Shown here: positions 1-64,000 of the stretch, piece by piece
Position numbering within the stretch: the stretch's first letter is position 1
Layout of the letters: every line of letters begins with the position of its first letter
Source: Stenotrophomonas maltophilia
GTDB taxonomy: Bacteria; Pseudomonadota; Gammaproteobacteria; Xanthomonadales; Xanthomonadaceae
Length of the DNA: 64,000 nt
Reading direction: 5' to 3'
Assembly (NCBI GenBank): GCA_900113425.1
Contig: FOZF01000001.1
Coordinates: 1,218,358-1,282,357 of the forward strand
The notes under the pieces: generated by a model
The model's database searches: none
What the model saw: the letters and a program-made list of their open reading frames with translations, nothing else
What the model was told of the DNA's origin: nothing
Position numbers and translations under genes: made by a program

Positions 1-523
1 CGGTGCGGTACCGCGCATCGATCATCGGCAGCACCTGTTCGGCAAGAAAGTCGCGATAGTGCGCGGCACCGCCATAGCTGACGTCATCACTGTATTCCCG
101 CGGATTGGTACGTGCCGGGTCGCTGGGCGTGTAGTCGCGCGAGCGGCTCTGCCTGGAGGTCAGCCCCTCCTGCGGCGGCAGCCCGACCAGGATGAAGTTT
201 TCGATGTTGACGCCCTGCTGGCTCACCATGTGTCGCACGCTGCGTACCAGCGGGAAGCTGTACAGCGCGTCGGTCACGTACAGTACCGGATAGCGCTTTT
301 TCGGATGTGCGGCGTAGTCGGCCGGCAACGCCACCCACACCGGGTAATCGCGGCCGACCGGATCGTGCACGCGCAGCGCCTCGGTATCCGGCAGCACCAC
401 ACCCGGCGCGACGGTAGACGCGCTCTGCTTTGCCTCACTCTGCGCCGCCGGTGGCGCCACCGACATCGCACAGCCACTTACGGCCAGACAGGCCGCCACA
501 CTCCATCCACGCACACGCTGCAT
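1..523 (-). CDS. Esterase-family lipoprotein (partial, C-terminus beyond window)
   Basis: The reverse strand is open from an ATG at 523 to the window edge (174 codons), so the C-terminal half is missing. The N-terminus is a lipoprotein signal: a short basic start, a hydrophobic stretch and the lipobox VSGC with the cysteine near residue 19. The mature part resembles the PF00756 esterase family (enterochelin-esterase/S-formylglutathione-hydrolase type): a strand reading KKRYPVLYVTDAL, then a loop with the YTPSDPARTNPREY segment and a YGGAAHYRDFLAEQVLPMID helix. The nucleophile serine would lie beyond the window, so activity cannot be judged. A decayed relative lies directly upstream on the same strand. 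The substrate is unknown; siderophore or xenobiotic ester cleavage are possibilities by family only. Confidence 0.75.
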   Translation of the reverse strand, partial: MQRVRGWSVAACLAVSGCAMSVAPPAAQSEAKQSASTVAPGVVLPDTEALRVHDPVGRDYPVWVALPADYAAHPKKRYPVLYVTDALYSFPLVRSVRHMVSQQGVNIENFILVGLPPQEGLTSRQSRSRDYTPSDPARTNPREYSDDVSYGGAAHYRDFLAEQVLPMIDARYRT

Positions 524-605
524 CTGCACACTCCCGTTACGGGCGGCGCACCGGATGGCGCCGCTGCCACATCCTTGCATGCGGTGCAAGCCGGTGCCAG
601 TGCGG

Positions 606-1120
606 TCAGGGCGAATCTGGCGGCGCGGGGAACAGCCTGCGCAGCGCCTGCAATGCGGCCGGGTGATAGATCGTGGCGTGGGTTTCCTCCGGCAGCGGCA
701 GGTACTTCACCAGCGGCGACGGCGATGCCTGTTGCAGCAACGTAGCCAGCTGCGCCGTGGAACTGGCCAGTTCCGGTTGCCCAGCGCTGGCCAGGAATAC
801 GCGTGGCCCTGCCTGCGTCACCGCCGGCAGCTGCGTGGCTGCGCCGGCCAGCAAGGTGCCACGGTTCCACCACAGGCTGGGATCGAGCGCGATGTAGCTG
901 TTGAACAGCGTCGGTTCCTGCAGCAGTGTCTCAACCACGAACAGGCCGGCCAGCGATTCGCCGATCAACGCACGCTCGTCGGTGGTCGGGTGCGCTGGCG
1001 CACCTGCGGCATCAGTTCATCGCGCAGGAAGGTGCGGTAGGCCGCCGAACCGCCGATGCGCGGCGCGATCCTCTGGTCCTGCGGGTCCTTGCTGGGGCCG
1101 GTCAGACGCCAACACCACGG
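606..1120 (-). pseudogene. Frameshifted, truncated alpha/beta-hydrolase (esterase) relic
   Basis: Two reading frames on the reverse strand together read as one esterase. The upstream piece (about 985-1120) carries LTGPSKDPQDQRIAP and GGSAAYRTFLRDELMPQV, then runs into a stop. One frame over, the downstream piece (606 to about 985) continues with TTDERALIGESLAGLFVVET and YIALDPSLWWN to a normal C-terminus. GESLAG is the nucleophile elbow. The join is best explained by a one-base loss near 985-990. No start or N-terminal half is recognisable upstream of about 1120, so the gene is also truncated. It belongs to the same broad family as the lipoprotein esterase that follows it, suggesting an old tandem pair. 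A sequencing error could explain the frameshift but not the missing N-terminus. Confidence 0.7.
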
Positions 1121-1654
1121 TAGTCGCAAATGCACCGATTCTCGAGGGTACGACTCGCAGGCCGTGCCACCACTGCAGGCGAATGTCACGTCCACTTTCC
1201 ACGCGACACATCACGGCATCGCCGCCACCACGGGCTGTTCTCGACAACGTCCAACGCGATAAGTCGGGCCTAAGCATCAACACGTCGCGTGCTGTCGCTT
1301 GCCGCATCAGATGCGCCTGCGTCACCATCGTCGCGCGTCTTGGTTCCGCATTTCTCTTCGGAGAATCCTCATTGAAATCCAGTCGCAGGCGTAAACACCA
1401 TGCAGCGCCACCGACAACGGGTGGCAGCGGGCCTGCAAGCCCGTGATGACTGTAAGCATGTTGTTTGCGCTCACCCACCGGCATTGTCTATGGACCATGC
1501 CGGTGGGTGATCCGTCGGCCTTCATGGCGGGCGGTGCGTGGGGGTCTTCGGATCCGCCGGTTAACTGCTTACTGTCATCCCGGCTTGCAGCCACGCATCG
1601 CCCGCCACCCGCTCTGCGCGGTGGCACGCCCACGACAGAGCCGAGGAAGCCGAG
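1121..1654. other. Gene-free stretch with one strong hairpin
   Basis: I see no convincing gene here. Open frames on both strands lack ribosome sites and family features. The stretch probably includes remains of the esterase N-terminus and the promoter of the gene starting at 1655. The one clear structure is the perfect hairpin at 1471-1510. Confidence 0.5.
1471..1510. repeat. Perfect 14-bp inverted repeat with 12-nt loop
   Basis: The arms TCACCCACCGGCAT (1471-1484) and ATGCCGGTGGGTGA (1497-1510) are exact reverse complements around a 12-base loop. No U-run follows on either strand, so it is not a typical terminator. It could be an operator, a relic of a dispersed palindrome or part of a small RNA. 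Confidence 0.8.
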
Positions 1655-2011
1655 ATGACCGAACGTCCGCCCTATGCTTCATACGCCGCCAGCATCGATG
1701 ATGACGACGACAACCCTTCGCCCGAACTGAGCACCTTCCTGGGCTGCCTGAAACGCATCCGCGCGGGTGAGGGTGCCGATGGCCTGCCCTGGCCTGAGGC
1801 CGACGTTTCCCCGGGGCGTGGGGTTGCCCTGTCGCGGGTGGAACGGGCTGCCGTCGGCCTGCTCACCGTGGCGGAAATGCTGCACACCGCCGACCGCTGC
1901 CGGGAAATGGCCACGCCGGACCGGCATCTGGACGCCGGGGTGGTGGAAGGGCTGTTCTTCGCCTGCCGCAGCCTGGCGGAACTGGTGTGCCGGGAGGTGC
2001 GGGCCGAGTAG
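1655..2011 (+). CDS. Small conserved-looking protein of unknown function
   Basis: This is a 118-residue protein that I do not recognise. A GAGGAAG ribosome site lies a few bases before the ATG, supporting the start. The N-terminal 40 residues are polar and acidic, with a run of five aspartates near residues 16-20. The C-terminal 60 residues look helical and amphipathic (RVERAAVGLLTVAEMLHTAD ... FFACRSLAELVCREV) and contain two cysteines. There is no signal peptide or membrane segment, so it is probably cytoplasmic. Codon use is ordinary for the host. It stands alone, with 74 bases before the next gene. Confidence 0.65.
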   Translation: MTERPPYASYAASIDDDDDNPSPELSTFLGCLKRIRAGEGADGLPWPEADVSPGRGVALSRVERAAVGLLTVAEMLHTADRCREMATPDRHLDAGVVEGLFFACRSLAELVCREVRAE

Positions 2012-2085
2012 CCCGCTGCCGCAAAGCGGTCCATACTCGGGCCGGACCGGTCCATCGTCATGTTCAAACCTACAAGGAGGTATGC

Positions 2086-2415
2086 ATGTTGAATGCAATG
2101 ATCGTCGCCGCACTGGCCGCAGGCCCAACCGCATCCGCACCGTATGCCGACTGCCTGCTCGCTAACCTCCAGCCCGGGCTGACCGACCATGCGGTGCAAC
2201 TGGTGCAGCAGGCCTGTGCCGCGAAGCATCCCGACAGCTTCGCTGCATCAGTGGAACTGGAGCGCAAATACAGCGTCCAACGGCAGGCGCAGTTCAGTGC
2301 GGATCGTGCCGCGGCAGAGCGGGCCGCGAACGCCGCCGCCCGCGCTGCGAATGTGGCTGCCACCGTGGCGGCGGAACGCGAGGCAGCAGAGGCCAAGGCT
2401 GCGACGGCGAAGTAG
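2086..2415 (+). CDS. Small alanine-rich, probably exported protein
   Basis: The start is fixed by a near-perfect ribosome site, AAGGAGG, five bases before an ATG followed by TTG-AAT. The 109-residue product opens with a short hydrophobic leader ending near ASAPYA that could be a signal peptide. A segment with two cysteines follows (YADCLLANLQPG ... VQQACAAKHP), then a long Ala/Glu/Arg helix with coiled-coil character to the end. This pattern occurs in many small periplasmic proteins of xanthomonads, but no named family could be assigned. The next gene, also exported, starts 58 bases downstream on the same strand, so the two may be co-transcribed. Confidence 0.65.
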   Translation: MLNAMIVAALAAGPTASAPYADCLLANLQPGLTDHAVQLVQQACAAKHPDSFAASVELERKYSVQRQAQFSADRAAAERAANAAARAANVAATVAAEREAAEAKAATAK

Positions 2416-2473
2416 CCTGCACAGGGCGCACAGAACGGCGTCCATCGATCGCTGTCCAAGAAAGGGAATTCCC

Positions 2474-2911
2474 ATGCAGATGAAGTCGCTTGCTTTCGGC
2501 ATCGCGCTGTTGACGAGTGTGTCTGTCGGCCCGGCACTGGTCGGTGCACAAGCCGCACCCGTGAAGGCGCGCACCACCGTGGAATCGCGGACGACCTGGC
2601 CGGCAGGCTCCGTCGAGGCCGCGTCCATTCTGGCGTGGGTCAAGGCCCGGTCTCCCGGATATGCGCCCATCACCTCTGGGGGAGATATCTCGATTGTCCG
2701 CAGGCAGATTGAGCCGCAGCCGCTGACTCGAACATCCAGCGACCCAACCGTGGAGTTGCCCGCCTCAGGGCGGCAGGGCGAGGCGATCACGGTCACGAGT
2801 CGCCAGGCAGATGGATCCATCGAAACCTGGGCCCATACAGGGATCGATAGCGGGTGGATGCTGGTTGAGTATCACTTCAAGCGCGGCTCCAGCCCCGAGA
2901 GCATGAAATAG
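2474..2911 (+). CDS. Exported protein of unknown function
   Basis: The product is 145 residues. The ATG at the chosen start is preceded by an AAAGGG ribosome site and opens a good Sec signal peptide (MQMKSLAFGIALLTSVSVG, cleavage near GAQA-AP). The mature part is basic and mostly beta-prone, without cysteines, and ends FKRGSSPESMK. Segments such as AITVTSRQADGSIETWAHTG suggest a small beta domain, but I recognise no family. It follows another small exported protein on the same strand. Function unknown; a periplasmic location is inferred from the leader. Confidence 0.65.
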   Translation: MQMKSLAFGIALLTSVSVGPALVGAQAAPVKARTTVESRTTWPAGSVEAASILAWVKARSPGYAPITSGGDISIVRRQIEPQPLTRTSSDPTVELPASGRQGEAITVTSRQADGSIETWAHTGIDSGWMLVEYHFKRGSSPESMK

Positions 2912-3076
2912 TCCAGTTCCGCTTTGCGCTCCCGTACGGCCTTGGGAATGTTCCGCGATCTGCGCCGGATTTTCGTCCAGCAACGCCGCTCCATGCCGCA
3001 CGTGCATCAAAACAGGCCGCCGCAGCGTTGACTATGCGGTGTTAGGATTCGAGCCACCTGTCCAGGACCCAACCGT

Positions 3077-3193
3077 ATGAGCAGCTTCAGCTTCTGGCAT
3101 TGGATGATCGTGCTTGCGGCCGTACTGATCCCGGCCGGGATCGCCGCTGTCCTTGCCTATGTGCTGTCCCGAAGCCAGAAAGTGAAGTCGTGA
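3077..3193 (+). CDS. 38-residue single-pass membrane microprotein with TatA-like N-terminus
   Basis: A short frame encodes MSSFSFWHWMIVLAAVLIPA followed by GIAAVLAYVLSRSQKVKS. It is one membrane helix with a basic tail (R, K, K), predicting N-out/C-in topology. The first 13 residues closely resemble the start of proteobacterial TatA (GSFSIWHWLIVL), but the FG hinge, amphipathic helix and acidic tail of TatA are absent. The FSxWHW module also opens other small membrane proteins in this family of bacteria. No strong ribosome site is visible, so the call rests on the composition and the match. It lies just outside the tRNA-Lys cassette boundary. Confidence 0.55.
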   Translation: MSSFSFWHWMIVLAAVLIPAGIAAVLAYVLSRSQKVKS

Positions 3194-3302
3194 GCGACAG
3201 GCAATCGTCTGCCCATGCAAGGTCTGCGGGTAGCCGCAGAATGGGCGCAGATGGAGAATGAAGCGCGTTGCCCCTGCTCATGAGGCGGAGGACGATCCAA
3301 AG

Positions 3303-3326
3303 AAAAAGGCGCCCCGAAGGACGCCT
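3303..3326 (-). terminator. Rho-independent terminator next to the tRNA-Lys fragment
   Basis: On the reverse strand GGCGTCC-TTCG-GGGCGCC is followed by TTTTT. It is a variant copy of the terminator behind the intact tRNA-Lys (5224-5246), and the spacing to the tRNA sequence is similar. Confidence 0.75.
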
Positions 3327-3342
3327 AAGTCTTTGAGTGCAA

Positions 3343-3387
3343 TGGTGGGCCGTGTAGGATTCGAACCTACGACCAAAAGATCAAAAG
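3343..3387 (-). pseudogene. 3' fragment of tRNA-Lys (putative attachment-site copy)
   Basis: These 45 bases match the 3' part of the intact tRNA-Lys: CCA end, acceptor 3' strand, T arm, variable loop and part of the anticodon arm. The match ends abruptly in the anticodon stem and the 5' half is absent. There are two substitutions in the T stem, and they compensate each other: GTAGG/CCTAC here against GAAGG/CCTTC in the intact gene. The arm therefore still pairs. Such a duplicated tRNA 3' end is the usual scar of a site-specific integrated element. Confidence 0.85.
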
Positions 3388-3662
3388 AAGGCTTGCGACT
3401 CCTTTGAAAACAACCGGGTGCGCCGCTCTATTTTTCCGCCCGCCGAACGTGGAACCATTGCCGATCCTAAGCTCACTCGACAATTTTTCCGCCGTCTCAA
3501 GGGATATACACGGGGTCCACGACCAAGGTTCCACCGTTTGACGCCGGTTACCGAGCCACTGGTGAACTGGTGTGCCGCGACGTGCGACCATCGTGAGCGT
3601 GCGGGCGGGAACGGCAATGAAAAAGGCGCCCAGCGGGCGCCTCCTCACAATCCAGCGGCAAA
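3388..3662. other. Cassette interior without recognisable gene
   Basis: Between the tRNA fragment and the NmrA-like gene I find no gene with a ribosome site or family match. This is where an integrase might be expected next to the attachment site, but no tyrosine-recombinase motif (R...HxxR...Y) was seen in any frame. The bases look less GC-rich than the flanks. A terminator for the NmrA-like gene lies at 3619-3642. Confidence 0.5.
3619..3642 (-). terminator. Terminator of the NmrA-like gene
   Basis: On the reverse strand GGCGCCC-GCT-GGGCGCC is followed by TTTTTC, about 20 bases past the stop codon of the NmrA-like gene. Confidence 0.8.
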
Positions 3663-4607
3663 TCAGGAGCGCTGCACGTTGGAATCCAGCCACGCCTGCA
3701 CGCCCTGTAGCTCGGCCCCGATCTTCGCATTGAAGGTTCGCTCCACATCCCACGCAACGCCCCTCCCTTGGGCAAAGGCCGCGCGATACTTCTTTATCAT
3801 GTTGCCCGGGTCGTTAGCCAGTTCCTGCATGAGCTGGGGTACGCCCCAGATCACCAGCTCGAAAGGTTCCCCGAACGCCTTCTGCAGAATATCCGGAAGG
3901 TCACCGTAGCGGATGGTATCGCCTGCCAGATACACGATCTCGTTGCGGATCGCAGGTGCGTGGAACACGATGCGCGCTGTCATTGCGCCGATGTCATCCG
4001 GCGTGGTCAGGGTGACAGCATTGCTCGCCGAGCCCAACGCGTTCACTTTATGCCCAACCAGGTCGACCACCCCGAAGTCCGGCTCGAAGAGGTAACTGGT
4101 GAACATTCCAGTAGAGATGATCACCCAGTCCATCGCAGTCTGCGAACGCAGATACTCGCGTACGTCCAGCTGGGCATCGAACAGGTCCTGGGGACCACCG
4201 CGCCCAATGGCATCGAAATCGACACCGAACTGCCAAGGAAAGTAGCGGGGAATACCCGACTTCACCGCCGCACGCGCAACCTTCATTGGCGTATCGCGGC
4301 CTGCGGCATAGCCGGTGCATCCAATCACTGTGTCAAACTGCGCAAAGGTAGCCGCCAACGCCTCTACCGATTCAGTCACCAGATCACCAGCAACGATATT
4401 CACCCCCAAGGCGCGGATTTCATCGACCACCCGCTGCTTCTCCGGCAGTTCTGAGTCAATCGACGTCGCCCGTAGCATCACACTGATCCGTGTGCCTGGA
4501 TGACTTACGGCCAAACGTGCAAGGTTCCGGATGACAGGCATTCCAAGCTCGCCTGCGCCGAGCACCAGGATCGACCGAGAGGGGGTAGTGCTGATATGAG
4601 ATGACAT
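3663..4607 (-). CDS. NmrA-family NAD(P)-binding reductase-like protein
   Basis: The 314-residue product has a Rossmann fold at the N-terminus: ILVLGAGELGMPVIRNLA fits the GxGxxG dinucleotide signature of the atypical short-chain dehydrogenases (NmrA / isoflavone-reductase-like group). Further family marks are DTVIGCTGYAAG after the fourth strand and the GIPRYFPWQFGVD segment, equivalent to the VkRFxPSEFG motif of aromatic alcohol reductases. It is probably a cytoplasmic oxidoreductase or redox sensor; the substrate is unknown. The start at MSSHIS was preferred because the frame upstream runs into the promoter shared with the divergent HxlR gene. The gene lies inside the tRNA-Lys cassette. NmrA-like/HxlR divergent pairs are common, with the regulator controlling the enzyme. 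Confidence 0.85.
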   Translation of the reverse strand: MSSHISTTPSRSILVLGAGELGMPVIRNLARLAVSHPGTRISVMLRATSIDSELPEKQRVVDEIRALGVNIVAGDLVTESVEALAATFAQFDTVIGCTGYAAGRDTPMKVARAAVKSGIPRYFPWQFGVDFDAIGRGGPQDLFDAQLDVREYLRSQTAMDWVIISTGMFTSYLFEPDFGVVDLVGHKVNALGSASNAVTLTTPDDIGAMTARIVFHAPAIRNEIVYLAGDTIRYGDLPDILQKAFGEPFELVIWGVPQLMQELANDPGNMIKKYRAAFAQGRGVAWDVERTFNAKIGAELQGVQAWLDSNVQRS

Positions 4608-4680
4608 GGAAATCGCCCTGTGTGTGTACGATGGCGGCGATTCTGCTCGCCTACTGGCCCACACGTAAGAAGGCACATCG
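4608..4680. promoter_or_regulatory. Divergent promoter region between NmrA-like gene and HxlR regulator
   Basis: These 73 bases separate two divergent starts and must hold both promoters and, by analogy with other HxlR pairs, the operator. No certain -35/-10 pair or operator could be fixed by eye. Confidence 0.5.
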
Positions 4681-5106
4681 ATGATACCGACCGCACCGTT
4701 CATGAGTCCGGAAGAACTGCTAAGGCACTCTCAAGCCATATGCGACGGGATGAGCGAGGACGAAGATGGACTGCGCCGAGAGGTTTTAGCGCACGCTGGT
4801 AGCCGCTGGTCCCTGGGCATCATCCATGCGCTTGGCGTGTATGGAACGCTGCGTCATGCCGAGGTCGCACGACGGATGAAGGGGATCACCCAGCGCATGC
4901 TTACGCGCACCCTCCGGCAATTGGAACGTGACGGGTTGATCAGCCGGGAGGATTTCCACGAAGTACCGCCACATGTGGAGTACAGCATCACAGCGCTGGG
5001 CAAGGACCTTCTTGTACTGATGATTCCCATGTGGACATGGGTAGTGGCTCATGCGGAGGAATTCCGCCAATGTCGGCAGAATTTTGATTCTTCAGACGGG
5101 AAATGA
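4681..5106 (+). CDS. HxlR-family winged-helix transcriptional regulator
   Basis: The 141-residue protein carries the HxlR (PF01638) winged helix. GSRWSLGIIHALGVYGTLRHAEVARRMKGITQRMLTRTLRQLERDGLI is the recognition region, and EVPPHVEYSITALGKDL is the beta-wing with its characteristic V-Y-T/S-L-T-G-like turn. An N-terminal extension of about 35 residues precedes the domain. Such regulators are dimers that sense aldehydes, quinones or redox state and usually control the divergent neighbour, here the NmrA-like reductase. Nothing in the sequence identifies the inducer. One cysteine near residue 22 and one near 131 could take part in sensing, which is inference only. Confidence 0.88.
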   Translation: MIPTAPFMSPEELLRHSQAICDGMSEDEDGLRREVLAHAGSRWSLGIIHALGVYGTLRHAEVARRMKGITQRMLTRTLRQLERDGLISREDFHEVPPHVEYSITALGKDLLVLMIPMWTWVVAHAEEFRQCRQNFDSSDGK

Positions 5107-5223
5107 AGATGCACTTTCCGTTCCACGGGATCGCCGAAGGTGACGATGAACTGCCGGTGGTTCAACCGCCCGGAAGGAGGAACGCACTTGAGCGTGGATC
5201 CACTTAATTTTTCCGGAGACACG

Positions 5224-5246
5224 AAAAAGGCGCCGCAAGGGCGCCT
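5224..5246 (-). terminator. Terminator of tRNA-Lys
   Basis: On the reverse strand GGCGCC-CTTGC-GGCGCC is followed by TTTTT, 17 bases beyond the CCA end of the tRNA. The copy at 3303-3326 is its duplicate. Confidence 0.8.
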
Positions 5247-5262
5247 AAGTCGTTGATGCAAT

Positions 5263-5338
5263 TGGTGGGCCGTGAAGGATTCGAACCTTCGACCAAAAGA
5301 TTAAAAGTCTTCTGCTCTACCGACTGAGCTAACGGCCC
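5263..5338 (-). tRNA. tRNA-Lys (anticodon UUU)
   Basis: The reverse strand folds as a 76-base tRNA. The acceptor GGGCCGT pairs with ACGGCCC and ends in ACCA. The D arm is GCTC...GAGC, the anticodon loop is CTTTTAA with TTT in the centre, and the T arm is GAAGG-TTCGAAT-CCTTC. CCA is encoded. The gene is followed by its own terminator and forms the tRNA side of a cassette whose far end carries a partial copy of this gene. Confidence 0.97.
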
Positions 5339-5513
5339 GGTGCACTGCCCCAGCCGCGTGGCGGGGGTGGGCATTCTACCCTACTTTGCCACGCGACGCG
5401 AAACCCCATACCCGCGGCCCGGGCAATCAAGCGCCCGGGCAGCCGGCTTGAACCGGCTTAAACCTTCCGCCCGCACCGCGCATCCCATCCCTGATCCCCA
5501 CTGGAGAGCCTGG

Positions 5514-6470
5514 ATGCGCCGCTGCCTGCCCCTGATCGTCGCACTGCTGTTGCCCGGCGCCGCGCTGGCAGCGCCAGCCCCGGTGCGTAGCGACGACATC
5601 GACCGCTTCTGGGCGACCTACGATGCCGTGCGCATCGAAGCGGATGCCGACCGCCGCGTCGCGCTCGTGCAGCAGCGCTACGTTGACCCGGGCAGTCCCG
5701 GCCTGCATGCGCTGATGCAGGTCCGCAATTACACCGCGCGCGAGTATGCCGAGGCCATGCGCGCGTGGCCGCGCTTCTGGAACTCGGTAAGGCCACTGAC
5801 GGCCAACGCCCGCAGTGCCAGCGCGACGCTCGAACACGATCTCATGGCCTTCCGCACGCTCTACCCCGCCCTGCGCCCGGCCACGATCACCTATGCGGTG
5901 GGCGTGCTGCGTACCGGCGGTACCACGCTGGGCGACCAGGTGCTGATCGGTGCGGAGATGGCACTGGGCGACGAGGGCGTGGATGTCAGCGAACTGCCGG
6001 AGCCGATGCGCAGTCGCCTGCGCATCTTCTATGACAGCCGCCCCGGCGCGAACAACGCGCAGAACAACCTGCATGAGTATGTGCACACCCAGCAACGCGA
6101 GACCACCGGCAATCTGGCCCAGTACGTAGCGCGCGAAGGCGTGGCCGAGTACATCGCCGAGCGCATCAGCGGCAAGCGCCCTGCCCTGCCGCTCTATGCC
6201 TACGGCCCGTTGCACGAAGCGGAGATACGCACCCGGTTCATCGCCGAGATGGACGGCGATGACATGGGCAACTGGCTGTACAACAGTGCCCGCAATCCGT
6301 TCGGCGTGAGCGACATCGGCTACTACGCCGGCTATCGCATCGCGCAGGAATACATGCGGCAGCAGCCGGATGAGAAGGCAGGGATCGCGCGGATGATCGA
6401 GCTGGACTACGCCGATCCGAAGGCGGTGCGGGCCTTCATCGAGGCTTCGGGTTGGTTGCAGCAGCGGTAG
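5514..6470 (+). CDS. Exported HExxH protein (DUF2268-like putative zinc protease)
   Basis: The 318-residue product opens with a clean signal peptide (MRRCLPLIVALLLPGAALAA). The chosen ATG has a GGAG site before it, and the longer frame upstream lies in tRNA flank. The mature protein carries HEYVH (residues 187-191) and a glutamate in EGVAEYIAE (E208), a gluzincin-type HExxH...E zinc set. The context NNLHEYVHTQQ and the later YAGYRIAQEYM resemble the DUF2268/GldB-like putative protease group, but substrate and activity are unknown. It is probably periplasmic. Its stop codon TAG is the TAG of a SMAG palindrome that abuts the gene. Confidence 0.75.
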   Translation: MRRCLPLIVALLLPGAALAAPAPVRSDDIDRFWATYDAVRIEADADRRVALVQQRYVDPGSPGLHALMQVRNYTAREYAEAMRAWPRFWNSVRPLTANARSASATLEHDLMAFRTLYPALRPATITYAVGVLRTGGTTLGDQVLIGAEMALGDEGVDVSELPEPMRSRLRIFYDSRPGANNAQNNLHEYVHTQQRETTGNLAQYVAREGVAEYIAERISGKRPALPLYAYGPLHEAEIRTRFIAEMDGDDMGNWLYNSARNPFGVSDIGYYAGYRIAQEYMRQQPDEKAGIARMIELDYADPKAVRAFIEASGWLQQR

Positions 6471-6490
6471 CGCCGGGCCATGCCCGGCGC
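6467..6490 (+). repeat. SMAG (GTAG) palindrome overlapping a stop codon
   Basis: GTAG is followed by CGCCGGGC-CAT-GCCCGGCG, the signature of S. maltophilia GTAG repeats. The TAG is also the stop codon of the HExxH protein gene. Confidence 0.85.
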
Positions 6491-6542
6491 ACAGTGCCAA
6501 CCAAGGTTGGCACCCACCATTGGGGCATCAGCCCCCATCCCC

Positions 6543-7208
6543 TCAGGCGTACAGCGTCGGGTCGGCCACGCCGGCGTCGGCGAAGCCCTGTGCACGCAGG
6601 CGGCAGGCATCGCAGTGGCCGCACGCGGCACCGTTGGCATCAGCGTTGTAGCAGGACACGGTCAGACCGAAGTCCACGCCCAGGCGCACACCCTCGCTGA
6701 CGATCTGGCCCTTGCTCAGGAACTGCAGCGGCGCGTGCACCTTGATGCCTGCGCCTTCCACGCCGGACTTCGTCGCCAGGTTGGCCAGGGTCTGGAAGGC
6801 GGCGATGAACTCGGGGCGGCAGTCCGGGTAGCCGGAGTAATCCACGGCATTGACGCCACAGAAGATGTCGTTGGCGCCCAGCACTTCGGCCCAGCCCAGG
6901 GCCAGCGACAGCATGATGGTGTTGCGTGCGGGCACGTAGGTGACCGGAATGCCGGCACCGCCGGCCTCGGGCACGTCGATGTCATCGGTCAGTGCCGATC
7001 CACCGATGCTGCGCAGGTCCACGTCCACGGTCTTGTGCGCAACCACGCCCTGGGCCTTGGCCACACGCGCGGCGGCGTCCAGTTCGGAGGTGTGGCGCTG
7101 GCCATAGCGCACGCTCAGGGCATGCACGGCAAAACCCTGTTCCTGGGCCATGGCGATGACGGCGGCTGAATCCATGCCGCCGGAGAGAAGCACGACTGCC
7201 TTCTTCAT
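6543..7208 (-). CDS. queC: 7-cyano-7-deazaguanine synthase QueC
   Basis: QueC makes preQ0 from 7-carboxy-7-deazaguanine, ammonia and ATP in queuosine biosynthesis. The 221-residue product has the PP-loop SGGMDSA at residues 9-15, the substrate loop [13 protein letters not shown] and DCRPEF. The zinc cysteines at C186, C196, C199 and C202 (SCYNAD...CGHCDAC) are all present. Length is normal. It follows queE by 76 bases on the same strand, at the far end of the Tol-Pal run, so the two steps of preQ0 synthesis are co-located. queD and queF are not in this window. Confidence 0.96.
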
Positions 7209-7284
7209 GGAAAATCTTCCGGTTGGGGGAGGAAAGCCAGCACGCTGTCCCGCGCCGGAGTTGCATCAGGAAACAAGGGCGGCC

Positions 7285-7986
7285 TCAGCGGCCCGGCTCA
7301 TCGTTCCACAGAATCTTGTGCAGCTGCATCTGGAAGCGTACCGGCAGCCGGTCTTCAACAATCCAGTCGGCCAGCTGGCGCGCGGTGATCTCCCCCTTGC
7401 TGGGCGAGAAGAACACCGTGCAACGCTTCACCAGCTCGTGCTCGGCCAGCAGGGCCTTGGCCCAGTCGTAGTCCTCGCGGCTGCAGATGACGAACTTGAT
7501 CTGGTCGCGTGCGGTCAGCAGCGGCAGGTTCTCCCAGCGGTTGCGCGCCACCTCGGCCGAACCCGGGGTCTTGATGTCGACCACACGCGACACGCGTGGA
7601 TCGACCGCGCTGACGTCCAGCGCACCGGACGTTTCCAGCGAGACGTCCAGGCCGGCGTCACACAGCTTCTGCAGCAGCACCAGGCAGCGCTTCTGCGCCA
7701 GCGGCTCGCCGCCGGTCACGCAGACGTGGCGCACGCCCTGGGCCAGCACTTCGGCCACGATGTCGTCGATATCCCACCAGGTGCCGCCGTGGAAGGCGTA
7801 GGCGGTGTCGCAGTACTGGCAGCGCAGCGGGCAGCCGGTCAGGCGCACGAACACGGTCGGCCAGCCGGCGGTATCAGCTTCGCCCTGCAGCGACGTGAAG
7901 ATCTCGGTGATCTTCAGGCGCGGCAAGGGCGACTGCACGATGTCGCTGGGGGTGGCGACGGCGTTGGACGGGGTAACGGCGGTCAT
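7285..7986 (-). CDS. queE: 7-carboxy-7-deazaguanine synthase QueE
   Basis: This radical-SAM enzyme converts 6-carboxy-tetrahydropterin to 7-carboxy-7-deazaguanine. The iron-sulfur cluster motif is CPLRCQYC (C52, C56, C59; CX3CX2C), preceded by the family start EIFTSLQGEADTAG and followed by VTGGEPLAQ. From the ATG used here it has 233 residues. An in-frame GTG 24 bases upstream would add eight residues, and neither start has a strong ribosome site. It lies upstream of queC and downstream of cpoB across a SMAG-rich gap, so it may have its own promoter. Confidence 0.95.
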   Translation of the reverse strand: MTAVTPSNAVATPSDIVQSPLPRLKITEIFTSLQGEADTAGWPTVFVRLTGCPLRCQYCDTAYAFHGGTWWDIDDIVAEVLAQGVRHVCVTGGEPLAQKRCLVLLQKLCDAGLDVSLETSGALDVSAVDPRVSRVVDIKTPGSAEVARNRWENLPLLTARDQIKFVICSREDYDWAKALLAEHELVKRCTVFFSPSKGEITARQLADWIVEDRLPVRFQMQLHKILWNDEPGR

Positions 7987-8046
7987 GGCGGGAATTTCTT
8001 TGTGGGACACGTGGCGGGTGGGCTACCGTGGCCGGTAACGAAAGCA

Positions 8047-8193
8047 GGCGAGCATGGCTCGGCTCTACAACAGCAACCGGACGGGCATGGCCCAGCCGGT
8101 GACGCGAGCCGCCGGGCATGGCCCGGCGCTACCGGATCCGGGCGGATCGGCCGATCCGGAAACGAAAGCAGCCGAGCATGAGCTCGGCGCTAC
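8047..8193. repeat. Cluster of three SMAG-like palindromes
   Basis: Three GTAG-type palindromes, read on the reverse strand, fill the queE-cpoB gap: an imperfect one at about 8047-8068, a canonical one at 8110-8132 (CGCCGGGCATGGCCCGGCGCTAC) and a diverged one at 8170-8193. They may end or stabilise the Tol-Pal transcript. Confidence 0.75.
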
Positions 8194-8215
8194 GGGACAC
8201 GTATTGTACGCCCGG

Positions 8216-9031
8216 TCAGCGGATCTGCTGGCCCAGGCGGATCGACTGCAGGCGGTCCTGCGCGGTGCGCGCGGCGTCCGAGCCGGGGTACTGCGCCACG
8301 ACGGTCTCCAGCGTCTGCTGGGCCTGATCGACCTTGCCCTCGCCATACTGCGAGAGGCCGACCTTGAGCAGGCCGCCCGCGGCCTTGTCATGGGTCGGAT
8401 AGCGTGAGAGCAGCTCGCGGAACTGGGTCTCGGCCATCGGGAAATTGCGGGTGGCGTAGTAGCTCTCGCCCAGCCAGTACAGTGCATTCGGCGCGTACAC
8501 GCCGTTCGGATACAACTGCAGGAAGCTCAGGAACAGCTGCGCCGAATCATCGTACTTGCCGGCCTTGAGCGAATCGAAGGCGACGTTGTAGGCGGTGCGC
8601 TCGTCGCCCGTGGCGGCCAGGCTGCCAGGATCGCCATGGATCGACGGCGGCCGCTCGGAAGTGGCCGCCGCTGCCGGTTTGGCCGGGGCCGGTGCGGCCT
8701 GCGGCGCGTTCGCCGGAACGGGGGGCAGGACCGGGGCATTGCCCCCTTCCAACCGGTTCAGGCGGCTGTCCAGATCCAGGTACTGATCCTGGGCGGACTG
8801 CTTGAGCTGGGCGTTGTCGTGCTGCAACTGCTCGATCGAGGCCTGCAGGCTGGTCACCTGCTGCCGCAGCTGGTTGATCTGGTTCAACAGGTCCTGGTTG
8901 GCACTGTTGTTGTACATCTGCTGCTCGAGCGCGCCGACGCGATCGGCCAGACTCTGTCGCTGTGCATGCGCCGGTGCGGCAGCCACGAGGGCTGCCGCAA
9001 CGACCAGCATCAATGTGATGCCGATGCGCAT
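8216..9031 (-). CDS. cpoB: Tol-Pal system protein CpoB (YbgF)
   Basis: CpoB is a periplasmic coordinator of peptidoglycan synthesis and outer-membrane constriction that binds TolA and PBP1B. The 271-residue product has a signal peptide ending AHAQ. A coiled-coil segment about 30-95 follows (LADRVGALEQQM ... LDLDSRLNRLEGG), then a Pro/Ala linker. The C-terminal TPR domain covers about 145-265, with three repeats (AYNVAFDSLKAGKYDDS, ALYWLGESYYATRNF, GLLKVGLSQYGEGKVDQ). It starts three bases after pal and is the last Tol gene of the operon. Confidence 0.96.
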   Translation of the reverse strand: MRIGITLMLVVAAALVAAAPAHAQRQSLADRVGALEQQMYNNSANQDLLNQINQLRQQVTSLQASIEQLQHDNAQLKQSAQDQYLDLDSRLNRLEGGNAPVLPPVPANAPQAAPAPAKPAAAATSERPPSIHGDPGSLAATGDERTAYNVAFDSLKAGKYDDSAQLFLSFLQLYPNGVYAPNALYWLGESYYATRNFPMAETQFRELLSRYPTHDKAAGGLLKVGLSQYGEGKVDQAQQTLETVVAQYPGSDAARTAQDRLQSIRLGQQIR

Positions 9032-9034
9032 GGA

Positions 9035-9553
9035 TTACTGCGCGGTGTAGACGATTTCGACGCGACGGTTCTGCGACCAGCAGGACTCGTTCGACTCGGT
9101 GCAGACCGGACGCTCTTCACCGTAGGAGACGACGGTCAGCTGCGAAGCCGAGCCACCGTTGGCCTGCAGTGCCGAGCTGACGCCGTTGCCACGACGCTCG
9201 CCCAGGGCCTGGTTGTACGCGCGCGAACCGCGCTCGTCGGTGTGGCCCTGCAGGGTGATGCGCGAGGACGGACGGTCACGCAGGTACTTGGCGTGGCAAG
9301 CCATGATGGCCTGGAATTCCGGCTTCACATCTTCCTTGTCCAGGTCGAAGTAGACAACGCGCTGGCGCAGGCAAGCGTCGGTGTCCAGGTCGCCCGGGCC
9401 GTACAGGCCGGAGGTCGACGGACCGGTCGGGGTGGTGGTCGAGGTGCCGGTGTCAACCGGGGCTGCCGGCTCTTCCTTCACCTTCTTCGAGCAACCGGCC
9501 AGGACGGCCACAGACAGCAGGGAAACAAGCAGAACACGGGTGGACTTGTTCAT
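9035..9553 (-). CDS. pal: Peptidoglycan-associated lipoprotein Pal
   Basis: This outer-membrane lipoprotein anchors peptidoglycan through its OmpA-like domain and is drawn to the division site by TolB. The 172-residue product has a lipobox LAGC (Cys 21), a Thr/Pro-rich tether, and an OmpA_C domain from about 60 to the end with HTDERGSRAYNQALGERR and the diaminopimelate-binding D/R pair. An extra cysteine pair sits in TESNESCW and DACLRQR. The gene lies between tolB and cpoB as in other gammaproteobacteria. Confidence 0.97.
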   Translation of the reverse strand: MNKSTRVLLVSLLSVAVLAGCSKKVKEEPAAPVDTGTSTTTPTGPSTSGLYGPGDLDTDACLRQRVVYFDLDKEDVKPEFQAIMACHAKYLRDRPSSRITLQGHTDERGSRAYNQALGERRGNGVSSALQANGGSASQLTVVSYGEERPVCTESNESCWSQNRRVEIVYTAQ

Positions 9554-9617
9554 GGCGATACCTTTGTGGCTCCTAGGCCGATGAGGGGTTCAAGACAACG
9601 AAAATATTAACACTCTT

Positions 9618-10937
9618 TTAGCGCTGGGTACGGTATGGGGACCATGCCGGCTCGCGCACATCACCATCGGCCAGAACCAGGCGCTGGCGAACCCGCGCAT
9701 CGGCCGAAACGGCATACAACACACCACGGCCACCTTCGCGGGCGGCGTACAGCACCATGCTTGCGTTGGGCGCAAAGCTCGGCGATTCATCCAGCGAACC
9801 CGGGGACAGGGTGCTCCAGCGCGGCGAGCCCAGCGAGCTGTCCATCATCGCGATCTTGTAGCTGTTGCCCGAGCCCTGGGCCACGGCGATCTTCTTGCCG
9901 TCGTAGGACACCGAGGGCTTGGCGTTGTAGTTGCCCTGGAAGGTCACGCGCTCGGCGCTGCCGCCGCCGGCACCGACCTTGTAGACCTGCGGACGGCCGC
10001 CGCGGTCGGAGGTGAAGTACACCGCGCTGCCGTCCGGTGCCCAGGTCGGCTCGGTATCGATGGCGAAGTGGTTGGTCAGCTGGGTGAGCTGCTTGCTGCC
10101 CAGGTCCATCACGTAGATTTCGGGATTGCCCGAGCGCGACAGGGTCAGGGCCAGCTTGCGGCCGTCCGGCGAGAACGCAGGCGCACTGTTGATGCCGCGG
10201 AAGCTGGTGACCAGCTCACGGGCACCGGTGGCGATGTTCTGGATGTAGATGGCCGAATTGCCGCGCTCGAAGCTGACGTAGGCCAGCTTGCCGCCATCCG
10301 GGCTCCACGACGGCGACAGCAGCGGCTCGGCCGAACGCACGATGGTCTGCGGGTTGTAGCCATCGGAGTCGGCCACCATCAGCGCGTAGCGCATGGCATC
10401 GCCCTTGCCGCTGGCGGTCACGTAGGCGATGCGCGTCCAGAAGGCACCCCGGACACCGGTGATCTTCTCGTAGATGGCATCGGCCATCTGGTGGGCGACG
10501 TCGCGCATGGCATTGCCGCGGGCGGTCATCGCCAGGCCGAGCAGGCGCTCGCCCTTCGGTACGTCGAACAGTTCGTACTCGACACGGTAGGCACCGGCAC
10601 CGGCGTCCAGCACGCGGCCGACCACGATGTAGTTCTGCTTCAGCGCGCGCCAGGTGGCGAACTGGATCTCGCCGCCACGGACGGGCTTTTCCACGATCTG
10701 CGCTTCGGGCAGGGTGCGGAACTGGCCCGAACGTTCCAGGTCGGCGCGGACAACACCGGCGACGTCGGTCTGCGGTGCGGCCGACGAGCCCTGGTAGGGC
10801 ATCGGCACGATGGTGATCGGCAGCGCGGACGCGTTGCCACCGATGATGTCGATATCCAGTCCCCTCTGCTGCGCGACGGCAGCGAAGGGCAGCAACAGGG
10901 CCGCAAACACGGCAAGCCAGCGAGGCATCTTCTTCAT
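9618..10937 (-). CDS. tolB: Tol-Pal translocation protein TolB
   Basis: TolB is the periplasmic partner of Pal and TolA. The 439-residue product starts at MKKMPRWLAV, which opens a signal peptide ending AVAQ; the longer in-frame start would bury the leader and was rejected. The N-terminal alpha/beta domain covers about 22-160. A six-bladed propeller follows with blade motifs PSWSPDGGKLAYVS, PAFSPDGRKLALT and PTWAPDGSAVYFTSDR. A 181-base gap separates it from tolA, longer than elsewhere in the operon, so a separate promoter is possible. Confidence 0.97.
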   Translation of the reverse strand: MKKMPRWLAVFAALLLPFAAVAQQRGLDIDIIGGNASALPITIVPMPYQGSSAAPQTDVAGVVRADLERSGQFRTLPEAQIVEKPVRGGEIQFATWRALKQNYIVVGRVLDAGAGAYRVEYELFDVPKGERLLGLAMTARGNAMRDVAHQMADAIYEKITGVRGAFWTRIAYVTASGKGDAMRYALMVADSDGYNPQTIVRSAEPLLSPSWSPDGGKLAYVSFERGNSAIYIQNIATGARELVTSFRGINSAPAFSPDGRKLALTLSRSGNPEIYVMDLGSKQLTQLTNHFAIDTEPTWAPDGSAVYFTSDRGGRPQVYKVGAGGGSAERVTFQGNYNAKPSVSYDGKKIAVAQGSGNSYKIAMMDSSLGSPRWSTLSPGSLDESPSFAPNASMVLYAAREGGRGVLYAVSADARVRQRLVLADGDVREPAWSPYRTQR

Positions 10938-11118
10938 GGAGCGCTCAATTGGGGGAAACCGGAACGAGGGATAGCAAAGCGGCGGTGAACCGCTTCGCAA
11001 TCATGAACCAAGGGTACGTGAATTCCGGGTCAGTTCCAGCCCGTCCTCTCACGCCCCATTAACGTATCGGTCGGCTGCCGCGCGACGGGGCGACCCGCGG
11101 GCCGGCCCGCGCGGCCGA

Positions 11119-12160
11119 TCAATCCTGCGCAGTAAAGGTCAGGTTGAGCGTGCGGGCAAACACCGATTCGAATCCGCGATAGGGCAACGGCTGCGCATTG
11201 AGCACTGCGGCCTCGATCGAACGCCTGCCGGCTTCGTCATAGGGGCAGTTGGCGCCCACCTTGGCCTGCAGCACCTGCCCACCCGGAATCTGGGTAATGG
11301 TGATCTGGCAGCGCTGGCCCAGCGGCACACTGTCTGGACGCGTCCAGGCACTGCGAACCTTGGCCTGGATCGCGGCGGCGTACTTGGCCGACAGATCATC
11401 GCTGTTGCCACCGCCCCCAGCGGCCGGCTGTGCCGCACCGGTATTGCCGGCCGGCGCGCTGCCGGCGGCGTTGCGTGCGGCGGCGACCTGGCGCAGCTTC
11501 TGCTCGGCCAGCTTGGCTTCCTTCTCGGCCTGTTCGCGCTTGGCACGGATCTCGGCGATCTTCTTCTGCCGTTCGGCCTCGGCCTGGTCGGCGGCCTGCC
11601 GCTCCTGCTCGGCACGCTTCTTCTTGGCGTCTTCTTCCTGCTGCTTGGCCAGGCGCAGCTTCTGCTCGGCTTCTTCCTGGCGCTTGCGCTCGGTCAGGTC
11701 GATCTGTTCCTGACGGCGCTTGGCTTCCTGTTCCTGCCGGGCCTTCTCCTGCGAGATGGCCAGTGCGCTCACCGCCTCCTGGTCCTGCGTATCGGGCTGG
11801 GCGACACGCTCCTGCGCCTGTTGCTGCTGCGGCGTGGGAGCATCCTGCGGACGTGGCTCGGGAATCGGCTGCGGCGGCGGAATGGTGTCCTCGGGCACCG
11901 GAATCGGCTCGGCGACCGGCGGCGGCAGATCTTCCAGCTTCTCCGACTGGCGCAGGGCCTGGCGCGCAGCGGCCGACTCCGACGCGGACAGCGCCAGGCT
12001 GGCCTCGACCGAGGGATCACCGGCAGCGGCATCGGTATTGCGCGTGGGCGACCACAGCCACGCCAGGATGAACACCAGCGCGACCAGCAGGTGCACCAGC
12101 ACGGCCAGCGCCAGGGGCAGGCCCCAGCCCGGTTCCTGCTGTCGCGGAGGCGGCAGGGTC

Positions 12161-12171
<11 letters not shown>
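11119..12171 (-). CDS. tolA: Tol-Pal system protein TolA
   Basis: TolA transmits the proton-motive force from TolQR across the periplasm. The 350-residue product has one N-terminal membrane helix (about 18-40, LALAVLVHLLVALVFILAWL). A long charged helical domain of about 140-240 follows (EKARQEQEAKRRQEQ ... AEKEAKLAEQKLRQ). The C-terminal domain III begins near SAKYAAAIQAKVRSAWTRP and has the conserved cysteine pair (GQRCQITI ... GANCPYDEAG). It overlaps tolR by 11 bases, implying coupled translation. The middle domain is shorter than in E. coli. Confidence 0.95.
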
Positions 12172-12589
<418 letters not shown>

Positions 12590-12613
12590 GGCTTGGACTC
12601 CCGGGTCAGGCGC

Positions 12614-13393
12614 TTACTCGTCGCCAGCGCTCTGGCGCTGCAGGATGGAGCTGAACTCGTCGGCGAAGGTCTCGAAACGCACCGACATGCGCTCCACACG
12701 GGTGGTGAAGCGGTTGTAGGCCCACACCGCCGGGATTGCCACGAACAGGCCGATGGCGGTGGCGAACAGCGCTTCGGAGATGCCCGGGGCGACCGAGGCG
12801 ATGCCGGCCTGGGCGCCGCTGCTGATCATGTCGTGCATGGTCACCATGATGCCGAACACGGTGCCGACCAGGCCCACGTAAGGCGCGGTCGAGCCGATGT
12901 TGGCCAGCAGTTCCAGATTGCGCTCGAGCTGGTCGACTTCGCGGGTGTAGGTGGTGCGCATCGCACGTTGCGCGCCTTCCAGCTGCGCACGGCCATCGAG
13001 CCGGCGCTTGTCGCGCAGGCGGGTGAACTCGCGGAAGCCCGCCTCGAAGATCGCCTCCAGGCCACCCACGTTGCGGCTGCGGTCGGTGGCCGAGCTGTAC
13101 AGCTTGCCCAGGTCGGCGCCGGACCAGAAGCGGTTCTCGAACTCGTCCGCCTCGCGGGTGGCCTGCTTGAACACGCGGGCCTTGCGGAAAATGATCACCC
13201 AGCTGACGAACGAGCCGACCAGCAGCAGCAGCACGATGATCTTCACCGGCAGGCTGGCCTTGGCCATCAGTTCGAGGTAGTTGATGCCGCCGCCGGTGGT
13301 GGCCTGGGCAAGGGTCTGGGTCGCGGCGTTGCTGACGTCAGCCGGCAGTGCCTCGGTGACCGTGGCCTGCAGGGCCAGGAGCGTTGCGATCAT
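12614..13393 (-). CDS. tolQ: Tol-Pal system protein TolQ
   Basis: TolQ is the ExbB/MotA-type proton-channel component that works with TolR to energise TolA. The start MIATLLALQ has a GAGGAA site before it; the longer frame would overlap ybgC heavily and was rejected. The 259-residue product has a first membrane helix near 40-60 (LPVKIIVLLLLVGSFVSWVIIF), a cytoplasmic loop, and two further helices near 150-175 and 190-215 (YVGLVGTVFGIMVTM, ALFATAIGLFVAIPAVWAYN) that line the ion path. Confidence 0.97.
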   Translation of the reverse strand: MIATLLALQATVTEALPADVSNAATQTLAQATTGGGINYLELMAKASLPVKIIVLLLLVGSFVSWVIIFRKARVFKQATREADEFENRFWSGADLGKLYSSATDRSRNVGGLEAIFEAGFREFTRLRDKRRLDGRAQLEGAQRAMRTTYTREVDQLERNLELLANIGSTAPYVGLVGTVFGIMVTMHDMISSGAQAGIASVAPGISEALFATAIGLFVAIPAVWAYNRFTTRVERMSVRFETFADEFSSILQRQSAGDE

Positions 13394-13403
13394 CCGTTGT
13401 TCC

Positions 13404-13835
13404 TCAGTGTTCGGATTCGGGGTGGAGGTAGGGTTGCAGCACGGCAAGGACGGCGTCGTCCATGCCACGCGGGCGGAAACTGGCCGCGTCCAGTGCGGCG
13501 ATGCGGACCTGCGCCGACAGCAGCAGTTCGCCGTCGCGCTCGATCCGCTGATCGAAGACCATGCTGGCCTTCTTCAGCTGGACCAGCGTGGCACTCACCT
13601 GCAGGAGGTCATCCAGCCGGGCCGGCCGGATGAAGTCCATCTGCATGGCACGTACCGCGAAGACCATGCCGTGCTCGCTGCGCATGCGCTCCTGGCCATA
13701 GCCCAGCGCGCGCATCCATTCGGTCCGGGCCCGTTCCATGAAGGCCACGTAGCGGGCGTGGTAGACCACCCCGCCTGCGTCCGTATCTTCCCAGTAAATG
13801 CGTGTCGGCCAACTGAATAGTGGCTCAACCGACAT
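13404..13835 (-). CDS. ybgC: Acyl-CoA thioesterase YbgC
   Basis: YbgC is a hot-dog-fold thioesterase linked to phospholipid metabolism and always found at the head of tol operons. The 143-residue product has the 4-hydroxybenzoyl-CoA-thioesterase signature around [25 protein letters not shown], with the catalytic Asp in DTDAGG. It overlaps ruvB by 11 bases upstream and leads into tolQ after 10 bases. Confidence 0.95.
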
Positions 13836-14865
13836 CGGGAACCTCCGCGAACAGGTCCTGCGGCGGGTTCTTCGGCTTCAAGCCCATGTGCCGGTACGCC
13901 TTGTGAGTGGCCATGCGGCCGCGCGCGGTGCGTACCAGGAAGCCCTGCTGGATCAGGTAGGGTTCGACCACGTCTTCCAGCGTGCCGCGCTCTTCGGACA
14001 GCGCGGCGGCCAGCGATTCGATGCCGACCGGGCCGCCGTCGAAGTAGTCCACCAGGGTCCTGAGCAGGCGCCGGTCGAGCTCGTCGAAGCCCTCCGGGTC
14101 GACCTTGAGCATCTGCATGGCCGCCTGGGCGACCGCCACGTCGATATGGCCACCCGCTTTCACCTGGGCGTAGTCGCGCACCCGCCGCAGCAGGCGGTTG
14201 GCAATGCGTGGGGTGCCACGCGCACGGCGCGCGATCTCCCCTGCGCCGTCGGCGGTGCAGTCGATGCCCAGGATGGTGGCCGAGCGGCGTACGATCCGGG
14301 TCAGCTCCTCGACACTGTAGAACTCCAGCCGCTGGACGATGCCGAAGCGGTCGCGCAGCGGCGCGGTCAGCAGCCCGGCGCGGGTGGTGGCCCCGATCAG
14401 CGTGAACGGTGGCAGGTCGATCTTGATCGAGCGGGCCGCAGGGCCCTCGCCGATCATGATGTCGATCTGGAAGTCCTCCATCGCCGGGTACAGCACTTCC
14501 TCGACCACCGGCGACAGGCGGTGGATCTCGTCCACGAACAGTACGTCGTGTGGCTGCAGGTTGGTCAGCAGGGCGGCCAGATCACCGGCCTTTTCGATCA
14601 CCGGACCGGAGGTCACCCGCAGCGCCACCCCCAGTTCGTTGGCGATGACGTGGCTGAGCGTGGTCTTGCCCAGCCCCGGCGGACCGAAGATCAGCACATG
14701 ATCGAGCGCGTCGCCGCGGGCCTTGGCCGCTTCGATGTAGATCTCCAGCTGCTCGCGCACCGGCGCCTGGCCCAGGTAATCGGCCAGTCGCTTGGGGCGG
14801 ATGCTGGCGTCGGCGGCGTCATCCTCGCGGGTGGCGCCGGCGCCGATGATGCGGTCGTCGGTCAT
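13825..14865 (-). CDS. ruvB: Holliday junction branch-migration helicase RuvB
   Basis: RuvB is the AAA+ motor that RuvA loads on Holliday junctions. The 346-residue product starts at [10 protein letters not shown]. It has Walker [10 protein letters not shown], Walker B DEIHRLSP, sensor 1 GATTRAG and the C-terminal winged helix ending [15 protein letters not shown]. Length is normal. Unusually compared with most gammaproteobacteria, but as in Xanthomonas, it is separated from ruvA by kup. A 314-base gap with two palindromic repeats lies upstream, so it probably has its own promoter that also drives ybgC-tol. Confidence 0.97.
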
Positions 14866-14972
14866 GTGCTGATTATGCGGCAAAAGCGCGGGTTTCGGCC
14901 GGGCTGCGCCCGGCGCCCGCAGAAGCAACGGCAACATCCAGAGCAACAGCCGAAGCGGGCGTCCTGGGAAAT

Positions 14973-15072
14973 GGCGGGGTGGGTCCGGTTGCGGGGACGC
15001 CGTAAACCCATCCCTGGGGGCTCAGCCGCGCCATCCATGGCGCGGATGCCCGGCAACCGGACCCACCCCGCC
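14973..15072 (+). repeat. Structured ~100-bp palindromic repeat, copy 1
   Basis: Perfect 20-bp arms (14973-14992 and 15053-15072, GGCGGGGTGGGTCCGGTTGC and its complement) enclose a core. The core holds GACGCCGTAAACCCATCCCT, a GGGGGCT box and an inner hairpin GCGCCATCCATGGCGC. The core recurs at 42021-42124 and, inverted, at 42293-42394. Confidence 0.85.
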
Positions 15073-15134
15073 TTCGACAGATTTCTGCGATCTGTCTGGA
15101 TGGCGTGGATGGATGTGTGGATGACTCACGACAT

Positions 15135-15174
15135 GGGGTCAGAGCCCTTTCCTGCGGAAAGGGGATCCGACCCC
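15135..15174. repeat. GGGGTC-type hairpin at the 3' end of kup
   Basis: GGGGTCAGAGCCCTTTCC and GGAAAGGGGATCCGACCCC form a long imperfect stem around a TGC loop, five bases past the kup stop codon. It is related to the hairpins at 59519-59559 and, more loosely, 32305-32347. Confidence 0.75.
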
Positions 15175-15179
15175 GCGCG

Positions 15180-17099
15180 TCAGATCTCGACCTGTGCGCC
15201 CAACTCAACCAAGCGGTTGCCCGGAATCCGGAAGAAGCCCGTGGCCGGCGCAGCGTTGCGATGCATCAGCGCGAACAGCTTGTCGCGCCAGATCGGCATG
15301 CCGCGGTTGGCGGTGGCGACGATGGTCTCGCGGCTGGCGAAGAAGGTGGTGTCCATCGGATCGAAATAGATCCCGCCGTGGTCGCAGGAGCGCATCAGCG
15401 CCAACGGTACATCCGGCGTTTCCATGAAGCCGAAGCGGACATAGACCCGGTAGAACTCGTCGCCCACCGATTCGATCTTCAGCCGCTGCCCCTCCATCGC
15501 ATAGGGAATGGGCAGGGTTTTCACATGCAGGAAGACATTGCGCTCGTGCAGCACCTTGTTGTGCTTGAGGTTGTGCATCAGTGCATGCGGAGCCACGGTC
15601 GGGTCAGCGGTGAGGAACACCGCGGTACCCGGCACGCGCACCGGCGGCGCCAGCATCAGGCCCGGCAGGAAGGTGTCGATGCGGATACCGTCCTTGCGGA
15701 TCTCGTCGCGCAGCAGCTCGCGGCCACGGCGCCAGGTGCGCATCATGGTGAACAGGAAGATGCCCAGCACGACCGGGAACCAGGCGCCCTGCAGCAGCTT
15801 GGCACCATTGGCGATGACGAAGCCGACGTCGATGATGAAGAACACCACGCACAGCGGCAGGATCCAATGACGCGCCTTCGGCCACAGCGAGCGCGCGACC
15901 AGGGCCAGCAGCAGCGTATCGATCAGCATGGTGGCCGAGACCGAGATGCCATAGGCCACGGCCAGGTTCGACGAGCTGCGGAAGGCCAGCACCAGGCCGA
16001 TGACCATCACCGCGATGCCCCAGTTGATGCCCGGGATGTAGATCTGGCCGATGGTGTCGTGCGAAGTGTGCTTGATGCGCATGCGCGGGATGTAGCCGAG
16101 CTGCATGGCCTGGCGCGAGACCGAGAACGCGCCGGTGATCACCGACTGCGAGGCGATCACCGCCGCCATCGTGGCCAGGATGATCATCGGATACAGGGCC
16201 CAGTCGGGGACCGCTTCGAAGAAGGGATTCTTCACCGCTTCGGGGTGGTTCAGCACCAGCGCACCCTGCCCCAGGTAGTTCAGCACCAGGCACGGCAGCA
16301 CGAAGAAGTACCAGGCATGGCGGATGGGCTTGGCACCGAAGTGGCCCATGTCGGCATACAGGGCCTCGCCACCGGTTACAGCCAGCACCACGGCGCCGAG
16401 GATGAAGATGCCGTGCCAGCTGTGCTCCATGAAGAAGCGGATCGCCCACCACGGGTTGAATGCCTTCAGCACTTCCGGCGAATCGATGATGTTGTAGATG
16501 CCGATCGCCGCCAGCGAAATGAACCACACCGAGGTGATCGGGCCGAACGCCTTGCCGATCTTCTCTGTGCCGAAACGCTGCGCGGCGAACACCATCAGCA
16601 GGACCACCACGGTGATCGGCACGATGAACGCATGCAGGCCCGGTGCGGCCACCTCCAGGCCCTCGACGGCGCCAAGCACCGAGATCGCCGGGGTGATCAC
16701 GCCATCGCCGAAGAACAGCGACGCACCGAAGATGCCCAGGATGCCCACCACGTAGGCCGAGCGTGAGCCGTTGCGCAGCGTACGCTGGGTCAGCGCCATC
16801 AACGCCATGATGCCGCCCTCGCCATCGTTGTCGGCGCGCATGATGATGGTCACGTACTTCAGGGTGACCACGATGTTCAGCGCCCAGAACGCCAGCGACA
16901 GCACGCCGAGCACGGTGTCGTGGTCGCTGTTGAGCCCGTAGTGCGGCGAGAACGCCTCCTTCAGGGTGTACAGCGGGCTGGTACCGATGTCACCGAAGAC
17001 CACACCGATCGCGCCGATGACCAGCGCCAGTCCCCCGGCCGGGGGGGCGTGACCGTGTCCGCCAGGGGCGGCTGCGTGCGGGGTTTGACTGCTGGACAT
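15180..17099 (-). CDS. kup: Low-affinity potassium uptake protein Kup
   Basis: Kup is a proton-coupled K+ importer of the KUP/HAK/KT family. The 639-residue product starts at MSSSQTPHA, with an AGGAG site just upstream. A His/Gly/Pro-rich N-terminus precedes 12 predicted membrane helices. Conserved marks are [22 protein letters not shown] in helix 1, [13 protein letters not shown], and [19 protein letters not shown] cytoplasmic C-terminal domain of about 160 residues follows, with AVFLTADP...[18 protein letters not shown]. It sits between ruvA and ruvB, 49 bases after ruvA, a xanthomonad arrangement with no known functional reason. Confidence 0.97.
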
Positions 17100-17148
17100 G
17101 GGACTCCTGGCGAAGCTCAGGCGATGGGGGGGAGGAAAAGGACGCCGC

Positions 17149-17742
17149 TCAGCGCAGCGCCGACTGCAGGGCCTTGCGGATGACCGTGGCCACTTCGTCG
17201 CCTTCGTTGAAGGCATCACGGGCCATGCGGGCTGCTTCGGCCGGCTTGTAGCCCAGCTGCTGCAGCGCCACGGTGGCATCGGACAGCGGGTCGGCCGGGG
17301 CCGGACCACTGCCGGTCGGCAGCGCACCGCCGGCACCGAACTGGGCCGCACGGTCGCGCAGCTCCAGCACCATGCGCTCGGCGGTCTTCTTGCCGATGCC
17401 CGGGATGCGGGTCAGTGCCGTGATGTCGCCCGCCTGCACCATGCGTGCGAATTCCTCGACGCTGACAGCGGACAGCACGGCCAGCGCGATCTTCGCACCG
17501 ATGCCGCTGACCTTCTGCACATCGCGGAACAGCCGACGCTCGCCCTCGCGCAGGAAGCCGTACAGCGAGACGCTGTCTTCCTTCTGCGCGTAATGGGTGT
17601 ACAGCGTGACCTCGCGTCCGAGCTCGGGCAGGTCGTAGAAGGTGCTCATCGGCGCCTCCAGTTCGTAGCCCACTCCATTCACGTCCACCACCAGCCACGG
17701 CGGCGCCTTGTAGGCGACGATGCCGCGCAGTCGACCGATCAT
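17149..17742 (-). CDS. ruvA: Holliday junction-binding protein RuvA
   Basis: RuvA forms the tetramer that holds the junction and loads RuvB. The 197-residue product has the OB-fold domain I ([12 protein letters not shown] ... VNGVGYE) and the two helix-hairpin-helix motifs of domain II ([32 protein letters not shown]). After an acidic-loop linker comes domain III ([20 protein letters not shown]), which contacts RuvB. It follows ruvC by 13 bases. Confidence 0.97.
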
Positions 17743-17755
17743 TGCGTGCAGCTCC

Positions 17756-18277
17756 TCATTTGCGACCCCACGCCTGGCGGGCGCTGAGCCCCAGGCGGTC
17801 GGCCGTCGCCCTTACGTGGGCGTGGGTGATCGCTACCGCCAACGCGTCGGCCGCGTCGGCCTGCAGCTTGGTTTTCAGGTTGAGCATGAGCCCGACCATG
17901 TGTTGAACCTGTTGCTTTTCAGCGCCACCACGGCCGACCACGGCCAGCTTGATCTCGCTGGCGGCGTATTCGTGCACCGGCAGGTCGCGCAGCACCACGG
18001 CCGAAATCGCTGCGCCGCGGGCCTGACCCAGCTTCAGCGCCGAATCGGGGTTGCGCGCCATGAACACCCGCTCGATCGCCACTTCCTGCGGCTGGTACTG
18101 CCGGCACAGATCGGCCAGGCCCAGTACCAGCAGCTTCATCCGCTGCGGGAAATCGTCGGCGCCCAGCAGCACAAGGGGCTGGTGATGGACGTGGCTGACG
18201 CGCCCTGTGGCATCGACGTCGATGATGCCAACCCCGGTCCGCTGTGAACCGGGGTCGATGCCGAGAATGCGGGTCAT
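17756..18277 (-). CDS. ruvC: Holliday junction resolvase RuvC
   Basis: RuvC is the endonuclease that cuts Holliday junctions symmetrically. The 173-residue product keeps all four catalytic acids: D8 ([10 protein letters not shown]), E69 (VAIERVF), and D141 and D144 ([12 protein letters not shown]). It is the first gene of the ruvC-ruvA-kup run, 105 bases downstream of yebC, and probably co-transcribed with it. Confidence 0.97.
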
Positions 18278-18382
18278 GCCGCGCTCCTGGCGGGGCGGAA
18301 CGGGAAGCGCTGGCAGGCGTATGGGCTCATGACTGTCCGCGGTGACCGTTCAACGGCCCGCGCCCAGGCCGTCGGTGACGGC

Positions 18383-19114
18383 TCAGGCGTAGGCGTCGGC
18401 GCCGAGTTCGGCGTTGGAATACACGTCCTGCACGTCGTCCAGGTCTTCCAGCATGTCCAGCAGCTTGCGGACCTGCAGGGCGGTTTCGCCCTCGACCTTG
18501 ATGTCGTTGTCGGCGCGGAAGGTGATCTCGGCGTGGTCGGCAAGGTGCCCCGCGGCGGTCATCGCCTCCTTCACCGCGTTGAATGCGTCAGGGCTGGTGA
18601 CCACGTCGATCGAGCCATCGTCCTGATAGACGACGATGTCATCGGCGCCCGCCTCGATGGCCGCTTCGGTGATCGCCTCCTCGTCGGCACCCGGGGCAAA
18701 GCTGAGCACGCCCAGGCGCTTGAACATGAAGGCCACCGAGCCCTCGGTACCCATGTTGCCGCCGCACTTGCTGAACGCATGGCGGACATCGGCCACGGTG
18801 CGCACGCGGTTGTCGGTCAGGCAGTCGACAATCACCGCCACACCGCCGGGCGCATAGCCCTCGTAGCGCACTTCCTCGTAGTCGACGCCTTCCAGCTCAC
18901 CGGTGGCCTTCTTGATGGCACGTTCGATCACGTCCTTGGACATGTTCACGGCCAGGCCCTTGTCCATCGCCACGCGCAGGCGCGGGTTGTTGTTGGGGTC
19001 GCCTCCACCGCCGCGCGCGGCCACGCCGATCTCGCGGATGATCTTGGTGAAAATCTTGCCGCGCTTCGCGTCGGACGCGTTCTTGCGGGCTTCGATGGAG
19101 GGGCCTCTACCCAT
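18383..19114 (-). CDS. yebC: YebC/PmpR family regulatory protein
   Basis: This conserved cytoplasmic protein is described as a DNA-binding regulator in some bacteria and, in recent work on the family, as a ribosome-associated factor easing proline-rich stalls. The 243-residue product has the family signature [23 protein letters not shown] near the N-terminus, then [12 protein letters not shown] and [19 protein letters not shown]. The length is standard. Its position before ruvC is conserved across proteobacteria. No special feature is seen here. Confidence 0.95.
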
Positions 19115-19206
19115 GGGTGCTACCGTCTGGCTGCTTCAGGATCAAGGCGCGGATTCTACCTGATCGGGCGCTGCAACCGTGTCTAGAGCGGATGGACGCC
19201 GCTGCG

Positions 19207-19286
19207 CTCGCCGGGCATGGCCCGGCGCTACCGGGAAAAGCGCCGCAGGATCGTTACCGGGGTAGCGCCGGGCCATGCCCGGCGAG
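19207..19286. repeat. Head-to-head pair of SMAG palindromes
   Basis: Two canonical copies in opposite orientation (19207-19231 on the reverse strand, 19262-19286 on the forward strand) are separated by about 30 bases and can also pair with each other. They lie between the 3' end of the hydrolase gene and the yebC start. SMAG dimers of this kind are typical of the family. Confidence 0.85.
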
Positions 19287-19307
19287 CGGTGCTCATCGAC
19301 CGGGCGC

Positions 19308-19940
19308 CTACGCGGCCGCAGCGTCGCGGCTGTGATCGAACCGGCCGTGGCGCAGGAAGTGCGCGGTCTGCCGTGCAGCATCGGGCGAAACCACCAGGCC
19401 GCTGTGGCTGGTACGCACCACGCAATGATCGGCCAGACCCGGCAGGCGGGTTTCCGCCAGCGCCACCGTGCCGTCGGAGGCATCGTCGATCGCGCCAAGC
19501 AGGCTGCCCAGCCCATGCGGCACGGAACCGGCGATCAGGCCGACCGCGGCCGTGCCCTGCCAGTCGGGCAGGCCGTCAAGCAGCAGTTCGCTGCTGCGGC
19601 CCAGGGCCAGGCCCCAGCCATGCTCGGACAACGAACGCGCGGTACCGCTGCCACGCAGCGGCGAGCCAAGGCAGACCACGCGCTGTACCTGCAGCTGCGG
19701 TTGCCGGCGCAGTGCCTCCAGCGCCAGCAGCCCGCCAAGGCTGTGGCCGACCAGCGACAGCGGTCCGGCATCGGCCAGACGCTCCAACAGCTGAGGTACC
19801 GCTACATCCGGGCCGCCGAACACGGAGGAATAGCCAAAGGTCTGCACCCGGAACCCGCGCGCGCGCAGGCGCCACGCCAGCGGCCCTACCCAGGCGCGGG
19901 CGTTCCAGATGCCATGGAGCAGCAGTACGGGGGGTGTCAT
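19308..19940 (-). CDS. Lipase-like alpha/beta hydrolase
   Basis: The 210-residue product begins MTPPVLLLHGIWN, the oxyanion strand-loop (HG) of alpha/beta hydrolases. The nucleophile elbow GHSLGG near residue 68 fits GxSxG. The catalytic histidine is probably in VVRTSHSGLV near residue 180, and the acid in the GTVALAETRLPGL loop. The close relatives I recall are the small triacylglycerol-lipase-like / PGAP1-like cytoplasmic hydrolases. There is no signal peptide, so it is probably cytoplasmic. The substrate is unknown. It lies downstream of the acetyltransferase on the same strand. Confidence 0.8.
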   Translation of the reverse strand: MTPPVLLLHGIWNARAWVGPLAWRLRARGFRVQTFGYSSVFGGPDVAVPQLLERLADAGPLSLVGHSLGGLLALEALRRQPQLQVQRVVCLGSPLRGSGTARSLSEHGWGLALGRSSELLLDGLPDWQGTAAVGLIAGSVPHGLGSLLGAIDDASDGTVALAETRLPGLADHCVVRTSHSGLVVSPDAARQTAHFLRHGRFDHSRDAAAA

Positions 19941-20019
19941 GTGCAACAGCCTGGCGATCAGCGGGGCGGAAACGTGAGGTGATTGAACACAGGCCGGCAG
20001 AAAGCGGCGGTGAACGCGC

Positions 20020-20541
20020 TCAGGCCGTTCGCGGCGCGCGGCGCAGGATGAACTCCAGATCGTTGGTCTGGCCGACCGGGAACAGGTACTGCCCGGCCTT
20101 CTCGAAGCCGTAACGGGCATAGAAGCGCTGTGCGCCGAAGTTCTCCGACCACACGCCCAGCCACAGTGTCCTCGGGCCGTCGCGCTCCAGCCACGCCAGC
20201 GCGGTTTCCAGCAGGCGGCTGCCCCAGCCACAACTCTGCTGCGACTTGACCAGGTACAGGCGCTTGAGCTCGCCATCGCCTGCTTTCACGTCCGGATGGG
20301 GCAGGCCACAGGGGCCGGCGGCGGCATGGCCGACCGCCTCCCCTTCCCGCTCCAGCAACCACACGGCGTAATCCGGGTGAGCCAGGATCGTGCGCTGGCG
20401 CTCGACCGTGTAGGACTCCTGCAGGAAAGCCTGCAGGTCCTGCGGCGGATACAGGTGGCCGAAGGTCTCGGTGAACGTGCGTGCGGCCAGCGCCGACAAG
20501 GTCGGCGCGTCGTCCACGGTGGCGCGGCGGATCGAGTACAT
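20020..20541 (-). CDS. GNAT family N-acetyltransferase
   Basis: The 173-residue protein has the GNAT fold. IRRATVDDAPTLSALAARTFTETF is beta1-alpha1. ELKRLYLVKSQQSCGWGSRLLETALAWL is strand 4 plus the pyrophosphate loop (Q-x-C-G-W-G-S, a variant of Q/RxxGxG/A), and WLGVWSENFGAQRFYARYGFEKAG is strand 5 plus helix 4. It most resembles acetyltransferases acting on small amines or N-termini, but the substrate cannot be told. It starts 31 bases after the acidic-tail protein gene, so the run aspS - acidic protein - acetyltransferase may be one transcript. Confidence 0.88.
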   Translation of the reverse strand: MYSIRRATVDDAPTLSALAARTFTETFGHLYPPQDLQAFLQESYTVERQRTILAHPDYAVWLLEREGEAVGHAAAGPCGLPHPDVKAGDGELKRLYLVKSQQSCGWGSRLLETALAWLERDGPRTLWLGVWSENFGAQRFYARYGFEKAGQYLFPVGQTNDLEFILRRAPRTA

Positions 20542-20572
20542 GCAGGAAGTTGACGTCAGCGCGAAGGGCGGG

Positions 20573-20896
20573 TCAAGCCTTCTCAGGCGATTCCGCGTCT
20601 TCGTCTTCCTCGTCCTCTTCCTCGTACTCCTCTTCGTCCTCGTCCTCTTCTTCGCCTTCCTCGTCCTCGTCGTACTCTTCTTCCTCTTCGTCGTCTTCGT
20701 AATCCTCGACGCCGAAGTCTTCACCGTCCCAGCGGCCTTCGCCGTCGGCGACGAAGGTCAGGGCCATCGCCGCCGGGTTGGTACCGACGCGGACCAGCCA
20801 ACCACCGAACACGCGTGCCCGCTCGGTGACCAGGTTGGCCTCGGAGCCTTCATTGCCCAGCTTTTCCCACTCCAGCGAAAACGCAAACTCGGTCAT
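20573..20896 (-). CDS. Small protein with an extreme Asp/Glu tail
   Basis: The 107-residue product has two parts. Residues 1-58 look folded and beta-rich (FAFSLEWEKLGNEG ... GGWLVRVGTNPAAMALTFVAD). Residues 64-100 hold 33 acidic residues out of 37, broken only by three tyrosines and one glycine. The tail ends SPEKA. I recognise no family. The start is supported by its position 16 bases after aspS and by a GGAGATCC site. Long acidic tails occur in DNA mimics, chaperone or ribosome-binding factors and metal-binding proteins; nothing here decides between these. The coding is real rather than a repeat artefact, because mixed GAA/GAG/GAC codons keep the acidity. Confidence 0.75.
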   Translation of the reverse strand: MTEFAFSLEWEKLGNEGSEANLVTERARVFGGWLVRVGTNPAAMALTFVADGEGRWDGEDFGVEDYEDDEEEEEYDEDEEGEEEDEDEEEYEEEDEEDEDAESPEKA

Positions 20897-20912
20897 TGCC
20901 TGGATCTCCTGA

Positions 20913-22664
20913 TCAGTTTTTCTTGGGGCGAACCTGGATGTGCACTTCGGCCAGCTGCTCGTCGACGATCGGCGATGGTGCGTCGGTCATCAGATCCTGT
21001 GCACCGGTGGTCTTCGGGAACGGGATGACGTCGCGGATCGACTCGGTGCCGGCCATCAGCGCCGCGATGCGGTCGATGCCGAATGCGATGCCACCGTGCG
21101 GCGGCGCACCGTAGTTCAGCGCGTCGAGCAGGAAACCGAACTTGGCACGCGCCTCCTCGGCACCGATGCCGAGCAGCTCGAACACCGCACTCTGCATGTC
21201 CGGGCGATGGATACGGATCGAACCGCCGCCGATTTCATTGCCGTTGAGCACCATGTCGTAGCCGCGCGAGACCGCGGTACGGGCATTGGCGCGCAGGTCG
21301 GCGATATCGTCCACTGCCGGTGCGGTGAAGGGGTGATGCAGGGCGACATAGCGCTGCGCCTCGTCATCCCATTCGAACATCGGGAAATCGGTGACCCACA
21401 ACGGGCGCCAGCCATCGGCGACCAGCCCGAAGTCCTTGCCGGCCTTCAGGCGCAGTGCGCCCATGAAGTCGGAGACCTTGTTGTAACCACCGGCACCGAA
21501 GAACACGATGTCGCCCTTGCCGGCGCCGACGTGGGCCACCAGCGCGGCGAAGGCGTCTTCGCTGAAGAACTTCTGGATCGGCGAGCTGACCTCGCCGTTG
21601 TCGGCGATCTTGATGTAGGCCAGGCCCTTGGCGCCGTACTTGGCGGCATGCGCAGCGTACTCATCGATCTGCTTGCGGCTCAACGATGCGCCACCGGGGA
21701 TGCGCAGCGCAGCGACGCGGCCATCGGCGTCGTTGGCCGGGCCGGTGAACACCGGGAACTCACTGCCCTTGACCAGCTCGGCCACATCCACCAGTTCCAG
21801 CGCGATGCGCAGGTCCGGCTTGTCCGACCCATAGCGGCGCATCGCTTCGGCCCAGGTCATGCGCGGGAAGCTGGCATCCAGGTCGACGTCCACCACTTCC
21901 TTGAAGATGGCGCGGATCATCTCTTCGACGAAATCCTGCACGTCGCGCTCGCGCACGAAGGCGAATTCCATGTCCAGCTGGGTGAATTCCAGCTGGCGGT
22001 CGGCACGCAGCGCTTCATCGCGGAAGCAGCGCGCGATCTGGTAGTAACGGTCGAAGCCGGCCACCATCAGGATCTGCTTGAACAGCTGCGGGCTCTGCGG
22101 CAGCGCGTAGAACTCGCCTGGATGCATGCGCGCCGGCACCAGGAAGTCGCGCGCGCCTTCCGGGGTGGCCTTGGTCAGGATCGGGGTTTCGATGTCCTGG
22201 AAGCCACGCGCATCCAGGTGGCGGCGCAGCGCCTGCACCAGCTTGATGCGGGTGCGCTGCATGCGCTGCATTTCCGGGCGGCGCAGGTCCAGGTAGCGGT
22301 ACTTCAGGCGGGTATCCTCGCCCGGATTCTCGTGGGCGTGGAACGGCAGCGGCGCCGCCTTGTTCAGCACGGTAATGGCCGTGGCGATCACTTCCACCCT
22401 GCCGGTCGCCATCTTGTCGTTCACCGCGTGGCGGGCACGCACCACGCCTTCCACCTGCAGCACGTCCTCGTAGCCCAGGCTGGCCGCAACCGCGAACACT
22501 TCGGCGTTGTCGACCTCGACCGTCACCTGCACGATGCCTTCATGATCGCGCAGATCGATGAAGCAGACGCCGCCCTGGTTACGGGCCACGTCGGTCCAGC
22601 CGGCGAGGGTGACAGTCTGGCCAATCAGGGTCTCGTCGACCAGGCCGCAGAAGTGGGTACGCAT
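20913..22664 (-). CDS. aspS: Aspartate--tRNA ligase
   Basis: This class II synthetase charges tRNA-Asp. The 583-residue product starts at [18 protein letters not shown]; the longer frame lies in intergenic sequence. The N-terminal OB domain binds the anticodon ([21 protein letters not shown]). Motif 1 lies near [23 protein letters not shown], and motif 2 is [29 protein letters not shown] insertion domain is present as in bacterial enzymes, and motif 3 is [15 protein letters not shown]. Whether it is discriminating or also charges tRNA-Asn cannot be settled here, since gatCAB and asnS lie outside the window. Confidence 0.97.
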
Positions 22665-22822
22665 GGGGGAAAGCTCCGCTGGAGAACGCCGGCACCCGAT
22701 GGGGCCGGAAAGCCCCGTATTCTGCGGCCGAGGCCCCGGCCGGGGCAAATGCGGGGCAGTCACACGGGCTTTATCCGCTCCGTCCTTATAGTCGCGCACC
22801 ACACACCGTATGGGGATTCGCC

Positions 22823-23557
22823 ATGAAAACGCTGTCCCTGGCCAGCCTGGCCGTCACCCTCAGCCTGGGCGCCCTCGCCGGGCTTACCCTCTCCCCCACC
22901 CCCGCCGCCGCGCAGAACGGCGTCATCCGCTGCGAAAGCCAGAACAACCGCGAACGGGTCTGCACTACCGGCTGGCGCAGCGCACAGCTGGTACGCCAGC
23001 TGTCCGGCTCGGCCTGCCAGGAAGGCCGTACCTGGGGCAGCCGCAACGGCAGCATCTGGGTCAACAACGGTTGCCGTGCCGAATTCGTCGAGGGCCGCGG
23101 CGGTTGGGGCGGTGGCAATGGCGGCTGGGGGGGCAACAACGGCAACACCATCCGCTGCGAGAGCCAGAACAACCGTGAACGCAGCTGTCCGGTCGGCTGG
23201 CGCAATGCCCGCCTGGTCCGCCAGTTGTCCGGCAGTCCCTGCCAGGAAGGCCGCACCTGGGGCGTGCGCAATGGCGCGGTGTGGGTCAGCAATGGCTGCC
23301 GCGCCGAGTTCGCTGAAGCCCGCGGTGGCTGGGGGGGCGGCAACGGCGGCTGGGGCGGCGGCAACAGCAATTACTCCATCACCTGCAGCAGCAACAACAA
23401 CCGCGTCCAGAACTGTGACTGGGACGAGCGCCAGGGCCGGCCGGTGCTGCAGCAGCAGTTGTCGGGCAGCGCCTGCCAGGAGGGCCGCAGCTGGGGCTAT
23501 GCGCGGGGCCAGGTCTGGGTGAGCAACGGCTGCCGGGCCCGCTTCGGCACGCGCTGA
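22823..23557 (+). CDS. Secreted triple-DUF3011 protein with Gly/Trp linkers
   Basis: The 244-residue product has a signal peptide (ending AAAQ). Three homologous repeats of about 55 residues follow, at roughly 35-90, 110-170 and 185-242. Each has I-R-C-E-S-Q-N-N-R-x-R-x-C ... V-R-Q-L-S-G-S-x-C-Q-E-G-R-x-W-G ... V-W-V-x-N-G-C-R-A-x-F, the DUF3011 pattern, with four cysteines probably forming two disulfides per repeat. The linkers are [12 protein letters not shown]-like. The third repeat is the most diverged ([18 protein letters not shown]). Such proteins are abundant in xanthomonads and of unknown role; carbohydrate or lectin-like binding has been suggested only by analogy. It is transcribed divergently from aspS. 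Confidence 0.85.
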
Positions 23558-23650
23558 CGGGAGGATGAAACGAACCTGCGGGCGCACGGCGGCACCGTCG
23601 CTGCCGCGCTCGCCGGGGGTGGCCCGGCACCGCCAGGCACGATGGGAGCG

Positions 23651-24298
23651 CTACGGCGCGGTTGCCGGCGGGGCCTCGTCGCCCCACGGTGCCGGCGGCA
23701 ACGCCACCGGCTTGCTCAGATCGAACTGCACACGGAAGCGGCGGCCTTCGGGACGGGTCAGCTCGTAGACGAAGCGCTGGTCCGGCTCGATCTCCATCGC
23801 CCACACGTTGTGGGTGGACGCCAGCATGTCGGCGCGGCGGAACATGGCCACCGAATCGGCATCGGCCGGGAACTGCTGGCGTTCGGCGGTACCCGGCGGA
23901 CGGCTGTCGCCGCCATACAGGGTGATCGCATCGGGGCTGCCATCGGCATGCCGGTGATCGTGCTTGAGGCGCAGGCCGCTCTCGGTGCGGGTCAGGACCC
24001 AGGTCCGCGAGTGATCGTCGCCGACATGGAAGGGGATGCGCAGCTCATGCCCGGGATCGGCACAGCCACGCACGTGCATGACCAGCCGCTGCCCGGCGAA
24101 GGGGTCCTTGCCGGTCGGTGCAGGCGTGTCCTCCACCACTTTGCCCTCATACGCCTGGCCGCAGTGGGCGGCGATCGCAGCCATGAAGGCGTCAGCCGGG
24201 GCCGTCGCCAGGTCATGGGCGACCGTATGCGAGGGCTGTGAGCAGGCTGCGAGCGTGAGCAGGGCGACAGAAGCAGTGACGAGGGCAGGCAGTTTCAT
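23651..24298 (-). CDS. Envelope lipoprotein of unknown function
   Basis: The 215-residue product has a lipoprotein signal with lipobox LAAC (Cys 19; MKLPALVTASVALLTLAACS). The mature domain reads as beta-rich, with one further cysteine pair (AAHCGQAYEGKVV ... MHVRGCADPGHELRIPF). Conserved-looking blocks include WVLTRTESGLRLKHDHRHADG, DAITLYGGDSRPPG and WAMEIEPDQRFVYELTRPEGRRFRVQFDLSKP. Annotated relatives in xanthomonads are secreted or hypothetical proteins without function. It lies between the DUF3011 gene (convergent) and the antiporter gene. Confidence 0.75.
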   Translation of the reverse strand: MKLPALVTASVALLTLAACSQPSHTVAHDLATAPADAFMAAIAAHCGQAYEGKVVEDTPAPTGKDPFAGQRLVMHVRGCADPGHELRIPFHVGDDHSRTWVLTRTESGLRLKHDHRHADGSPDAITLYGGDSRPPGTAERQQFPADADSVAMFRRADMLASTHNVWAMEIEPDQRFVYELTRPEGRRFRVQFDLSKPVALPPAPWGDEAPPATAP

Positions 24299-24346
24299 GC
24301 CCCAACCCTAACGGCCATGGCCGGGCTGCGCAAACCACTGGCCCGT

Positions 24347-25561
24347 TCAACGGCTCGTGTCCACGCCCTCCGCCAGGGCCTCGGTTGCCGCCACCGGTGC
24401 GGCCTCGCCCGCCCCGACCGGCTCCTGCTCGACCGGGTCGACATCGAAGGGCGTGCGGAACACCAGCGAGGGCAGCAGGGTGGTCAGCGCCGCGTACAGC
24501 AGCAATGCGCCGAACAGCACCGCCGGAATCTGGAACCGCTCGCGCATGATCGCGGCCAGCACCAGGGTGAAGATCAACGTCGGCGCCAGCGCCAGCGACA
24601 CGCGCAGGCTGCTGCGGAAACTCTCACCGAACATCAGCCGGCGTTGCAGCCAGACCACGCCGATACGCAGCGGCAACACCACCAGGGTGATCACGATGCC
24701 CAGTCCCAGTGCTTCAAAGCTCAATGCCTCGGCCGGAACCTTGGTGCCGGCATTGAAGAAGTAGAACGGCACGAAGAACGATGCGAACAGCCGCAGTGCA
24801 TGCAGGTTCTCGTGCGAGGCCAGCAGCGGCATGCGCTGGTGCAGCAGCCGTGCGACCAGGCCTGCGATGAAGGCGCCCACCAGGTAATACACCCCCAGCA
24901 GGTAGGTGATGTAGGCAGCGACCATGCCGACCATGACCAGCAGCGAGAACTCCGAACCGGGCGCGTGCGGCGCCACCCAGCGACCCAGCGCGATGAACAG
25001 CAGCGGCAGGCCGACCATCATCGCCAGCAGGGCCAGGCTGGACAGGGCCATGTGACCCGGATCGCCGGCCTGCAACACGATGAACAGTGCCGCCAGCGCC
25101 AGCAGCTCACCGGCGATGGCCTTGCTGGTCACCCAGAACCGCTCGTCCTCGCTGAGACCCAGCCGCGACAGCGAATCCATGATGAAGCCCGTGGAGGGGG
25201 TCAGCAGTGCCAGGGCCAGCAGGCCCGCGGCCTGCCACGGCAGGCCGGCGTAGCGCCAGGCCAGCCAGCCGACGCCGAACAGGGTGGCGCTGCGCACCAC
25301 AAGATGCGCCAGCAGGGGCCACATGCCACGGCGCAACGCCTGCAGATCGACCTCCAGACCTGCGAACAGGAACAGGGACGAGATGCCGAGCGTGGCCAGC
25401 AGCCCGATCACCGCGTCGTGCGCCTGGTCCCCGAGCCAGAGCATGCCGATGATCCCGAACAGCAGGCAGGTGAGCGGTGCGGGCAGGCTGAAGCGCTGCA
25501 GCGCGCGCGGAATCACCAGCAGCGCGAAGATCAGCAGCAGGTAGATCAACTCATGGCTCAT
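24347..25561 (-). CDS. CPA2-family cation:proton antiporter (membrane domain only)
   Basis: The 404-residue product starts at MSHELIYLLL, after a GGAAG site. It contains only the Na_H_Exchanger membrane domain with about 12 helices; there is no TrkA-N/C domain. Family marks are LGISSLFLFAGLEVDLQALR near the N-terminus and PSTGFIMDSLSRLGLSEDE after helix 4. It probably exchanges Na+ or K+ for protons. The C-terminus ends in a short hydrophilic tail. A second antiporter with a TrkA domain (ybaL) lies about 7 kb away and is only distantly related. Confidence 0.85.
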   Translation of the reverse strand: MSHELIYLLLIFALLVIPRALQRFSLPAPLTCLLFGIIGMLWLGDQAHDAVIGLLATLGISSLFLFAGLEVDLQALRRGMWPLLAHLVVRSATLFGVGWLAWRYAGLPWQAAGLLALALLTPSTGFIMDSLSRLGLSEDERFWVTSKAIAGELLALAALFIVLQAGDPGHMALSSLALLAMMVGLPLLFIALGRWVAPHAPGSEFSLLVMVGMVAAYITYLLGVYYLVGAFIAGLVARLLHQRMPLLASHENLHALRLFASFFVPFYFFNAGTKVPAEALSFEALGLGIVITLVVLPLRIGVVWLQRRLMFGESFRSSLRVSLALAPTLIFTLVLAAIMRERFQIPAVLFGALLLYAALTTLLPSLVFRTPFDVDPVEQEPVGAGEAAPVAATEALAEGVDTSR

Positions 25562-25645
25562 CGGGGACTTCCGTGTGGTTTCGAACGCGCGCAGGATGCG
25601 CGCGCACGCCCCTCGGAGCAAGCCCGGCCCGGACGCTGGCGGGCG

Positions 25646-26557
25646 TCAGCCGATCAGCCTGTCCGCGATGCGTCCAACCTGCGCCAGCACGCTGGCGCGT
25701 TGATCGTTGCTGATGTCCGCAGCCTGCAGGTAGGCCGTTATCACCCAGGGTGCCCCTCCCCCCATGGGCCACAACACGGCGGTGTCATTGCGTGCATCCT
25801 CGCCATTGCTGCCGGTCTTGTCGCCCACCCGCCAGCGCGCGCCCAGCCCTGCGCGCAGGCACGCATCGCCGGTTTCGTTGTCGATCAGCCAGTCGGCCAG
25901 CTGCTGGCGCGCGGCCGGCGCCAGCGCATCGCCCAGCACCAGCCGCTGCAGGGTCGCGGCCATCGCCGCCGGCGTGGTGGTGTCACGCGGATCACCCTCG
26001 GCGAAGCTGTTCAGTTCCGGCTCGAGACGATCGCTGCGGGTCACGCTGTCGCCATGAGCGCGCAGGAAGGCCGTCACGGCGGGCGGCCCGCCAACCACGT
26101 CGAACAACAGATTGGCGGCCGTGTTGTCGCTGGTGATGATCGTTGCCCGGCACAGGTCGCGCACGGTCAGATCCTTGCCGGCGTGGCGACGCGCCACGGG
26201 CGCATGCGAGAGCAGGTCGGCCTCGCGCACCGGCACGCGCCTGTCCAGCAGCCCAGGCACGCGCCGTGACTGGTCCAGCACGGTGGCCGCCAGCACCGTC
26301 TTGAACGTGCTGCACAGCGGGAACCGCTCATCCTGGCGATGGCCGATGCGGCGACCGCTGGCGGTATCCAGCACGGTCACGCCGAGCCGGCCCGCGCAGG
26401 CCTTTTCCAGGGCGGCAAAGTCCATGGCGGCTTCGATCGCGCCGGCCGCCGGGGCCGGGCCGACGCCCCTGCCAGCGGCACGGGCGATCAACGGCAGAGC
26501 CAGTGAGGACACCACAGCTGAAGTGCTGAACTGAAGGAATCGTCGACGGGGCAACAT
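25646..26557 (-). CDS. blaL2: Inducible class A beta-lactamase, L2 type
   Basis: This is a serine cephalosporinase/penicillinase of the S. maltophilia L2 group, exported to the periplasm and clavulanate-sensitive by family. The 303-residue precursor starts at MLPRRRFLQFS after a GGAGGT site. RRRFLQF is a twin-arginine signal and the leader ends near ARAAG. Catalytic motifs are complete: STFK (S83 = Ambler S70), SDN (143-145), EPELN (E179 = E166, N183 = N170) and KTGS (247-250 = K234-T-G). The sequence is clearly L2-like with many conservative differences from the K279a type I recall, fitting the known allelic diversity. It is divergent from ampR, so induction by peptidoglycan fragments is expected. 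Confidence 0.95.
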   Translation of the reverse strand: MLPRRRFLQFSTSAVVSSLALPLIARAAGRGVGPAPAAGAIEAAMDFAALEKACAGRLGVTVLDTASGRRIGHRQDERFPLCSTFKTVLAATVLDQSRRVPGLLDRRVPVREADLLSHAPVARRHAGKDLTVRDLCRATIITSDNTAANLLFDVVGGPPAVTAFLRAHGDSVTRSDRLEPELNSFAEGDPRDTTTPAAMAATLQRLVLGDALAPAARQQLADWLIDNETGDACLRAGLGARWRVGDKTGSNGEDARNDTAVLWPMGGGAPWVITAYLQAADISNDQRASVLAQVGRIADRLIG

Positions 26558-26733
26558 GCAGGACCTCCGGGAAGTGAACCCGATTATCGAAAGCCCCCGG
26601 CGCGCCTGACCAGCGCGTTTTTTCAGCACGTGCCATCAGTTTCATTCATGTCTTAGAAACGCATTCAACGGAGATTCCACGTAATGCCCGGATCCCGCTA
26701 CGATCAGCCATCACTTCAGCTCACGGCTTTCCG
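26558..26733. promoter_or_regulatory. blaL2-ampR divergent control region
   Basis: The 176 bases between the two start codons must hold both promoters and the AmpR operator, by analogy with the known S. maltophilia L2-ampR module. The ampR-proximal half is AT-richer (CATTCATGTCTTAG and TTCAACGGAGATTC). The exact operator could not be fixed by eye. Confidence 0.6.
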
Positions 26734-27597
26734 ATGCTGCATCCGACTCTGCCGCTCAACGCGCTGCGCGCCTTCGAAGCAGCGGCCCGCCACCAGAACT
26801 TCACCCGCGCCGCACTTGAGCTGTGTGTCAGCCAGGCCGCGTTGAGCCATCAGATCCGGGGCCTGGAGGACCGGCTGGGGATCCGCCTGTTCCATCGCCT
26901 GCCTCGCGGCGTCGCCCTGACCGATGAAGGCGCCGCGCTGTTCCCGGTGCTCAACGAAGCGTTCGAACGCATCTCGGCCAGCATCGCGCGCTACACCGGG
27001 GGAGCGGCCCGCGAAGTGCTGACGCTGGGCGTGGTGGGTACCTTCGCCACCGGCTGGCTGCTGCCACGCCTGGCCGCGTTCGAGGCCGCGCATCCGGATA
27101 TCGAACTTCGCGTGCAGACGCACAACAACCGCATCGATCTCGCCGGCGAAGGCCTGGACCTGGCCATCCGCTTCGGTGAGGGCGACTGGCAGGGGCAGGC
27201 CTGCACGGCCATCCTGGACGCGCCGTTCGCACCGCTGTGCGCCCCCGCCCTGGCACGCCGGCTGAAACGGCCGCATGACCTGGGCACGTTGCCGCTGCTG
27301 CGCTCCTATCGCAATGACGAATGGCCGCGCTGGCTGCAGGCGGCCGGGGTCAGCGGCGTGGAGGCGCGCGGGCCGGTATTCGATTCGTCGCTGACCCTGG
27401 CCATGGCCGCCGCCGGAGGGGCCGGCGTGGCCCTGCTGCCGCTGCGCATGTTCGAACAGGAACTGGCGGAAGGACGGCTGCTGCAGCCGTTCGCCACGAC
27501 GCTGGAACTGGGCCGCTACTGGCTGACGAGGCTGCGCTCACGCGCCGAGCGTGAGCCTGCACGGCGCTTCCGCGAGTGGTTGCAGGCGCAGGGCTGA
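26734..27597 (+). CDS. ampR: LysR-family regulator AmpR
   Basis: AmpR activates or represses the divergent beta-lactamase gene according to the bound muropeptide (activator anhMurNAc-peptide, repressor UDP-MurNAc-pentapeptide). The 287-residue product has the LysR winged helix at 5-65 (LPLNALRAFEAAARHQNFTRAALELCVSQAALSHQIRGLE) and an effector domain with AmpR hallmarks (LTLGVVGTFATGWLLPRL, THNNRIDLAGEGLDLAIRFGEG, DAPFAPLCAP). Close to GcvA by fold, but its position divergent to blaL2 identifies it as AmpR. Confidence 0.95.
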   Translation: MLHPTLPLNALRAFEAAARHQNFTRAALELCVSQAALSHQIRGLEDRLGIRLFHRLPRGVALTDEGAALFPVLNEAFERISASIARYTGGAAREVLTLGVVGTFATGWLLPRLAAFEAAHPDIELRVQTHNNRIDLAGEGLDLAIRFGEGDWQGQACTAILDAPFAPLCAPALARRLKRPHDLGTLPLLRSYRNDEWPRWLQAAGVSGVEARGPVFDSSLTLAMAAAGGAGVALLPLRMFEQELAEGRLLQPFATTLELGRYWLTRLRSRAEREPARRFREWLQAQG

Positions 27598-27609
27598 TGC
27601 ACGCGACCG

Positions 27610-27675
27610 GTAGCGCCGGGCCATGCCCGGCGAGCGCAGCGGATCGGGAACACCACCGGGCATGGCCCGGCGCCC
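27610..27675. repeat. SMAG palindrome pair between ampR and the ABC-F gene
   Basis: There is a canonical forward copy at 27610-27634 and an imperfect reverse copy at about 27655-27675. They lie between convergent gene ends, where they could act as a two-way transcript end. Confidence 0.8.
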
Positions 27676-27679
27676 TCCA

Positions 27680-29545
<1,866 letters not shown>

Positions 29546-29880
29546 CGGGGGAGGGGTCCATATAACCGGATGGAATGTGCTGGTGAGCACTGTTCCTGCG
29601 ACGCAATTCTAGCGTTAACGAATACTTGACGCGCCCCGGGATGCGCAGCGGCTGGCGTTTCCTCTCTCCCACGTCCTCGCCGCACGTGTCCCGGGTCCCT
29701 CTCATGACGATGCCCATCGCGGCTAAATGGTTGCTGCTGCAACGTTTTTCCCGATGGCCGGCATTTGACAGGCACTGAATATCCCGTTAATTCCTATTTT
29801 GCGCACCGCAACAACCGTCGTCCGCTTCACCTCGTGATGTCGATACCGGTGCCGTCCCCGCCAACCGGAGTTCCGTCCCG
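29546..29880. other. Divergent intergenic region, yheS to TonB receptor
   Basis: I see no gene in this 335-base gap. It is AT-richer near the receptor and holds a TTGACA box (29765-29770) with GTTAAT (29786-29791) 15 bases on, a weak promoter candidate for the receptor. A GGAG ribosome site precedes the receptor ATG. Promoter assignment is tentative. Confidence 0.4.
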
Positions 29881-32268
<2,388 letters not shown>

Positions 32269-32277
32269 GCGGCACCG

Positions 32278-32300
32278 GTAACGCCGGGCCATGCCCGGCG
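32278..32300 (+). repeat. SMAG palindrome (GTAA variant)
   Basis: GTAACGCCGGGCCATGCCCGGCG lies just past the TonB receptor stop codon; GTAA replaces the usual GTAG. Confidence 0.75.
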
Positions 32301-32304
32301 ACGC

Positions 32305-32347
32305 GGTGGAACCTGCATCCCTTCTGTTCCGGCAGAAGGGATCCACC
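32305..32347. repeat. GGTGGA/AGGGATCCACC hairpin
   Basis: CATCCCTTCTG and CAGAAGGGAT, flanked by GGTGGA and TCCACC, form a long interrupted stem. It is related in style to the GGGGTC hairpins at 15135 and 59519 and probably serves as a transcript end for the receptor gene. Confidence 0.65.
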
Positions 32348-32447
32348 CCGCACTGCTCAAACCATCCATTCCACCTGCCGGGTTTGCTGCATCTGGCCGC
32401 TTGGGTGAAAATCGGGACATCCCCCTCCCCGAACCCTGCGAGTGCCG

Positions 32448-34145
32448 ATGCACCATGACACCGACCTGATCAACATCGTCGCCGTTGGCCTGGGGCTCGC
32501 CTTCATCTTCGGCGCGCTGGCCAACAAGCTGCGCTTGTCTCCCCTGGTCGGGTATCTGGTTGCTGGCATCTGCGTGGGGCCATTCACCCCGGGGTTCGTC
32601 GCCGATCAGGCGCTGGCCAACCAGCTGGCCGAACTGGGCGTGATGCTGCTGATGTTCGGCGTCGGCCTGCACTTCTCGCTGAAGGACCTGATGGCGGTCA
32701 AGGCCATCGCCATCCCGGGTGCCATCGGCCAGATCGCAGTGGCCACCCTGCTCGGCTGGGGCGTGGCGTGGTTGATGGGCTGGCCTACGCTGCATGGGGT
32801 GATCTTCGGCTTCTCGCTGGCCACTGCCAGTACCGTGGTCCTGCTGCGGGCGATGGAAGAGCGCCGCCTGCTGGAGACCATGCGCGGCAAGATCGCAGTA
32901 GGCTGGCTGATCGTGGAGGATCTGGCCTGCGTACTGGCACTGGTGATGATGCCGGTGCTCGCCAGCGTGTTCGGCCCCGATGCGGCCAAGGAAACCCACA
33001 CCGTAGGCAGCGTGCTGGCCGATCTGGGCTGGACGTTCGTGCAGCTTGGCCTGTTCGTGGCAGTGATGCTGGTGGTCGGTCGGCGGGTCATTCCCTGGAT
33101 CCTCGAACGCATCGCCGGCACCGGCTCGCGCGAGCTGTTCACCCTGTCAGTGCTGGCGATCGCACTGGGCGTGGCCTTCGGTTCGGCCATGCTGTTCGGC
33201 GTGTCCTTCGCGCTGGGCGCGTTCTTCGCCGGGATGCTGCTCAACGAATCGGAACTGAGCCACAAGGCGGCGCATGATTCGCTGCCGCTGCGCGATGCCT
33301 TCGCGGTGCTGTTCTTCGTTTCGGTGGGCATGCTGTTCGACCCCAACATCGTCGTGCAGCATCCGTGGCAGGTACTGGCCACGGTGCTGATCATCATGTT
33401 CGGCAAGTCCGCCGCCGCCTTCTTCATCGTGCGTGCGTTCGGCCACCCGAGCAGCACCGCGCTGACCATCTCGGCCAGCCTGGCGCAGATCGGTGAGTTC
33501 GCCTTCATCATCGCCGGCCTCGGTGTCTCGCTGCAGATCCTGCCGAAGGAAGGACAGTCGCTGGTGCTGGCCGGTGCACTGGTGTCGATCATGCTCAACC
33601 CGCTGGTGTTCGGCCTGCTCGACCGCTGGCAGGCCAAGCAGGAGCAGCTACCGCAGGCGCCGGAGCCGGAAGAAGCCACCGGGCCTTCGCGCGACCTGCA
33701 TGACCACGCCATCGTGATCGGCTACGGCCGGGTTGGCAGCGAGCTGGCGCAGGTGCTGCGTGACCGCGGCGTACCTGTGCTGGTGATCGATGACAACAAG
33801 GACCATGTCGAGCGTGCGCATGCCAATGGCCTTGCGGCGATCCGTGGCAGCGCCGCGGCCGACCGGGTGCTGGCCGAGGCCCACCCGGAGCGCGCCAAGA
33901 TCGCCGTGCTGGCCATTCCGCAGCCACTGGAAGCCGGCGAAGCGCTGGCCAAGCTGCGCGCGATCAATCCCGACCTGACCCTGCTGGCGCGGGCACACAG
34001 CGATGCCGAAGTGAAGCACCTGCTGGAACATGGCGCCGATGGCACGGTGATGGCCGAGCGCGAGCTGGCCTATTCGCTGGCGGAGATGATCATGTCCACC
34101 CCGCCCTACCGGAACCTCGGCCAGCACAGCATTCCGGTGGTGTGA
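32448..34145 (+). CDS. ybaL: YbaL-type monovalent cation:proton antiporter with TrkA domain
   Basis: The 565-residue product starts at the ATG reading MHHDTD, which matches the MHH start of E. coli YbaL; a GTG six bases upstream is less likely. The membrane domain covers about 1-385 with about 12 helices (LRLSPLVGYLVAGICVGPFTPGFVAD, ELGVMLLMFGVGLHFSLKDL, FSLATASTVVLLRAMEE). The TrkA-N nucleotide-binding domain begins AIVIGYGRVGSELAQVLRDRGVPVLVIDDN. It probably expels K+ or Na+ under control of NAD(H) or another ligand bound to the TrkA domain. The C-terminal TrkA-C domain is absent. Confidence 0.92.
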   Translation: MHHDTDLINIVAVGLGLAFIFGALANKLRLSPLVGYLVAGICVGPFTPGFVADQALANQLAELGVMLLMFGVGLHFSLKDLMAVKAIAIPGAIGQIAVATLLGWGVAWLMGWPTLHGVIFGFSLATASTVVLLRAMEERRLLETMRGKIAVGWLIVEDLACVLALVMMPVLASVFGPDAAKETHTVGSVLADLGWTFVQLGLFVAVMLVVGRRVIPWILERIAGTGSRELFTLSVLAIALGVAFGSAMLFGVSFALGAFFAGMLLNESELSHKAAHDSLPLRDAFAVLFFVSVGMLFDPNIVVQHPWQVLATVLIIMFGKSAAAFFIVRAFGHPSSTALTISASLAQIGEFAFIIAGLGVSLQILPKEGQSLVLAGALVSIMLNPLVFGLLDRWQAKQEQLPQAPEPEEATGPSRDLHDHAIVIGYGRVGSELAQVLRDRGVPVLVIDDNKDHVERAHANGLAAIRGSAAADRVLAEAHPERAKIAVLAIPQPLEAGEALAKLRAINPDLTLLARAHSDAEVKHLLEHGADGTVMAERELAYSLAEMIMSTPPYRNLGQHSIPVV

Positions 34146-34160
34146 GGCAGGCCGGACGGG

Positions 34161-34184
34161 GTAGCGCCGGGCCGTGCCCGGCGG
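34161..34184 (+). repeat. SMAG palindrome
   Basis: GTAGCGCCGGGCCGTGCCCGGCGG follows the ybaL stop codon; the loop is CGT instead of CAT. Confidence 0.8.
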
Positions 34185-34192
34185 CGGCCATG

Positions 34193-34226
34193 AAAAAATC
34201 CCCGGTCGACCCGCATCGACCGGGGA
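34193..34226 (-). terminator. Terminator downstream of the PLP-enzyme gene
   Basis: Perfect 11-bp stem TCCCCGGTCGA/TCGACCGGGGA with a six-base loop, followed on the reverse strand by TTTTTT. It lies between convergent ends, so it ends the gene at 34328-35614. Confidence 0.88.
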
Positions 34227-34327
34227 TGGGTAACACCAGTGCCACGCCTTGGAGAGGCAGCTCCACCGTAGCGCATCGCGGCGGCAGTGGTGATCGCCGC
34301 TGGCGATGACGACCAAGCGCCTGGCTA

Positions 34328-35614
34328 TCAGGCCCCGGCCAGCGCCTGCTCCAGGTCCGCCTGCAGGTCGCCGATGTGCTCGATGCCGATCGACAGCCGC
34401 ACCGTGTCTTCGCTGACGCCGGCACGGGCCAGTTCATCGGCATCCAGCTGGCGATGGGTGGTGGATGCCGGATGGGTGGCCAGCGACTTGGCGTCACCCA
34501 GATTGACCAGCCGCGTGAACAGCTTCAGCGCGTCCAGGAAACGGGCACCTGCCTCACGTCCGCCAGGGAGGCCGAAGGTCAGCACGCCCGAGCCCTGCCC
34601 GCGCAGGTAACGCTGTGCGCCCGCGTGCTCGGGATCATCCGGCAGGCCGGCATAGCGCACCCACGCCACCTTGGGGTGCTGCTTCAGATACTGCGCCACG
34701 GCCAGCGCGTTGGCGTTGATCCGTTCCATGCGCAGGGCCAGGGTCTCGATGCCCTGCAGGATCAGGAACGCATTGAACGGCGACAGCGCCGCGCCGGTAT
34801 TGCGCAGCGGCACCACCCGCGCACGGCCGATGTAGGCTGCCGGGCCGAGGGCGTCGGTGTAGACCACACCGTGATAGCTCGGGTCCGGCTGGTTGAGACG
34901 GGCGAAACGCTGTGGCTGCGCCGTCCAGTCGAAGCGGCCCGAATCGATGATCGCTCCGCCCAGACTGTTGCCATGGCCGCCGAGGTACTTGGTCAGCGAG
35001 TGCACCACGATATCCGCGCCATGCTCGAACGGGCGCAGCAGGAAGGGCGTGGCAACGGTGTTGTCGACGATCAATGGCACGCCGGCGGCATGGGCGACGT
35101 CGCCAATCGCGGCGATGTCGGTGACGTTCCCGCGTGGATTGCCGATCGACTCGACGAATACCGCCTTGGTTCGGTTGTCGATGAGGGGAGCAAAGGCTGA
35201 CGGATCGGCCGGATTGGCGAACCGCGCCTGTATGCCGTACTGCGGCAGCGTATGCGCCAGCAGATTGAGGCTGCCGCCATACAGCGCACTGGCGGCGACG
35301 ATGTTGTCGCCTGCTTCGGCGATGGTCTGGATCGCATAGGTGATCGCAGCCTGCCCGGATGCCAGCGCCAGCGCACCGATCCCGCCTTCCAGCGCGGCCA
35401 GACGTTGCTCCAGTACGTCGGTGGTGGGATTCATGATGCGGGTATAGATGTTGCCCTGCACCTTCAGATCGAACAGATCGGCGCCGTGCTGGGTGTCATC
35501 GAAGGCGTAGGCCACGGTCTGGTAGATGGGCACCGCCACCGCGCGCGTGGTCGGGTCGGGCCGATAGCCGCCGTGCACGGCCAGGGTTTCCAGTTGCCAC
35601 TGCGGATCGCTCAT
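34328..35614 (-). CDS. metY: O-acetylhomoserine sulfhydrylase-type PLP enzyme
   Basis: This is a Cys/Met-metabolism enzyme that makes homocysteine from O-acetylhomoserine and sulfide. The 428-residue product starts at MSDPQWQLETLAVHGGY. It has the family's YTRIMNPTTDVLEQRLAALEGG, VDNTVATPFLLRPFEHGADIVVHSLTKYLGGHGN (the lysine of SLTKY binds PLP) and the C-terminal RLSIGIEHIGDLQADLEQAL. The length and the GIGALALASGQAAITYAIQTI segment favour MetY/Met17 over cystathionine gamma-synthase. It stands alone with its own terminator. O-succinylhomoserine could instead be the substrate. Confidence 0.93.
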   Translation of the reverse strand: MSDPQWQLETLAVHGGYRPDPTTRAVAVPIYQTVAYAFDDTQHGADLFDLKVQGNIYTRIMNPTTDVLEQRLAALEGGIGALALASGQAAITYAIQTIAEAGDNIVAASALYGGSLNLLAHTLPQYGIQARFANPADPSAFAPLIDNRTKAVFVESIGNPRGNVTDIAAIGDVAHAAGVPLIVDNTVATPFLLRPFEHGADIVVHSLTKYLGGHGNSLGGAIIDSGRFDWTAQPQRFARLNQPDPSYHGVVYTDALGPAAYIGRARVVPLRNTGAALSPFNAFLILQGIETLALRMERINANALAVAQYLKQHPKVAWVRYAGLPDDPEHAGAQRYLRGQGSGVLTFGLPGGREAGARFLDALKLFTRLVNLGDAKSLATHPASTTHRQLDADELARAGVSEDTVRLSIGIEHIGDLQADLEQALAGA

Positions 35615-35764
35615 CGCGTCAGGTTCCAGCCGGGGAAACCTGCACGATAGGCCAGTCCATCGCATACGCTGAGAGCCGCTGGCGATGAGCGTGTTACCCG
35701 TGGTTATCAGGACCTGCCCGCCGCCAGCAGGTTCCCGCCCCCATGGACGGGAACCCGGCCGACA

Positions 35765-38350
<2,586 letters not shown>

Positions 38351-38542
38351 TGCGAATCCTCATCGGTCGTCAGTGCCGGCCCGTGCCGGCGATGCTGGAA
38401 AGATGCGGTTGCCCCACCCCGTTTCAAGGGTGGCTGCGACTGCCCCGCCGGGCCGGTCAGCCTGGGGCCAGCATGCCGGACGCGGTGTGGGCGGCGCGTT
38501 GATCCGGATCAGTTGCGCACGGCGGACCGCGCCCGCCGTGGC

Positions 38543-39364
38543 TCAGCGCGCGATCGCGCCGCGGATCGCCCGGAGCTGCTGCTTGACCGCCCGCGACTGC
38601 GCCACATCCAGGCGCAGCAAGGCCTTCTGGCCAATCGAGCGCGCCTGCAGATCCGGATCCACGAAGCGATAGCGGCCCCGTTCATCGCGTTGAACAAAGG
38701 GCGCCTGCTGCGGCTCCGGGGTCTCCAGCAGATGGTCGATCACCGCGACCAGGCGATCATTGAAGTAGCCCTGCGGACGCCCGAGATCGACATAGGCCTG
38801 CTGGATCAGCGGGTAGAAGCGCTTGTAGGCGGCAGCCGTGGCCGCCGGGTCCAGTGCGGTGAACGCCTGCACATAGGGCGCATAGCGCGCCGCGTTGCCG
38901 GCGGCGATGCGCTCGCCGCCCTCGACCGGGTTCACCTGCAGATTGCCCGGCAGCGGTCGTGCGGCCAGCGCGGTCGGCGGCACGCTGGGCTTGTCCAGGT
39001 TGTCGATCTGGGTGACCAGGCGCTGGATCAGGTGATCGCGCAACAGCAGGGTGAGCGGCCCCTCCCCCTGGAACAGTTGGCTCAATGCGCTCCAGGCCGC
39101 GGTATCGCTGTCGGCCAGTTCCGGCAGCGCGGGATCGGCCGCGACCTCGGTGTCCAGCGGATGCTTGATGGCGGGCGGCGCGGGTGCGGTTTCTGCGGCC
39201 GCCTTCGGTTGTGGCGGTGCGCCAGCACTGGTGGAGGGCGACTGCACCGGCACCGGGACACCGTCCGCCAGGCTCTTGAGCTGATCGCGGAACAGCCAAC
39301 CGCCCGCACCACCGATCACCACTACGCCCAGTACCCAGGGCCATACCGCCTTTCCACTCTGCAT
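38543..39364 (-). CDS. DUF3014 membrane-anchored protein
   Basis: The 273-residue product has one N-terminal membrane helix (about 8-25, [19 protein letters not shown]) without a cleavage site. A Pro/Ala-rich linker of about 35-75 leads to a DUF3014 domain of about 80-270. The domain carries [106 protein letters not shown] and [26 protein letters not shown]. It is probably periplasmic and anchored in the inner membrane. The family is common in xanthomonads and of unknown role. It follows clpB on the same strand, 192 bases apart. Confidence 0.85.
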
Positions 39365-39535
39365 GATGCAGTCCCTCGTTTTTCACCTGCATGGACAAGG
39401 TGTGACCCCGCTGATTCCCGCGGGTTCCCCGCGTGTTCCGCTGCCGTTGGGGTTGGCGCCGCGTACAGGGCACGCTCACGCCTGCTTTGCGCGCGCTGCG
39501 CGAGGCTGTGCGCCTTGTCGTGGGGAGACCCTGCC

Positions 39536-40246
39536 ATGCACTACGCGTTGTACTACTGGACCGGCATCCAGGGCCGTGGCGAATTCGTGCGGTTGGCATT
39601 GGAAGACGCTGGCGCCGACTACATCGACATGGCGCGGGTGCATGGCGACGCCGTGATGCAGCCCTTTCTCGATGGCCGCAGTGAGGGCGCGCAACCGTTC
39701 GCCCCCCCGTTCCTCAAGGCAGGCCGACAGGTCATCGCACAGGTCGCAGCGATCCTGGATTTTCTCGGACCGACCCTGGATCTGGTGCCGCAGGCGGCGT
39801 CGCGGCGCATGCAGGCGCTGCAGTTGCAGCTGACCATTGCCGACCTGGTGGCTGAAGTACACGACACCCACCATCCGATTGCCGCGTCGAAGTACTACGA
39901 GGAACAGAAGACCGAAGCCAAGGCACGCGCGGCGTCCTTGCGCAGCGAGCGGCTGCCGAAGTTCCTCGGCTATTTCGAGCAGGTGCTGGCGGCCAACGGT
40001 GGCCGCCATGCACTGCGCGAACACTCCTACGTGGATCTGTCGCTGTTCCAGCTGATGAGCGGGCTGGACTACATGTTCCCGCGCCGGATGCAAGCACTCA
40101 CGCCGCGCCTGCCCCTGCTGCGGGCACTGCAGGAACGGGTGGCGAAGCGACCGAACATCGCCGCCTATCTCGCGTCGGAGCGGCGATTGGCGTTCAACAC
40201 CAACGGCATCTTCCGCCATTACCCTGAGCTGGACGGAGAGCGGTAG
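39536..40246 (+). CDS. Glutathione S-transferase-like protein
   Basis: The 236-residue protein starts at MHYALYYWTGIQGRGEFVRLALED, with a GGGGAG site. It has a thioredoxin-like N domain (the tyrosine near residue 7 and the RGEF segment replace the usual activating Tyr/Arg set of alpha/pi/sigma GSTs) and a helical C domain (IADLVAEVHDTHHPIAAS ... YVDLSLFQLMSGLDYMFP). The order resembles sigma-type prostaglandin-synthase-like GSTs. The substrate is unknown. It is divergent from the DUF3014 gene. The TAG stop codon belongs to a SMAG palindrome, as for the gene ending at 6470. Confidence 0.88.
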   Translation: MHYALYYWTGIQGRGEFVRLALEDAGADYIDMARVHGDAVMQPFLDGRSEGAQPFAPPFLKAGRQVIAQVAAILDFLGPTLDLVPQAASRRMQALQLQLTIADLVAEVHDTHHPIAASKYYEEQKTEAKARAASLRSERLPKFLGYFEQVLAANGGRHALREHSYVDLSLFQLMSGLDYMFPRRMQALTPRLPLLRALQERVAKRPNIAAYLASERRLAFNTNGIFRHYPELDGER

Positions 40247-40265
40247 CGCCGGGCCATGCCCGGCG
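40243..40265 (+). repeat. SMAG palindrome overlapping a stop codon
   Basis: GTAGCGCCGGGCCATGCCCGGCG; its TAG terminates the GST-like gene. The permease gene on the other strand ends only seven bases beyond, so the repeat sits between convergent genes. Confidence 0.85.
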
Positions 40266-40272
40266 TCACCGG

Positions 40273-41883
40273 TCAATGAACGGCGCGATCATCCAGCGGC
40301 TTCACCGCCTGCTTCTGCAGCGACAACAGCCCCAGCAGCAGTGCCAGCGCCACGTAAGCCCCTGCGAACTGCCAGCTGATGGTGCGCGCCAGGCCTTCAA
40401 GGTCCCACGGCAGGTAGATGCCGCCGCGCGGATCCACCGAGTGGATCAGGCCGAACAGGGTCAGTACAGCCGCCACCAGCAGGAAGCCGCAAGCGCGGCG
40501 CAGGCGGCCGTCAACCATCGCGGCCACGGCGGAAATCCACAGCATCGAGGTGATGATGAAGCCGTTGCCCAGGGTGAAGATCACCGCCAGTTCCGGCAGG
40601 CCGTGTCCATCGAGCTTGGTCAGCAGCTGCGGCAGCTGGTCCGGTGCGATCCAGCCCGGCGCCTTGATCGCCAGCAGGTAGGCCACCGAAGGCAGGAAGC
40701 CGAACACCATCGCTCCGGCATGCTGTCGCGGCGTGGCCTGGAAGGCCTGGGTGGTGATGTCGATGGCGACGTACACGATGATCGGTGCCAGCACCGCCAG
40801 CGGCAGCCACTGCACCAGCCCGGAAATGATGCCCAGCAGGCCGCCGATGCCGACGAACAGGCCCGTCAGCAGCGTGTACCCGCTGCGTGCGCCCATGTGC
40901 TTGTATGCAGGCTGGCCGATGTAGGGGGTGGTCTGCGCGACACCGCCGCAGACACCGGCCACCAGCGTCGCCACCGCTTCCACCAGCAGGATATCGCGGG
41001 TGCGGTAATCGTCCCCGGCCGCACGGGCGCTCTCGGACACGTTGATGCCACCGACCACCATCAGCAGGCCGAACGGCAACAGCAGCGGCAGGTAAGTCAT
41101 CGCCGTGGGCAGTCCGTCCAGGAAGCCCAGCGTCGGCAGCGGCAGCACCACCTGCGGCGGCGTCCATGCCGGCACGTGGAAGCCCGGGGCCCCCAGTCCC
41201 GCCAGACCGAGGCCGTAGTACAGGACGGTGCCGAACACAAATGCCAGCAGCACACCCGGGCCACGCACCGGCAGCCGGCCCTTGGCGATCAGCACATACA
41301 GCAGCAGGCCCAACGTGGTGAAACCGACCAGTGGCGAACGCAGGGTTTCCAGCAACGGCAGCAGGCCCATCAGTACCAGCGCGATGCCGGCGATGGAGCC
41401 GAGCAGCGCTGCACGTGGCAGCGCGCGGGTGACGGCTTCCCCGAAGAAGGAGAGCACCAGCTTGAGCGCGCCCATGATGACCAGCGCCGCCATGCCCAGC
41501 TGCCAGGTCGCAATGCCGGCGGCATGCGGGTCCATGCCCTGCTGCTTGAACGCGACGAACGCCGGACCGAGCACCAGCAATGCCATGCCGATGCTGGTAG
41601 GCGCATCCAGCCCCAGCGGCATCGCCGTGACGTCATCACGCCCTGTGCGTGCCGCCAACCGGCGTGCCATCAGCGTGTACAGCAGATTGCCGATCAGCAC
41701 GCCGAAGGCGGTACCTGGAAACATGCGGCCGAACACCACGTCGGCGGGAAACTGGAAGATCCCGACCAACGCCATGGCGATGAAACCGAGGATGGAGAGG
41801 TTGTCGACGACCAGGCCAAAGAAGCCATTGAAGTCACCGGCGACGAACCAGCGACGCGGTGCGGCGGAAGCGGGAGCGGACAT
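40273..41883 (-). CDS. NCS2-like (xanthine/uracil permease superfamily) transporter
   Basis: The 536-residue product starts at MSAPASAAPRRWFVAGDFNGFFGL; the frame upstream runs through a dispersed repeat, so the longer start was rejected. About 12-14 membrane helices fill the protein. Motifs fit the NCS2/AzgA-like fold: TPYIGQPAYKHMGARSGYTLLTGLFVGIGGLLG, LAVLAPIIVYVAIDITTQAFQATPRQHAGAMVFGF and a short helix with GDDYRTRDILLVEAVATLVAGVCGG. It is of the kind annotated as xanthine/uracil/vitamin C permease, but it is a distant member and the substrate is unknown. No purine gene adjoins it. Confidence 0.75.
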   Translation of the reverse strand: MSAPASAAPRRWFVAGDFNGFFGLVVDNLSILGFIAMALVGIFQFPADVVFGRMFPGTAFGVLIGNLLYTLMARRLAARTGRDDVTAMPLGLDAPTSIGMALLVLGPAFVAFKQQGMDPHAAGIATWQLGMAALVIMGALKLVLSFFGEAVTRALPRAALLGSIAGIALVLMGLLPLLETLRSPLVGFTTLGLLLYVLIAKGRLPVRGPGVLLAFVFGTVLYYGLGLAGLGAPGFHVPAWTPPQVVLPLPTLGFLDGLPTAMTYLPLLLPFGLLMVVGGINVSESARAAGDDYRTRDILLVEAVATLVAGVCGGVAQTTPYIGQPAYKHMGARSGYTLLTGLFVGIGGLLGIISGLVQWLPLAVLAPIIVYVAIDITTQAFQATPRQHAGAMVFGFLPSVAYLLAIKAPGWIAPDQLPQLLTKLDGHGLPELAVIFTLGNGFIITSMLWISAVAAMVDGRLRRACGFLLVAAVLTLFGLIHSVDPRGGIYLPWDLEGLARTISWQFAGAYVALALLLGLLSLQKQAVKPLDDRAVH

Positions 41884-42020
41884 GGAAGGGGCGATGGGGG
41901 TGGGGAGCGCCGATGGTAGGCCCAGCGGGGCCGGTGCGCCAATTCCACGGTGGAATGATGGGTTCCAGCCAACGGCAGGGCCCCTCGTGGCTGGGTCACG
42001 GACAGCGATTTCCTGGGTTC

Positions 42021-42124
42021 GGCCGGTCGGGTAGATGCCGCGGGGGACGCCGTAAACCCATCCCTGGGGGCTTGGCCGCGGCATCCATGCCGCGGACACC
42101 CCCGCGCCACCTACCCGCCCGGCC
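42021..42124 (+). repeat. Structured ~100-bp palindromic repeat, copy 2
   Basis: The core GACGCCGTAAACCCATCCCT plus GGGGGCT and an inner hairpin (CCGCGGCATCCATGCCGCGG) matches copy 1. The arms are different in sequence but still complementary: GGCCGG-T-CGGGTAG...CGCGGGGG against CCCCCGCG...CTACCCG-C-CCGGCC. Confidence 0.82.
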
Positions 42125-42189
42125 CCTCACAGTTTCCTGCGTGTGGCAGCCACGGAAGAGAATCAGAAGATCAAAGGCAGGCTCTCCCT

Positions 42190-42215
42190 GTAGAGCCGAG
42201 CCCATGCTCGGCTAC
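42190..42215. repeat. SMAG-like palindrome with double GTAG ends
   Basis: GTAGAGCCGAGC-CCAT-GCTCGGCTAC is self-complementary to the ends, so GTAG reads out on both strands. It is a diverged subfamily of the GTAG repeats. Confidence 0.75.
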
Positions 42216-42292
42216 AGACGATCATTCCGGTCATTCTTCAGTTCATCCACGCAAGGTCGCCCCCCCAACAACAGCAGCGGAAGACTGTCGAA

Positions 42293-42394
42293 GGCGGGGT
42301 GGGTCCGGTTGCGGGGGCGTGAGCGCCATGGATGGCGCGACCGAGCCTCCAGGGACGGATTCACGGCGTCCCCCGCAACCGGACCCACCCCGCC
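42293..42394 (-). repeat. Structured ~100-bp palindromic repeat, copy 3 (inverted core)
   Basis: The arms equal those of copy 1 (GGCGGGGTGGGTCCGGTTGC and complement). The core is in the opposite orientation: it reads GACGCCGTGAATCCGTCCCT on the reverse strand. A CTGTCGAAGG flank is shared with the matching side of copy 1. Confidence 0.82.
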
Positions 42395-42414
42395 ATCCCT
42401 CAGGAAACCAGCTT

Positions 42415-42450
<36 letters not shown>

Positions 42451-42487
42451 GTAGTGGGTGCAGGGCGCAGCCCTGCATCGCCCCCCC

Positions 42488-44206
42488 TCACTTCTTCAGG
42501 AAGTTGTCCACCAGCAGATGCTTCACGTCGTCGAAGCGGCCATTCAACACCGCCTTGGCCGCATACAGGGCCGTACCCGCCACCTGTTTGGCCTCGATCT
42601 GCGGCGGCATCACCAGCTCCGCCCGGCTGGTATGCACGTCCAGCAATGCCGGACCGCGCTGGGCGAGGAAGTCCTGTACGGCCTCCTCCAGCTCCTCGCT
42701 GCGGGTGACCGTGCGGCCATGGAAACCGATCACCTCGGCCAGACGGCCGAAATCCGGATTCTTCAGGTCGGTGTAGTTGTCCAGCAGCCCTTCCACCTTC
42801 TGCTCCAGCTCCACGAAGTTCAACGAACCGTTGTTGAACACCACCACCTTGATCGGCAGCTTCTCCTGCACCGCGGTCAGCAGATCGCCCAGCAGCATCG
42901 CCAGCCCACCATCGCCCGACAGAGAGATCACCTGCCGGCCCGGAAACGCCTTCTGCAGGCCCAGCGCCTGCGGCATCGCATTGGCCATCGTCCCATGCAG
43001 GAGACTGGTGAGCGTGCGGCGGCGGCCATTGACGCGGATATGCCGCAGCACCCACACCATCGGCGAGCCGCCGTCGGCGGTGAACAACGCATCGTCGCTG
43101 GCGTGTTTCGACAGCAGCGCGGTCAGGTGCTGCGGATGGATCAGCTCGCCCTCGCCCGGCTGCTCCTCCTGCTCACGCTTGGCCAGCGCCTTGTCGCGAC
43201 GCTCAATGCACTCGTCGAGGAACGTGCTGTCCTCGCGGGGCGGCAGCATCGGCAGCAGTGCATCCAGCGTCGGTGCGATGTCACCCACCACGCCCAGGTT
43301 CACCGGATGGCGGCGACCGAGATGGCTGCCATCGCGATCCACCTGGATGATCGTCGCCTTGTCCGGATAGAACTGCCCCCAGGCAAAATCGGCGCCGAGC
43401 AGCAGCAGCGTGTCGCACTCCATCAGGGTGTGGAACCCGGATTCGATGCCGAAGATGCCGGTCATGCCCATGTTGTAAGGGTTGTCCGGCTCGACGAAGT
43501 CCTTGGCGCGCGAGGTGTGCGCGATCGGGGCCTGCAGGCGCCGGGCCAGCTCCAGCAGCTGCGCATGGGCGCCCTGGCAACCGGCACCGGCATAGATGCC
43601 AATGCGCTTGCCCTGCCCCAGCAACTCGGCGATGCGCTGCAGTTCGCCATCCGACGGGCGCAGCACCGGCTGGGTGTAGTGCACCGAGAACGGTACATCG
43701 TGCTTCACCTCGGCCTGGCTGATGTCGGCCGGCAGGATCACCACCGCCACGCCGCGGCGGCTGATCGCCGCCTGGCAGGCCAGGGCGACCACGCGTCGTG
43801 CCTGCGCGGGGCTGTGCACCTGCTCGCAGAACACCGTGCAGCTGCCATAGACCGCCTTGAAATCCACTTCCTGGGGGAATTCCATGCCCAGTTCGCTGGT
43901 CACCACCTGGCTGGCGATCAGCACCATCGGTGCGCGGTTGCGGTTGCTTTCAAAGATGCCATTGATGAAATGCAGGCCGCCGGGACCGCAGGAGCCGGCA
44001 CAGGCCGTCAGCTCGCCGCTCACCAGCGAATCGGCGCCGGCGGCGAAGGCGGCCACCTCTTCGTGGCGTACATGCACCCATTCGATTTCACTGCGATGCA
44101 GTGCATCGGTGACGTGGTTCAACGTGTCACCCACAATGCCGTAACAGCGACGAACACCTGCGTTCTGCAAAGTGTCAACAACGATGTCGGCCACGCGCTT
44201 GCTCAT
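42488..44206 (-). CDS. poxB: Pyruvate dehydrogenase (quinone), PoxB type
   Basis: This peripheral membrane flavoenzyme oxidises pyruvate to acetate and CO2 and passes electrons to quinone. The 572-residue product starts at MSKRVADIVVDTL, where GAGGA stands eight bases away; an ATG nine bases upstream abuts that site and was rejected. It has the TPP domain (YGIVGDTLNHVTDAL, HEEVAAFAAGADS with the conserved Glu, CAGSCGPGGLHFINGIFE) and an FAD domain in the middle. The TPP-metal motif is GDGGLAMLLGDLLTAVQEKLPIKVVVFNN. The last 20 residues could be the lipid-binding tail. Length equals that of E. coli PoxB. Confidence 0.94.
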   Translation of the reverse strand: MSKRVADIVVDTLQNAGVRRCYGIVGDTLNHVTDALHRSEIEWVHVRHEEVAAFAAGADSLVSGELTACAGSCGPGGLHFINGIFESNRNRAPMVLIASQVVTSELGMEFPQEVDFKAVYGSCTVFCEQVHSPAQARRVVALACQAAISRRGVAVVILPADISQAEVKHDVPFSVHYTQPVLRPSDGELQRIAELLGQGKRIGIYAGAGCQGAHAQLLELARRLQAPIAHTSRAKDFVEPDNPYNMGMTGIFGIESGFHTLMECDTLLLLGADFAWGQFYPDKATIIQVDRDGSHLGRRHPVNLGVVGDIAPTLDALLPMLPPREDSTFLDECIERRDKALAKREQEEQPGEGELIHPQHLTALLSKHASDDALFTADGGSPMVWVLRHIRVNGRRRTLTSLLHGTMANAMPQALGLQKAFPGRQVISLSGDGGLAMLLGDLLTAVQEKLPIKVVVFNNGSLNFVELEQKVEGLLDNYTDLKNPDFGRLAEVIGFHGRTVTRSEELEEAVQDFLAQRGPALLDVHTSRAELVMPPQIEAKQVAGTALYAAKAVLNGRFDDVKHLLVDNFLKK

Positions 44207-44315
44207 CGGATGCATCCTCGAACGGGGGAACGTCCGAGGCTAGACCCGACCAGGTGATGCCTCCGTGGGCAAGCCACGTATCGCCTCGACAGGCAAACTG
44301 CAGAGCGATATCGGG

Positions 44316-45167
44316 TCAATCGTTGACGTTGATCCAGCCCACCACCGCGCCGCTCTTCGGGTTGCGATACCGCACCTTCAGCCAACCCTCCTGTTCATCC
44401 AGCAGTTCCACGCGGTCGCCCTGCAGCAGGTAACGCTGGGTGCTGGGCGCGCCGGGCCGATCGAACAGGAACAGGCGCGCCGGCACCACGGCGGCCTGCT
44501 GGCCGCGCAGCGGGCCGTCGGGCGGTGCGCCCAGGCCATCAGCGATCGCGCTCTCAAGCACACGGCCGTTGGGATCAAAGGTGCGCCAGACCGCCGGCGG
44601 GCCCTGCTCGTCGGCCTGCACCCAATTCAGTGCGGCGTTCAAGGCATCGCCCAGCATCAGGACGCTCTCGGCGCGGTACAGATAGAGTTTCGCGCCTGCA
44701 AACCGGTACTGGTCGGTGTACCACATCGGGCCGCTGCGGCAGCTGCTGGTCAACGTGCGCGTGGCGGCATCAACGGTGAGCCCCATCAGGCCGCCGCAGT
44801 TGTCACGCCCATGGGTTTCGGCCTGCAGCGCGCGAAAACCACCGCTGACCGGATCGTAGCGATACACCGCCACCGCTTCATTGACCATGCCGACCGACGC
44901 CCGCGCAACCAGCTCCGGGCGCCCATCGAAATCAACATCCTCGGCTGACAACCGGGAATTGCCATCGACGTCCGGGGCACCCGGCAAGCTCAGCCGCTTG
45001 CCAGAGGGCAGCAGCTGCACGGCAATGCTGCCGTCCTCCGCCACCTCAGCCTGCACGCGAACGCCAGGCGCCCCCTCGAAGTGCAGCGGCGCATTGCTGT
45101 CAGCAGCGTGCGCCAGCGGTACCAGCAGGCCCGCCAGCAGGCCAATCACGGTGTCCCTGTGTCTCAT
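44316..45167 (-). CDS. Exported XAC2610-like protein with C-terminal SH3-type domain
   Basis: The 283-residue product has a signal peptide (ending AHAAD). Its central part resembles the XAC2610-related family of xanthomonads: LSAEDVDFDGRPELVARASVGMVNEAVAVYRYDPVSGGFRAL followed by LTSSCRSGPMWYTDQYRF. The DVDFDGRPEL stretch has a calcium-loop look. A bacterial SH3-like module closes the protein (LQGDRVELLDEQEGWLKVRYRNPKSGAVVGWINV). XAC2610 itself is a periplasmic lysozyme-type inhibitor that protects against a type IV secretion effector; a similar role here is only inferred. Cysteines near 130, 150 and elsewhere may form disulfides. It is upstream of no secretion genes in this window. Confidence 0.65.
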   Translation of the reverse strand: MRHRDTVIGLLAGLLVPLAHAADSNAPLHFEGAPGVRVQAEVAEDGSIAVQLLPSGKRLSLPGAPDVDGNSRLSAEDVDFDGRPELVARASVGMVNEAVAVYRYDPVSGGFRALQAETHGRDNCGGLMGLTVDAATRTLTSSCRSGPMWYTDQYRFAGAKLYLYRAESVLMLGDALNAALNWVQADEQGPPAVWRTFDPNGRVLESAIADGLGAPPDGPLRGQQAAVVPARLFLFDRPGAPSTQRYLLQGDRVELLDEQEGWLKVRYRNPKSGAVVGWINVND

Positions 45168-45203
45168 CGTCGTTCCCTGCGGCGCCAGGGCGGCGCCCCC
45201 CGG

Positions 45204-45686
45204 TCAGAACGATACGTCAACGGCCTGCCGCGACCACAGCACCGACTGGTGTCCGGTCTGCTGCTTCCACGCCAGGCGGATGGCTTCGATGTCGGCGCGA
45301 CGCTGCGGGCTGTCTTCGTGCAGCACCACCAGCACCTTGGTGCGCAGGCGGTTCGGCGCAGCGTCACCCCGGAACAGCCACTGGCCGTAGGCATCGAACA
45401 CGGTCAGGCCATCGGGGAAGCGCGGGGTCACTTGCTTGTCCAGGAAGGCCCGCCACTGCGCCTCGCTGATGGTGTCGGCCTGCGGACGGTTGCCGGCGCC
45501 CTGCTCCTCGCCTACGCCGAAGTACAGCTCGCTGCGCACCCAGCCCTGGCCAGCGGACGGGCGTGCGGCATCCCCCTTCAGTTCAGCGGTCGTGGCCGTG
45601 GCGTAGGCGCTGGGCGCCTGCGAGGAGAGGCTGGCGCAGCCACTGGCGGCGAGCAGAACGGCGAAGGCAAGGCCAAGGTGTTTCAT
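45204..45686 (-). CDS. DUF3574 lipoprotein
   Basis: The 160-residue product has a lipoprotein signal (MKHLGLAFAVLLAASGCAS, Cys 17). The DUF3574 pattern follows: WVRSELYFGVGE ... ISEAQWRAFLDKQVTPRFPDGLTVFDAYGQWLF ... RLRTKVLVVLHEDSPQRRADIEAIRLAWKQQTGHQSVLW. The family is small and periplasmic with no known role. The start at MKHLG was chosen because it opens the leader; the frame further upstream is not coding in style. It lies 36 bases upstream of the XAC2610-like gene on the same strand, so the two are probably co-transcribed. Confidence 0.85.
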   Translation of the reverse strand: MKHLGLAFAVLLAASGCASLSSQAPSAYATATTAELKGDAARPSAGQGWVRSELYFGVGEEQGAGNRPQADTISEAQWRAFLDKQVTPRFPDGLTVFDAYGQWLFRGDAAPNRLRTKVLVVLHEDSPQRRADIEAIRLAWKQQTGHQSVLWSRQAVDVSF

Positions 45687-45900
45687 CGGTACAGCTCCGG
45701 GGAAGGGGGACGGTGCGAGCCGGCAGCGTACAGCGCCACCGGCCCGGCGTGCTGATGCCAACAGGGCATCAACTTATGCCGGACCGGCAGGGGCTTGCAT
45801 CGGCACCGGCCATCACGCGAAGATAATATATCGCTTCATCCGGATGGATGTAAGTGAAACTATCTCCCCCTTCCCCGTCGTCGTTGTTGCTGGAGCCCCC

Positions 45901-48333
45901 ATGTCCCCCCGCCTGCCCGCGTCGCCGCTCGGCCTCGCCATTGCCCTTGCGCTCTCCCCCATCGCCCCGGCCCTGGCCCAGGACGCCACCAACCTCGACA
46001 CCGTGATCGTCACCGGCACCCGTGCCGCCGACCGCACGGTGCTCGAGTCCACCTCGCCGGTGGATGTGCTTACCGCCGAGGACATCCGCAAGGCCGGCGT
46101 GGTCAACGGCGAACTCGGCAGTGCGCTGCAGGCGCTGTTGCCGTCGTTCAACTTCCCGCGCCAGTCCAATTCCGGTGGCGCAGACCACGTCCGCGCCGCG
46201 CAGCTGCGCGGCCTGTCGCCGGATCAGGTACTGGTGCTGATCAACGGCAAGCGCCGCCACCACACCGCACTGGTCAACACCGACAGCAAGATCGGCAAGG
46301 GCACCACGCCGGTCGACTTCAATGCCATCCCTGTCAGCGCGATCAAGCGCATCGAAGTGCTTCGCGACGGTGCCGGCGCCCTGTATGGCTCCGACGCAGT
46401 GGCGGGTGTCATCAATGTGATCCTCGACAACGGTGGCGACGGCGGCGAGATCGAAGCCAGCTACGGCGCAAATCACACCGATCTGAAGCCGATCGGCCGC
46501 ACCCTTACCGATGGGCAGGCCGGCAACATCAGTGCCAAAGTGGGCACCTCGCTGGGCGAGGACGGTGGTTTCCTGCGCGTCGGCCTGGAATACAAGCACC
46601 GCAACGGCACCAACCGCGCCGGCTTCGACCAGATTCCACCGTGGGACCAGACCCCGGACAACCTGGCACTGCAGGGCAAGCGCAACTACGTGCTGGGCGA
46701 TGGTGAAAGCAAGGACATCAACCTGTGGCTCAACACTGAAATTCCAGTCGGGCAGACCTCCACCTTCTACGCGTTCGGCACCTTCAACCAGCGTGATACC
46801 GAAGGCGCGAACTATTTCCGCTACCCGGACGGCGAGGCCAACTGGAAGGAGGTCTATCCGAACGGTTACCGGCCGGTCTCCGAAGGCGAGAACCGCGACG
46901 TGCAGGCGGTCGCCGGTGTGCGCGGCCAATGGGGTGAGTGGAGCTACGACGGCAGCCTGGACCATGGCCAGAACGATTTCACCTATCGCCTGCGTGATTC
47001 GCTCAACGCCTCATTGGGCCCGGCCAGCCCGACACGCTTCAAGACGGCTGATTACGAGTACGCCCAGACCGTCGGCAACCTGGACGTGAGCCGTGTGTTC
47101 ACCCAGAGCGACAGCATCAGCCATACGCTGGGCCTGGGCGCGGAAGCGCGCCATGAGCGCTACCAGACCCGCCCCGGTGACCCCGCCAGCTACGCGGCCG
47201 GCCCATTCACCGACCGCCCCACCGGCTCGCAGGCCGGCGGCGGCCTCACGCCGCAGGATGCCGCCACCCTGTCGCGCGATGTGGCCAGCGCCTATGCCAG
47301 CCTGTCCAGCCAGTTCGGCGATCACTTCTCCAGCGACCTGGCTGCGCGCTACGAACACAGCGATGATTTCGGCGGCGAACTGACCGGCAAGCTCGGCCTG
47401 CGTTACCAGTTCACCCCGGCCTTCGCCCTGCGTGGCGCGATCTCCAACAACTTCCGCGCCCCGTCGCTGGCACAGATCGGCTATGAGTCGACCTCCACTG
47501 GCTACAACGCCGGCGGCCAGCTGGTGCAGGGCCGGCTGCTGTCGGTCAACAATCCGATCGCCCGTGGCCTGGGCGCGCAGGACCTCAAGCCCGAAAAGTC
47601 GATCAACACGTCGCTGGGCTTCACCAGCCGCATCGGCGAACACTTCGACCTGTCGCTGGACTTCTTCCAGATCGACATCGATGACCGCATCGCGCTGTCC
47701 GAAAGCATCACCGGCGATGCGCTGACCGATTACGTCGCCGCCAACTACGGCGTCAGTGGCCTGCAGAGCGCCAGCTTCTTCGTCAATGCCGCCGATACAC
47801 GTACCCGTGGCGCAGAACTGGTCAGCAACTGGCGGCAGGCGTTGGGCAACGGCCAGCTGCTGCTGACCGGCACTTACGCCTATACCAAGACCACGCTGAA
47901 GAACGTGCTGGCCACGCCCGCACAACTGCAGGCGCTCGATCCGGACTATGTGCTGTTCGGCATCGAAGAGACCAACACGCTGACCGACGCCACCCCGCGC
48001 ACGCGCGGCAGCGTCTCTGCGGCATGGAACAATGACCGCTGGTCACTCAGCAGCCGCGTGAACCGCTATGGCAGCGTCACCCGCGTCTTCAACTTCGGTG
48101 ACGGCTACATTCCGCGCCAGACCTACCAGGCCGAATGGCAGCTGGATGCAGAAGTGGAGTATCGCATCAGCGCCCAGTGGAGCGTGGCCATCGGCGGGCA
48201 GAATCTGACCGACAACTACCCGGATCGATCCAATGAGGACATCCACTACTTCGGCAATCTGCCCTACGACGTGCTTTCGCCGATCGGCAGCAACGGCGCC
48301 TACTACTACGGCCGCGTCCGATACACGTTCTGA
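45901..48333 (+). CDS. TonB-dependent outer-membrane receptor (paralogue of 29881-32268)
   Basis: The 810-residue product starts at MSPRLPASPLGLAIALAL, with GGAG eight bases before. A signal peptide ends APALAQ, then comes the TonB-box-like DTVIVTGTR. The plug has VRAAQLRGLSPDQVLVLINGKRRHH and KRIEVLRDGAGALYGSDAVAGVINVIL; the barrel ends YYGRVRYTF. No signalling domain. The ligand is unknown. An AT-rich GATAATATA box about 75 bases upstream could be its -10 element. It precedes the trehalose operon by 159 bases, and a hairpin TGCGGACC...GGTCCGCA stands between them. Confidence 0.92.
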   Translation: MSPRLPASPLGLAIALALSPIAPALAQDATNLDTVIVTGTRAADRTVLESTSPVDVLTAEDIRKAGVVNGELGSALQALLPSFNFPRQSNSGGADHVRAAQLRGLSPDQVLVLINGKRRHHTALVNTDSKIGKGTTPVDFNAIPVSAIKRIEVLRDGAGALYGSDAVAGVINVILDNGGDGGEIEASYGANHTDLKPIGRTLTDGQAGNISAKVGTSLGEDGGFLRVGLEYKHRNGTNRAGFDQIPPWDQTPDNLALQGKRNYVLGDGESKDINLWLNTEIPVGQTSTFYAFGTFNQRDTEGANYFRYPDGEANWKEVYPNGYRPVSEGENRDVQAVAGVRGQWGEWSYDGSLDHGQNDFTYRLRDSLNASLGPASPTRFKTADYEYAQTVGNLDVSRVFTQSDSISHTLGLGAEARHERYQTRPGDPASYAAGPFTDRPTGSQAGGGLTPQDAATLSRDVASAYASLSSQFGDHFSSDLAARYEHSDDFGGELTGKLGLRYQFTPAFALRGAISNNFRAPSLAQIGYESTSTGYNAGGQLVQGRLLSVNNPIARGLGAQDLKPEKSINTSLGFTSRIGEHFDLSLDFFQIDIDDRIALSESITGDALTDYVAANYGVSGLQSASFFVNAADTRTRGAELVSNWRQALGNGQLLLTGTYAYTKTTLKNVLATPAQLQALDPDYVLFGIEETNTLTDATPRTRGSVSAAWNNDRWSLSSRVNRYGSVTRVFNFGDGYIPRQTYQAEWQLDAEVEYRISAQWSVAIGGQNLTDNYPDRSNEDIHYFGNLPYDVLSPIGSNGAYYYGRVRYTF

Positions 48334-48492
48334 ACGCGGCTGACGCGTGTTTGCGGTGGTGCGGACCACGGGTCCGCACTGCCCCGCTCCAGTTGCGCTC
48401 CCTCGTGCCGGCAACCGGCCGCCCGCGACCGACGCACTGTCGTCGCCTGCTCTCGACCCCACGTACACGCCCACGCTGGCAGGCTGGGCGTC

Positions 48493-49251
48493 ATGGCTGA
48501 ACCGCTCCCCCTGCGTCCGCCACCGCCATTGCTGGACGATGCCTGCGCGTTGTTCCTCGATGTCGATGGCACCCTGATTGAATTCGCTGCACGCCCGGAC
48601 GCCGTGCAGCTGCTGCCCGATGTGCGTGAGGCCATCGGCCGCATCAGCGACCGCCTTGAAGGTGCGGTGGCACTGGTCAGTGGCCGCCCCCTGGCGCAGC
48701 TGGACCAGTTGTTCGCGCCTCTGCAGCTGCCCGCGGCCGGCCTGCACGGCCATGAACTGCGTGGCCAGGACGGACGCGTGCTGCGTGACGAGCATGACGA
48801 TGACACCGCCGAATGGCTGCATGCCCTGCATCAGCAGGCGATGCGGTTCGCCCATGGCCATCCCGGGGTGCTGGTGGAGGACAAGGGTGTGGGCCTGGCC
48901 CTGCACTGGCGCGAGGCACCGCACGCCGGAGGCGAGGTGCGCGCGTTCGCTGACCGTCATGTGCGCGCTCGCTCCAGCTATCGCCTGCAGCCCGGCGATC
49001 ACGTGGTCGAGTTCGTGCCGGTCGGCACCGACAAGGGCCGCGCGATCCGGCGGATGATGCAGTACCTGCCGTTCCGGGGCCGCCTGCCGGTGTTCCTCGG
49101 CGATGACCTGACGGATGAGTTCGGATTCGACGCTGCCAACGGCCAGCATGGCTGGAGCGTGCTGATCGGCGAGCGTGAACCCAGTGCCGCCGTGTTCGCG
49201 CTGCCGGACATACGCAGCGTGCACGCTTGGCTGCGCGAGAATGCCTATTGA
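48493..49251 (+). CDS. otsB: Trehalose-6-phosphate phosphatase OtsB
   Basis: OtsB dephosphorylates trehalose 6-phosphate to trehalose. The 252-residue product is a HAD-superfamily enzyme. Motif I is LFLDVDGTLIEF (the two aspartates near 23 and 25), motif II VALVSGRPL, motif III with KGRAIRRMM, and motif IV FLGDDLTDEFGF. The family's cap segment GLHGHELR and EDKGVGLALHWR are present. It is the first gene of a three-gene operon, and its last 11 bases overlap the start of the GH15 gene. Trehalose made here would serve as osmoprotectant. Confidence 0.95.
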   Translation: MAEPLPLRPPPPLLDDACALFLDVDGTLIEFAARPDAVQLLPDVREAIGRISDRLEGAVALVSGRPLAQLDQLFAPLQLPAAGLHGHELRGQDGRVLRDEHDDDTAEWLHALHQQAMRFAHGHPGVLVEDKGVGLALHWREAPHAGGEVRAFADRHVRARSSYRLQPGDHVVEFVPVGTDKGRAIRRMMQYLPFRGRLPVFLGDDLTDEFGFDAANGQHGWSVLIGEREPSAAVFALPDIRSVHAWLRENAY

Positions 49252-51073
49252 CCCGGCCACCCCCACGGCCGCAACCGAGATGTACCGCGTGATGACCCAA
49301 CCCGATCTTGATCTGGGCGTGGTCGGCAACGGCAGCTTCGGCGCCCTGGTCGACAAGCGTGCCCGTGTCGTCTGGAGCTGCCTGCCCACCTTTGACGGCG
49401 ACCCCACCTTCTGTGCGCTGCTGGGCCCGAACCAGCAGACGGGCGGCGACTTCGCCGTCGAGCTGGAGGACTTCGCCGACAGCGAGCAGGAATACCTCAC
49501 CAACACCGCCATCCTGCGCACCGTGCTGCGCGACACACACGGTGGTGCGCTGGAGATTCTCGATTTCGCACCACGCTGGCGGCAGAACGACCGCTTCTAC
49601 CGGCCGGTCAGCCTGATCCGCCAGGTGCGGCCATTGGCCGGCAGCCCCCGTATCGTCATCCGCGCACGGCCGCTGGCCGACTGGGGCGCACGTGTTCCCG
49701 AATCCACGTGGGGCAGCAACCACGTACGCTGGATCCTGCCCGACCACGTGCTGCGGCTGACCACCGATGTCCCGGTCCGGATGGTCCGTGATGGCCTGCC
49801 GTTCGTGCTCAACCACCCTGTGCACCTGATCCTGGGCGTGGATGAATCGCTCAACCGCTCGATCAGCGGCTATGTGCAGGAAGCGTTCCAGCGCACGCGT
49901 GACTACTGGCGCGAATGGGTGCGCTACCTGTCGATCCCGCTGGAATGGCAGGACGCGGTGATCCGCAGCGCGATCACCCTGAAACTGTGCCAGTACGAGG
50001 ACAGCGGCGCGATCATCGCGGCGATGACCACCTCCATTCCCGAAGCTCCCGGCAGCGTACGCAACTGGGACTACCGCTACTGCTGGCTGCGCGATGCCGC
50101 GTTCGTGGTGCGTTCGCTGAACCGGCTTGGCGCCACCCGTACGATGGAGCAGTTCCTCGGCTACATCTTCAACCTCGCCACGACCGACGGCACGCTGCAG
50201 CCGCTGTACGGCATCGGCTTCGAGGCCAAGCTGGACGAGGACGAAGTCCCCAGCCTGTCCGGCTACCGCGGGATGGGCCCGGTGCGCCGTGGCAACCTGG
50301 CCTGGGTGCAGCGCCAGCACGATGTGTACGGCAGCGTGGTGCTGGCCTCCACCCAGCTGTTCTTCGACCGCCGCCTGCAGGATCCCGGCGATGCCCACAC
50401 CTTCGCCCGGCTGGAACCGCTGGGCGAACAGGCTTTTGCCCTGCACGACGTACCCGACGCGGGCCTGTGGGAGTTCCGCGGTCGCACCGAAGTGCATACC
50501 TACACCAGCGCGATGTGCTGGGCCGCCTGCGATCGCCTGTGCAAGATCGCCGTCAGGCTCAAGCGCGATGACCGCGCACGCTACTGGCGCGAACGCGCCG
50601 ACATCATCCATGCGCGCATCATGGAGCGGTCCTGGAGCGAATCGCTGGGCCATTTCACCGACACCTTCGACGGCCATCGCCTGGACGCGTCGCTGCTGCT
50701 GCTGGCCGACATCGGCTTCATCGATGCACTCGACGCGCGTTTCATCGCCACCGTCGAGGCCATCGGCCGCGACCTCAAGCATGGCAATTCGCTGTACCGC
50801 TACATCGCACCGGACGATTTCGGCGAGCCGGAAACCAGCTTCACCATCTGCACCTTCTGGTACATCGATGCGCTGGCGGCGATCGGGCGCATGGATGAGG
50901 CGCGCGAGATGTTCGAGACGCTGTTGAAGCAGCGCAATCACCTGGGCCTGCTGTCGGAAGACCTGGCCTTCGACAGCGGCGAAGCATGGGGCAACTTCCC
51001 GCAGACGTATTCGCATGTGGGCCTGATCACGGCAGCGATGCGCCTGTCGCGTTCGTGGCAGGAGGCATCATGA
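49241..51073 (+). CDS. Glycoside hydrolase family 15 protein inside the trehalose operon
   Basis: The 610-residue protein starts at the ATG that overlaps the otsB stop (ATGCCTATTGA). It is of the GH15 glucoamylase/trehalase class: an N-terminal beta-sandwich begins LGVVGNGSFGALVDKRARVVWSCLPTFDGDPTFC, and the (alpha/alpha)6 barrel follows from about 220. The barrel has SIPEAPGSVRNWDYRYCWLRDAAFVVRSLNRLG, a hallmark of this group, and SFTICTFWYIDALAAIGRMDEAREMFE with the presumed catalytic Glu upstream of it. There is no signal peptide, so it is cytoplasmic. Some GH15 members are trehalases and others glucoamylases or dextran enzymes. Its place between otsB and otsA points to trehalose or a malto-oligosaccharide, which is inference. 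Confidence 0.9.
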   Translation: MPIDPATPTAATEMYRVMTQPDLDLGVVGNGSFGALVDKRARVVWSCLPTFDGDPTFCALLGPNQQTGGDFAVELEDFADSEQEYLTNTAILRTVLRDTHGGALEILDFAPRWRQNDRFYRPVSLIRQVRPLAGSPRIVIRARPLADWGARVPESTWGSNHVRWILPDHVLRLTTDVPVRMVRDGLPFVLNHPVHLILGVDESLNRSISGYVQEAFQRTRDYWREWVRYLSIPLEWQDAVIRSAITLKLCQYEDSGAIIAAMTTSIPEAPGSVRNWDYRYCWLRDAAFVVRSLNRLGATRTMEQFLGYIFNLATTDGTLQPLYGIGFEAKLDEDEVPSLSGYRGMGPVRRGNLAWVQRQHDVYGSVVLASTQLFFDRRLQDPGDAHTFARLEPLGEQAFALHDVPDAGLWEFRGRTEVHTYTSAMCWAACDRLCKIAVRLKRDDRARYWRERADIIHARIMERSWSESLGHFTDTFDGHRLDASLLLLADIGFIDALDARFIATVEAIGRDLKHGNSLYRYIAPDDFGEPETSFTICTFWYIDALAAIGRMDEAREMFETLLKQRNHLGLLSEDLAFDSGEAWGNFPQTYSHVGLITAAMRLSRSWQEAS

Positions 51074-52434
51074 GTCGTCTGGTGGTGGTCTCCAACCGCG
51101 TTGCCGTGCCCGGCGAGAACCGCGCCGGCGGCCTTGCGGTGGGCCTGCTTGCCGCACTCAAGGAGCGCGGCGGCATGTGGTTCGGCTGGAGCGGCAAGAC
51201 CGTGCGTGATGGCAGTGGCGCGCTGCATGAACAGCAGGACGGCGACATCCGCTTCGTCACCATGGACCTGAACAAGCGCGAGGTGGACGGCTACTACAAC
51301 GGCTTCGCCAACCGCACACTGTGGCCGCTGCTGCATTTCCGTCTGGACCTGGTCGACTATGACCGCGGTACGCGCGAGACGTATCACAAGGTCAATGCGA
51401 TGTTCGCCGACAAGCTCGCGCCGCTGCTGCGCGAGGACGACATTGTCTGGATCCACGACTACCATCTGATCCCGCTCGGTGCCCTGCTGCGCGAGCGCGG
51501 CATCGGCTGCCGCATCGGCTTCTTCCTGCACATCCCGATGCCCTCGGCGGACCTGCTGCAGGCCATGCCCGACCACCTGCGGCTGTTCTCCGCGCTGTAT
51601 GCCTATGACCTGGTGGGATTCCAGACCCAGCGCGATGCTGACCGCTTCCAGACCTACCTGCGGCTGTTCGGCGGTGGTCGCGTGCTCGACAACGGCAAAC
51701 TGGAAGCGCCCGGAGGTCGCCGCTTCCGCGCTGCCGCCTTCCCGATCGGCATCGACACCGGGCTGATCGCGCGTCAGGCCAGCACCGCAGCGGCCAAGGC
51801 CGCCGTGAAGAACCTGCGGGCCAGCCTGCGGGATCGCCAGCTGGCCATCGGCGTGGACCGGCTGGACTATTCCAAGGGGCTGCCCGAGCGCTTCCTTGGC
51901 TTCGAACGTTACCTTCAGCGCCATCCCGACCAGCGCGGCACCCTGACCTACCTGCAGATCGCGCCGGTCTCGCGCGGTGATGTCACCGAATACCGGCAAC
52001 TGCGCAGCCAGCTGGAACAGATCGCCGGGCACATCAACGGTGGCCATGCCGAACCGGACTGGACCCCGCTTCGCTACGTCAACCAGAACTTCACCCATGC
52101 CACCCTCACCGGCTTCTACCGTGCGGCGGCCGTCGGTCTGGTCACCCCGCTGCGCGACGGCATGAACCTGGTCGCCAAGGAGTACGTCGCCTCGCAGGAC
52201 CCGGAGGATCCGGGCGTGCTGGTGCTGTCCCTTCTGGCCGGCGCTGCCGATGAACTGAAGCAGGCGCTGCTGGTCAACCCGCACGATCTGGACGGCGTGG
52301 CCGACGCCATCGCCACGGCCGCGACCATGTCGCTGCGCAAACGCCAGGAGCGCTGGCACGCCATGATGGAGCACCTGCGCACCTACGACATCAACCATTG
52401 GCGGCGCAGCTACCTGGACGCCCTCGAAGGCTGA
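51070..52434 (+). CDS. otsA: Trehalose-6-phosphate synthase OtsA
   Basis: OtsA joins UDP-glucose and glucose 6-phosphate into trehalose 6-phosphate. The 454-residue product is a GT20 enzyme. It has the N-terminal [11 protein letters not shown] and [13 protein letters not shown] loop, [18 protein letters not shown] with the conserved His, and [10 protein letters not shown]. The donor site follows with [25 protein letters not shown] (Arg/Lys contacting phosphates), and the C-terminal has [20 protein letters not shown]. Its ATG overlaps the GH15 stop in an ATGA and is preceded by AGGAGG, so translation is coupled. Confidence 0.96.
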
Positions 52435-52756
52435 GCCAAGGGCATTCTGTGCGCCGAAACTTGACGCTTTTGGCCCGAAAGCGATTGCGCATGCAACCAT
52501 CCCGCCGCTGTGGCGTGACCTCCACAGCCGCTGTCGCAAATGGCACTCAGGCGGGCGAACGTCCTGCTGCCCCAAGGCTTCCCGACTTCTGCGTGGCGTC
52601 CTCGCGACGCCATCGTGGAAAACGAAAGAAAATGAACCGGCGATATTTCATTTCGCATTGACGCGACCTCCCCACAGTGGCGCCCCTAGAGCTCCTGCAA
52701 TCGACAGAAGCCGCACCGTGCACGACTGCGTGCACATCACTCCGGGGATCCACTGC
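52435..52756. other. Intergenic region after otsA
   Basis: This 322-base gap has no gene I can support. A GCTGTGG...CCACAGC inverted repeat near 52511-52530 could end the trehalose transcript but lacks a U-run. An AT-richer stretch (GAAAACGAAAGAAAATGAACC near 52618) may hold the next gene's promoter. Confidence 0.45.
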
Positions 52757-54067
52757 ATGCACGCGTACGACCGTTTCATCGAAGAAGCCAGCCGCCGTCT
52801 TGGACTGGGCCATCGCACCCGTTGGGTGGTTGATGTCATTGCCGGCTGGATAGCCTCCCACCCGCAGGGGCTGGACGGACTGGAGCAGGCCTTCGAGCAG
52901 GCGGGCCTGGGGGTTCACTTCCGATCCTGGCGGCGTCCCGGGCAACCGCCGCTGCCGGTGCTGGCCAGCGACCTGCAGCGTGCGCTGGGTGATCCGGTCA
53001 TGGACCGGCTGGCCCGGCGCAGCAGACTGTCATCGGGGGCCTTCCGGGTGGTGGCCTGCGATCTGCTGCCGGGGTTGATCGCATTGACGTCCCAGCCCAT
53101 CGAGCCGGCTCGTTCGGAGCCGCGCCAGCTGCGCAACCGCCCGCAGCGGCAGCGACCGCAGATGGCCGGCACCCTGCTCTCCCCGCGGGTGCAGGGCATG
53201 GCCCTGCGCAGCCTGTTGTGGATGATGGCCGCCATGGTCGTGCTGGGCGCTACCGCATGGCTGCAGCTGAAGGCACGTACGCCGCTGTGGACGCCACAGG
53301 CGATCGTCCGCGAACACGACGCGCGGTTGTTCCTGCACCAGCGCGGCGCGCAGGTCTCGGTCCATGGCAGCCTGCCCAGCGACGCCCTGCGCCGCCGCCT
53401 GTGGAGCGCGTTGATTGCGGTGCATGGCGCAGGGCACGTCAGTGGCCATATCGAGATTGATCCGCAGGCCCAGTCGCCCCGCTGGTTCGAGCGCCTGATC
53501 CGCAACCTGCCCTGCCTGCAGGGCGACGGACTGCGCCTGGAGTTCGCCGGAGATCGGCTGGATATCGATTCCACCGCCCTGGGCGAAGAGCGGCGCCTGG
53601 CGATCTCGCGGCAGCTCCGCCAGGATTTCCCCGCCCTGCGGATGAGTGGGCTGTGGGGTCCGGGCCGGGCCGCATTGTCGCGGCTGCCGGTCGATGCCGG
53701 CGCCGCGCAGCGGATCGCCGCGCTGAACCTGACCCGGCTGGAGTTCCATCCCGGCTCCAGCGAACTGCGCGGCAGCTCCAGCGAAACCCTGCGGGTAGTG
53801 GCCGACGCATTGCGCAGCACTGCGCCGGGCACACGGGTGGAAGTGGCCGCGCACACCGACAGCCAGGGCGCGTCCGAGGCCAACCGGCAGCTCAGCCAGC
53901 AGCGTGCGGACGTGGTGGTGACGGCGTTGCAGGCGCATGGCGTGCCGGCGCCGATGCTGGTCGCGGTGGGATACGGCGAAGAGCATCCGGTAGCCGACAA
54001 CCGCAGCGAGGACGGCCGCGCGCGGAACCAGCGCATCGCCTACCGGCTGCTTGCAGCTCCGCACTGA
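52757..54067 (+). CDS. YidB-like / OmpA-domain fusion protein with one membrane helix
   Basis: From the chosen ATG (MHAYDRFIEEASRRLG) the product has 436 residues. Residues 1-110 resemble YidB/DUF937 (HPQGLDGLEQAFEQAGLGVHFRSW, LASDLQRALGDPVMDRLARRSRLSS). A basic linker leads to one membrane helix near 153-172. A periplasmic middle part of about 185-310 resembles BON domains (RGAQVSVHGSLPSDALRRRLW; GDGLRLEFAGDRLDIDSTALGEERR). An OmpA_C domain of about 325-436 has HTDSQGASEANRQLSQQRADVV. It probably tethers the inner membrane to peptidoglycan, with the YidB-like part in the cytoplasm. The start is uncertain: only a weak GGGGAT site precedes it. Confidence 0.78.
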   Translation: MHAYDRFIEEASRRLGLGHRTRWVVDVIAGWIASHPQGLDGLEQAFEQAGLGVHFRSWRRPGQPPLPVLASDLQRALGDPVMDRLARRSRLSSGAFRVVACDLLPGLIALTSQPIEPARSEPRQLRNRPQRQRPQMAGTLLSPRVQGMALRSLLWMMAAMVVLGATAWLQLKARTPLWTPQAIVREHDARLFLHQRGAQVSVHGSLPSDALRRRLWSALIAVHGAGHVSGHIEIDPQAQSPRWFERLIRNLPCLQGDGLRLEFAGDRLDIDSTALGEERRLAISRQLRQDFPALRMSGLWGPGRAALSRLPVDAGAAQRIAALNLTRLEFHPGSSELRGSSSETLRVVADALRSTAPGTRVEVAAHTDSQGASEANRQLSQQRADVVVTALQAHGVPAPMLVAVGYGEEHPVADNRSEDGRARNQRIAYRLLAAPH

Positions 54068-54092
54068 CACCGTGCGCGGACCGCGCGGTGCA

Positions 54093-54509
54093 TCAGTCCA
54101 GGAAACGCCCGGCCTGCTGCGCAGTCGGCAGCGTGCAGCGGTCGTGACGACCGAACCAGCGGTATCGGTTGCGGGCCAGCCGGCGATAGGCGGCATCGCG
54201 CCAGCTGCGCGGCAACAGGCGCAGCACGCCCGCCAGCCGCCATGCGCCTCCCAGCCCGGTCAGCACGCGCAGGATCGCGTCCGTGTCGGTCCAGGCGCCC
54301 TGCTCGTCCAGCAGCAGAAACGAGCGCGGGTCCTGCGGGTCCAGCCCATGGCTGCGCAGCAGCAGGCTGCCATGCGCACCCTGCATCGCCGCGAAGCGAT
54401 AGCGCCCGTGGCGGTCGACGCGCAGCAGGAAACGCACCCAGCGGCTGCACAGCGCACAGACGCCATCGAACACGATCACCGCTTCATTGCGGGTCGAGCC
54501 AGCCTTCAT
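54093..54509 (-). CDS. DUF393 (DCC) thiol-disulfide oxidoreductase-like protein
   Basis: The 138-residue product has the DCC-family opening VIVFDGVCALCSRWVRFLL, with the CxxC at C18 and C21 after Asp 15. RYRFAAMQGAHGSLLL, SFLLLDEQGAWTDTDAILRVLTGLG and a C-terminal YRRLARNRYRWFGRHDRC follow. Members are predicted thioredoxin-fold oxidoreductases, mostly uncharacterised. It is the last gene of a four-gene overlapping run (rluD, pgeF, DUF4166, DUF393) and overlaps its upstream neighbour by 26 bases. Confidence 0.88.
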   Translation of the reverse strand: MKAGSTRNEAVIVFDGVCALCSRWVRFLLRVDRHGRYRFAAMQGAHGSLLLRSHGLDPQDPRSFLLLDEQGAWTDTDAILRVLTGLGGAWRLAGVLRLLPRSWRDAAYRRLARNRYRWFGRHDRCTLPTAQQAGRFLD

Positions 54510-55008
54510 AACGGATCAGGGCTCCAATCCAGGGCAATGTCACATCCACCAGGAAAGTGTAGCGCTCTGCGGCCCCGGCCTCGCGGCAGCGCACGCCGTC
54601 GAACCAGCGCGTCGGCAGAGGCAGCAGGCCGAACACGCGGACGCTGCGCACCGACCAGTCGATGCCGCCGTCGCGCGCCCGAAGCTCGAATCCGAAGTGC
54701 ACCGCACCGAGCCGCTCGTGGAGATGGCCTTCCTGTGCCCACAGCCGCGACACCATCGGCCAGCGCCCGAAGCGTCGCGCCCACTGCTCGCCTTGCCCGC
54801 AGGCGCTGAACACCACCTCGACCGGCAAGGCGTGCCCCTCCTTCGGCAGCTGCGCCAGCGCGGCCAAGATGGGCACCAGCCAATGACGGCCCCGTGCGAT
54901 CCGCGCCTGTCCGGTACGGCGGCACGGCAGCGGCGCCGCATGCAACGCCCGCACCGGTGCTGCCAGAGTGGCGAAGGCCGGCCCCAGCACCTGCGCGAAC
55001 AGCGGCAC
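54484..55008 (-). CDS. DUF4166 domain protein
   Basis: The 174-residue product fits DUF4166: MPLFAQVLGPAFATLAAPVRALH, ARGRHWLVPILAALAQLPKEGHALPVEVVFSACGQGEQWARRFG, FELRARDGGIDWSVRSVRVFGLLPLPTRWFDGVRCREA and a YTFLVDVTLPWIGALIRYEGWL end. No signal peptide; the hydrophobic stretch near 42-55 may be a buried helix. The family sometimes occurs fused to saccharopine-dehydrogenase-like enzymes and its function is unknown. It starts two bases after pgeF and overlaps DUF393, so it is translated with them. Confidence 0.85.
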   Translation of the reverse strand: MPLFAQVLGPAFATLAAPVRALHAAPLPCRRTGQARIARGRHWLVPILAALAQLPKEGHALPVEVVFSACGQGEQWARRFGRWPMVSRLWAQEGHLHERLGAVHFGFELRARDGGIDWSVRSVRVFGLLPLPTRWFDGVRCREAGAAERYTFLVDVTLPWIGALIRYEGWLDPQ

Positions 55009-55010
55009 GG

Positions 55011-55781
55011 TCAGGGAGCGATCCAGGCCAGCGTTGCCATGCGGCCGGTGCGGCGGTCGCGACGGTGCGAGTACAGGTCCGGATCGGCAATGGTTGAGAT
55101 CGTGCCGCCAGACACCTGGGCCGGGTCCACACCCACGGATTGCAGGCGCTGGCGGGCCAGTGCGAACAGATCCACCTTCCAGTGCCCCGCGCGGGTGGCC
55201 ACGAAGGCGGCGGCCGCCGCCGGTTCGTGGCCGACGAAAGCCTGATACACCTCTTCGCCGATCTCATAGTCGGCAGGCCCTGCCGCCGGGCCCAGCCAGA
55301 CCCGCAGCTGCGACGGCGCGGTGCGCATCGCGGCCACCGTGTGTTCCAGCATGCCATCGGCCAGGCCGCGCCAGCCCGCATGGGCGGCGCCCACTTCGCT
55401 GCCGTCGGCGGCAGCAAACACCACCGGAAGGCAGTCTGCGGTCAGGATGGCCAGCACCACCCCCGGCACCGACGTCACCGCGGCATCGGCCACCGGCTCG
55501 CTGGCCCCGGCCACAGGCGGGGCATCAACACGCAGCACGGTGGTGCCATGCACCTGGCGCAGCCAGTGCGGCGCGGAGGGCAGCGCAAGTCCCTGCTGCA
55601 GCAATTGCCGGTTGTGTTCGACGTTGGCCGGCGCATCACCATCGGCTGCGTGCCGGTTGCCCAGATTGAACTGGGCAAAGGGTGCCGGCGAAATGCCCGC
55701 GCCGTGCCGGCGTGTGGTCAGCGCCTGCACGCCCGGCGGTGCCGGCCAGTCGGCCTGCAGCAGCGGCAGCGCGGCCGCCAT
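55011..55781 (-). CDS. pgeF: Peptidoglycan editing factor PgeF (YfiH, multicopper-oxidase/LACC1 family)
   Basis: The 256-residue product has the YfiH domain. Metal-ligand motifs are in order: HWLRQVHGTTVL (His), VLAILTADCLPVVF (Cys) and VGAAHAGWRGLADGM (His). ARTNLGxR-type sequence is represented by APFAQFNLGNRH. PgeF prevents incorporation of non-canonical amino acids into peptidoglycan stem peptides in E. coli; related LACC1 enzymes act on purine nucleosides. Its ATG shares one base with the rluD stop (TGATG), so it is coupled to rluD, the usual neighbour in proteobacteria. Confidence 0.93.
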   Translation of the reverse strand: MAAALPLLQADWPAPPGVQALTTRRHGAGISPAPFAQFNLGNRHAADGDAPANVEHNRQLLQQGLALPSAPHWLRQVHGTTVLRVDAPPVAGASEPVADAAVTSVPGVVLAILTADCLPVVFAAADGSEVGAAHAGWRGLADGMLEHTVAAMRTAPSQLRVWLGPAAGPADYEIGEEVYQAFVGHEPAAAAAFVATRAGHWKVDLFALARQRLQSVGVDPAQVSGGTISTIADPDLYSHRRDRRTGRMATLAWIAP

Positions 55782-56770
55782 CACCAGCGATCCCGCTCGC
55801 GCTCGGCAAATGCCTCGCTGTCTTCGCGCAGCACCTTCATCAGGTGCAGCATGTCGTCGGGTACCGGCGCCGAATTGCGCACCGGCTCGCCGGTGATGGG
55901 ATGCACGAACTCCAGCGTCTCGGCGTGCAGGGCCTGGCGCTTGAAGCCACGCAGTGCGGCCACCAGTTCGTCGCTGGCGCCCTTGGGCAGCTTCAGCGCA
56001 CCGCCGTACAGCGGGTCGCCGATGATGGGGTGGCGCAGGTGCGCCATGTGCACGCGGATCTGGTGGGTGCGGCCGGTTTCCAGGCGGCATTCCAGCGCGG
56101 TGTGCGCCCGGAAGCGCTCGCGCAGGCGGTAATGGGTGATCGCGTCCTTGCCGTCTTCGCGCACCGCCATCTTCAGGCGGTCGCGCGGATGACGGTCGAT
56201 CGGCGCATCGGCGGTGCCACCGGCCACCAGAGCGCCCATCACGATGGCCAGATACTGGCGATGCACGTCACGCGCGGCCAGCTGTTCGACCAGGGCCGTC
56301 TGCGCCTCCAGGGTGCGGGCGACCACCATCACGCCGCTGGTGTCCTTGTCGAGGCGATGCACGATGCCGGCGCGCGGCAGAACCGCCACCGACGGGTCGC
56401 GGTACAGCAGCGCATTGACCAGGGTGCCGCTGTGGTTGCCGGCACCCGGGTGGACCACCAGGCCGACCGGCTTGTTGATCACCAGCAGGTGCTCGTCCTC
56501 GAACAGCACGTCCAGCGGGATGTCCTCCGGCTGGGCATCGGTCTGGGTCTCCAGCACCACGTTCAGGGTCACCAGCTCGCCACCGCGCAGCGGATCGCGC
56601 GGCCGCGCCTGGGCGCCATCGAGCAGGACGTCGCCGGCCTTGATCCATTCGGTCAGGCGTGAACGGGAGTACTCGGGGAACAGTTCGGCCACGACGGCGT
56701 CGAAACGCCGGCCGGCGGCGGTGTCGGGGACGATGGCCTGGCGGGCCGATTCGGAGGGTTGTTCAGACAT
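55781..56770 (-). CDS. rluD: 23S rRNA pseudouridine synthase RluD
   Basis: RluD makes pseudouridines 1911, 1915 and 1917 in helix 69 of 23S rRNA. The 329-residue product has an S4 RNA-binding domain at about 20-80 ([32 protein letters not shown]) and the RluA-type catalytic loop [22 protein letters not shown], with the active Asp. The C-terminal [28 protein letters not shown] is also present. It is divergent from bamD, the usual arrangement. Confidence 0.96.
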
Positions 56771-56883
56771 GGCAGGGGGGCATCTTTGAAATTTTGGGGT
56801 CCCGGCGGTCGGTTTCAGTCGCAGGACAGGACACTAGGCTATCATCGACCCTTCGTATTCCAGACGCGTCCCGCCTTGACCCC

Positions 56884-57771
56884 ATGATCCGACGCTCCGC
56901 CATGCTCTCCGCGCCCGTCCGCCTCACCGCCCTGCTGCTGGTGCTGGTCATCGCCGCCACCGGCTGCCATCGCGGCGCCAAGAAGGGTGATCGCCCCGAC
57001 GAGGGGACGCCGGTCGAACAGCTGTACGAGAAGAGCCACACGCTGATGAAGGGGGGCAACTGGAGCGGCGCCGAAGCCAGCTTCCGTCGCCTGGTGGCCC
57101 AGTATCCCTACGGCCCGTACACCGAACAGGCGATGATCGAAACCGCCTACGCGCAGTACAAGGCCGGCAAGCACGACGATGCGGTTTCGAGCATCGACCG
57201 CTTCATCCGGACCTATCCGACCCATCGCAACATCGCCTACCTGTACTACCTGCGCGGCCTGGCCAACTCCAACCGCAATACGGTTTTCCTGCGCCGCGTA
57301 TGGTCCTTGGATCCCAGCCGCCGCGATCTGTCCACGCCGCACCAGGCGTATTCGGACTTCAACATCGTCGTCGACCGCTACCCGAACAGCCGCTACGCCG
57401 CCGATGCCCGCCAGCGGATGATCGAGCTGCGTGACGTATTCGCCCAGCACGAGCTGGACAACGCGCTGTACTACATGCGCCGTGGCGCCTGGGTGTCGGC
57501 CGCCGGCCGCGCCAACTACCTGCTGGAAACCTATCCGCAGAGCGCCTTCCAGTACGACGCCGTGGCTGTACTGGCCGACTCCTACACCCACCTGGGCAAC
57601 AAGACCCTGGCCGACGATGCCCGCCGCGTGCTGGAGCTGAACCAGCCCGATCACCCGTGGCTGGCAGGCAACTGGCCGAAGTACCCCTGGATGATCCGCA
57701 AGCTCAACCCTTTCGCAGGCGAGAAGTCCGCCAGTACCGGCCAGCGCAACGCGCGGCTGGAAAAGAAATAA
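56884..57771 (+). CDS. bamD: Outer-membrane assembly lipoprotein BamD
   Basis: BamD is the essential lipoprotein of the BAM complex that inserts outer-membrane beta-barrels. The 295-residue product starts at MIRRSAMLSAPVRL; an ATG 18 bases later is also possible. The lipobox is AATGC. Five TPR-like units follow, with LYEKSHTLMKGGNWSGAEASFRRLVAQYPYGPYTEQAMIETAYAQYKAGKHDDAVSSIDRFIRTYPTHRNIAYLYYLRGLAN and the conserved RDLSTPHQAYSDFNIVVDRYPNSRYAADARQRMIELRD. It is somewhat longer than E. coli BamD at the C-terminus. It is divergent from rluD and ends in a strong terminator. Confidence 0.96.
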   Translation: MIRRSAMLSAPVRLTALLLVLVIAATGCHRGAKKGDRPDEGTPVEQLYEKSHTLMKGGNWSGAEASFRRLVAQYPYGPYTEQAMIETAYAQYKAGKHDDAVSSIDRFIRTYPTHRNIAYLYYLRGLANSNRNTVFLRRVWSLDPSRRDLSTPHQAYSDFNIVVDRYPNSRYAADARQRMIELRDVFAQHELDNALYYMRRGAWVSAAGRANYLLETYPQSAFQYDAVAVLADSYTHLGNKTLADDARRVLELNQPDHPWLAGNWPKYPWMIRKLNPFAGEKSASTGQRNARLEKK

Positions 57772-57774
57772 GAA

Positions 57775-57803
57775 AAGGGCCCCGCAAGGGGCCCTTCCTT
57801 TTT
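57775..57803 (+). terminator. Terminator of bamD
   Basis: AAGGGCCCC-GCAA-GGGGCCCTT followed by CCTTTTTG, starting three bases after the bamD stop codon. Confidence 0.92.
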
Positions 57804-57842
57804 GTGGGGCCGGCATGGCCGGGCCCTGCGGAGGCGCGGGCC

Positions 57843-59477
57843 TCAGCCCTTGTAGCCGTTGCTGATCGGATAGCGGCGCTCGCGGCCGAAGGCGCGACGC
57901 GAGACCTTCGGCCCCGGTGCGGCCTGGTGCCGCTTCCACTCGCTGATGCGCACCAGCCGCAGCACACGGTCGACCACGGCCGCATCGTAACCGGCTGCAA
58001 CGATCTCAGCGCGCGACTGCTCCTGGTCGACGTAGCGGTACAGGATGCCGTCCAGCACGTCATAGGCCGGCAGCGAATCCTGGTCCAGCTGGTTCTCGCG
58101 CAGCTCGGCCGACGGCGGGCGGCTGATCACGGCCGGCGGAATCACCGGCGCGCCCCCCACGGTATTGCGCCACTTCGACAGACCGAACACTTCGGTCTTG
58201 TACAGGTCCTTCAACGGCGCGTAGCCGCCACACATGTCGCCGTAGATGGTGGCGTAGCCGACGGCATACTCGCTCTTGTTGCCTGTGGTCAGCAGCAGGC
58301 CACCGAACTTGTTGGCCAGCGCCATCAGGATCACGCCCCGGCTGCGCGACTGCAGGTTCTCCTCGGTCACATCCGGGGGGGTGCCCTCGAACAGCGGCGC
58401 CAGCGATTCCATCAGGCCCTTGAACGCCGGCTCGATCGACACCGCTTCCAGCTTCACTCCCAACGCCTGGCACTGCTCTGCAGCCAGATCGTTGGACAGC
58501 CCTGCGGTATAGCGTGACGGCAGGCGCACGGCGGTCACGTTCTCGGCCCCCATCGCATCCACCGCCAGGGCCAGCACCAGGGCCGAATCGATGCCGCCGG
58601 ACAGGCCCAGCCACACCTTCGTAAAACCATTCTTGCGGCAGTAATCCTGGATGCCACGGGTGACCGCGCGCCAGGCCAGGGCGTCCATGCTCTCGTCGCC
58701 ATCGTCCATCCAGACGTGCGGCATGAAGCGCCGGCTGGCACCGTCGTACTCCACCACCAGCCACTGGTCGATGAACGCAGCCGCGGCCGGGTGCACCGTA
58801 CCGTCGCCATCGGCCACCACCGACGCGCCGTCGAATACCAGTGCGTCCTGGCCACCGACAACATTGAGATACGCGATGGCCGCACCGGTCTCGCGGGTGC
58901 GTGCGGCCAGCACGGCATCACGCTGGGCATGCTTGCCGCGCTCGTAGGGCGAGGCATTGGGCACCACCACCAGCTGCGCGCCGGCACGTACGGTATCGGC
59001 CAGCGGCTCAGCGAACCACAGGTCCTCGCAGATCAGCAGGCCCACCGGAATGCCGTCGACGTCGAACACGCAGCTGCCGCCATCAGGATCGACGTCGAAG
59101 TAGCGGCGCTCGTCGAACACCGCGTAGTTGGGCAGCTCGCGCTTGCGATAGGTCTGTTCGACCAGTCCATCGCGCAGCACGCTGGCGGCGTTGTACACCA
59201 CCGCGCCCGCCGCCTGCGGCCAGCCGACCACGGCGGTGATGCCGCGGCAGGCAGCCGCAATGCGCGCGATCGCCTGCTCGCATTCGTACAGGAACCCCGG
59301 ACGCAGCAGCAGGTCTTCCGGCGGATAGCCGCTGACCGCCAGCTCGGGGAACATCACCAGCCCGGCGCCATACTCATCGCGCGCCTGGCCGATCATCTCG
59401 ATGATGCGCTCGGTATTGCCGGCGACATCGCCGACCGGAAAATCGAACTGCGCCATCGCGATGCGGATCGAAGCCAT
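57843..59477 (-). CDS. nadE: Glutamine-dependent NAD+ synthetase
   Basis: NadE makes NAD+ from deamido-NAD+, ATP and glutamine. The 544-residue product starts at MASIRIAMAQFDFPVGD. It has an N-terminal nitrilase-like glutaminase (about 1-260) with its Glu-Lys-Cys triad in FPELAVSGYPPEDLL, YRKRELPNY and LICEDLWF. The C-terminal synthetase has the PP-loop LGLSGGIDSALV and TTGNKSEYAVGYATIYGDMCGGYAPLKD. The two-domain form suggests it uses glutamine. It is separated from sucD by a hairpin and a two-way terminator. Confidence 0.96.
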   Translation of the reverse strand: MASIRIAMAQFDFPVGDVAGNTERIIEMIGQARDEYGAGLVMFPELAVSGYPPEDLLLRPGFLYECEQAIARIAAACRGITAVVGWPQAAGAVVYNAASVLRDGLVEQTYRKRELPNYAVFDERRYFDVDPDGGSCVFDVDGIPVGLLICEDLWFAEPLADTVRAGAQLVVVPNASPYERGKHAQRDAVLAARTRETGAAIAYLNVVGGQDALVFDGASVVADGDGTVHPAAAAFIDQWLVVEYDGASRRFMPHVWMDDGDESMDALAWRAVTRGIQDYCRKNGFTKVWLGLSGGIDSALVLALAVDAMGAENVTAVRLPSRYTAGLSNDLAAEQCQALGVKLEAVSIEPAFKGLMESLAPLFEGTPPDVTEENLQSRSRGVILMALANKFGGLLLTTGNKSEYAVGYATIYGDMCGGYAPLKDLYKTEVFGLSKWRNTVGGAPVIPPAVISRPPSAELRENQLDQDSLPAYDVLDGILYRYVDQEQSRAEIVAAGYDAAVVDRVLRLVRISEWKRHQAAPGPKVSRRAFGRERRYPISNGYKG

Positions 59478-59518
59478 GGAAGGTCCAGCCTGTGGTTGCA
59501 ATGGCCCATTGTAACGCC

Positions 59519-59559
59519 GGGGTCAGATCCCTTTTGCAAAGCAAAAGGGATCTGACCCC
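59519..59559. repeat. Perfect 19-bp GGGGTC-type hairpin
   Basis: GGGGTCAGATCCCTTTTGC and its exact complement flank an AAA loop. It lies 41 bases upstream of the nadE start, on the promoter side. Related hairpins are at 15135-15174 and 32305-32347. Confidence 0.88.
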
Positions 59560-59569
59560 ATCCCACACG

Positions 59570-59602
59570 CACAAAGGCCGCCCGGAGGCGGCCTTTGTGT
59601 TT
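59570..59602. terminator. Bidirectional terminator after sucCD
   Basis: Perfect 13-bp stem CACAAAGGCCGCC/GGCGGCCTTTGTG with CGGA loop, followed by T-rich sequence on the forward strand. It stands 60 bases past the sucD stop. On the reverse strand the tail is less U-rich. Confidence 0.8.
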
Positions 59603-59661
59603 GAAGCAACCGGCCAGCGGCCGGCTCTACAGATCGTGCCGGCCGGAAGCCGGCAACAACC

Positions 59662-60537
59662 TTACTTCACCAGCTTGGCGATGGCAGCGCCCAGGTCACC
59701 CGGCGAACGCACGGTGACGACGCCAGCCGCCTCCATGGCGGCGAACTTGCCTTCCGCCGTGCCCTTGCCGCCGGAGGCGATCGCACCGGCATGGCCCATG
59801 CGCTTGCCGGCCGGAGCCGAAGCACCGGCGATGAAACCGACGACCGGCTTCTTCACGTGGTTCTTGATGTATTCCGCACCGGCTTCCTCGGCGTCGCCAC
59901 CGATCTCGCCGACCATGATGATGCCTTCGGTCTGCGGGTCTTCGTTGAACAGCTTCAGGCAGTCAACGAAGTTCAGGCCGTTGATCGGGTCGCCGCCGAT
60001 GCCGATGCAGGTGGACTGGCCCAGGCCGACTTCGGTGGTCTGCTTGACCGCTTCATAGGTCAGCGTGCCCGAACGCGACACGATGCCGATCTTGCCGGGC
60101 TTGTGGATGTGGCCCGGCATGATGCCGATCTTGCACTCACCCGGGGTGATGACGCCCGGGCAGTTCGGGCCGATCAGCACGGTGTCCGGGTAGGAACGGG
60201 TCAGCACGTTCTTGACGCGCAGCATGTCCAGCACCGGGATGCCTTCGGTGATGCAGACGATGACCTTGATGCCGGCAGCTGCGGCTTCCAGGATCGCGTC
60301 GGCCGCGAACGGCGGCGGCACGTAGATGACCGAAGCGTTGGCGCCGGTGCTCTGCACGGCGTCGGCAACGGTGTTGAAGACCGGCAGGTCGATGTGGGTG
60401 GTGCCACCCTTGCCCGGGGTCACGCCGCCAACAACCTGGGTGCCGTACTCGATCATCTGAGTAGCGTGGAAGGTGCCCTGCTGGCCGGTGAAGCCCTGCA
60501 CGATCACCTTGGTGTTCTTGTTAATCAAAACAGACAT
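59662..60537 (-). CDS. sucD: Succinyl-CoA synthetase subunit alpha
   Basis: This TCA-cycle enzyme subunit binds CoA and carries the phosphohistidine. The 291-residue product has the CoA motif [33 protein letters not shown] and the active His in [21 protein letters not shown] near residue 247. [30 protein letters not shown] lies between. It follows sucC by 24 bases and ends at the terminator 59570-59602. Confidence 0.97.
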
Positions 60538-60561
60538 GGGAATTTCCTTCGGTGTCGTGGA

Positions 60562-61731
60562 TCAGGCGGCGTTCTTGACCGCTTCAACGACTTTCTTGGC
60601 GCCGTCGTTGATGTTGTCAGCCGGGATGATGGCCATGCCGCTGTCACGCAGCAGCTGCTTGCCTTCTTCCACGTTGGTGCCTTCCAGGCGCACCACGACC
60701 GGCACCTTGACGCCCACTTCCTTCACGGCGGCGATGATGCCCTCGGCGATCATGTCGCAGCGGACGATGCCGCCGAAGATGTTGACGAAGATGCCTTCCA
60801 CCTTGTCCGAGGACAGGATCAGCTTGAACGCCTCGATGACGCGCTGCTTGTTGGCACCGCCGCCCACGTCCAGGAAGTTCGCCGGCTCGCCGCCGTTGAG
60901 CTTGATGACGTCCATGGTCGCCATGGCCAGGCCGGCGCCGTTCACCATGCAGCCGATGTTGCCGTCCATGGTGACGTAGTTGATGTCCAGCTCCGAAGCG
61001 GTCACTTCGGTTTCATCTTCCTGGGACTTGTCGCGCATCGCGACCAGTTCCTTGTGGCGGAAGTTGGCGTTGTCGTCGCTGTTGAACTTGCCGTCCAGCG
61101 CGTACAGGTTGCCGTCGTCCAGGATCGCCAGCGGGTTGATCTCAACCAGCGCCAGGTCCTTTTCGTTGAAGATGCGGTACAGGTTCACCATGATGTTGGC
61201 GAACTGGCCGGCCTGCTTGGCGGTCAGGCCCATCTTGAAGCCGATGTCACGGCCGTGGTAACCCTGCACGCCCTCGACGAAGTCCACATTCAGGGTGTGG
61301 ATCTTGTCCGGGGTCTCGGCAGCCACCTGCTCGATTTCCATGCCGCCTTCCGAGGAGGCGATATAGCTGATGGTGCGGGTGCCGCGATCCACCAGGACCG
61401 ACAGGTACAGTTCCTTGACGATCTCGCCGGCGGTGGTCACCAGCACCAGGTTGATCGGCAGCTCGACGCCGGCGGTCTGGTAGGTGGCCATCTTGGTGCC
61501 GAGCATCTTGGCCGCTGCGGCCTTCACGTCATCGACGGTCTTGCAGAACTTGACGCCGCCAGCCTTGCCGCGGCCGCCAGCGTGGATCTGCGCCTTGACC
61601 ATCCAGGGGCCCTGGCCCAGCGACTGGGCGACTTCAACCGCCTCGTCCGGAGTAGCCGCGACCTTGCCGGCCGGGACCGGGATGCCGTATTCGGCAAGCA
61701 GTTGTTTTGCCTGGTATTCGTGGAAATTCAT
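60562..61731 (-). CDS. sucC: Succinyl-CoA synthetase subunit beta (ADP-forming)
   Basis: This is the nucleotide-binding subunit of the same enzyme. The 389-residue product has an ATP-grasp fold: [72 protein letters not shown] and the CoA-ligase module [16 protein letters not shown]-like end ([45 protein letters not shown]). Length normal. It is divergent from pilS, as in Xanthomonas. Confidence 0.97.
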
Positions 61732-62061
61732 GCGTCACCGTGGGAATAGGAACGACCGCACGCAATTCCTCAGGGCCTCCGGGGGAGGCACCGGCACGGA
61801 CCGCGGCGGGCCCACTATTGTGGCCGAGCCGGAGCCGGGGCGCAAAGAAGTCTGTACGGAGTACCGGATCCGGCCGGATTTCCGCCGTCATTCAGGCAGT
61901 TGCGGATTGCCGGCAGCCGCCCGGCCGCCCTCGCCACAGGCCGATTGCGCGACGCGAACCCGCGGCCGGGCGCCGCCACGACCGTATACTGGGCACCTGC
62001 GTCCGCTCGGGCATGCCCGTCGCACAACCCAGATCCAGGCAGCCAGAAGGGGAGTTCCGGC
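61732..62061. other. Divergent region sucC-pilS
   Basis: This 330-base gap is very GC-rich with no gene. A TATACT box at 61985-61990 is the best -10 candidate for pilS. A direct run of AAGGGGAG (62047-62054) is the ribosome site of pilS. Open frames through this gap are not coding in style. Confidence 0.5.
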
Positions 62062-63681
62062 GTGTCACCCAGTGCTTCATTGATCGACCGCATCGAATCG
62101 ATTCCGCGGCGCGAGCTGTACTTCTTCGCCCTCTACCGGGTGCTGATCGCAGCCGTCATCGCCGCCCTGCTGTACAGCCCGTTGTCGATGATGGTCGGCG
62201 AGGCCCACCACCCGCGGCTGGCCTATACCGTCGGCGCGGCCTACCTGGCATTGTCGCTGCTGGCCCTGGCGATCGGTCGCAACGAGCGCTGGCTGCGACC
62301 GATCGTGGTCACCGGCGTGCTGGTGGACATCATCGCCGCCAGCCTGCTGGCCCACGCCCTGCCCGGCGCCAGTGCCGGCATCTCGATGTCGCTGCTGTTC
62401 AACATCGCTGCGGCCGCCACCCTGCTGCCGCTGAGCTGGGGCCTTGGACTGGCCTTGGCGGCGAGCCTGGCAACGGTGGGCGAATACCTGTGGAAGCTGC
62501 TGGAGGGCGGCGACCCGACCCGCACCCTGGCCGAGCTGGCGATGTTCACCACCAGTTACCTGGCCCTGGCCTTCATCAGCTACCAGGTCGGCAGCCGCGC
62601 CCGCCGTAACCAGCAGCTGGCCAACCAGCGCGGTGACGAGGTGGCCAATCTGTTCCAGATCAACGAACTGATCATCCGCCGCATGCGCACCGGCGTGCTG
62701 GTGGTGGATGCCGACAGCCGCATCACTCTGGCCAACGAGGCCGCCTCGATGCTGCTCGGCGACAGCGACGGTGCGGGCGGAACCGGTCGCCTCGATCTGG
62801 CCAGCGTTGCACCCGAGCTGGCCCGTCGCCTGCAGCGCTGGCGCAATGGCTGGACCCAGGACGAACTGCCGTTGCAGCTCAACCCGGACCAGCCCGAAGT
62901 GCAACCGCGCTTCGCGCGCCTGCTGGCCGGCAGCGAACTGGCCCTGGTCTTCCTGGATGATTCCAGCGTGGTGTCGCGGCGCGCCGAATCGCTCACCCTG
63001 TCGGCGATGGGCCGCTTCTCGGCCAGCCTTGCCCATGAGATCCGCAATCCGCTGGCGGCGATCAACTATGCCGTGCAGCTGCTGGAAGAAGGTACCGGCT
63101 TCAACGAAAGCGACCGCCGCCTGCTGCAGATCATCCGCCAGCAGTGCCAGCGCACCAACGGCATCGTCGAGAGCGTGCTGGGCCTGGCCCGGCGCGAACG
63201 TGCCACGCCGGAGAACGTGGATCTGGTCGCCTTCGTGCGCCGCTTCGTGCTGGAGTACAAGCAGGGCCAGACGCTGGAAACCGACAGCATCGAACCGATC
63301 GTCAGCGACACCTCGGTGCCGGCGCAGGTCGACACCCGCCACCTCTACCAGGTGCTGACCGTGCTGGTGCACAACGCCCTGAAGTACGGCCGCATCGGCC
63401 AGCAGCCGGCGCGCGTGCGGCTGCGTGTGGCCCGGCACGAACGCAGCGCGGTGATCGACGTGATGGACCGTGGCCCGGGCATCCCCGAAAGCGTGGCAGC
63501 GCAGCTGTTCCGGCCGTTCTTCACCACCTCCGAGCACGGCACCGGGCTGGGCTTGTACATCGCCCGCGAATTGTGCAGGGCCAATCAGGCACGGCTGGAT
63601 TACATCCCGGTGCCGGCCGGCGGCTCGTGTTTCCGCTTGGTCCTGCCAGGTCCGCACACCCTGCTGCCCGATGGATCCTGA
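62062..63681 (+). CDS. pilS: Two-component sensor kinase PilS
   Basis: PilS is the inner-membrane histidine kinase that senses pilin level and controls pilA with PilR and sigma-54. The 539-residue product starts at GTG (VSPSASLIDRIES), where AAGGGGAG stands seven bases before; an ATG far upstream has no such site. Six membrane helices occupy about 20-190. A PAS-like domain covers about 200-300 (IIRRMRTGVLVVDADSRITLANEA). The H-box is FSASLAHEIRNPLAAINYAVQLL and the ATPase domain has VLVHNALKYGR, DRGPGIPESVAAQLFRPFFTTSEHGTGLGLYIARELC. Confidence 0.94.
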   Translation: MSPSASLIDRIESIPRRELYFFALYRVLIAAVIAALLYSPLSMMVGEAHHPRLAYTVGAAYLALSLLALAIGRNERWLRPIVVTGVLVDIIAASLLAHALPGASAGISMSLLFNIAAAATLLPLSWGLGLALAASLATVGEYLWKLLEGGDPTRTLAELAMFTTSYLALAFISYQVGSRARRNQQLANQRGDEVANLFQINELIIRRMRTGVLVVDADSRITLANEAASMLLGDSDGAGGTGRLDLASVAPELARRLQRWRNGWTQDELPLQLNPDQPEVQPRFARLLAGSELALVFLDDSSVVSRRAESLTLSAMGRFSASLAHEIRNPLAAINYAVQLLEEGTGFNESDRRLLQIIRQQCQRTNGIVESVLGLARRERATPENVDLVAFVRRFVLEYKQGQTLETDSIEPIVSDTSVPAQVDTRHLYQVLTVLVHNALKYGRIGQQPARVRLRVARHERSAVIDVMDRGPGIPESVAAQLFRPFFTTSEHGTGLGLYIARELCRANQARLDYIPVPAGGSCFRLVLPGPHTLLPDGS

Positions 63682-63735
63682 TTCTGTGCGTCAAACATTT
63701 GTCGCTTTCAGCCCCCTCGTTTATCTTTTCCGCCC

Positions 63736-64000
63736 ATGAATGAAACCCGCAGCGCCCTCGTCGTCGACGACGAGCGCGACATCCGCGAACTGCTGGTGCT
63801 GACGCTCGGCCGCATGGGGCTGCGCATCAGTACCGCAGCCAACCTCGCCGAAGCGCGCGAGCTGCTGGCCAGCAATCCCTATGACCTGTGCATCACCGAC
63901 ATGCGTCTGCCGGATGGCAACGGCATCGAGCTGGTCAGCGAGATCGCCCAGCACTACCCGCGCACGCCGGTGGCGATGATCACCGCCTTCGGCAGCATGG
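63736..64000 (+). CDS. pilR: Response regulator PilR (partial, N-terminal receiver)
   Basis: The start MNETRSALVVDDERDIREL opens a receiver domain: the acidic pair VVDDE near residues 10-13, the phospho-acceptor Asp in LCITDMRLPDG near 56, and the Thr/Ser in VAMITAFGSM near 84. The frame runs off the window after 88 codons, so the sigma-54 AAA+ and DNA-binding domains are not seen. It lies 54 bases after pilS and belongs with it; identification as PilR rests on this context. Confidence 0.9.
   Translation, partial: MNETRSALVVDDERDIRELLVLTLGRMGLRISTAANLAEARELLASNPYDLCITDMRLPDGNGIELVSEIAQHYPRTPVAMITAFGSM

Follow-up and report, generated by a model that had tools for sequence, protein, structure and literature searches.

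How does a pair of genes, in a cassette of ~1.9 kb without an integrase gene of its own, come to lie between an intact tRNA-Lys gene and a second copy of that gene's 3' end? The question is raised by the window analysed here, a stretch of 64,000 nucleotides on contig C8 of Stenotrophomonas genome G000, to which all unprefixed coordinates below refer. A first-pass annotation proposed integrase-mediated insertion and offered three origins for the cassette: a decayed island, a mini-element mobilised in trans, or a deletion product of a larger island.

Organisation of the cassette

The only tRNA that ARAGORN finds in the window is a tRNA-Lys(TTT) on the minus strand (5263-5338). Its 3' end is paired with a second copy as an 84-nt direct repeat (3304-3387 versus 5224-5307; 81% identical ungapped, and 90% gapped with E = 6.6e-23 in a whole-genome search), so that the duplication in the same orientation reported at first pass is upheld. 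The repeat has one boundary at the anticodon loop and runs from there to the 3' end of the tRNA and on through the downstream terminator. The 3' half of the intact gene, which is the attachment site, has the T-stem AAGG..CCTT and adjoins an element-borne terminator (5224-5247, minus strand); the displaced 3' half (3343-3387, minus strand), which is the distal attachment site, has the T-stem TAGG..CCTA, with a further terminator of the element type beyond it (3304-3328, minus strand). Neither terminator is like the native one of empty sites. The T-stem TAGG..CCTA is also that of tRNA-Lys in the same-species genome G083. A candidate third, degenerate tRNA copy at 3045 was discarded, being a single 13-nt match only.

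The two genes between the copies are those of the first-pass annotation. An NmrA-family NAD(P)-binding reductase of 313 residues is encoded on the minus strand from the ATG at 4604 (3663-4604; PF05368, 7.4e-19 on a longer reading frame), and its Pfam score of 68.9 bits against a gathering score of 27 places it within the family. Divergent from it is a regulator of the HxlR family (4681-5106, plus strand; PF01638, 2.1e-23). Sequence inspection reveals a terminator-like stem, of repeat family D5, after the NmrA gene (3619-3642, minus strand). A search with the phrog_1 profile finds no integrase inside the window insert.

The reductase gene appears to be functional. Read from 4604 it has no stops in any of the five copies; the G083 gene was considered as a pseudogene and the idea rejected, the reported stop falling upstream of the likely start. 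The ratio dN/dS between the window and G083 is ~0.07, which indicates that function has been kept and that the cargo, reductase and divergent regulator, is under purifying selection. The nearest PDB entries are isoflavone-type and eugenol-type reductases of plants, and plasmid relatives in PLSDB are annotated as 'aromatic alcohol reductase' and lie beside a helix-turn-helix gene; our guess is that the enzyme acts on an aromatic or carbonyl compound of a reactive kind. The best PDB alignment of the HxlR protein is with chain 1yyv_A, which we take to be Salmonella YtfH. Redox sensors of the HxlR type have a conserved Cys ahead of the winged helix, and the cassette protein lacks it, the Cys-Pro of 1yyv_A being replaced by Gly-Leu; it belongs to the HxlR family without this mark of a redox sensor.

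Base composition, which the first-pass annotation suggested comparing with the flanks, sets the insert apart. The GC content of 3388-5223 is 58.5%, against 65.1% for 1-3302 and 67.0% for 5339-64000, and ranks second among 622 windows of the same size; third-position GC is 0.63-0.70 in the NmrA and HxlR genes and 0.85-0.90 in queC, queE, ybgF and tolB. Some 270 bases of the cassette had been described as GC-poor and unassigned. The low GC is confirmed for the insert, but these bases can be assigned, as they form an attachment arm (below).

Two other features of the window lie outside the cassette. The native left flank is separated from the displaced tRNA copy by a segment of ~0.9 kb (2416-3302), absent from the empty sites compared, that ends in an element-type terminator; within it, part of 2912-3302 resembles left-flank DNA of other strains. 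The segment is probably what is left of an earlier insertion into this tRNA gene. A short sequence at 6461-6490, present in more than 60 copies on both strands of the genome, is probably a REP-type element.

The attachment site across the genus

We surveyed 91 Stenotrophomonas genomes, one of which, G083, is of the window's species. The tRNA 3' half is present in 89 of the 91 (pattern search, at most 3 mismatches), and at least two copies, 1.3 to 51 kb apart, lie on one contig in 24; G011 adds a more diverged second copy, giving duplicated 3' ends in 25/91 genomes, a count that leaves out G078, in which the copies are on two contigs. The tRNA-Lys site is an integration hotspot. Empty sites with a single tRNA are seen at L009, L010, L014 and L017 and in G084, G076, G080 and G112, the empty state having been read at these named loci, a subset of the single-copy genomes. 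Their order is the tRNA, the native terminator and then homologues of the window's left flank.

Filled sites L011, L012, L018, L020 and L024 have the native terminator on the displaced copy and an element terminator on the intact gene, which is the classical outcome of integration at a tRNA 3' end. In all nine genomes with inserts longer than 20 kb, a tyrosine integrase (phrog_1) is part of the insert; among 16 genomes with small inserts this is so in G114 only. The NmrA/HxlR pair is found in five of the 91 genomes, namely G000, G083, G033 (LMG 978), G079 (Sm46PAILV) and G098, each time at the tRNA-Lys site and between flanking tRNA copies. Homologues elsewhere are at most 76% identical, and the pair was rejected as a fixed native locus; a family-wide search of 297 genomes gave no further close copy outside the genus (best match 80%). 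Insertion by an integrase, as first proposed, is thus backed by the presence of empty sites, by the integrases in long inserts and by the restricted distribution of the pair. The first-pass annotation had foreseen both empty sites with a single tRNA-Lys 3' end and terminator and longer inserts with an integrase, and had named fixation of both tRNA copies and the pair in all relatives as the contrary outcome, which the survey does not bear out.

Several other occupied sites deserve mention. In G108 (C140:10500-95136) three tRNA-Lys 3' copies surround a tandem of two inserts, one of 44 kb and one of 40 kb, and both have an integrase. In G100 (C1:3298459-3340186) and G011 (L134:14340 and 19034) the intact and displaced T-stems are of different types, as in the window, and integration may have replaced the 3' half of the host tRNA there too. 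Elsewhere in the window's own genome (C8:1745033-1746480), a tRNA 78% alike to the query adjoins an intact tyrosine integrase gene (phrog_1, 2.9e-63), apparently a second, live tRNA-borne element.

The ends of the cassette resemble phage attachment arms

The parentage of the cassette is suggested by a prophage at the same tRNA-Lys gene in D457 (L016, G085). Here a 35.4-kb insert with a portal and a gpP-like terminase includes an intact integrase of 398 residues that ends beside the tRNA; neither Pfam nor NCBIfam recognises this protein, but PHROGs does (phrog_1, 4.5e-27), and it is 53% identical to the integrase of the P2-like phage Smp131, listed under Peduoviridae. Close relatives of this integrase also lie beside tRNA-Lys in G069 and G094. 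In the window, 5142-5207 on the plus strand encodes the last 21 residues of such a tyrosine integrase, DDELPVVQPPGRRNALERGST followed by a stop, with 18 of 20 residues identical to positions 378-397 of the D457 protein (E = 2.4e-6 against the whole window). The first-pass statement that no integrase is visible therefore holds for the full gene and fails for this tail of 21 codons. About 75 integrase codons, with a frameshift, are kept in LMG 978 and Sm46PAILV.

On the left side the attachment arm spans 3388-3618, and over 3300-3542 the window resembles the left end of the insert in G036 at 72%. Both arms carry the arm-type site ATTTTTCCG on the plus strand: at 3430-3438 (offset +83 from the distal GGGCC) and 3483-3491 (+136) on the left, and at 5207-5215 (-60) on the right. 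These three are the only occurrences in the 64 kb of the window, where 0.18 are expected from shuffling. Measured from the tRNA core, the sites of G036 and G069 lie at +83 and +136 on the left and at -72 and -60 on the right; D457 has only the right pair at exact offsets, some of the sites are found in G094, G068 and G067, G068 has one stray site elsewhere, and G011 has none. The cassettes keep +83, +136 and -60, apart from one changed left site in G098, and lack the -72 repeat that intact prophages have, which leaves one right-arm site of two in all seven cassette copies. A junction of 31 nt (5111-5141) separates the HxlR gene and the body of the cassette from the integrase tail.

We conclude, from these sequence comparisons, that the ends of the cassette correspond to the attachment arms of a P2-like phage with specificity for tRNA-Lys. 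The integrase and arm type of such a prophage survives only as a remnant, the 21-codon tail and three arm sites, and in place of structural and replication genes there are only NmrA and HxlR. An intact phage with the pair inside its own genome was looked for and none was found, the 'phages' collection giving one match to the gene pair, at 64.5%; the 'plasmids' collection gives 44 records at 60-80%.

The 8.7-kb insert of G036 has both ends in common with the cassette and carries a different cargo, a PIN-domain protein (L118:16668-18224; PIN_8, 1.3e-48) that is possibly a defence gene.

Probable transfer between species

The window insert is 99.5% identical to that of Sm46PAILV over 1723 nt, and the right flank is 79% identical. 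Values of dS for this comparison are 0.009 for NmrA and 0.021 for HxlR, against 0.36 for queC, 0.37 for queE, 0.26 for ybgF, 0.12 for pal, 0.31 for tolB and 0.70 for a putative protease gene. Against the same-species G083 the order is reversed, with 0.151 for NmrA, 0.042 for HxlR and 0.05-0.12 for the six neighbours, and we conclude that the window cassette most likely came from outside its species. No such signature is seen in another shared small insert, that of G022 and G075 (insert 94.4% identical, flank 92.6%), which looks vertically inherited.

The limits of the foreign sequence are sharp. It starts after the native TAGG T-stem of the displaced copy and ends before the 5' end of the tRNA, so that the intact gene has the foreign AAGG T-stem; the DNA just past the tRNA 5' end is like that of G083 and unlike that of Sm46PAILV. 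The left neighbour of the cassette varies, being native DNA in LMG 978 and G098, the remnant of another integrase in Sm46PAILV, a similar end in G083 and a third kind of end in one metagenome contig, and yet the junction falls at one tRNA position in all copies.

A different account would make the cassette an old, immobile prophage remnant, 1.9 kb of which was exchanged between strains, after transformation or transduction, by homologous recombination that made use of the repeated tRNA pieces for its crossovers. It is consistent with the state of the integrase, a tail or a frameshifted remnant in every copy examined, and with our finding no D457-type integrase in any of the five cassette genomes, where the cassette is, for the same reason, probably stuck at present. 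It also suits the T-arms, which match each other in five of the six copies with both tRNA ends visible, the window being the only mismatch. Such matching is not what would be expected of simple capture from a donor with another type of T-arm, and gene conversion or donors of the same type must then be common. Recombination would, however, need two crossovers inside tracts of ~45 nt, and the high identity with Sm46PAILV does not extend past the tRNA on the left, the DNA there being unrelated in the donor-like genome, and gives way to native sequence just beyond the tRNA 5' end on the right. The identical junction beside several different left neighbours also speaks against it, and overall we judge this account fairly unlikely.

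Tandem arrangement with a phage and a hybrid right end

IMG/VR contains two contigs with close copies of the cassette, at 96.1% and 95.7%, to which our comparison is confined; seven further loci are at 63-76%. Both contigs run from the cassette through a tRNA 3' half into the left end of a phage with arm sites of its own, and as both are partial metagenome assemblies the far end of neither phage is in view. One of these left ends shares 116 of 125 positions with the left end of the prophage in G069, and a phage portal gene follows ~2.7 kb further along the contig, in a stretch 83% alike to D457. The phage-side DNA adjoining the cassette on an IMG/VR contig also includes an autotransporter gene of 802 residues (L250:333-2741).

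The right end of the window cassette (5142-5266) differs from G036 at 5 of 125 positions and from D457 at 7, against 16-19 for the six other cassette copies. Body and right end thus have different histories, and the right end is, by this comparison, of phage type. It need not be wholly phage-derived, since the missing arm repeat is common to the window and the other cassettes.

Proposed route

Taken together, the sequence evidence favours, with a probability of roughly 0.7, a cargo-only cassette between attachment sites of a tRNA-Lys-specific P2-like phage, which entered as a passenger on phage integration and from which the phage was later deleted. As its anatomy indicates, an ancestral phage-type element would have been reduced to two ends, an integrase tail and the NmrA/HxlR pair. 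With both arms and the tRNA core kept, a related phage integrase could treat the cassette as an integrated element and mobilise it by itself or, as seems more probable, linked to a phage inserted beside it in the same tRNA. Cassette and phage would then be excised, packaged and transferred as one block, by site-specific accretion. On arrival in the window's tRNA-Lys, the foreign copy would have brought its own 3' half and displaced the 3' end of native type, as the T-stems indicate, and the carrier phage would subsequently have been deleted, its integrase tail becoming joined to the cassette body. Accretion followed by phage loss is the simplest account of these observations, and the most likely one.

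The three origins first offered are, from this perspective, not exclusive. Derivation by deletion is favoured by the integrase tail left behind, and decay into an immobile island does not fit a unit that appears to have passed from one species to another when its integrase was already lost. Mobility without an integrase, and ends conserved among copies, could also suggest a self-sufficient mini-element with a recombination function that escapes recognition, such as a small protein or RNA specified by its ends; we think this very improbable, as the only two plausible genes are of ordinary metabolic and regulatory families and the ends are accounted for as phage arms. Tandem duplication of tRNA-Lys with partial deletion, the gene pair lying between by chance, would explain two 3' ends in the same orientation and has a parallel in two other tRNA-like matches ~240 bases apart on contig C6, but is contradicted by the single tRNA of empty sites, the repeat boundary, which falls at the anticodon loop in those occupied sites that we examined, the phage arms at both ends and the intact prophages at the same place, and can be dismissed.

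Comparison with known systems

The nearest parallel to a passenger of this kind is the cis-mobilizable element (CIME), which has lost its integration and transfer genes, keeps both attachment sites and, by accretion with ICEs or IMEs, forms tandem arrays at a single tRNA 3' end; PMC5704250 describes how such elements are transferred together with a functional element in the same tandem. The cassette similarly keeps both attachment sites, with a copy of the tRNA core and arm-type sequence at either end, and its only two genes are for neither integration nor transfer. In the two IMG/VR contigs the cassette adjoins the left end of a phage that may be functional, whereas the window has no such partner. 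As for mobilisation, the comparison of dS values provides the sequence footprint of a past transfer. The cassette differs in its size (~1.9 kb, two cargo genes) and in that its relative is a P2-like phage rather than an ICE or IME. As the integrase remnant is that of a P2-like phage, and not of an ICE or IME reduced by deletion, the cassette, on this analogy, would work like a CIME but is not one in the strict sense.

At the ssrA gene of Dehalococcoides, 15 islands without integration genes lie between copies of one RNA-gene end and have been proposed as possible cis-mobilizable elements, according to the available text of PMC3146451. Their target is a tmRNA and their enzyme a serine recombinase, rather than tRNA-Lys and a tyrosine integrase, and the portion of that account available to us includes no tandem with a phage such as is seen for the cassette.

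In Smp131, as described in PMC3931495, the likely arm sites are a pair of direct repeats, AATTTTACCGG, that follow the integrase, and none were found on the other arm; P2-like xanthomonad prophages target tRNA 3' ends, with tRNA-Lys used in related Xanthomonas prophages. The repeats are close to the ATTTTTCCGG of the cassette, but Smp131 targets tRNA-Thr and has repeats on one arm, whereas the cassette occupies tRNA-Lys, has them on both arms and lacks any phage structural gene. Our literature search, whose scope took in few of the subscription journals, found no account of the cassette or of a phage-cassette tandem at the tRNA-Lys site.

Implications

Islands that lack an integrase are usually dismissed as fossils. 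The cassette is an integrase-less unit that apparently crossed a species border and is seen in tandem with a phage of matching specificity, and this tandem suggests a route, open to direct testing, by which two genes on less than 2 kb of DNA could be moved. Integrations of this kind swap the 3' half and terminator of the host tRNA, and a T-arm mismatch between the intact and displaced copies may be read as a mark of foreign insertion. More tentatively, P2-like phages may act as a gene-capture system that has no capture gene, in which arm-only cassettes line up beside a phage in tRNA-Lys, move with it as a block and stay in the new species after the phage is lost. If so, the fifteen integrase-less inserts among the 16 small ones would be a pool of cassettes rather than graveyards.

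Follow-up and report, generated by a model that had tools for sequence, protein, structure and literature searches.

The three repeats of about 100 bp in a 64,000-nucleotide stretch of the Stenotrophomonas maltophilia genome (the window) are three-way junctions in which an outer stem (P1) carries two hairpins (P2 and P3), and the strand that folds, which will be referred to as R, is the one opposite to the strand on which the core was given in a preliminary description of this DNA. They are miniature mobile-type elements built on a conserved folded core, which they have in common with the Yersinia repeat YPAL/RU-2 and with several unrelated MITE-like repeats of Methylotuvimicrobium. On sequence comparison, the window repeats form a new branch of this YPAL-cored superfamily. 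Structure, kinship to YPAL and the assignment of the folded strand, taken together as one claim, are in our view nearly certain.

The preliminary description had placed all three repeats correctly (Table 1). Its further observations were confirmed, namely that copies 1 and 3 have common arms in opposite orientation, and that copy 2 has other arms with pairing kept and an inner hairpin with compensating changes. The core reported as shared is exact as a 20-mer in copies 1 and 2; copy 3 has three mismatches in it (GACGCCGTGAATCCGTCCCT), two of the changes of this copy compensating each other within P2, and in place of the GGGGGCT box it has GGAGGCT. The chance expectation of such core matches is 0.02. 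Scanning the window with a covariance model derived from 35 diverse sequences yielded exactly three copies (84-88 bits, E ~1e-16), the next match having E = 0.5. Copy 1 (site 1) is flanked by a kup-like gene, which has its stop at 15180, and by ruvB; these are minus-strand genes, so that the R strand of the copy is sense to both neighbours. Copies 2 and 3 form a pair with differing arms and R strands pointing apart, which is located between a poxB-like and an NCS2-permease-like gene (all gene names were read from translations). By consensus search, neither a sigma-70-like promoter nor a terminator was detected in the spacer of the pair, and a promoter in the spacer was dismissed on this basis.

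Table 1: Positions of the three repeats and their parts in the window, and core-carrying repeat families of M. buryatense.
Feature	Position	Strand	Remarks
Copy 1, whole element	14973-15072	minus (R)	Model match 14987-15058 minus, 85.2 bits
Copy 1, P1 arms	14973-14996 and 15049-15072		Class A arm
Copy 1, 20-mer core	14996-15015	plus (core)
Copy 1, P2	14999-15021
Copy 1, P3	15023-15048
Copy 2, whole element	42021-42124	minus (R)	Model match 42037-42108 minus, 87.8 bits
Copy 2, P1 arms	42021-42046 and 42099-42124		Class B arm
Copy 2, 20-mer core	42046-42065	plus (core)
Copy 2, P2	42049-42071
Copy 2, P3	42073-42098
Spacer of copies 2 and 3	42125-42292	no strand	Contains GTAG-tagged palindrome 42190-42215
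Copy 3, whole element	42293-42394	plus (R)	Model match 42308-42379 plus, 83.9 bits
Copy 3, P1 arms	42293-42317 and 42370-42394		Class A arm
Copy 3, P3	42318-42343
Copy 3, P2	42345-42367
Copy 3, 20-mer core	42351-42370	minus (core)
M. buryatense carrier F1			TATACC/GGTATA inverted repeats
M. buryatense carrier F2			Begins GGAATATGCACAAAATAA
M. buryatense carrier F3			Begins AACGTTCATGAAGG

The GTAG-tagged palindrome within the spacer (GTAGAGCCGAGCCCATGCTCGGCTAC) resembles the known REP family of Stenotrophomonas. Adjoining copy 1, a further palindrome was found at 15135-15174 (GGGGTCAGAGCCCTTTCC-TGCGG-AAAGGGGATCCGACCCC), and units like it also occur next to other copies as well as at empty sites of sister species. 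Many copies are accompanied on their outer side by hexamer repeats of CAACGT, CAACAG or GCTCTG units (e.g., 42418-42450; loci L001-L028), beyond which a GCAGGGC...GCCCTGC hairpin is located. At positions 1520-1612 the window matches the C4 antisense RNA (RF01695; 61.6 bits, cut-off 45), an RNA of the phage immunity type, which suggests that the window retains parts of a prophage at its left end.

Read in core orientation, P1 is usually 24-31 bp long, free in sequence, and ends at the G of GAC. P2 has the form GCC-(GTRAA bulge)-YCC-RTCCNT-GGR-GGC and is followed by one T, and P3 the form YR-G-8 bp-TCCA-8 bp-A-YR. On the R strand, P2 has an ANGGA loop and a 5-nt bulge conserved as UUYAC or, less often, as CUUGC, and the P3 loop is A(N)GGA. 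Covariation of both stems around the core, as proposed from the three window copies, is strong in two alignments. In 27 copies from the source genome, 96.9% of cells are paired, so the arm differences preserve pairing, and both sides have changed in 24 of 43 pairs with a covariation score of 0.370, compared to 0.110 for shuffled and 0.03-0.05 for slid alignments. In the diverse set of 35 sequences, which consists for the most part of single representatives of the arm clusters and is supplemented with Yersinia, plasmid and one additional Stenotrophomonas core type, both sides have changed in 21 of 26 pairs and the score is 0.625 versus 0.164 after shuffling. In both sets, covariation was above every shuffle and all slid controls. 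The P2a segment is invariant in the own-genome set and varies elsewhere with pairing kept (GCC/GGC, GCT/AGC, GGC/GCC). For intact copies of the source genome, fold energies of -74 to -96 kcal/mol are predicted.

The folded strand could be identified from the mismatches in the arms. In core orientation, 264 mismatches of the types A·C and C·A were counted in 236 unique copies compared to 46 of the types G·T and T·G; since A·C on one strand is G·U on the other, pairing is kept on the reverse strand, R. With relatedness removed by clustering the arms, the A·C excess was observed in 27 of 28 informative clusters and the opposite in one (p ~2e-7), and one representative per arm cluster gave a ratio of 51:6. 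In 33 of the 35 clusters, moreover, the more stable fold is that of the R strand. Such an asymmetry is not expected of a neutral or purely mutational palindrome; it rules out the latter and fits RNA and single-stranded DNA alike. Together with the covariation, it supports the selected single-strand structure that the preliminary description had suggested.

The source genome (4.14 Mb) contains about 61 copies as detected with the covariance model at 56 bits or more, matches below this value being the opposite strands of copies already counted. At 16 of the 24 sites read in the genus the copies are paired. The R strands point apart in every pair, the arms of the partners are clearly different in 15 of the 16, and the flanking genes are co-oriented in 13 of them according to a rough gene call. 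At site 1, sister species have kept the class A arm with core types swapped inside it, and in species devoid of the element the whole composite is absent. Absences of this kind, and no clean empty sites, were found in the genus. At the orthologous site, an arm change is uncompensated in one sister species (L254) and compensated in another (L257).

Beyond the genus, the core pattern was found in 17 of 369 genomes of the gammaproteobacterial class, representing 14 genera, with no match for a reversed control pattern. Named carriers include Ectothiorhodospira, Thioalkalivibrio, Sedimenticola, Neiella, Idiomarina, Pantoea and Yersinia similis, and the highest copy number, 344, was obtained for a genome read as Methylotuvimicrobium buryatense 5G. 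None of the non-gammaproteobacterial genomes in a sample of the phylum matched. A viral origin was discarded, as just three matches occurred among 2.9 million viral contigs. Conjugative enterobacterial plasmids carry relatives as well, flanked by TIR-like ends and a duplicated terminator-like hairpin. On the E. coli plasmid p027_SK3a (L378, 1501-1664), a core copy is enclosed by TIR-like ends, and the 19-bp terminator-like hairpin that occurs on either side of it looks like a long target duplication.

The preliminary description knew of no named family with this layout; this has to be revised, as the core is common to the Yersinia repeat YPAL/RU-2 and to Rfam RF02770 (Ysr224). In Yersinia the core forms the middle of a repeat of ~168 bp identified as YPAL/RU-2, and its reverse complement, ...gagcctacatggatgtatttacggcgtc..., is part of the RU-2 sequence as published (PMC2759123). 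With a model of the P2/P3 core (R2), the Y. similis YPAL reached 65.1 bits and the window copies 84-88 bits, so that both carry the core. Some YPAL copies of Y. similis (L362, L367 and L373) have a larger P2, with ~15 nt inserted at a common position, and represent a subfamily with an altered P2 loop. The core string itself was not found in a literature search, and in the searchable open-access literature we found no description of a cross-class superfamily, of the folded strand or of the CsrA-type loops.

At least three MITE-like repeats of M. buryatense, the ends of which are unrelated (Table 1), carry the core, and F1 units of 72 and 77 bp exist that do not contain it. Both findings indicate that the core is a module rather than a transposon. 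Constraint on the core is seen across families and genera; within F1, substitutions in P2 are just modestly fewer than elsewhere, which does not demonstrate constraint after insertion. For 42 intergenic Methylotuvimicrobium copies, no bias in gene orientation was observed (R sense versus not, 19 versus 19), and a role as terminator or 3'-UTR element was rejected for this reason and as no terminator-like site is present at the window pair. Nor was there a replication-strand bias, with 34 plus versus 35 minus copies over 800 kb of one skew sign. Inserted within core copies of Methylotuvimicrobium, and sometimes in tandem, is another unit of two hairpins with GGA loops, GCGCCAAGGATGGCG...TTTTGCAGGAGCAAAA (L272-L311; e.g., at 133233 and 323237 of 800 kb). 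It looked like a CsrB-like array, but was not counted as support, as its GGA loops are on the strand opposite to that of the core.

The loops of the R strand point to a possible partner. Among 186 unique cores, 172 have A(N)GGA in the P3 loop, on which the scan used to collect them had placed no constraint. The P2 loop is ANGGA(U/C), where only the variability of N, which is truly variable, and the base that follows are informative, as the search pattern fixed its TCC. The distance between the two GGA motifs is 23-24 nt in 195 of 200 cases. CsrA is encoded in all 11 element-bearing genomes tested; to our knowledge it is nearly universal in gammaproteobacteria, and its presence in the carriers is thus weak support. 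The SELEX consensus of CsrA is RUACARGGAUGU with GGA within a hairpin loop, and the dimer bridges two sites separated by 10-63 nt, optimally by more than 18 (PMC7652899). Judged by motif and spacing, and assuming transcription, the R-strand loops match the CsrA/RsmA motif at a distance fit for a dimer. The short P2 stem of ~4 bp is like those of the SELEX ligands, whereas the P3 stems are longer than is typical for them. Docking of RsmA/CsrA at the GGA loops is therefore proposed as putative, with a probability that we place somewhat below even.

Following this proposal, transcription through the element in R direction would allow it to act as RNA, and one RsmA/CsrA dimer would bind the two GGA hairpins. 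Within the transcript of which it is part, the element might then serve RsmA/CsrA as a docking site or decoy, and it would act in trans if a stable fragment were released. The P1 stem would isolate and present both loops, a role that might explain why P1 is free in sequence and kept in pairing. The core would have been retained, possibly because of this binding, while different miniature transposons carried it. This complete explanation, a folded mobile core whose RNA acts as an RsmA/CsrA docking site, is the best we can offer, and we advance it tentatively. Several findings count against this explanation: the 19 versus 19 gene orientation, the annotation of Ysr224, the sole annotated transcript, on the other strand, the length of the P3 stems, the modest conservation of P2 within F1, and the invariant GUC and conserved bulge, for which CsrA has no need and which hint at a different or additional partner.

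The main rival holds that the fold acts as single-stranded DNA, a substrate of a transposase or another ssDNA enzyme with core and bulge as recognition hairpin, which would be kept for spread and not for the host. Dispersal at up to ~344 copies per genome, the presence on conjugative plasmids, the conserved bulge and GAC and the missing gene-orientation bias all agree with it, and the strand asymmetry would equally be expected of a single-stranded DNA intermediate. Nevertheless, the core is at the centre of MITE-like repeats with differing ends (TATACC inverted repeats, GGAATATGCAC, AACGTTCATGAAGG, YPAL ends), which points to different transposases, and the balance of strands across 800 kb argues against it as well. 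We also know of no dedicated enzyme for such a substrate, and we consider this reading unlikely.

Alternatively, the repeat might form an RNA hairpin and thereby affect how stable the host mRNA is or how it is processed, with RNase III or another dsRNA-binding protein acting on the long stem and the GGA loops being incidental. This is the published view for YPAL and ERIC (PMC2229807), and the very stable fold is consistent with it, as is the intergenic location of 13 of the 16 genus pairs between co-oriented genes. However, stability alone leaves the conserved core, the identical loop motifs in two unrelated stems and their fixed cross-genus spacing unexplained, which makes this alternative quite unlikely. 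Lastly, template switching and gene conversion between copies might keep a neutral palindrome perfect that has no selected function. This reading has in its favour the few arm classes in the genus and the swapped core types, which demonstrate that recombination between copies happens, but these mechanisms treat both strands alike and can give neither 27:1 strand-asymmetric clusters nor conserved loops and bulge across genera, so that it is refuted as sole cause and highly improbable altogether.

The common core unites repeats known separately or not at all from Yersinia, Stenotrophomonas, methanotrophs and other gammaproteobacteria as one fold with unrelated ends. If the loops dock CsrA/RsmA, genomes with tens to hundreds of copies would conceal a large sink for this global regulator, and docking would explain why unrelated miniature transposons have a common cap. 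The more far-reaching version, a portable twin-hairpin CsrA/RsmA module that several unrelated miniature transposons captured and distributed across the Gammaproteobacteria, so that a genome-wide decoy or docking network was formed, appears somewhat doubtful to us.

Compared with known systems, the repeats resemble REPs, BIMEs and GTAG- and CGTC-tagged palindromes in being dispersed, intergenic and often arranged as inverted pairs. REPs are single hairpins of 20-40 bp with a terminal GTAG or CGTC tag (PMC3733652), whereas the window element is a three-way junction of ~100 bp with no such tag at one end. The proposed recognition unit for a REP-associated transposase (RAYT) is therefore not supported, nor does a REP/RAYT origin fit the Methylotuvimicrobium cores, which sit in MITE-like repeats with terminal inverted repeats. 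As the source genome also carries GTAG palindromes, the presence of a RAYT would not be diagnostic. ERIC (127 bp) is likewise an intergenic, imperfect palindrome of enterobacteria; kinship based on a short common string (GTGAATCC...GGAG) was rejected, as two E. coli ERIC copies showed neither a match to the core model nor a TCC/GGA loop pair. CsrB/RsmZ-type RNAs also have several hairpins with A(N)GGA in the loops at suitable spacing; here, two hairpins with putative sites are present per copy, in dispersed repeats rather than in one regulated gene. The models of CsrB, CsrC and RsmX/Y/Z had no match in the whole window at gathering thresholds or around the 42 kb pair at E<=10.

RF02770 (Yersinia sRNA 224) is closer, its 3' half being the YPAL left arm plus core, and scores 127-130 bits in Y. 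similis. It gave 29.6 and 24.7 bits on the 42 kb pair, below the gathering score of 70, and no match to copy 1 at that threshold; this model represents the other strand with a truncated right arm and a structure that differs from the three-way junction. YPAL/RU-2, the Yersinia palindromic sequence of ~167-168 bp (Delihas 2007, PMC2759123; PMC2229807), is characterized by target duplications of 3-26 bp beside its dyad symmetry. At site 1, the element-free species lack the entire composite and thus offer no clean empty site. The window copies do not form the ~168-bp unit, as arms and flanks are different and the YPAL ends (GAGGTTATTGACAAA.../...TTTGTCAGCAGTCTGA) and arms are absent, and they occur as divergent pairs inside mosaic repeats. 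Common to both are the same core, the P2/P3 three-way junction capping a long arm stem, and an intergenic, dispersed and mobile-type occurrence.
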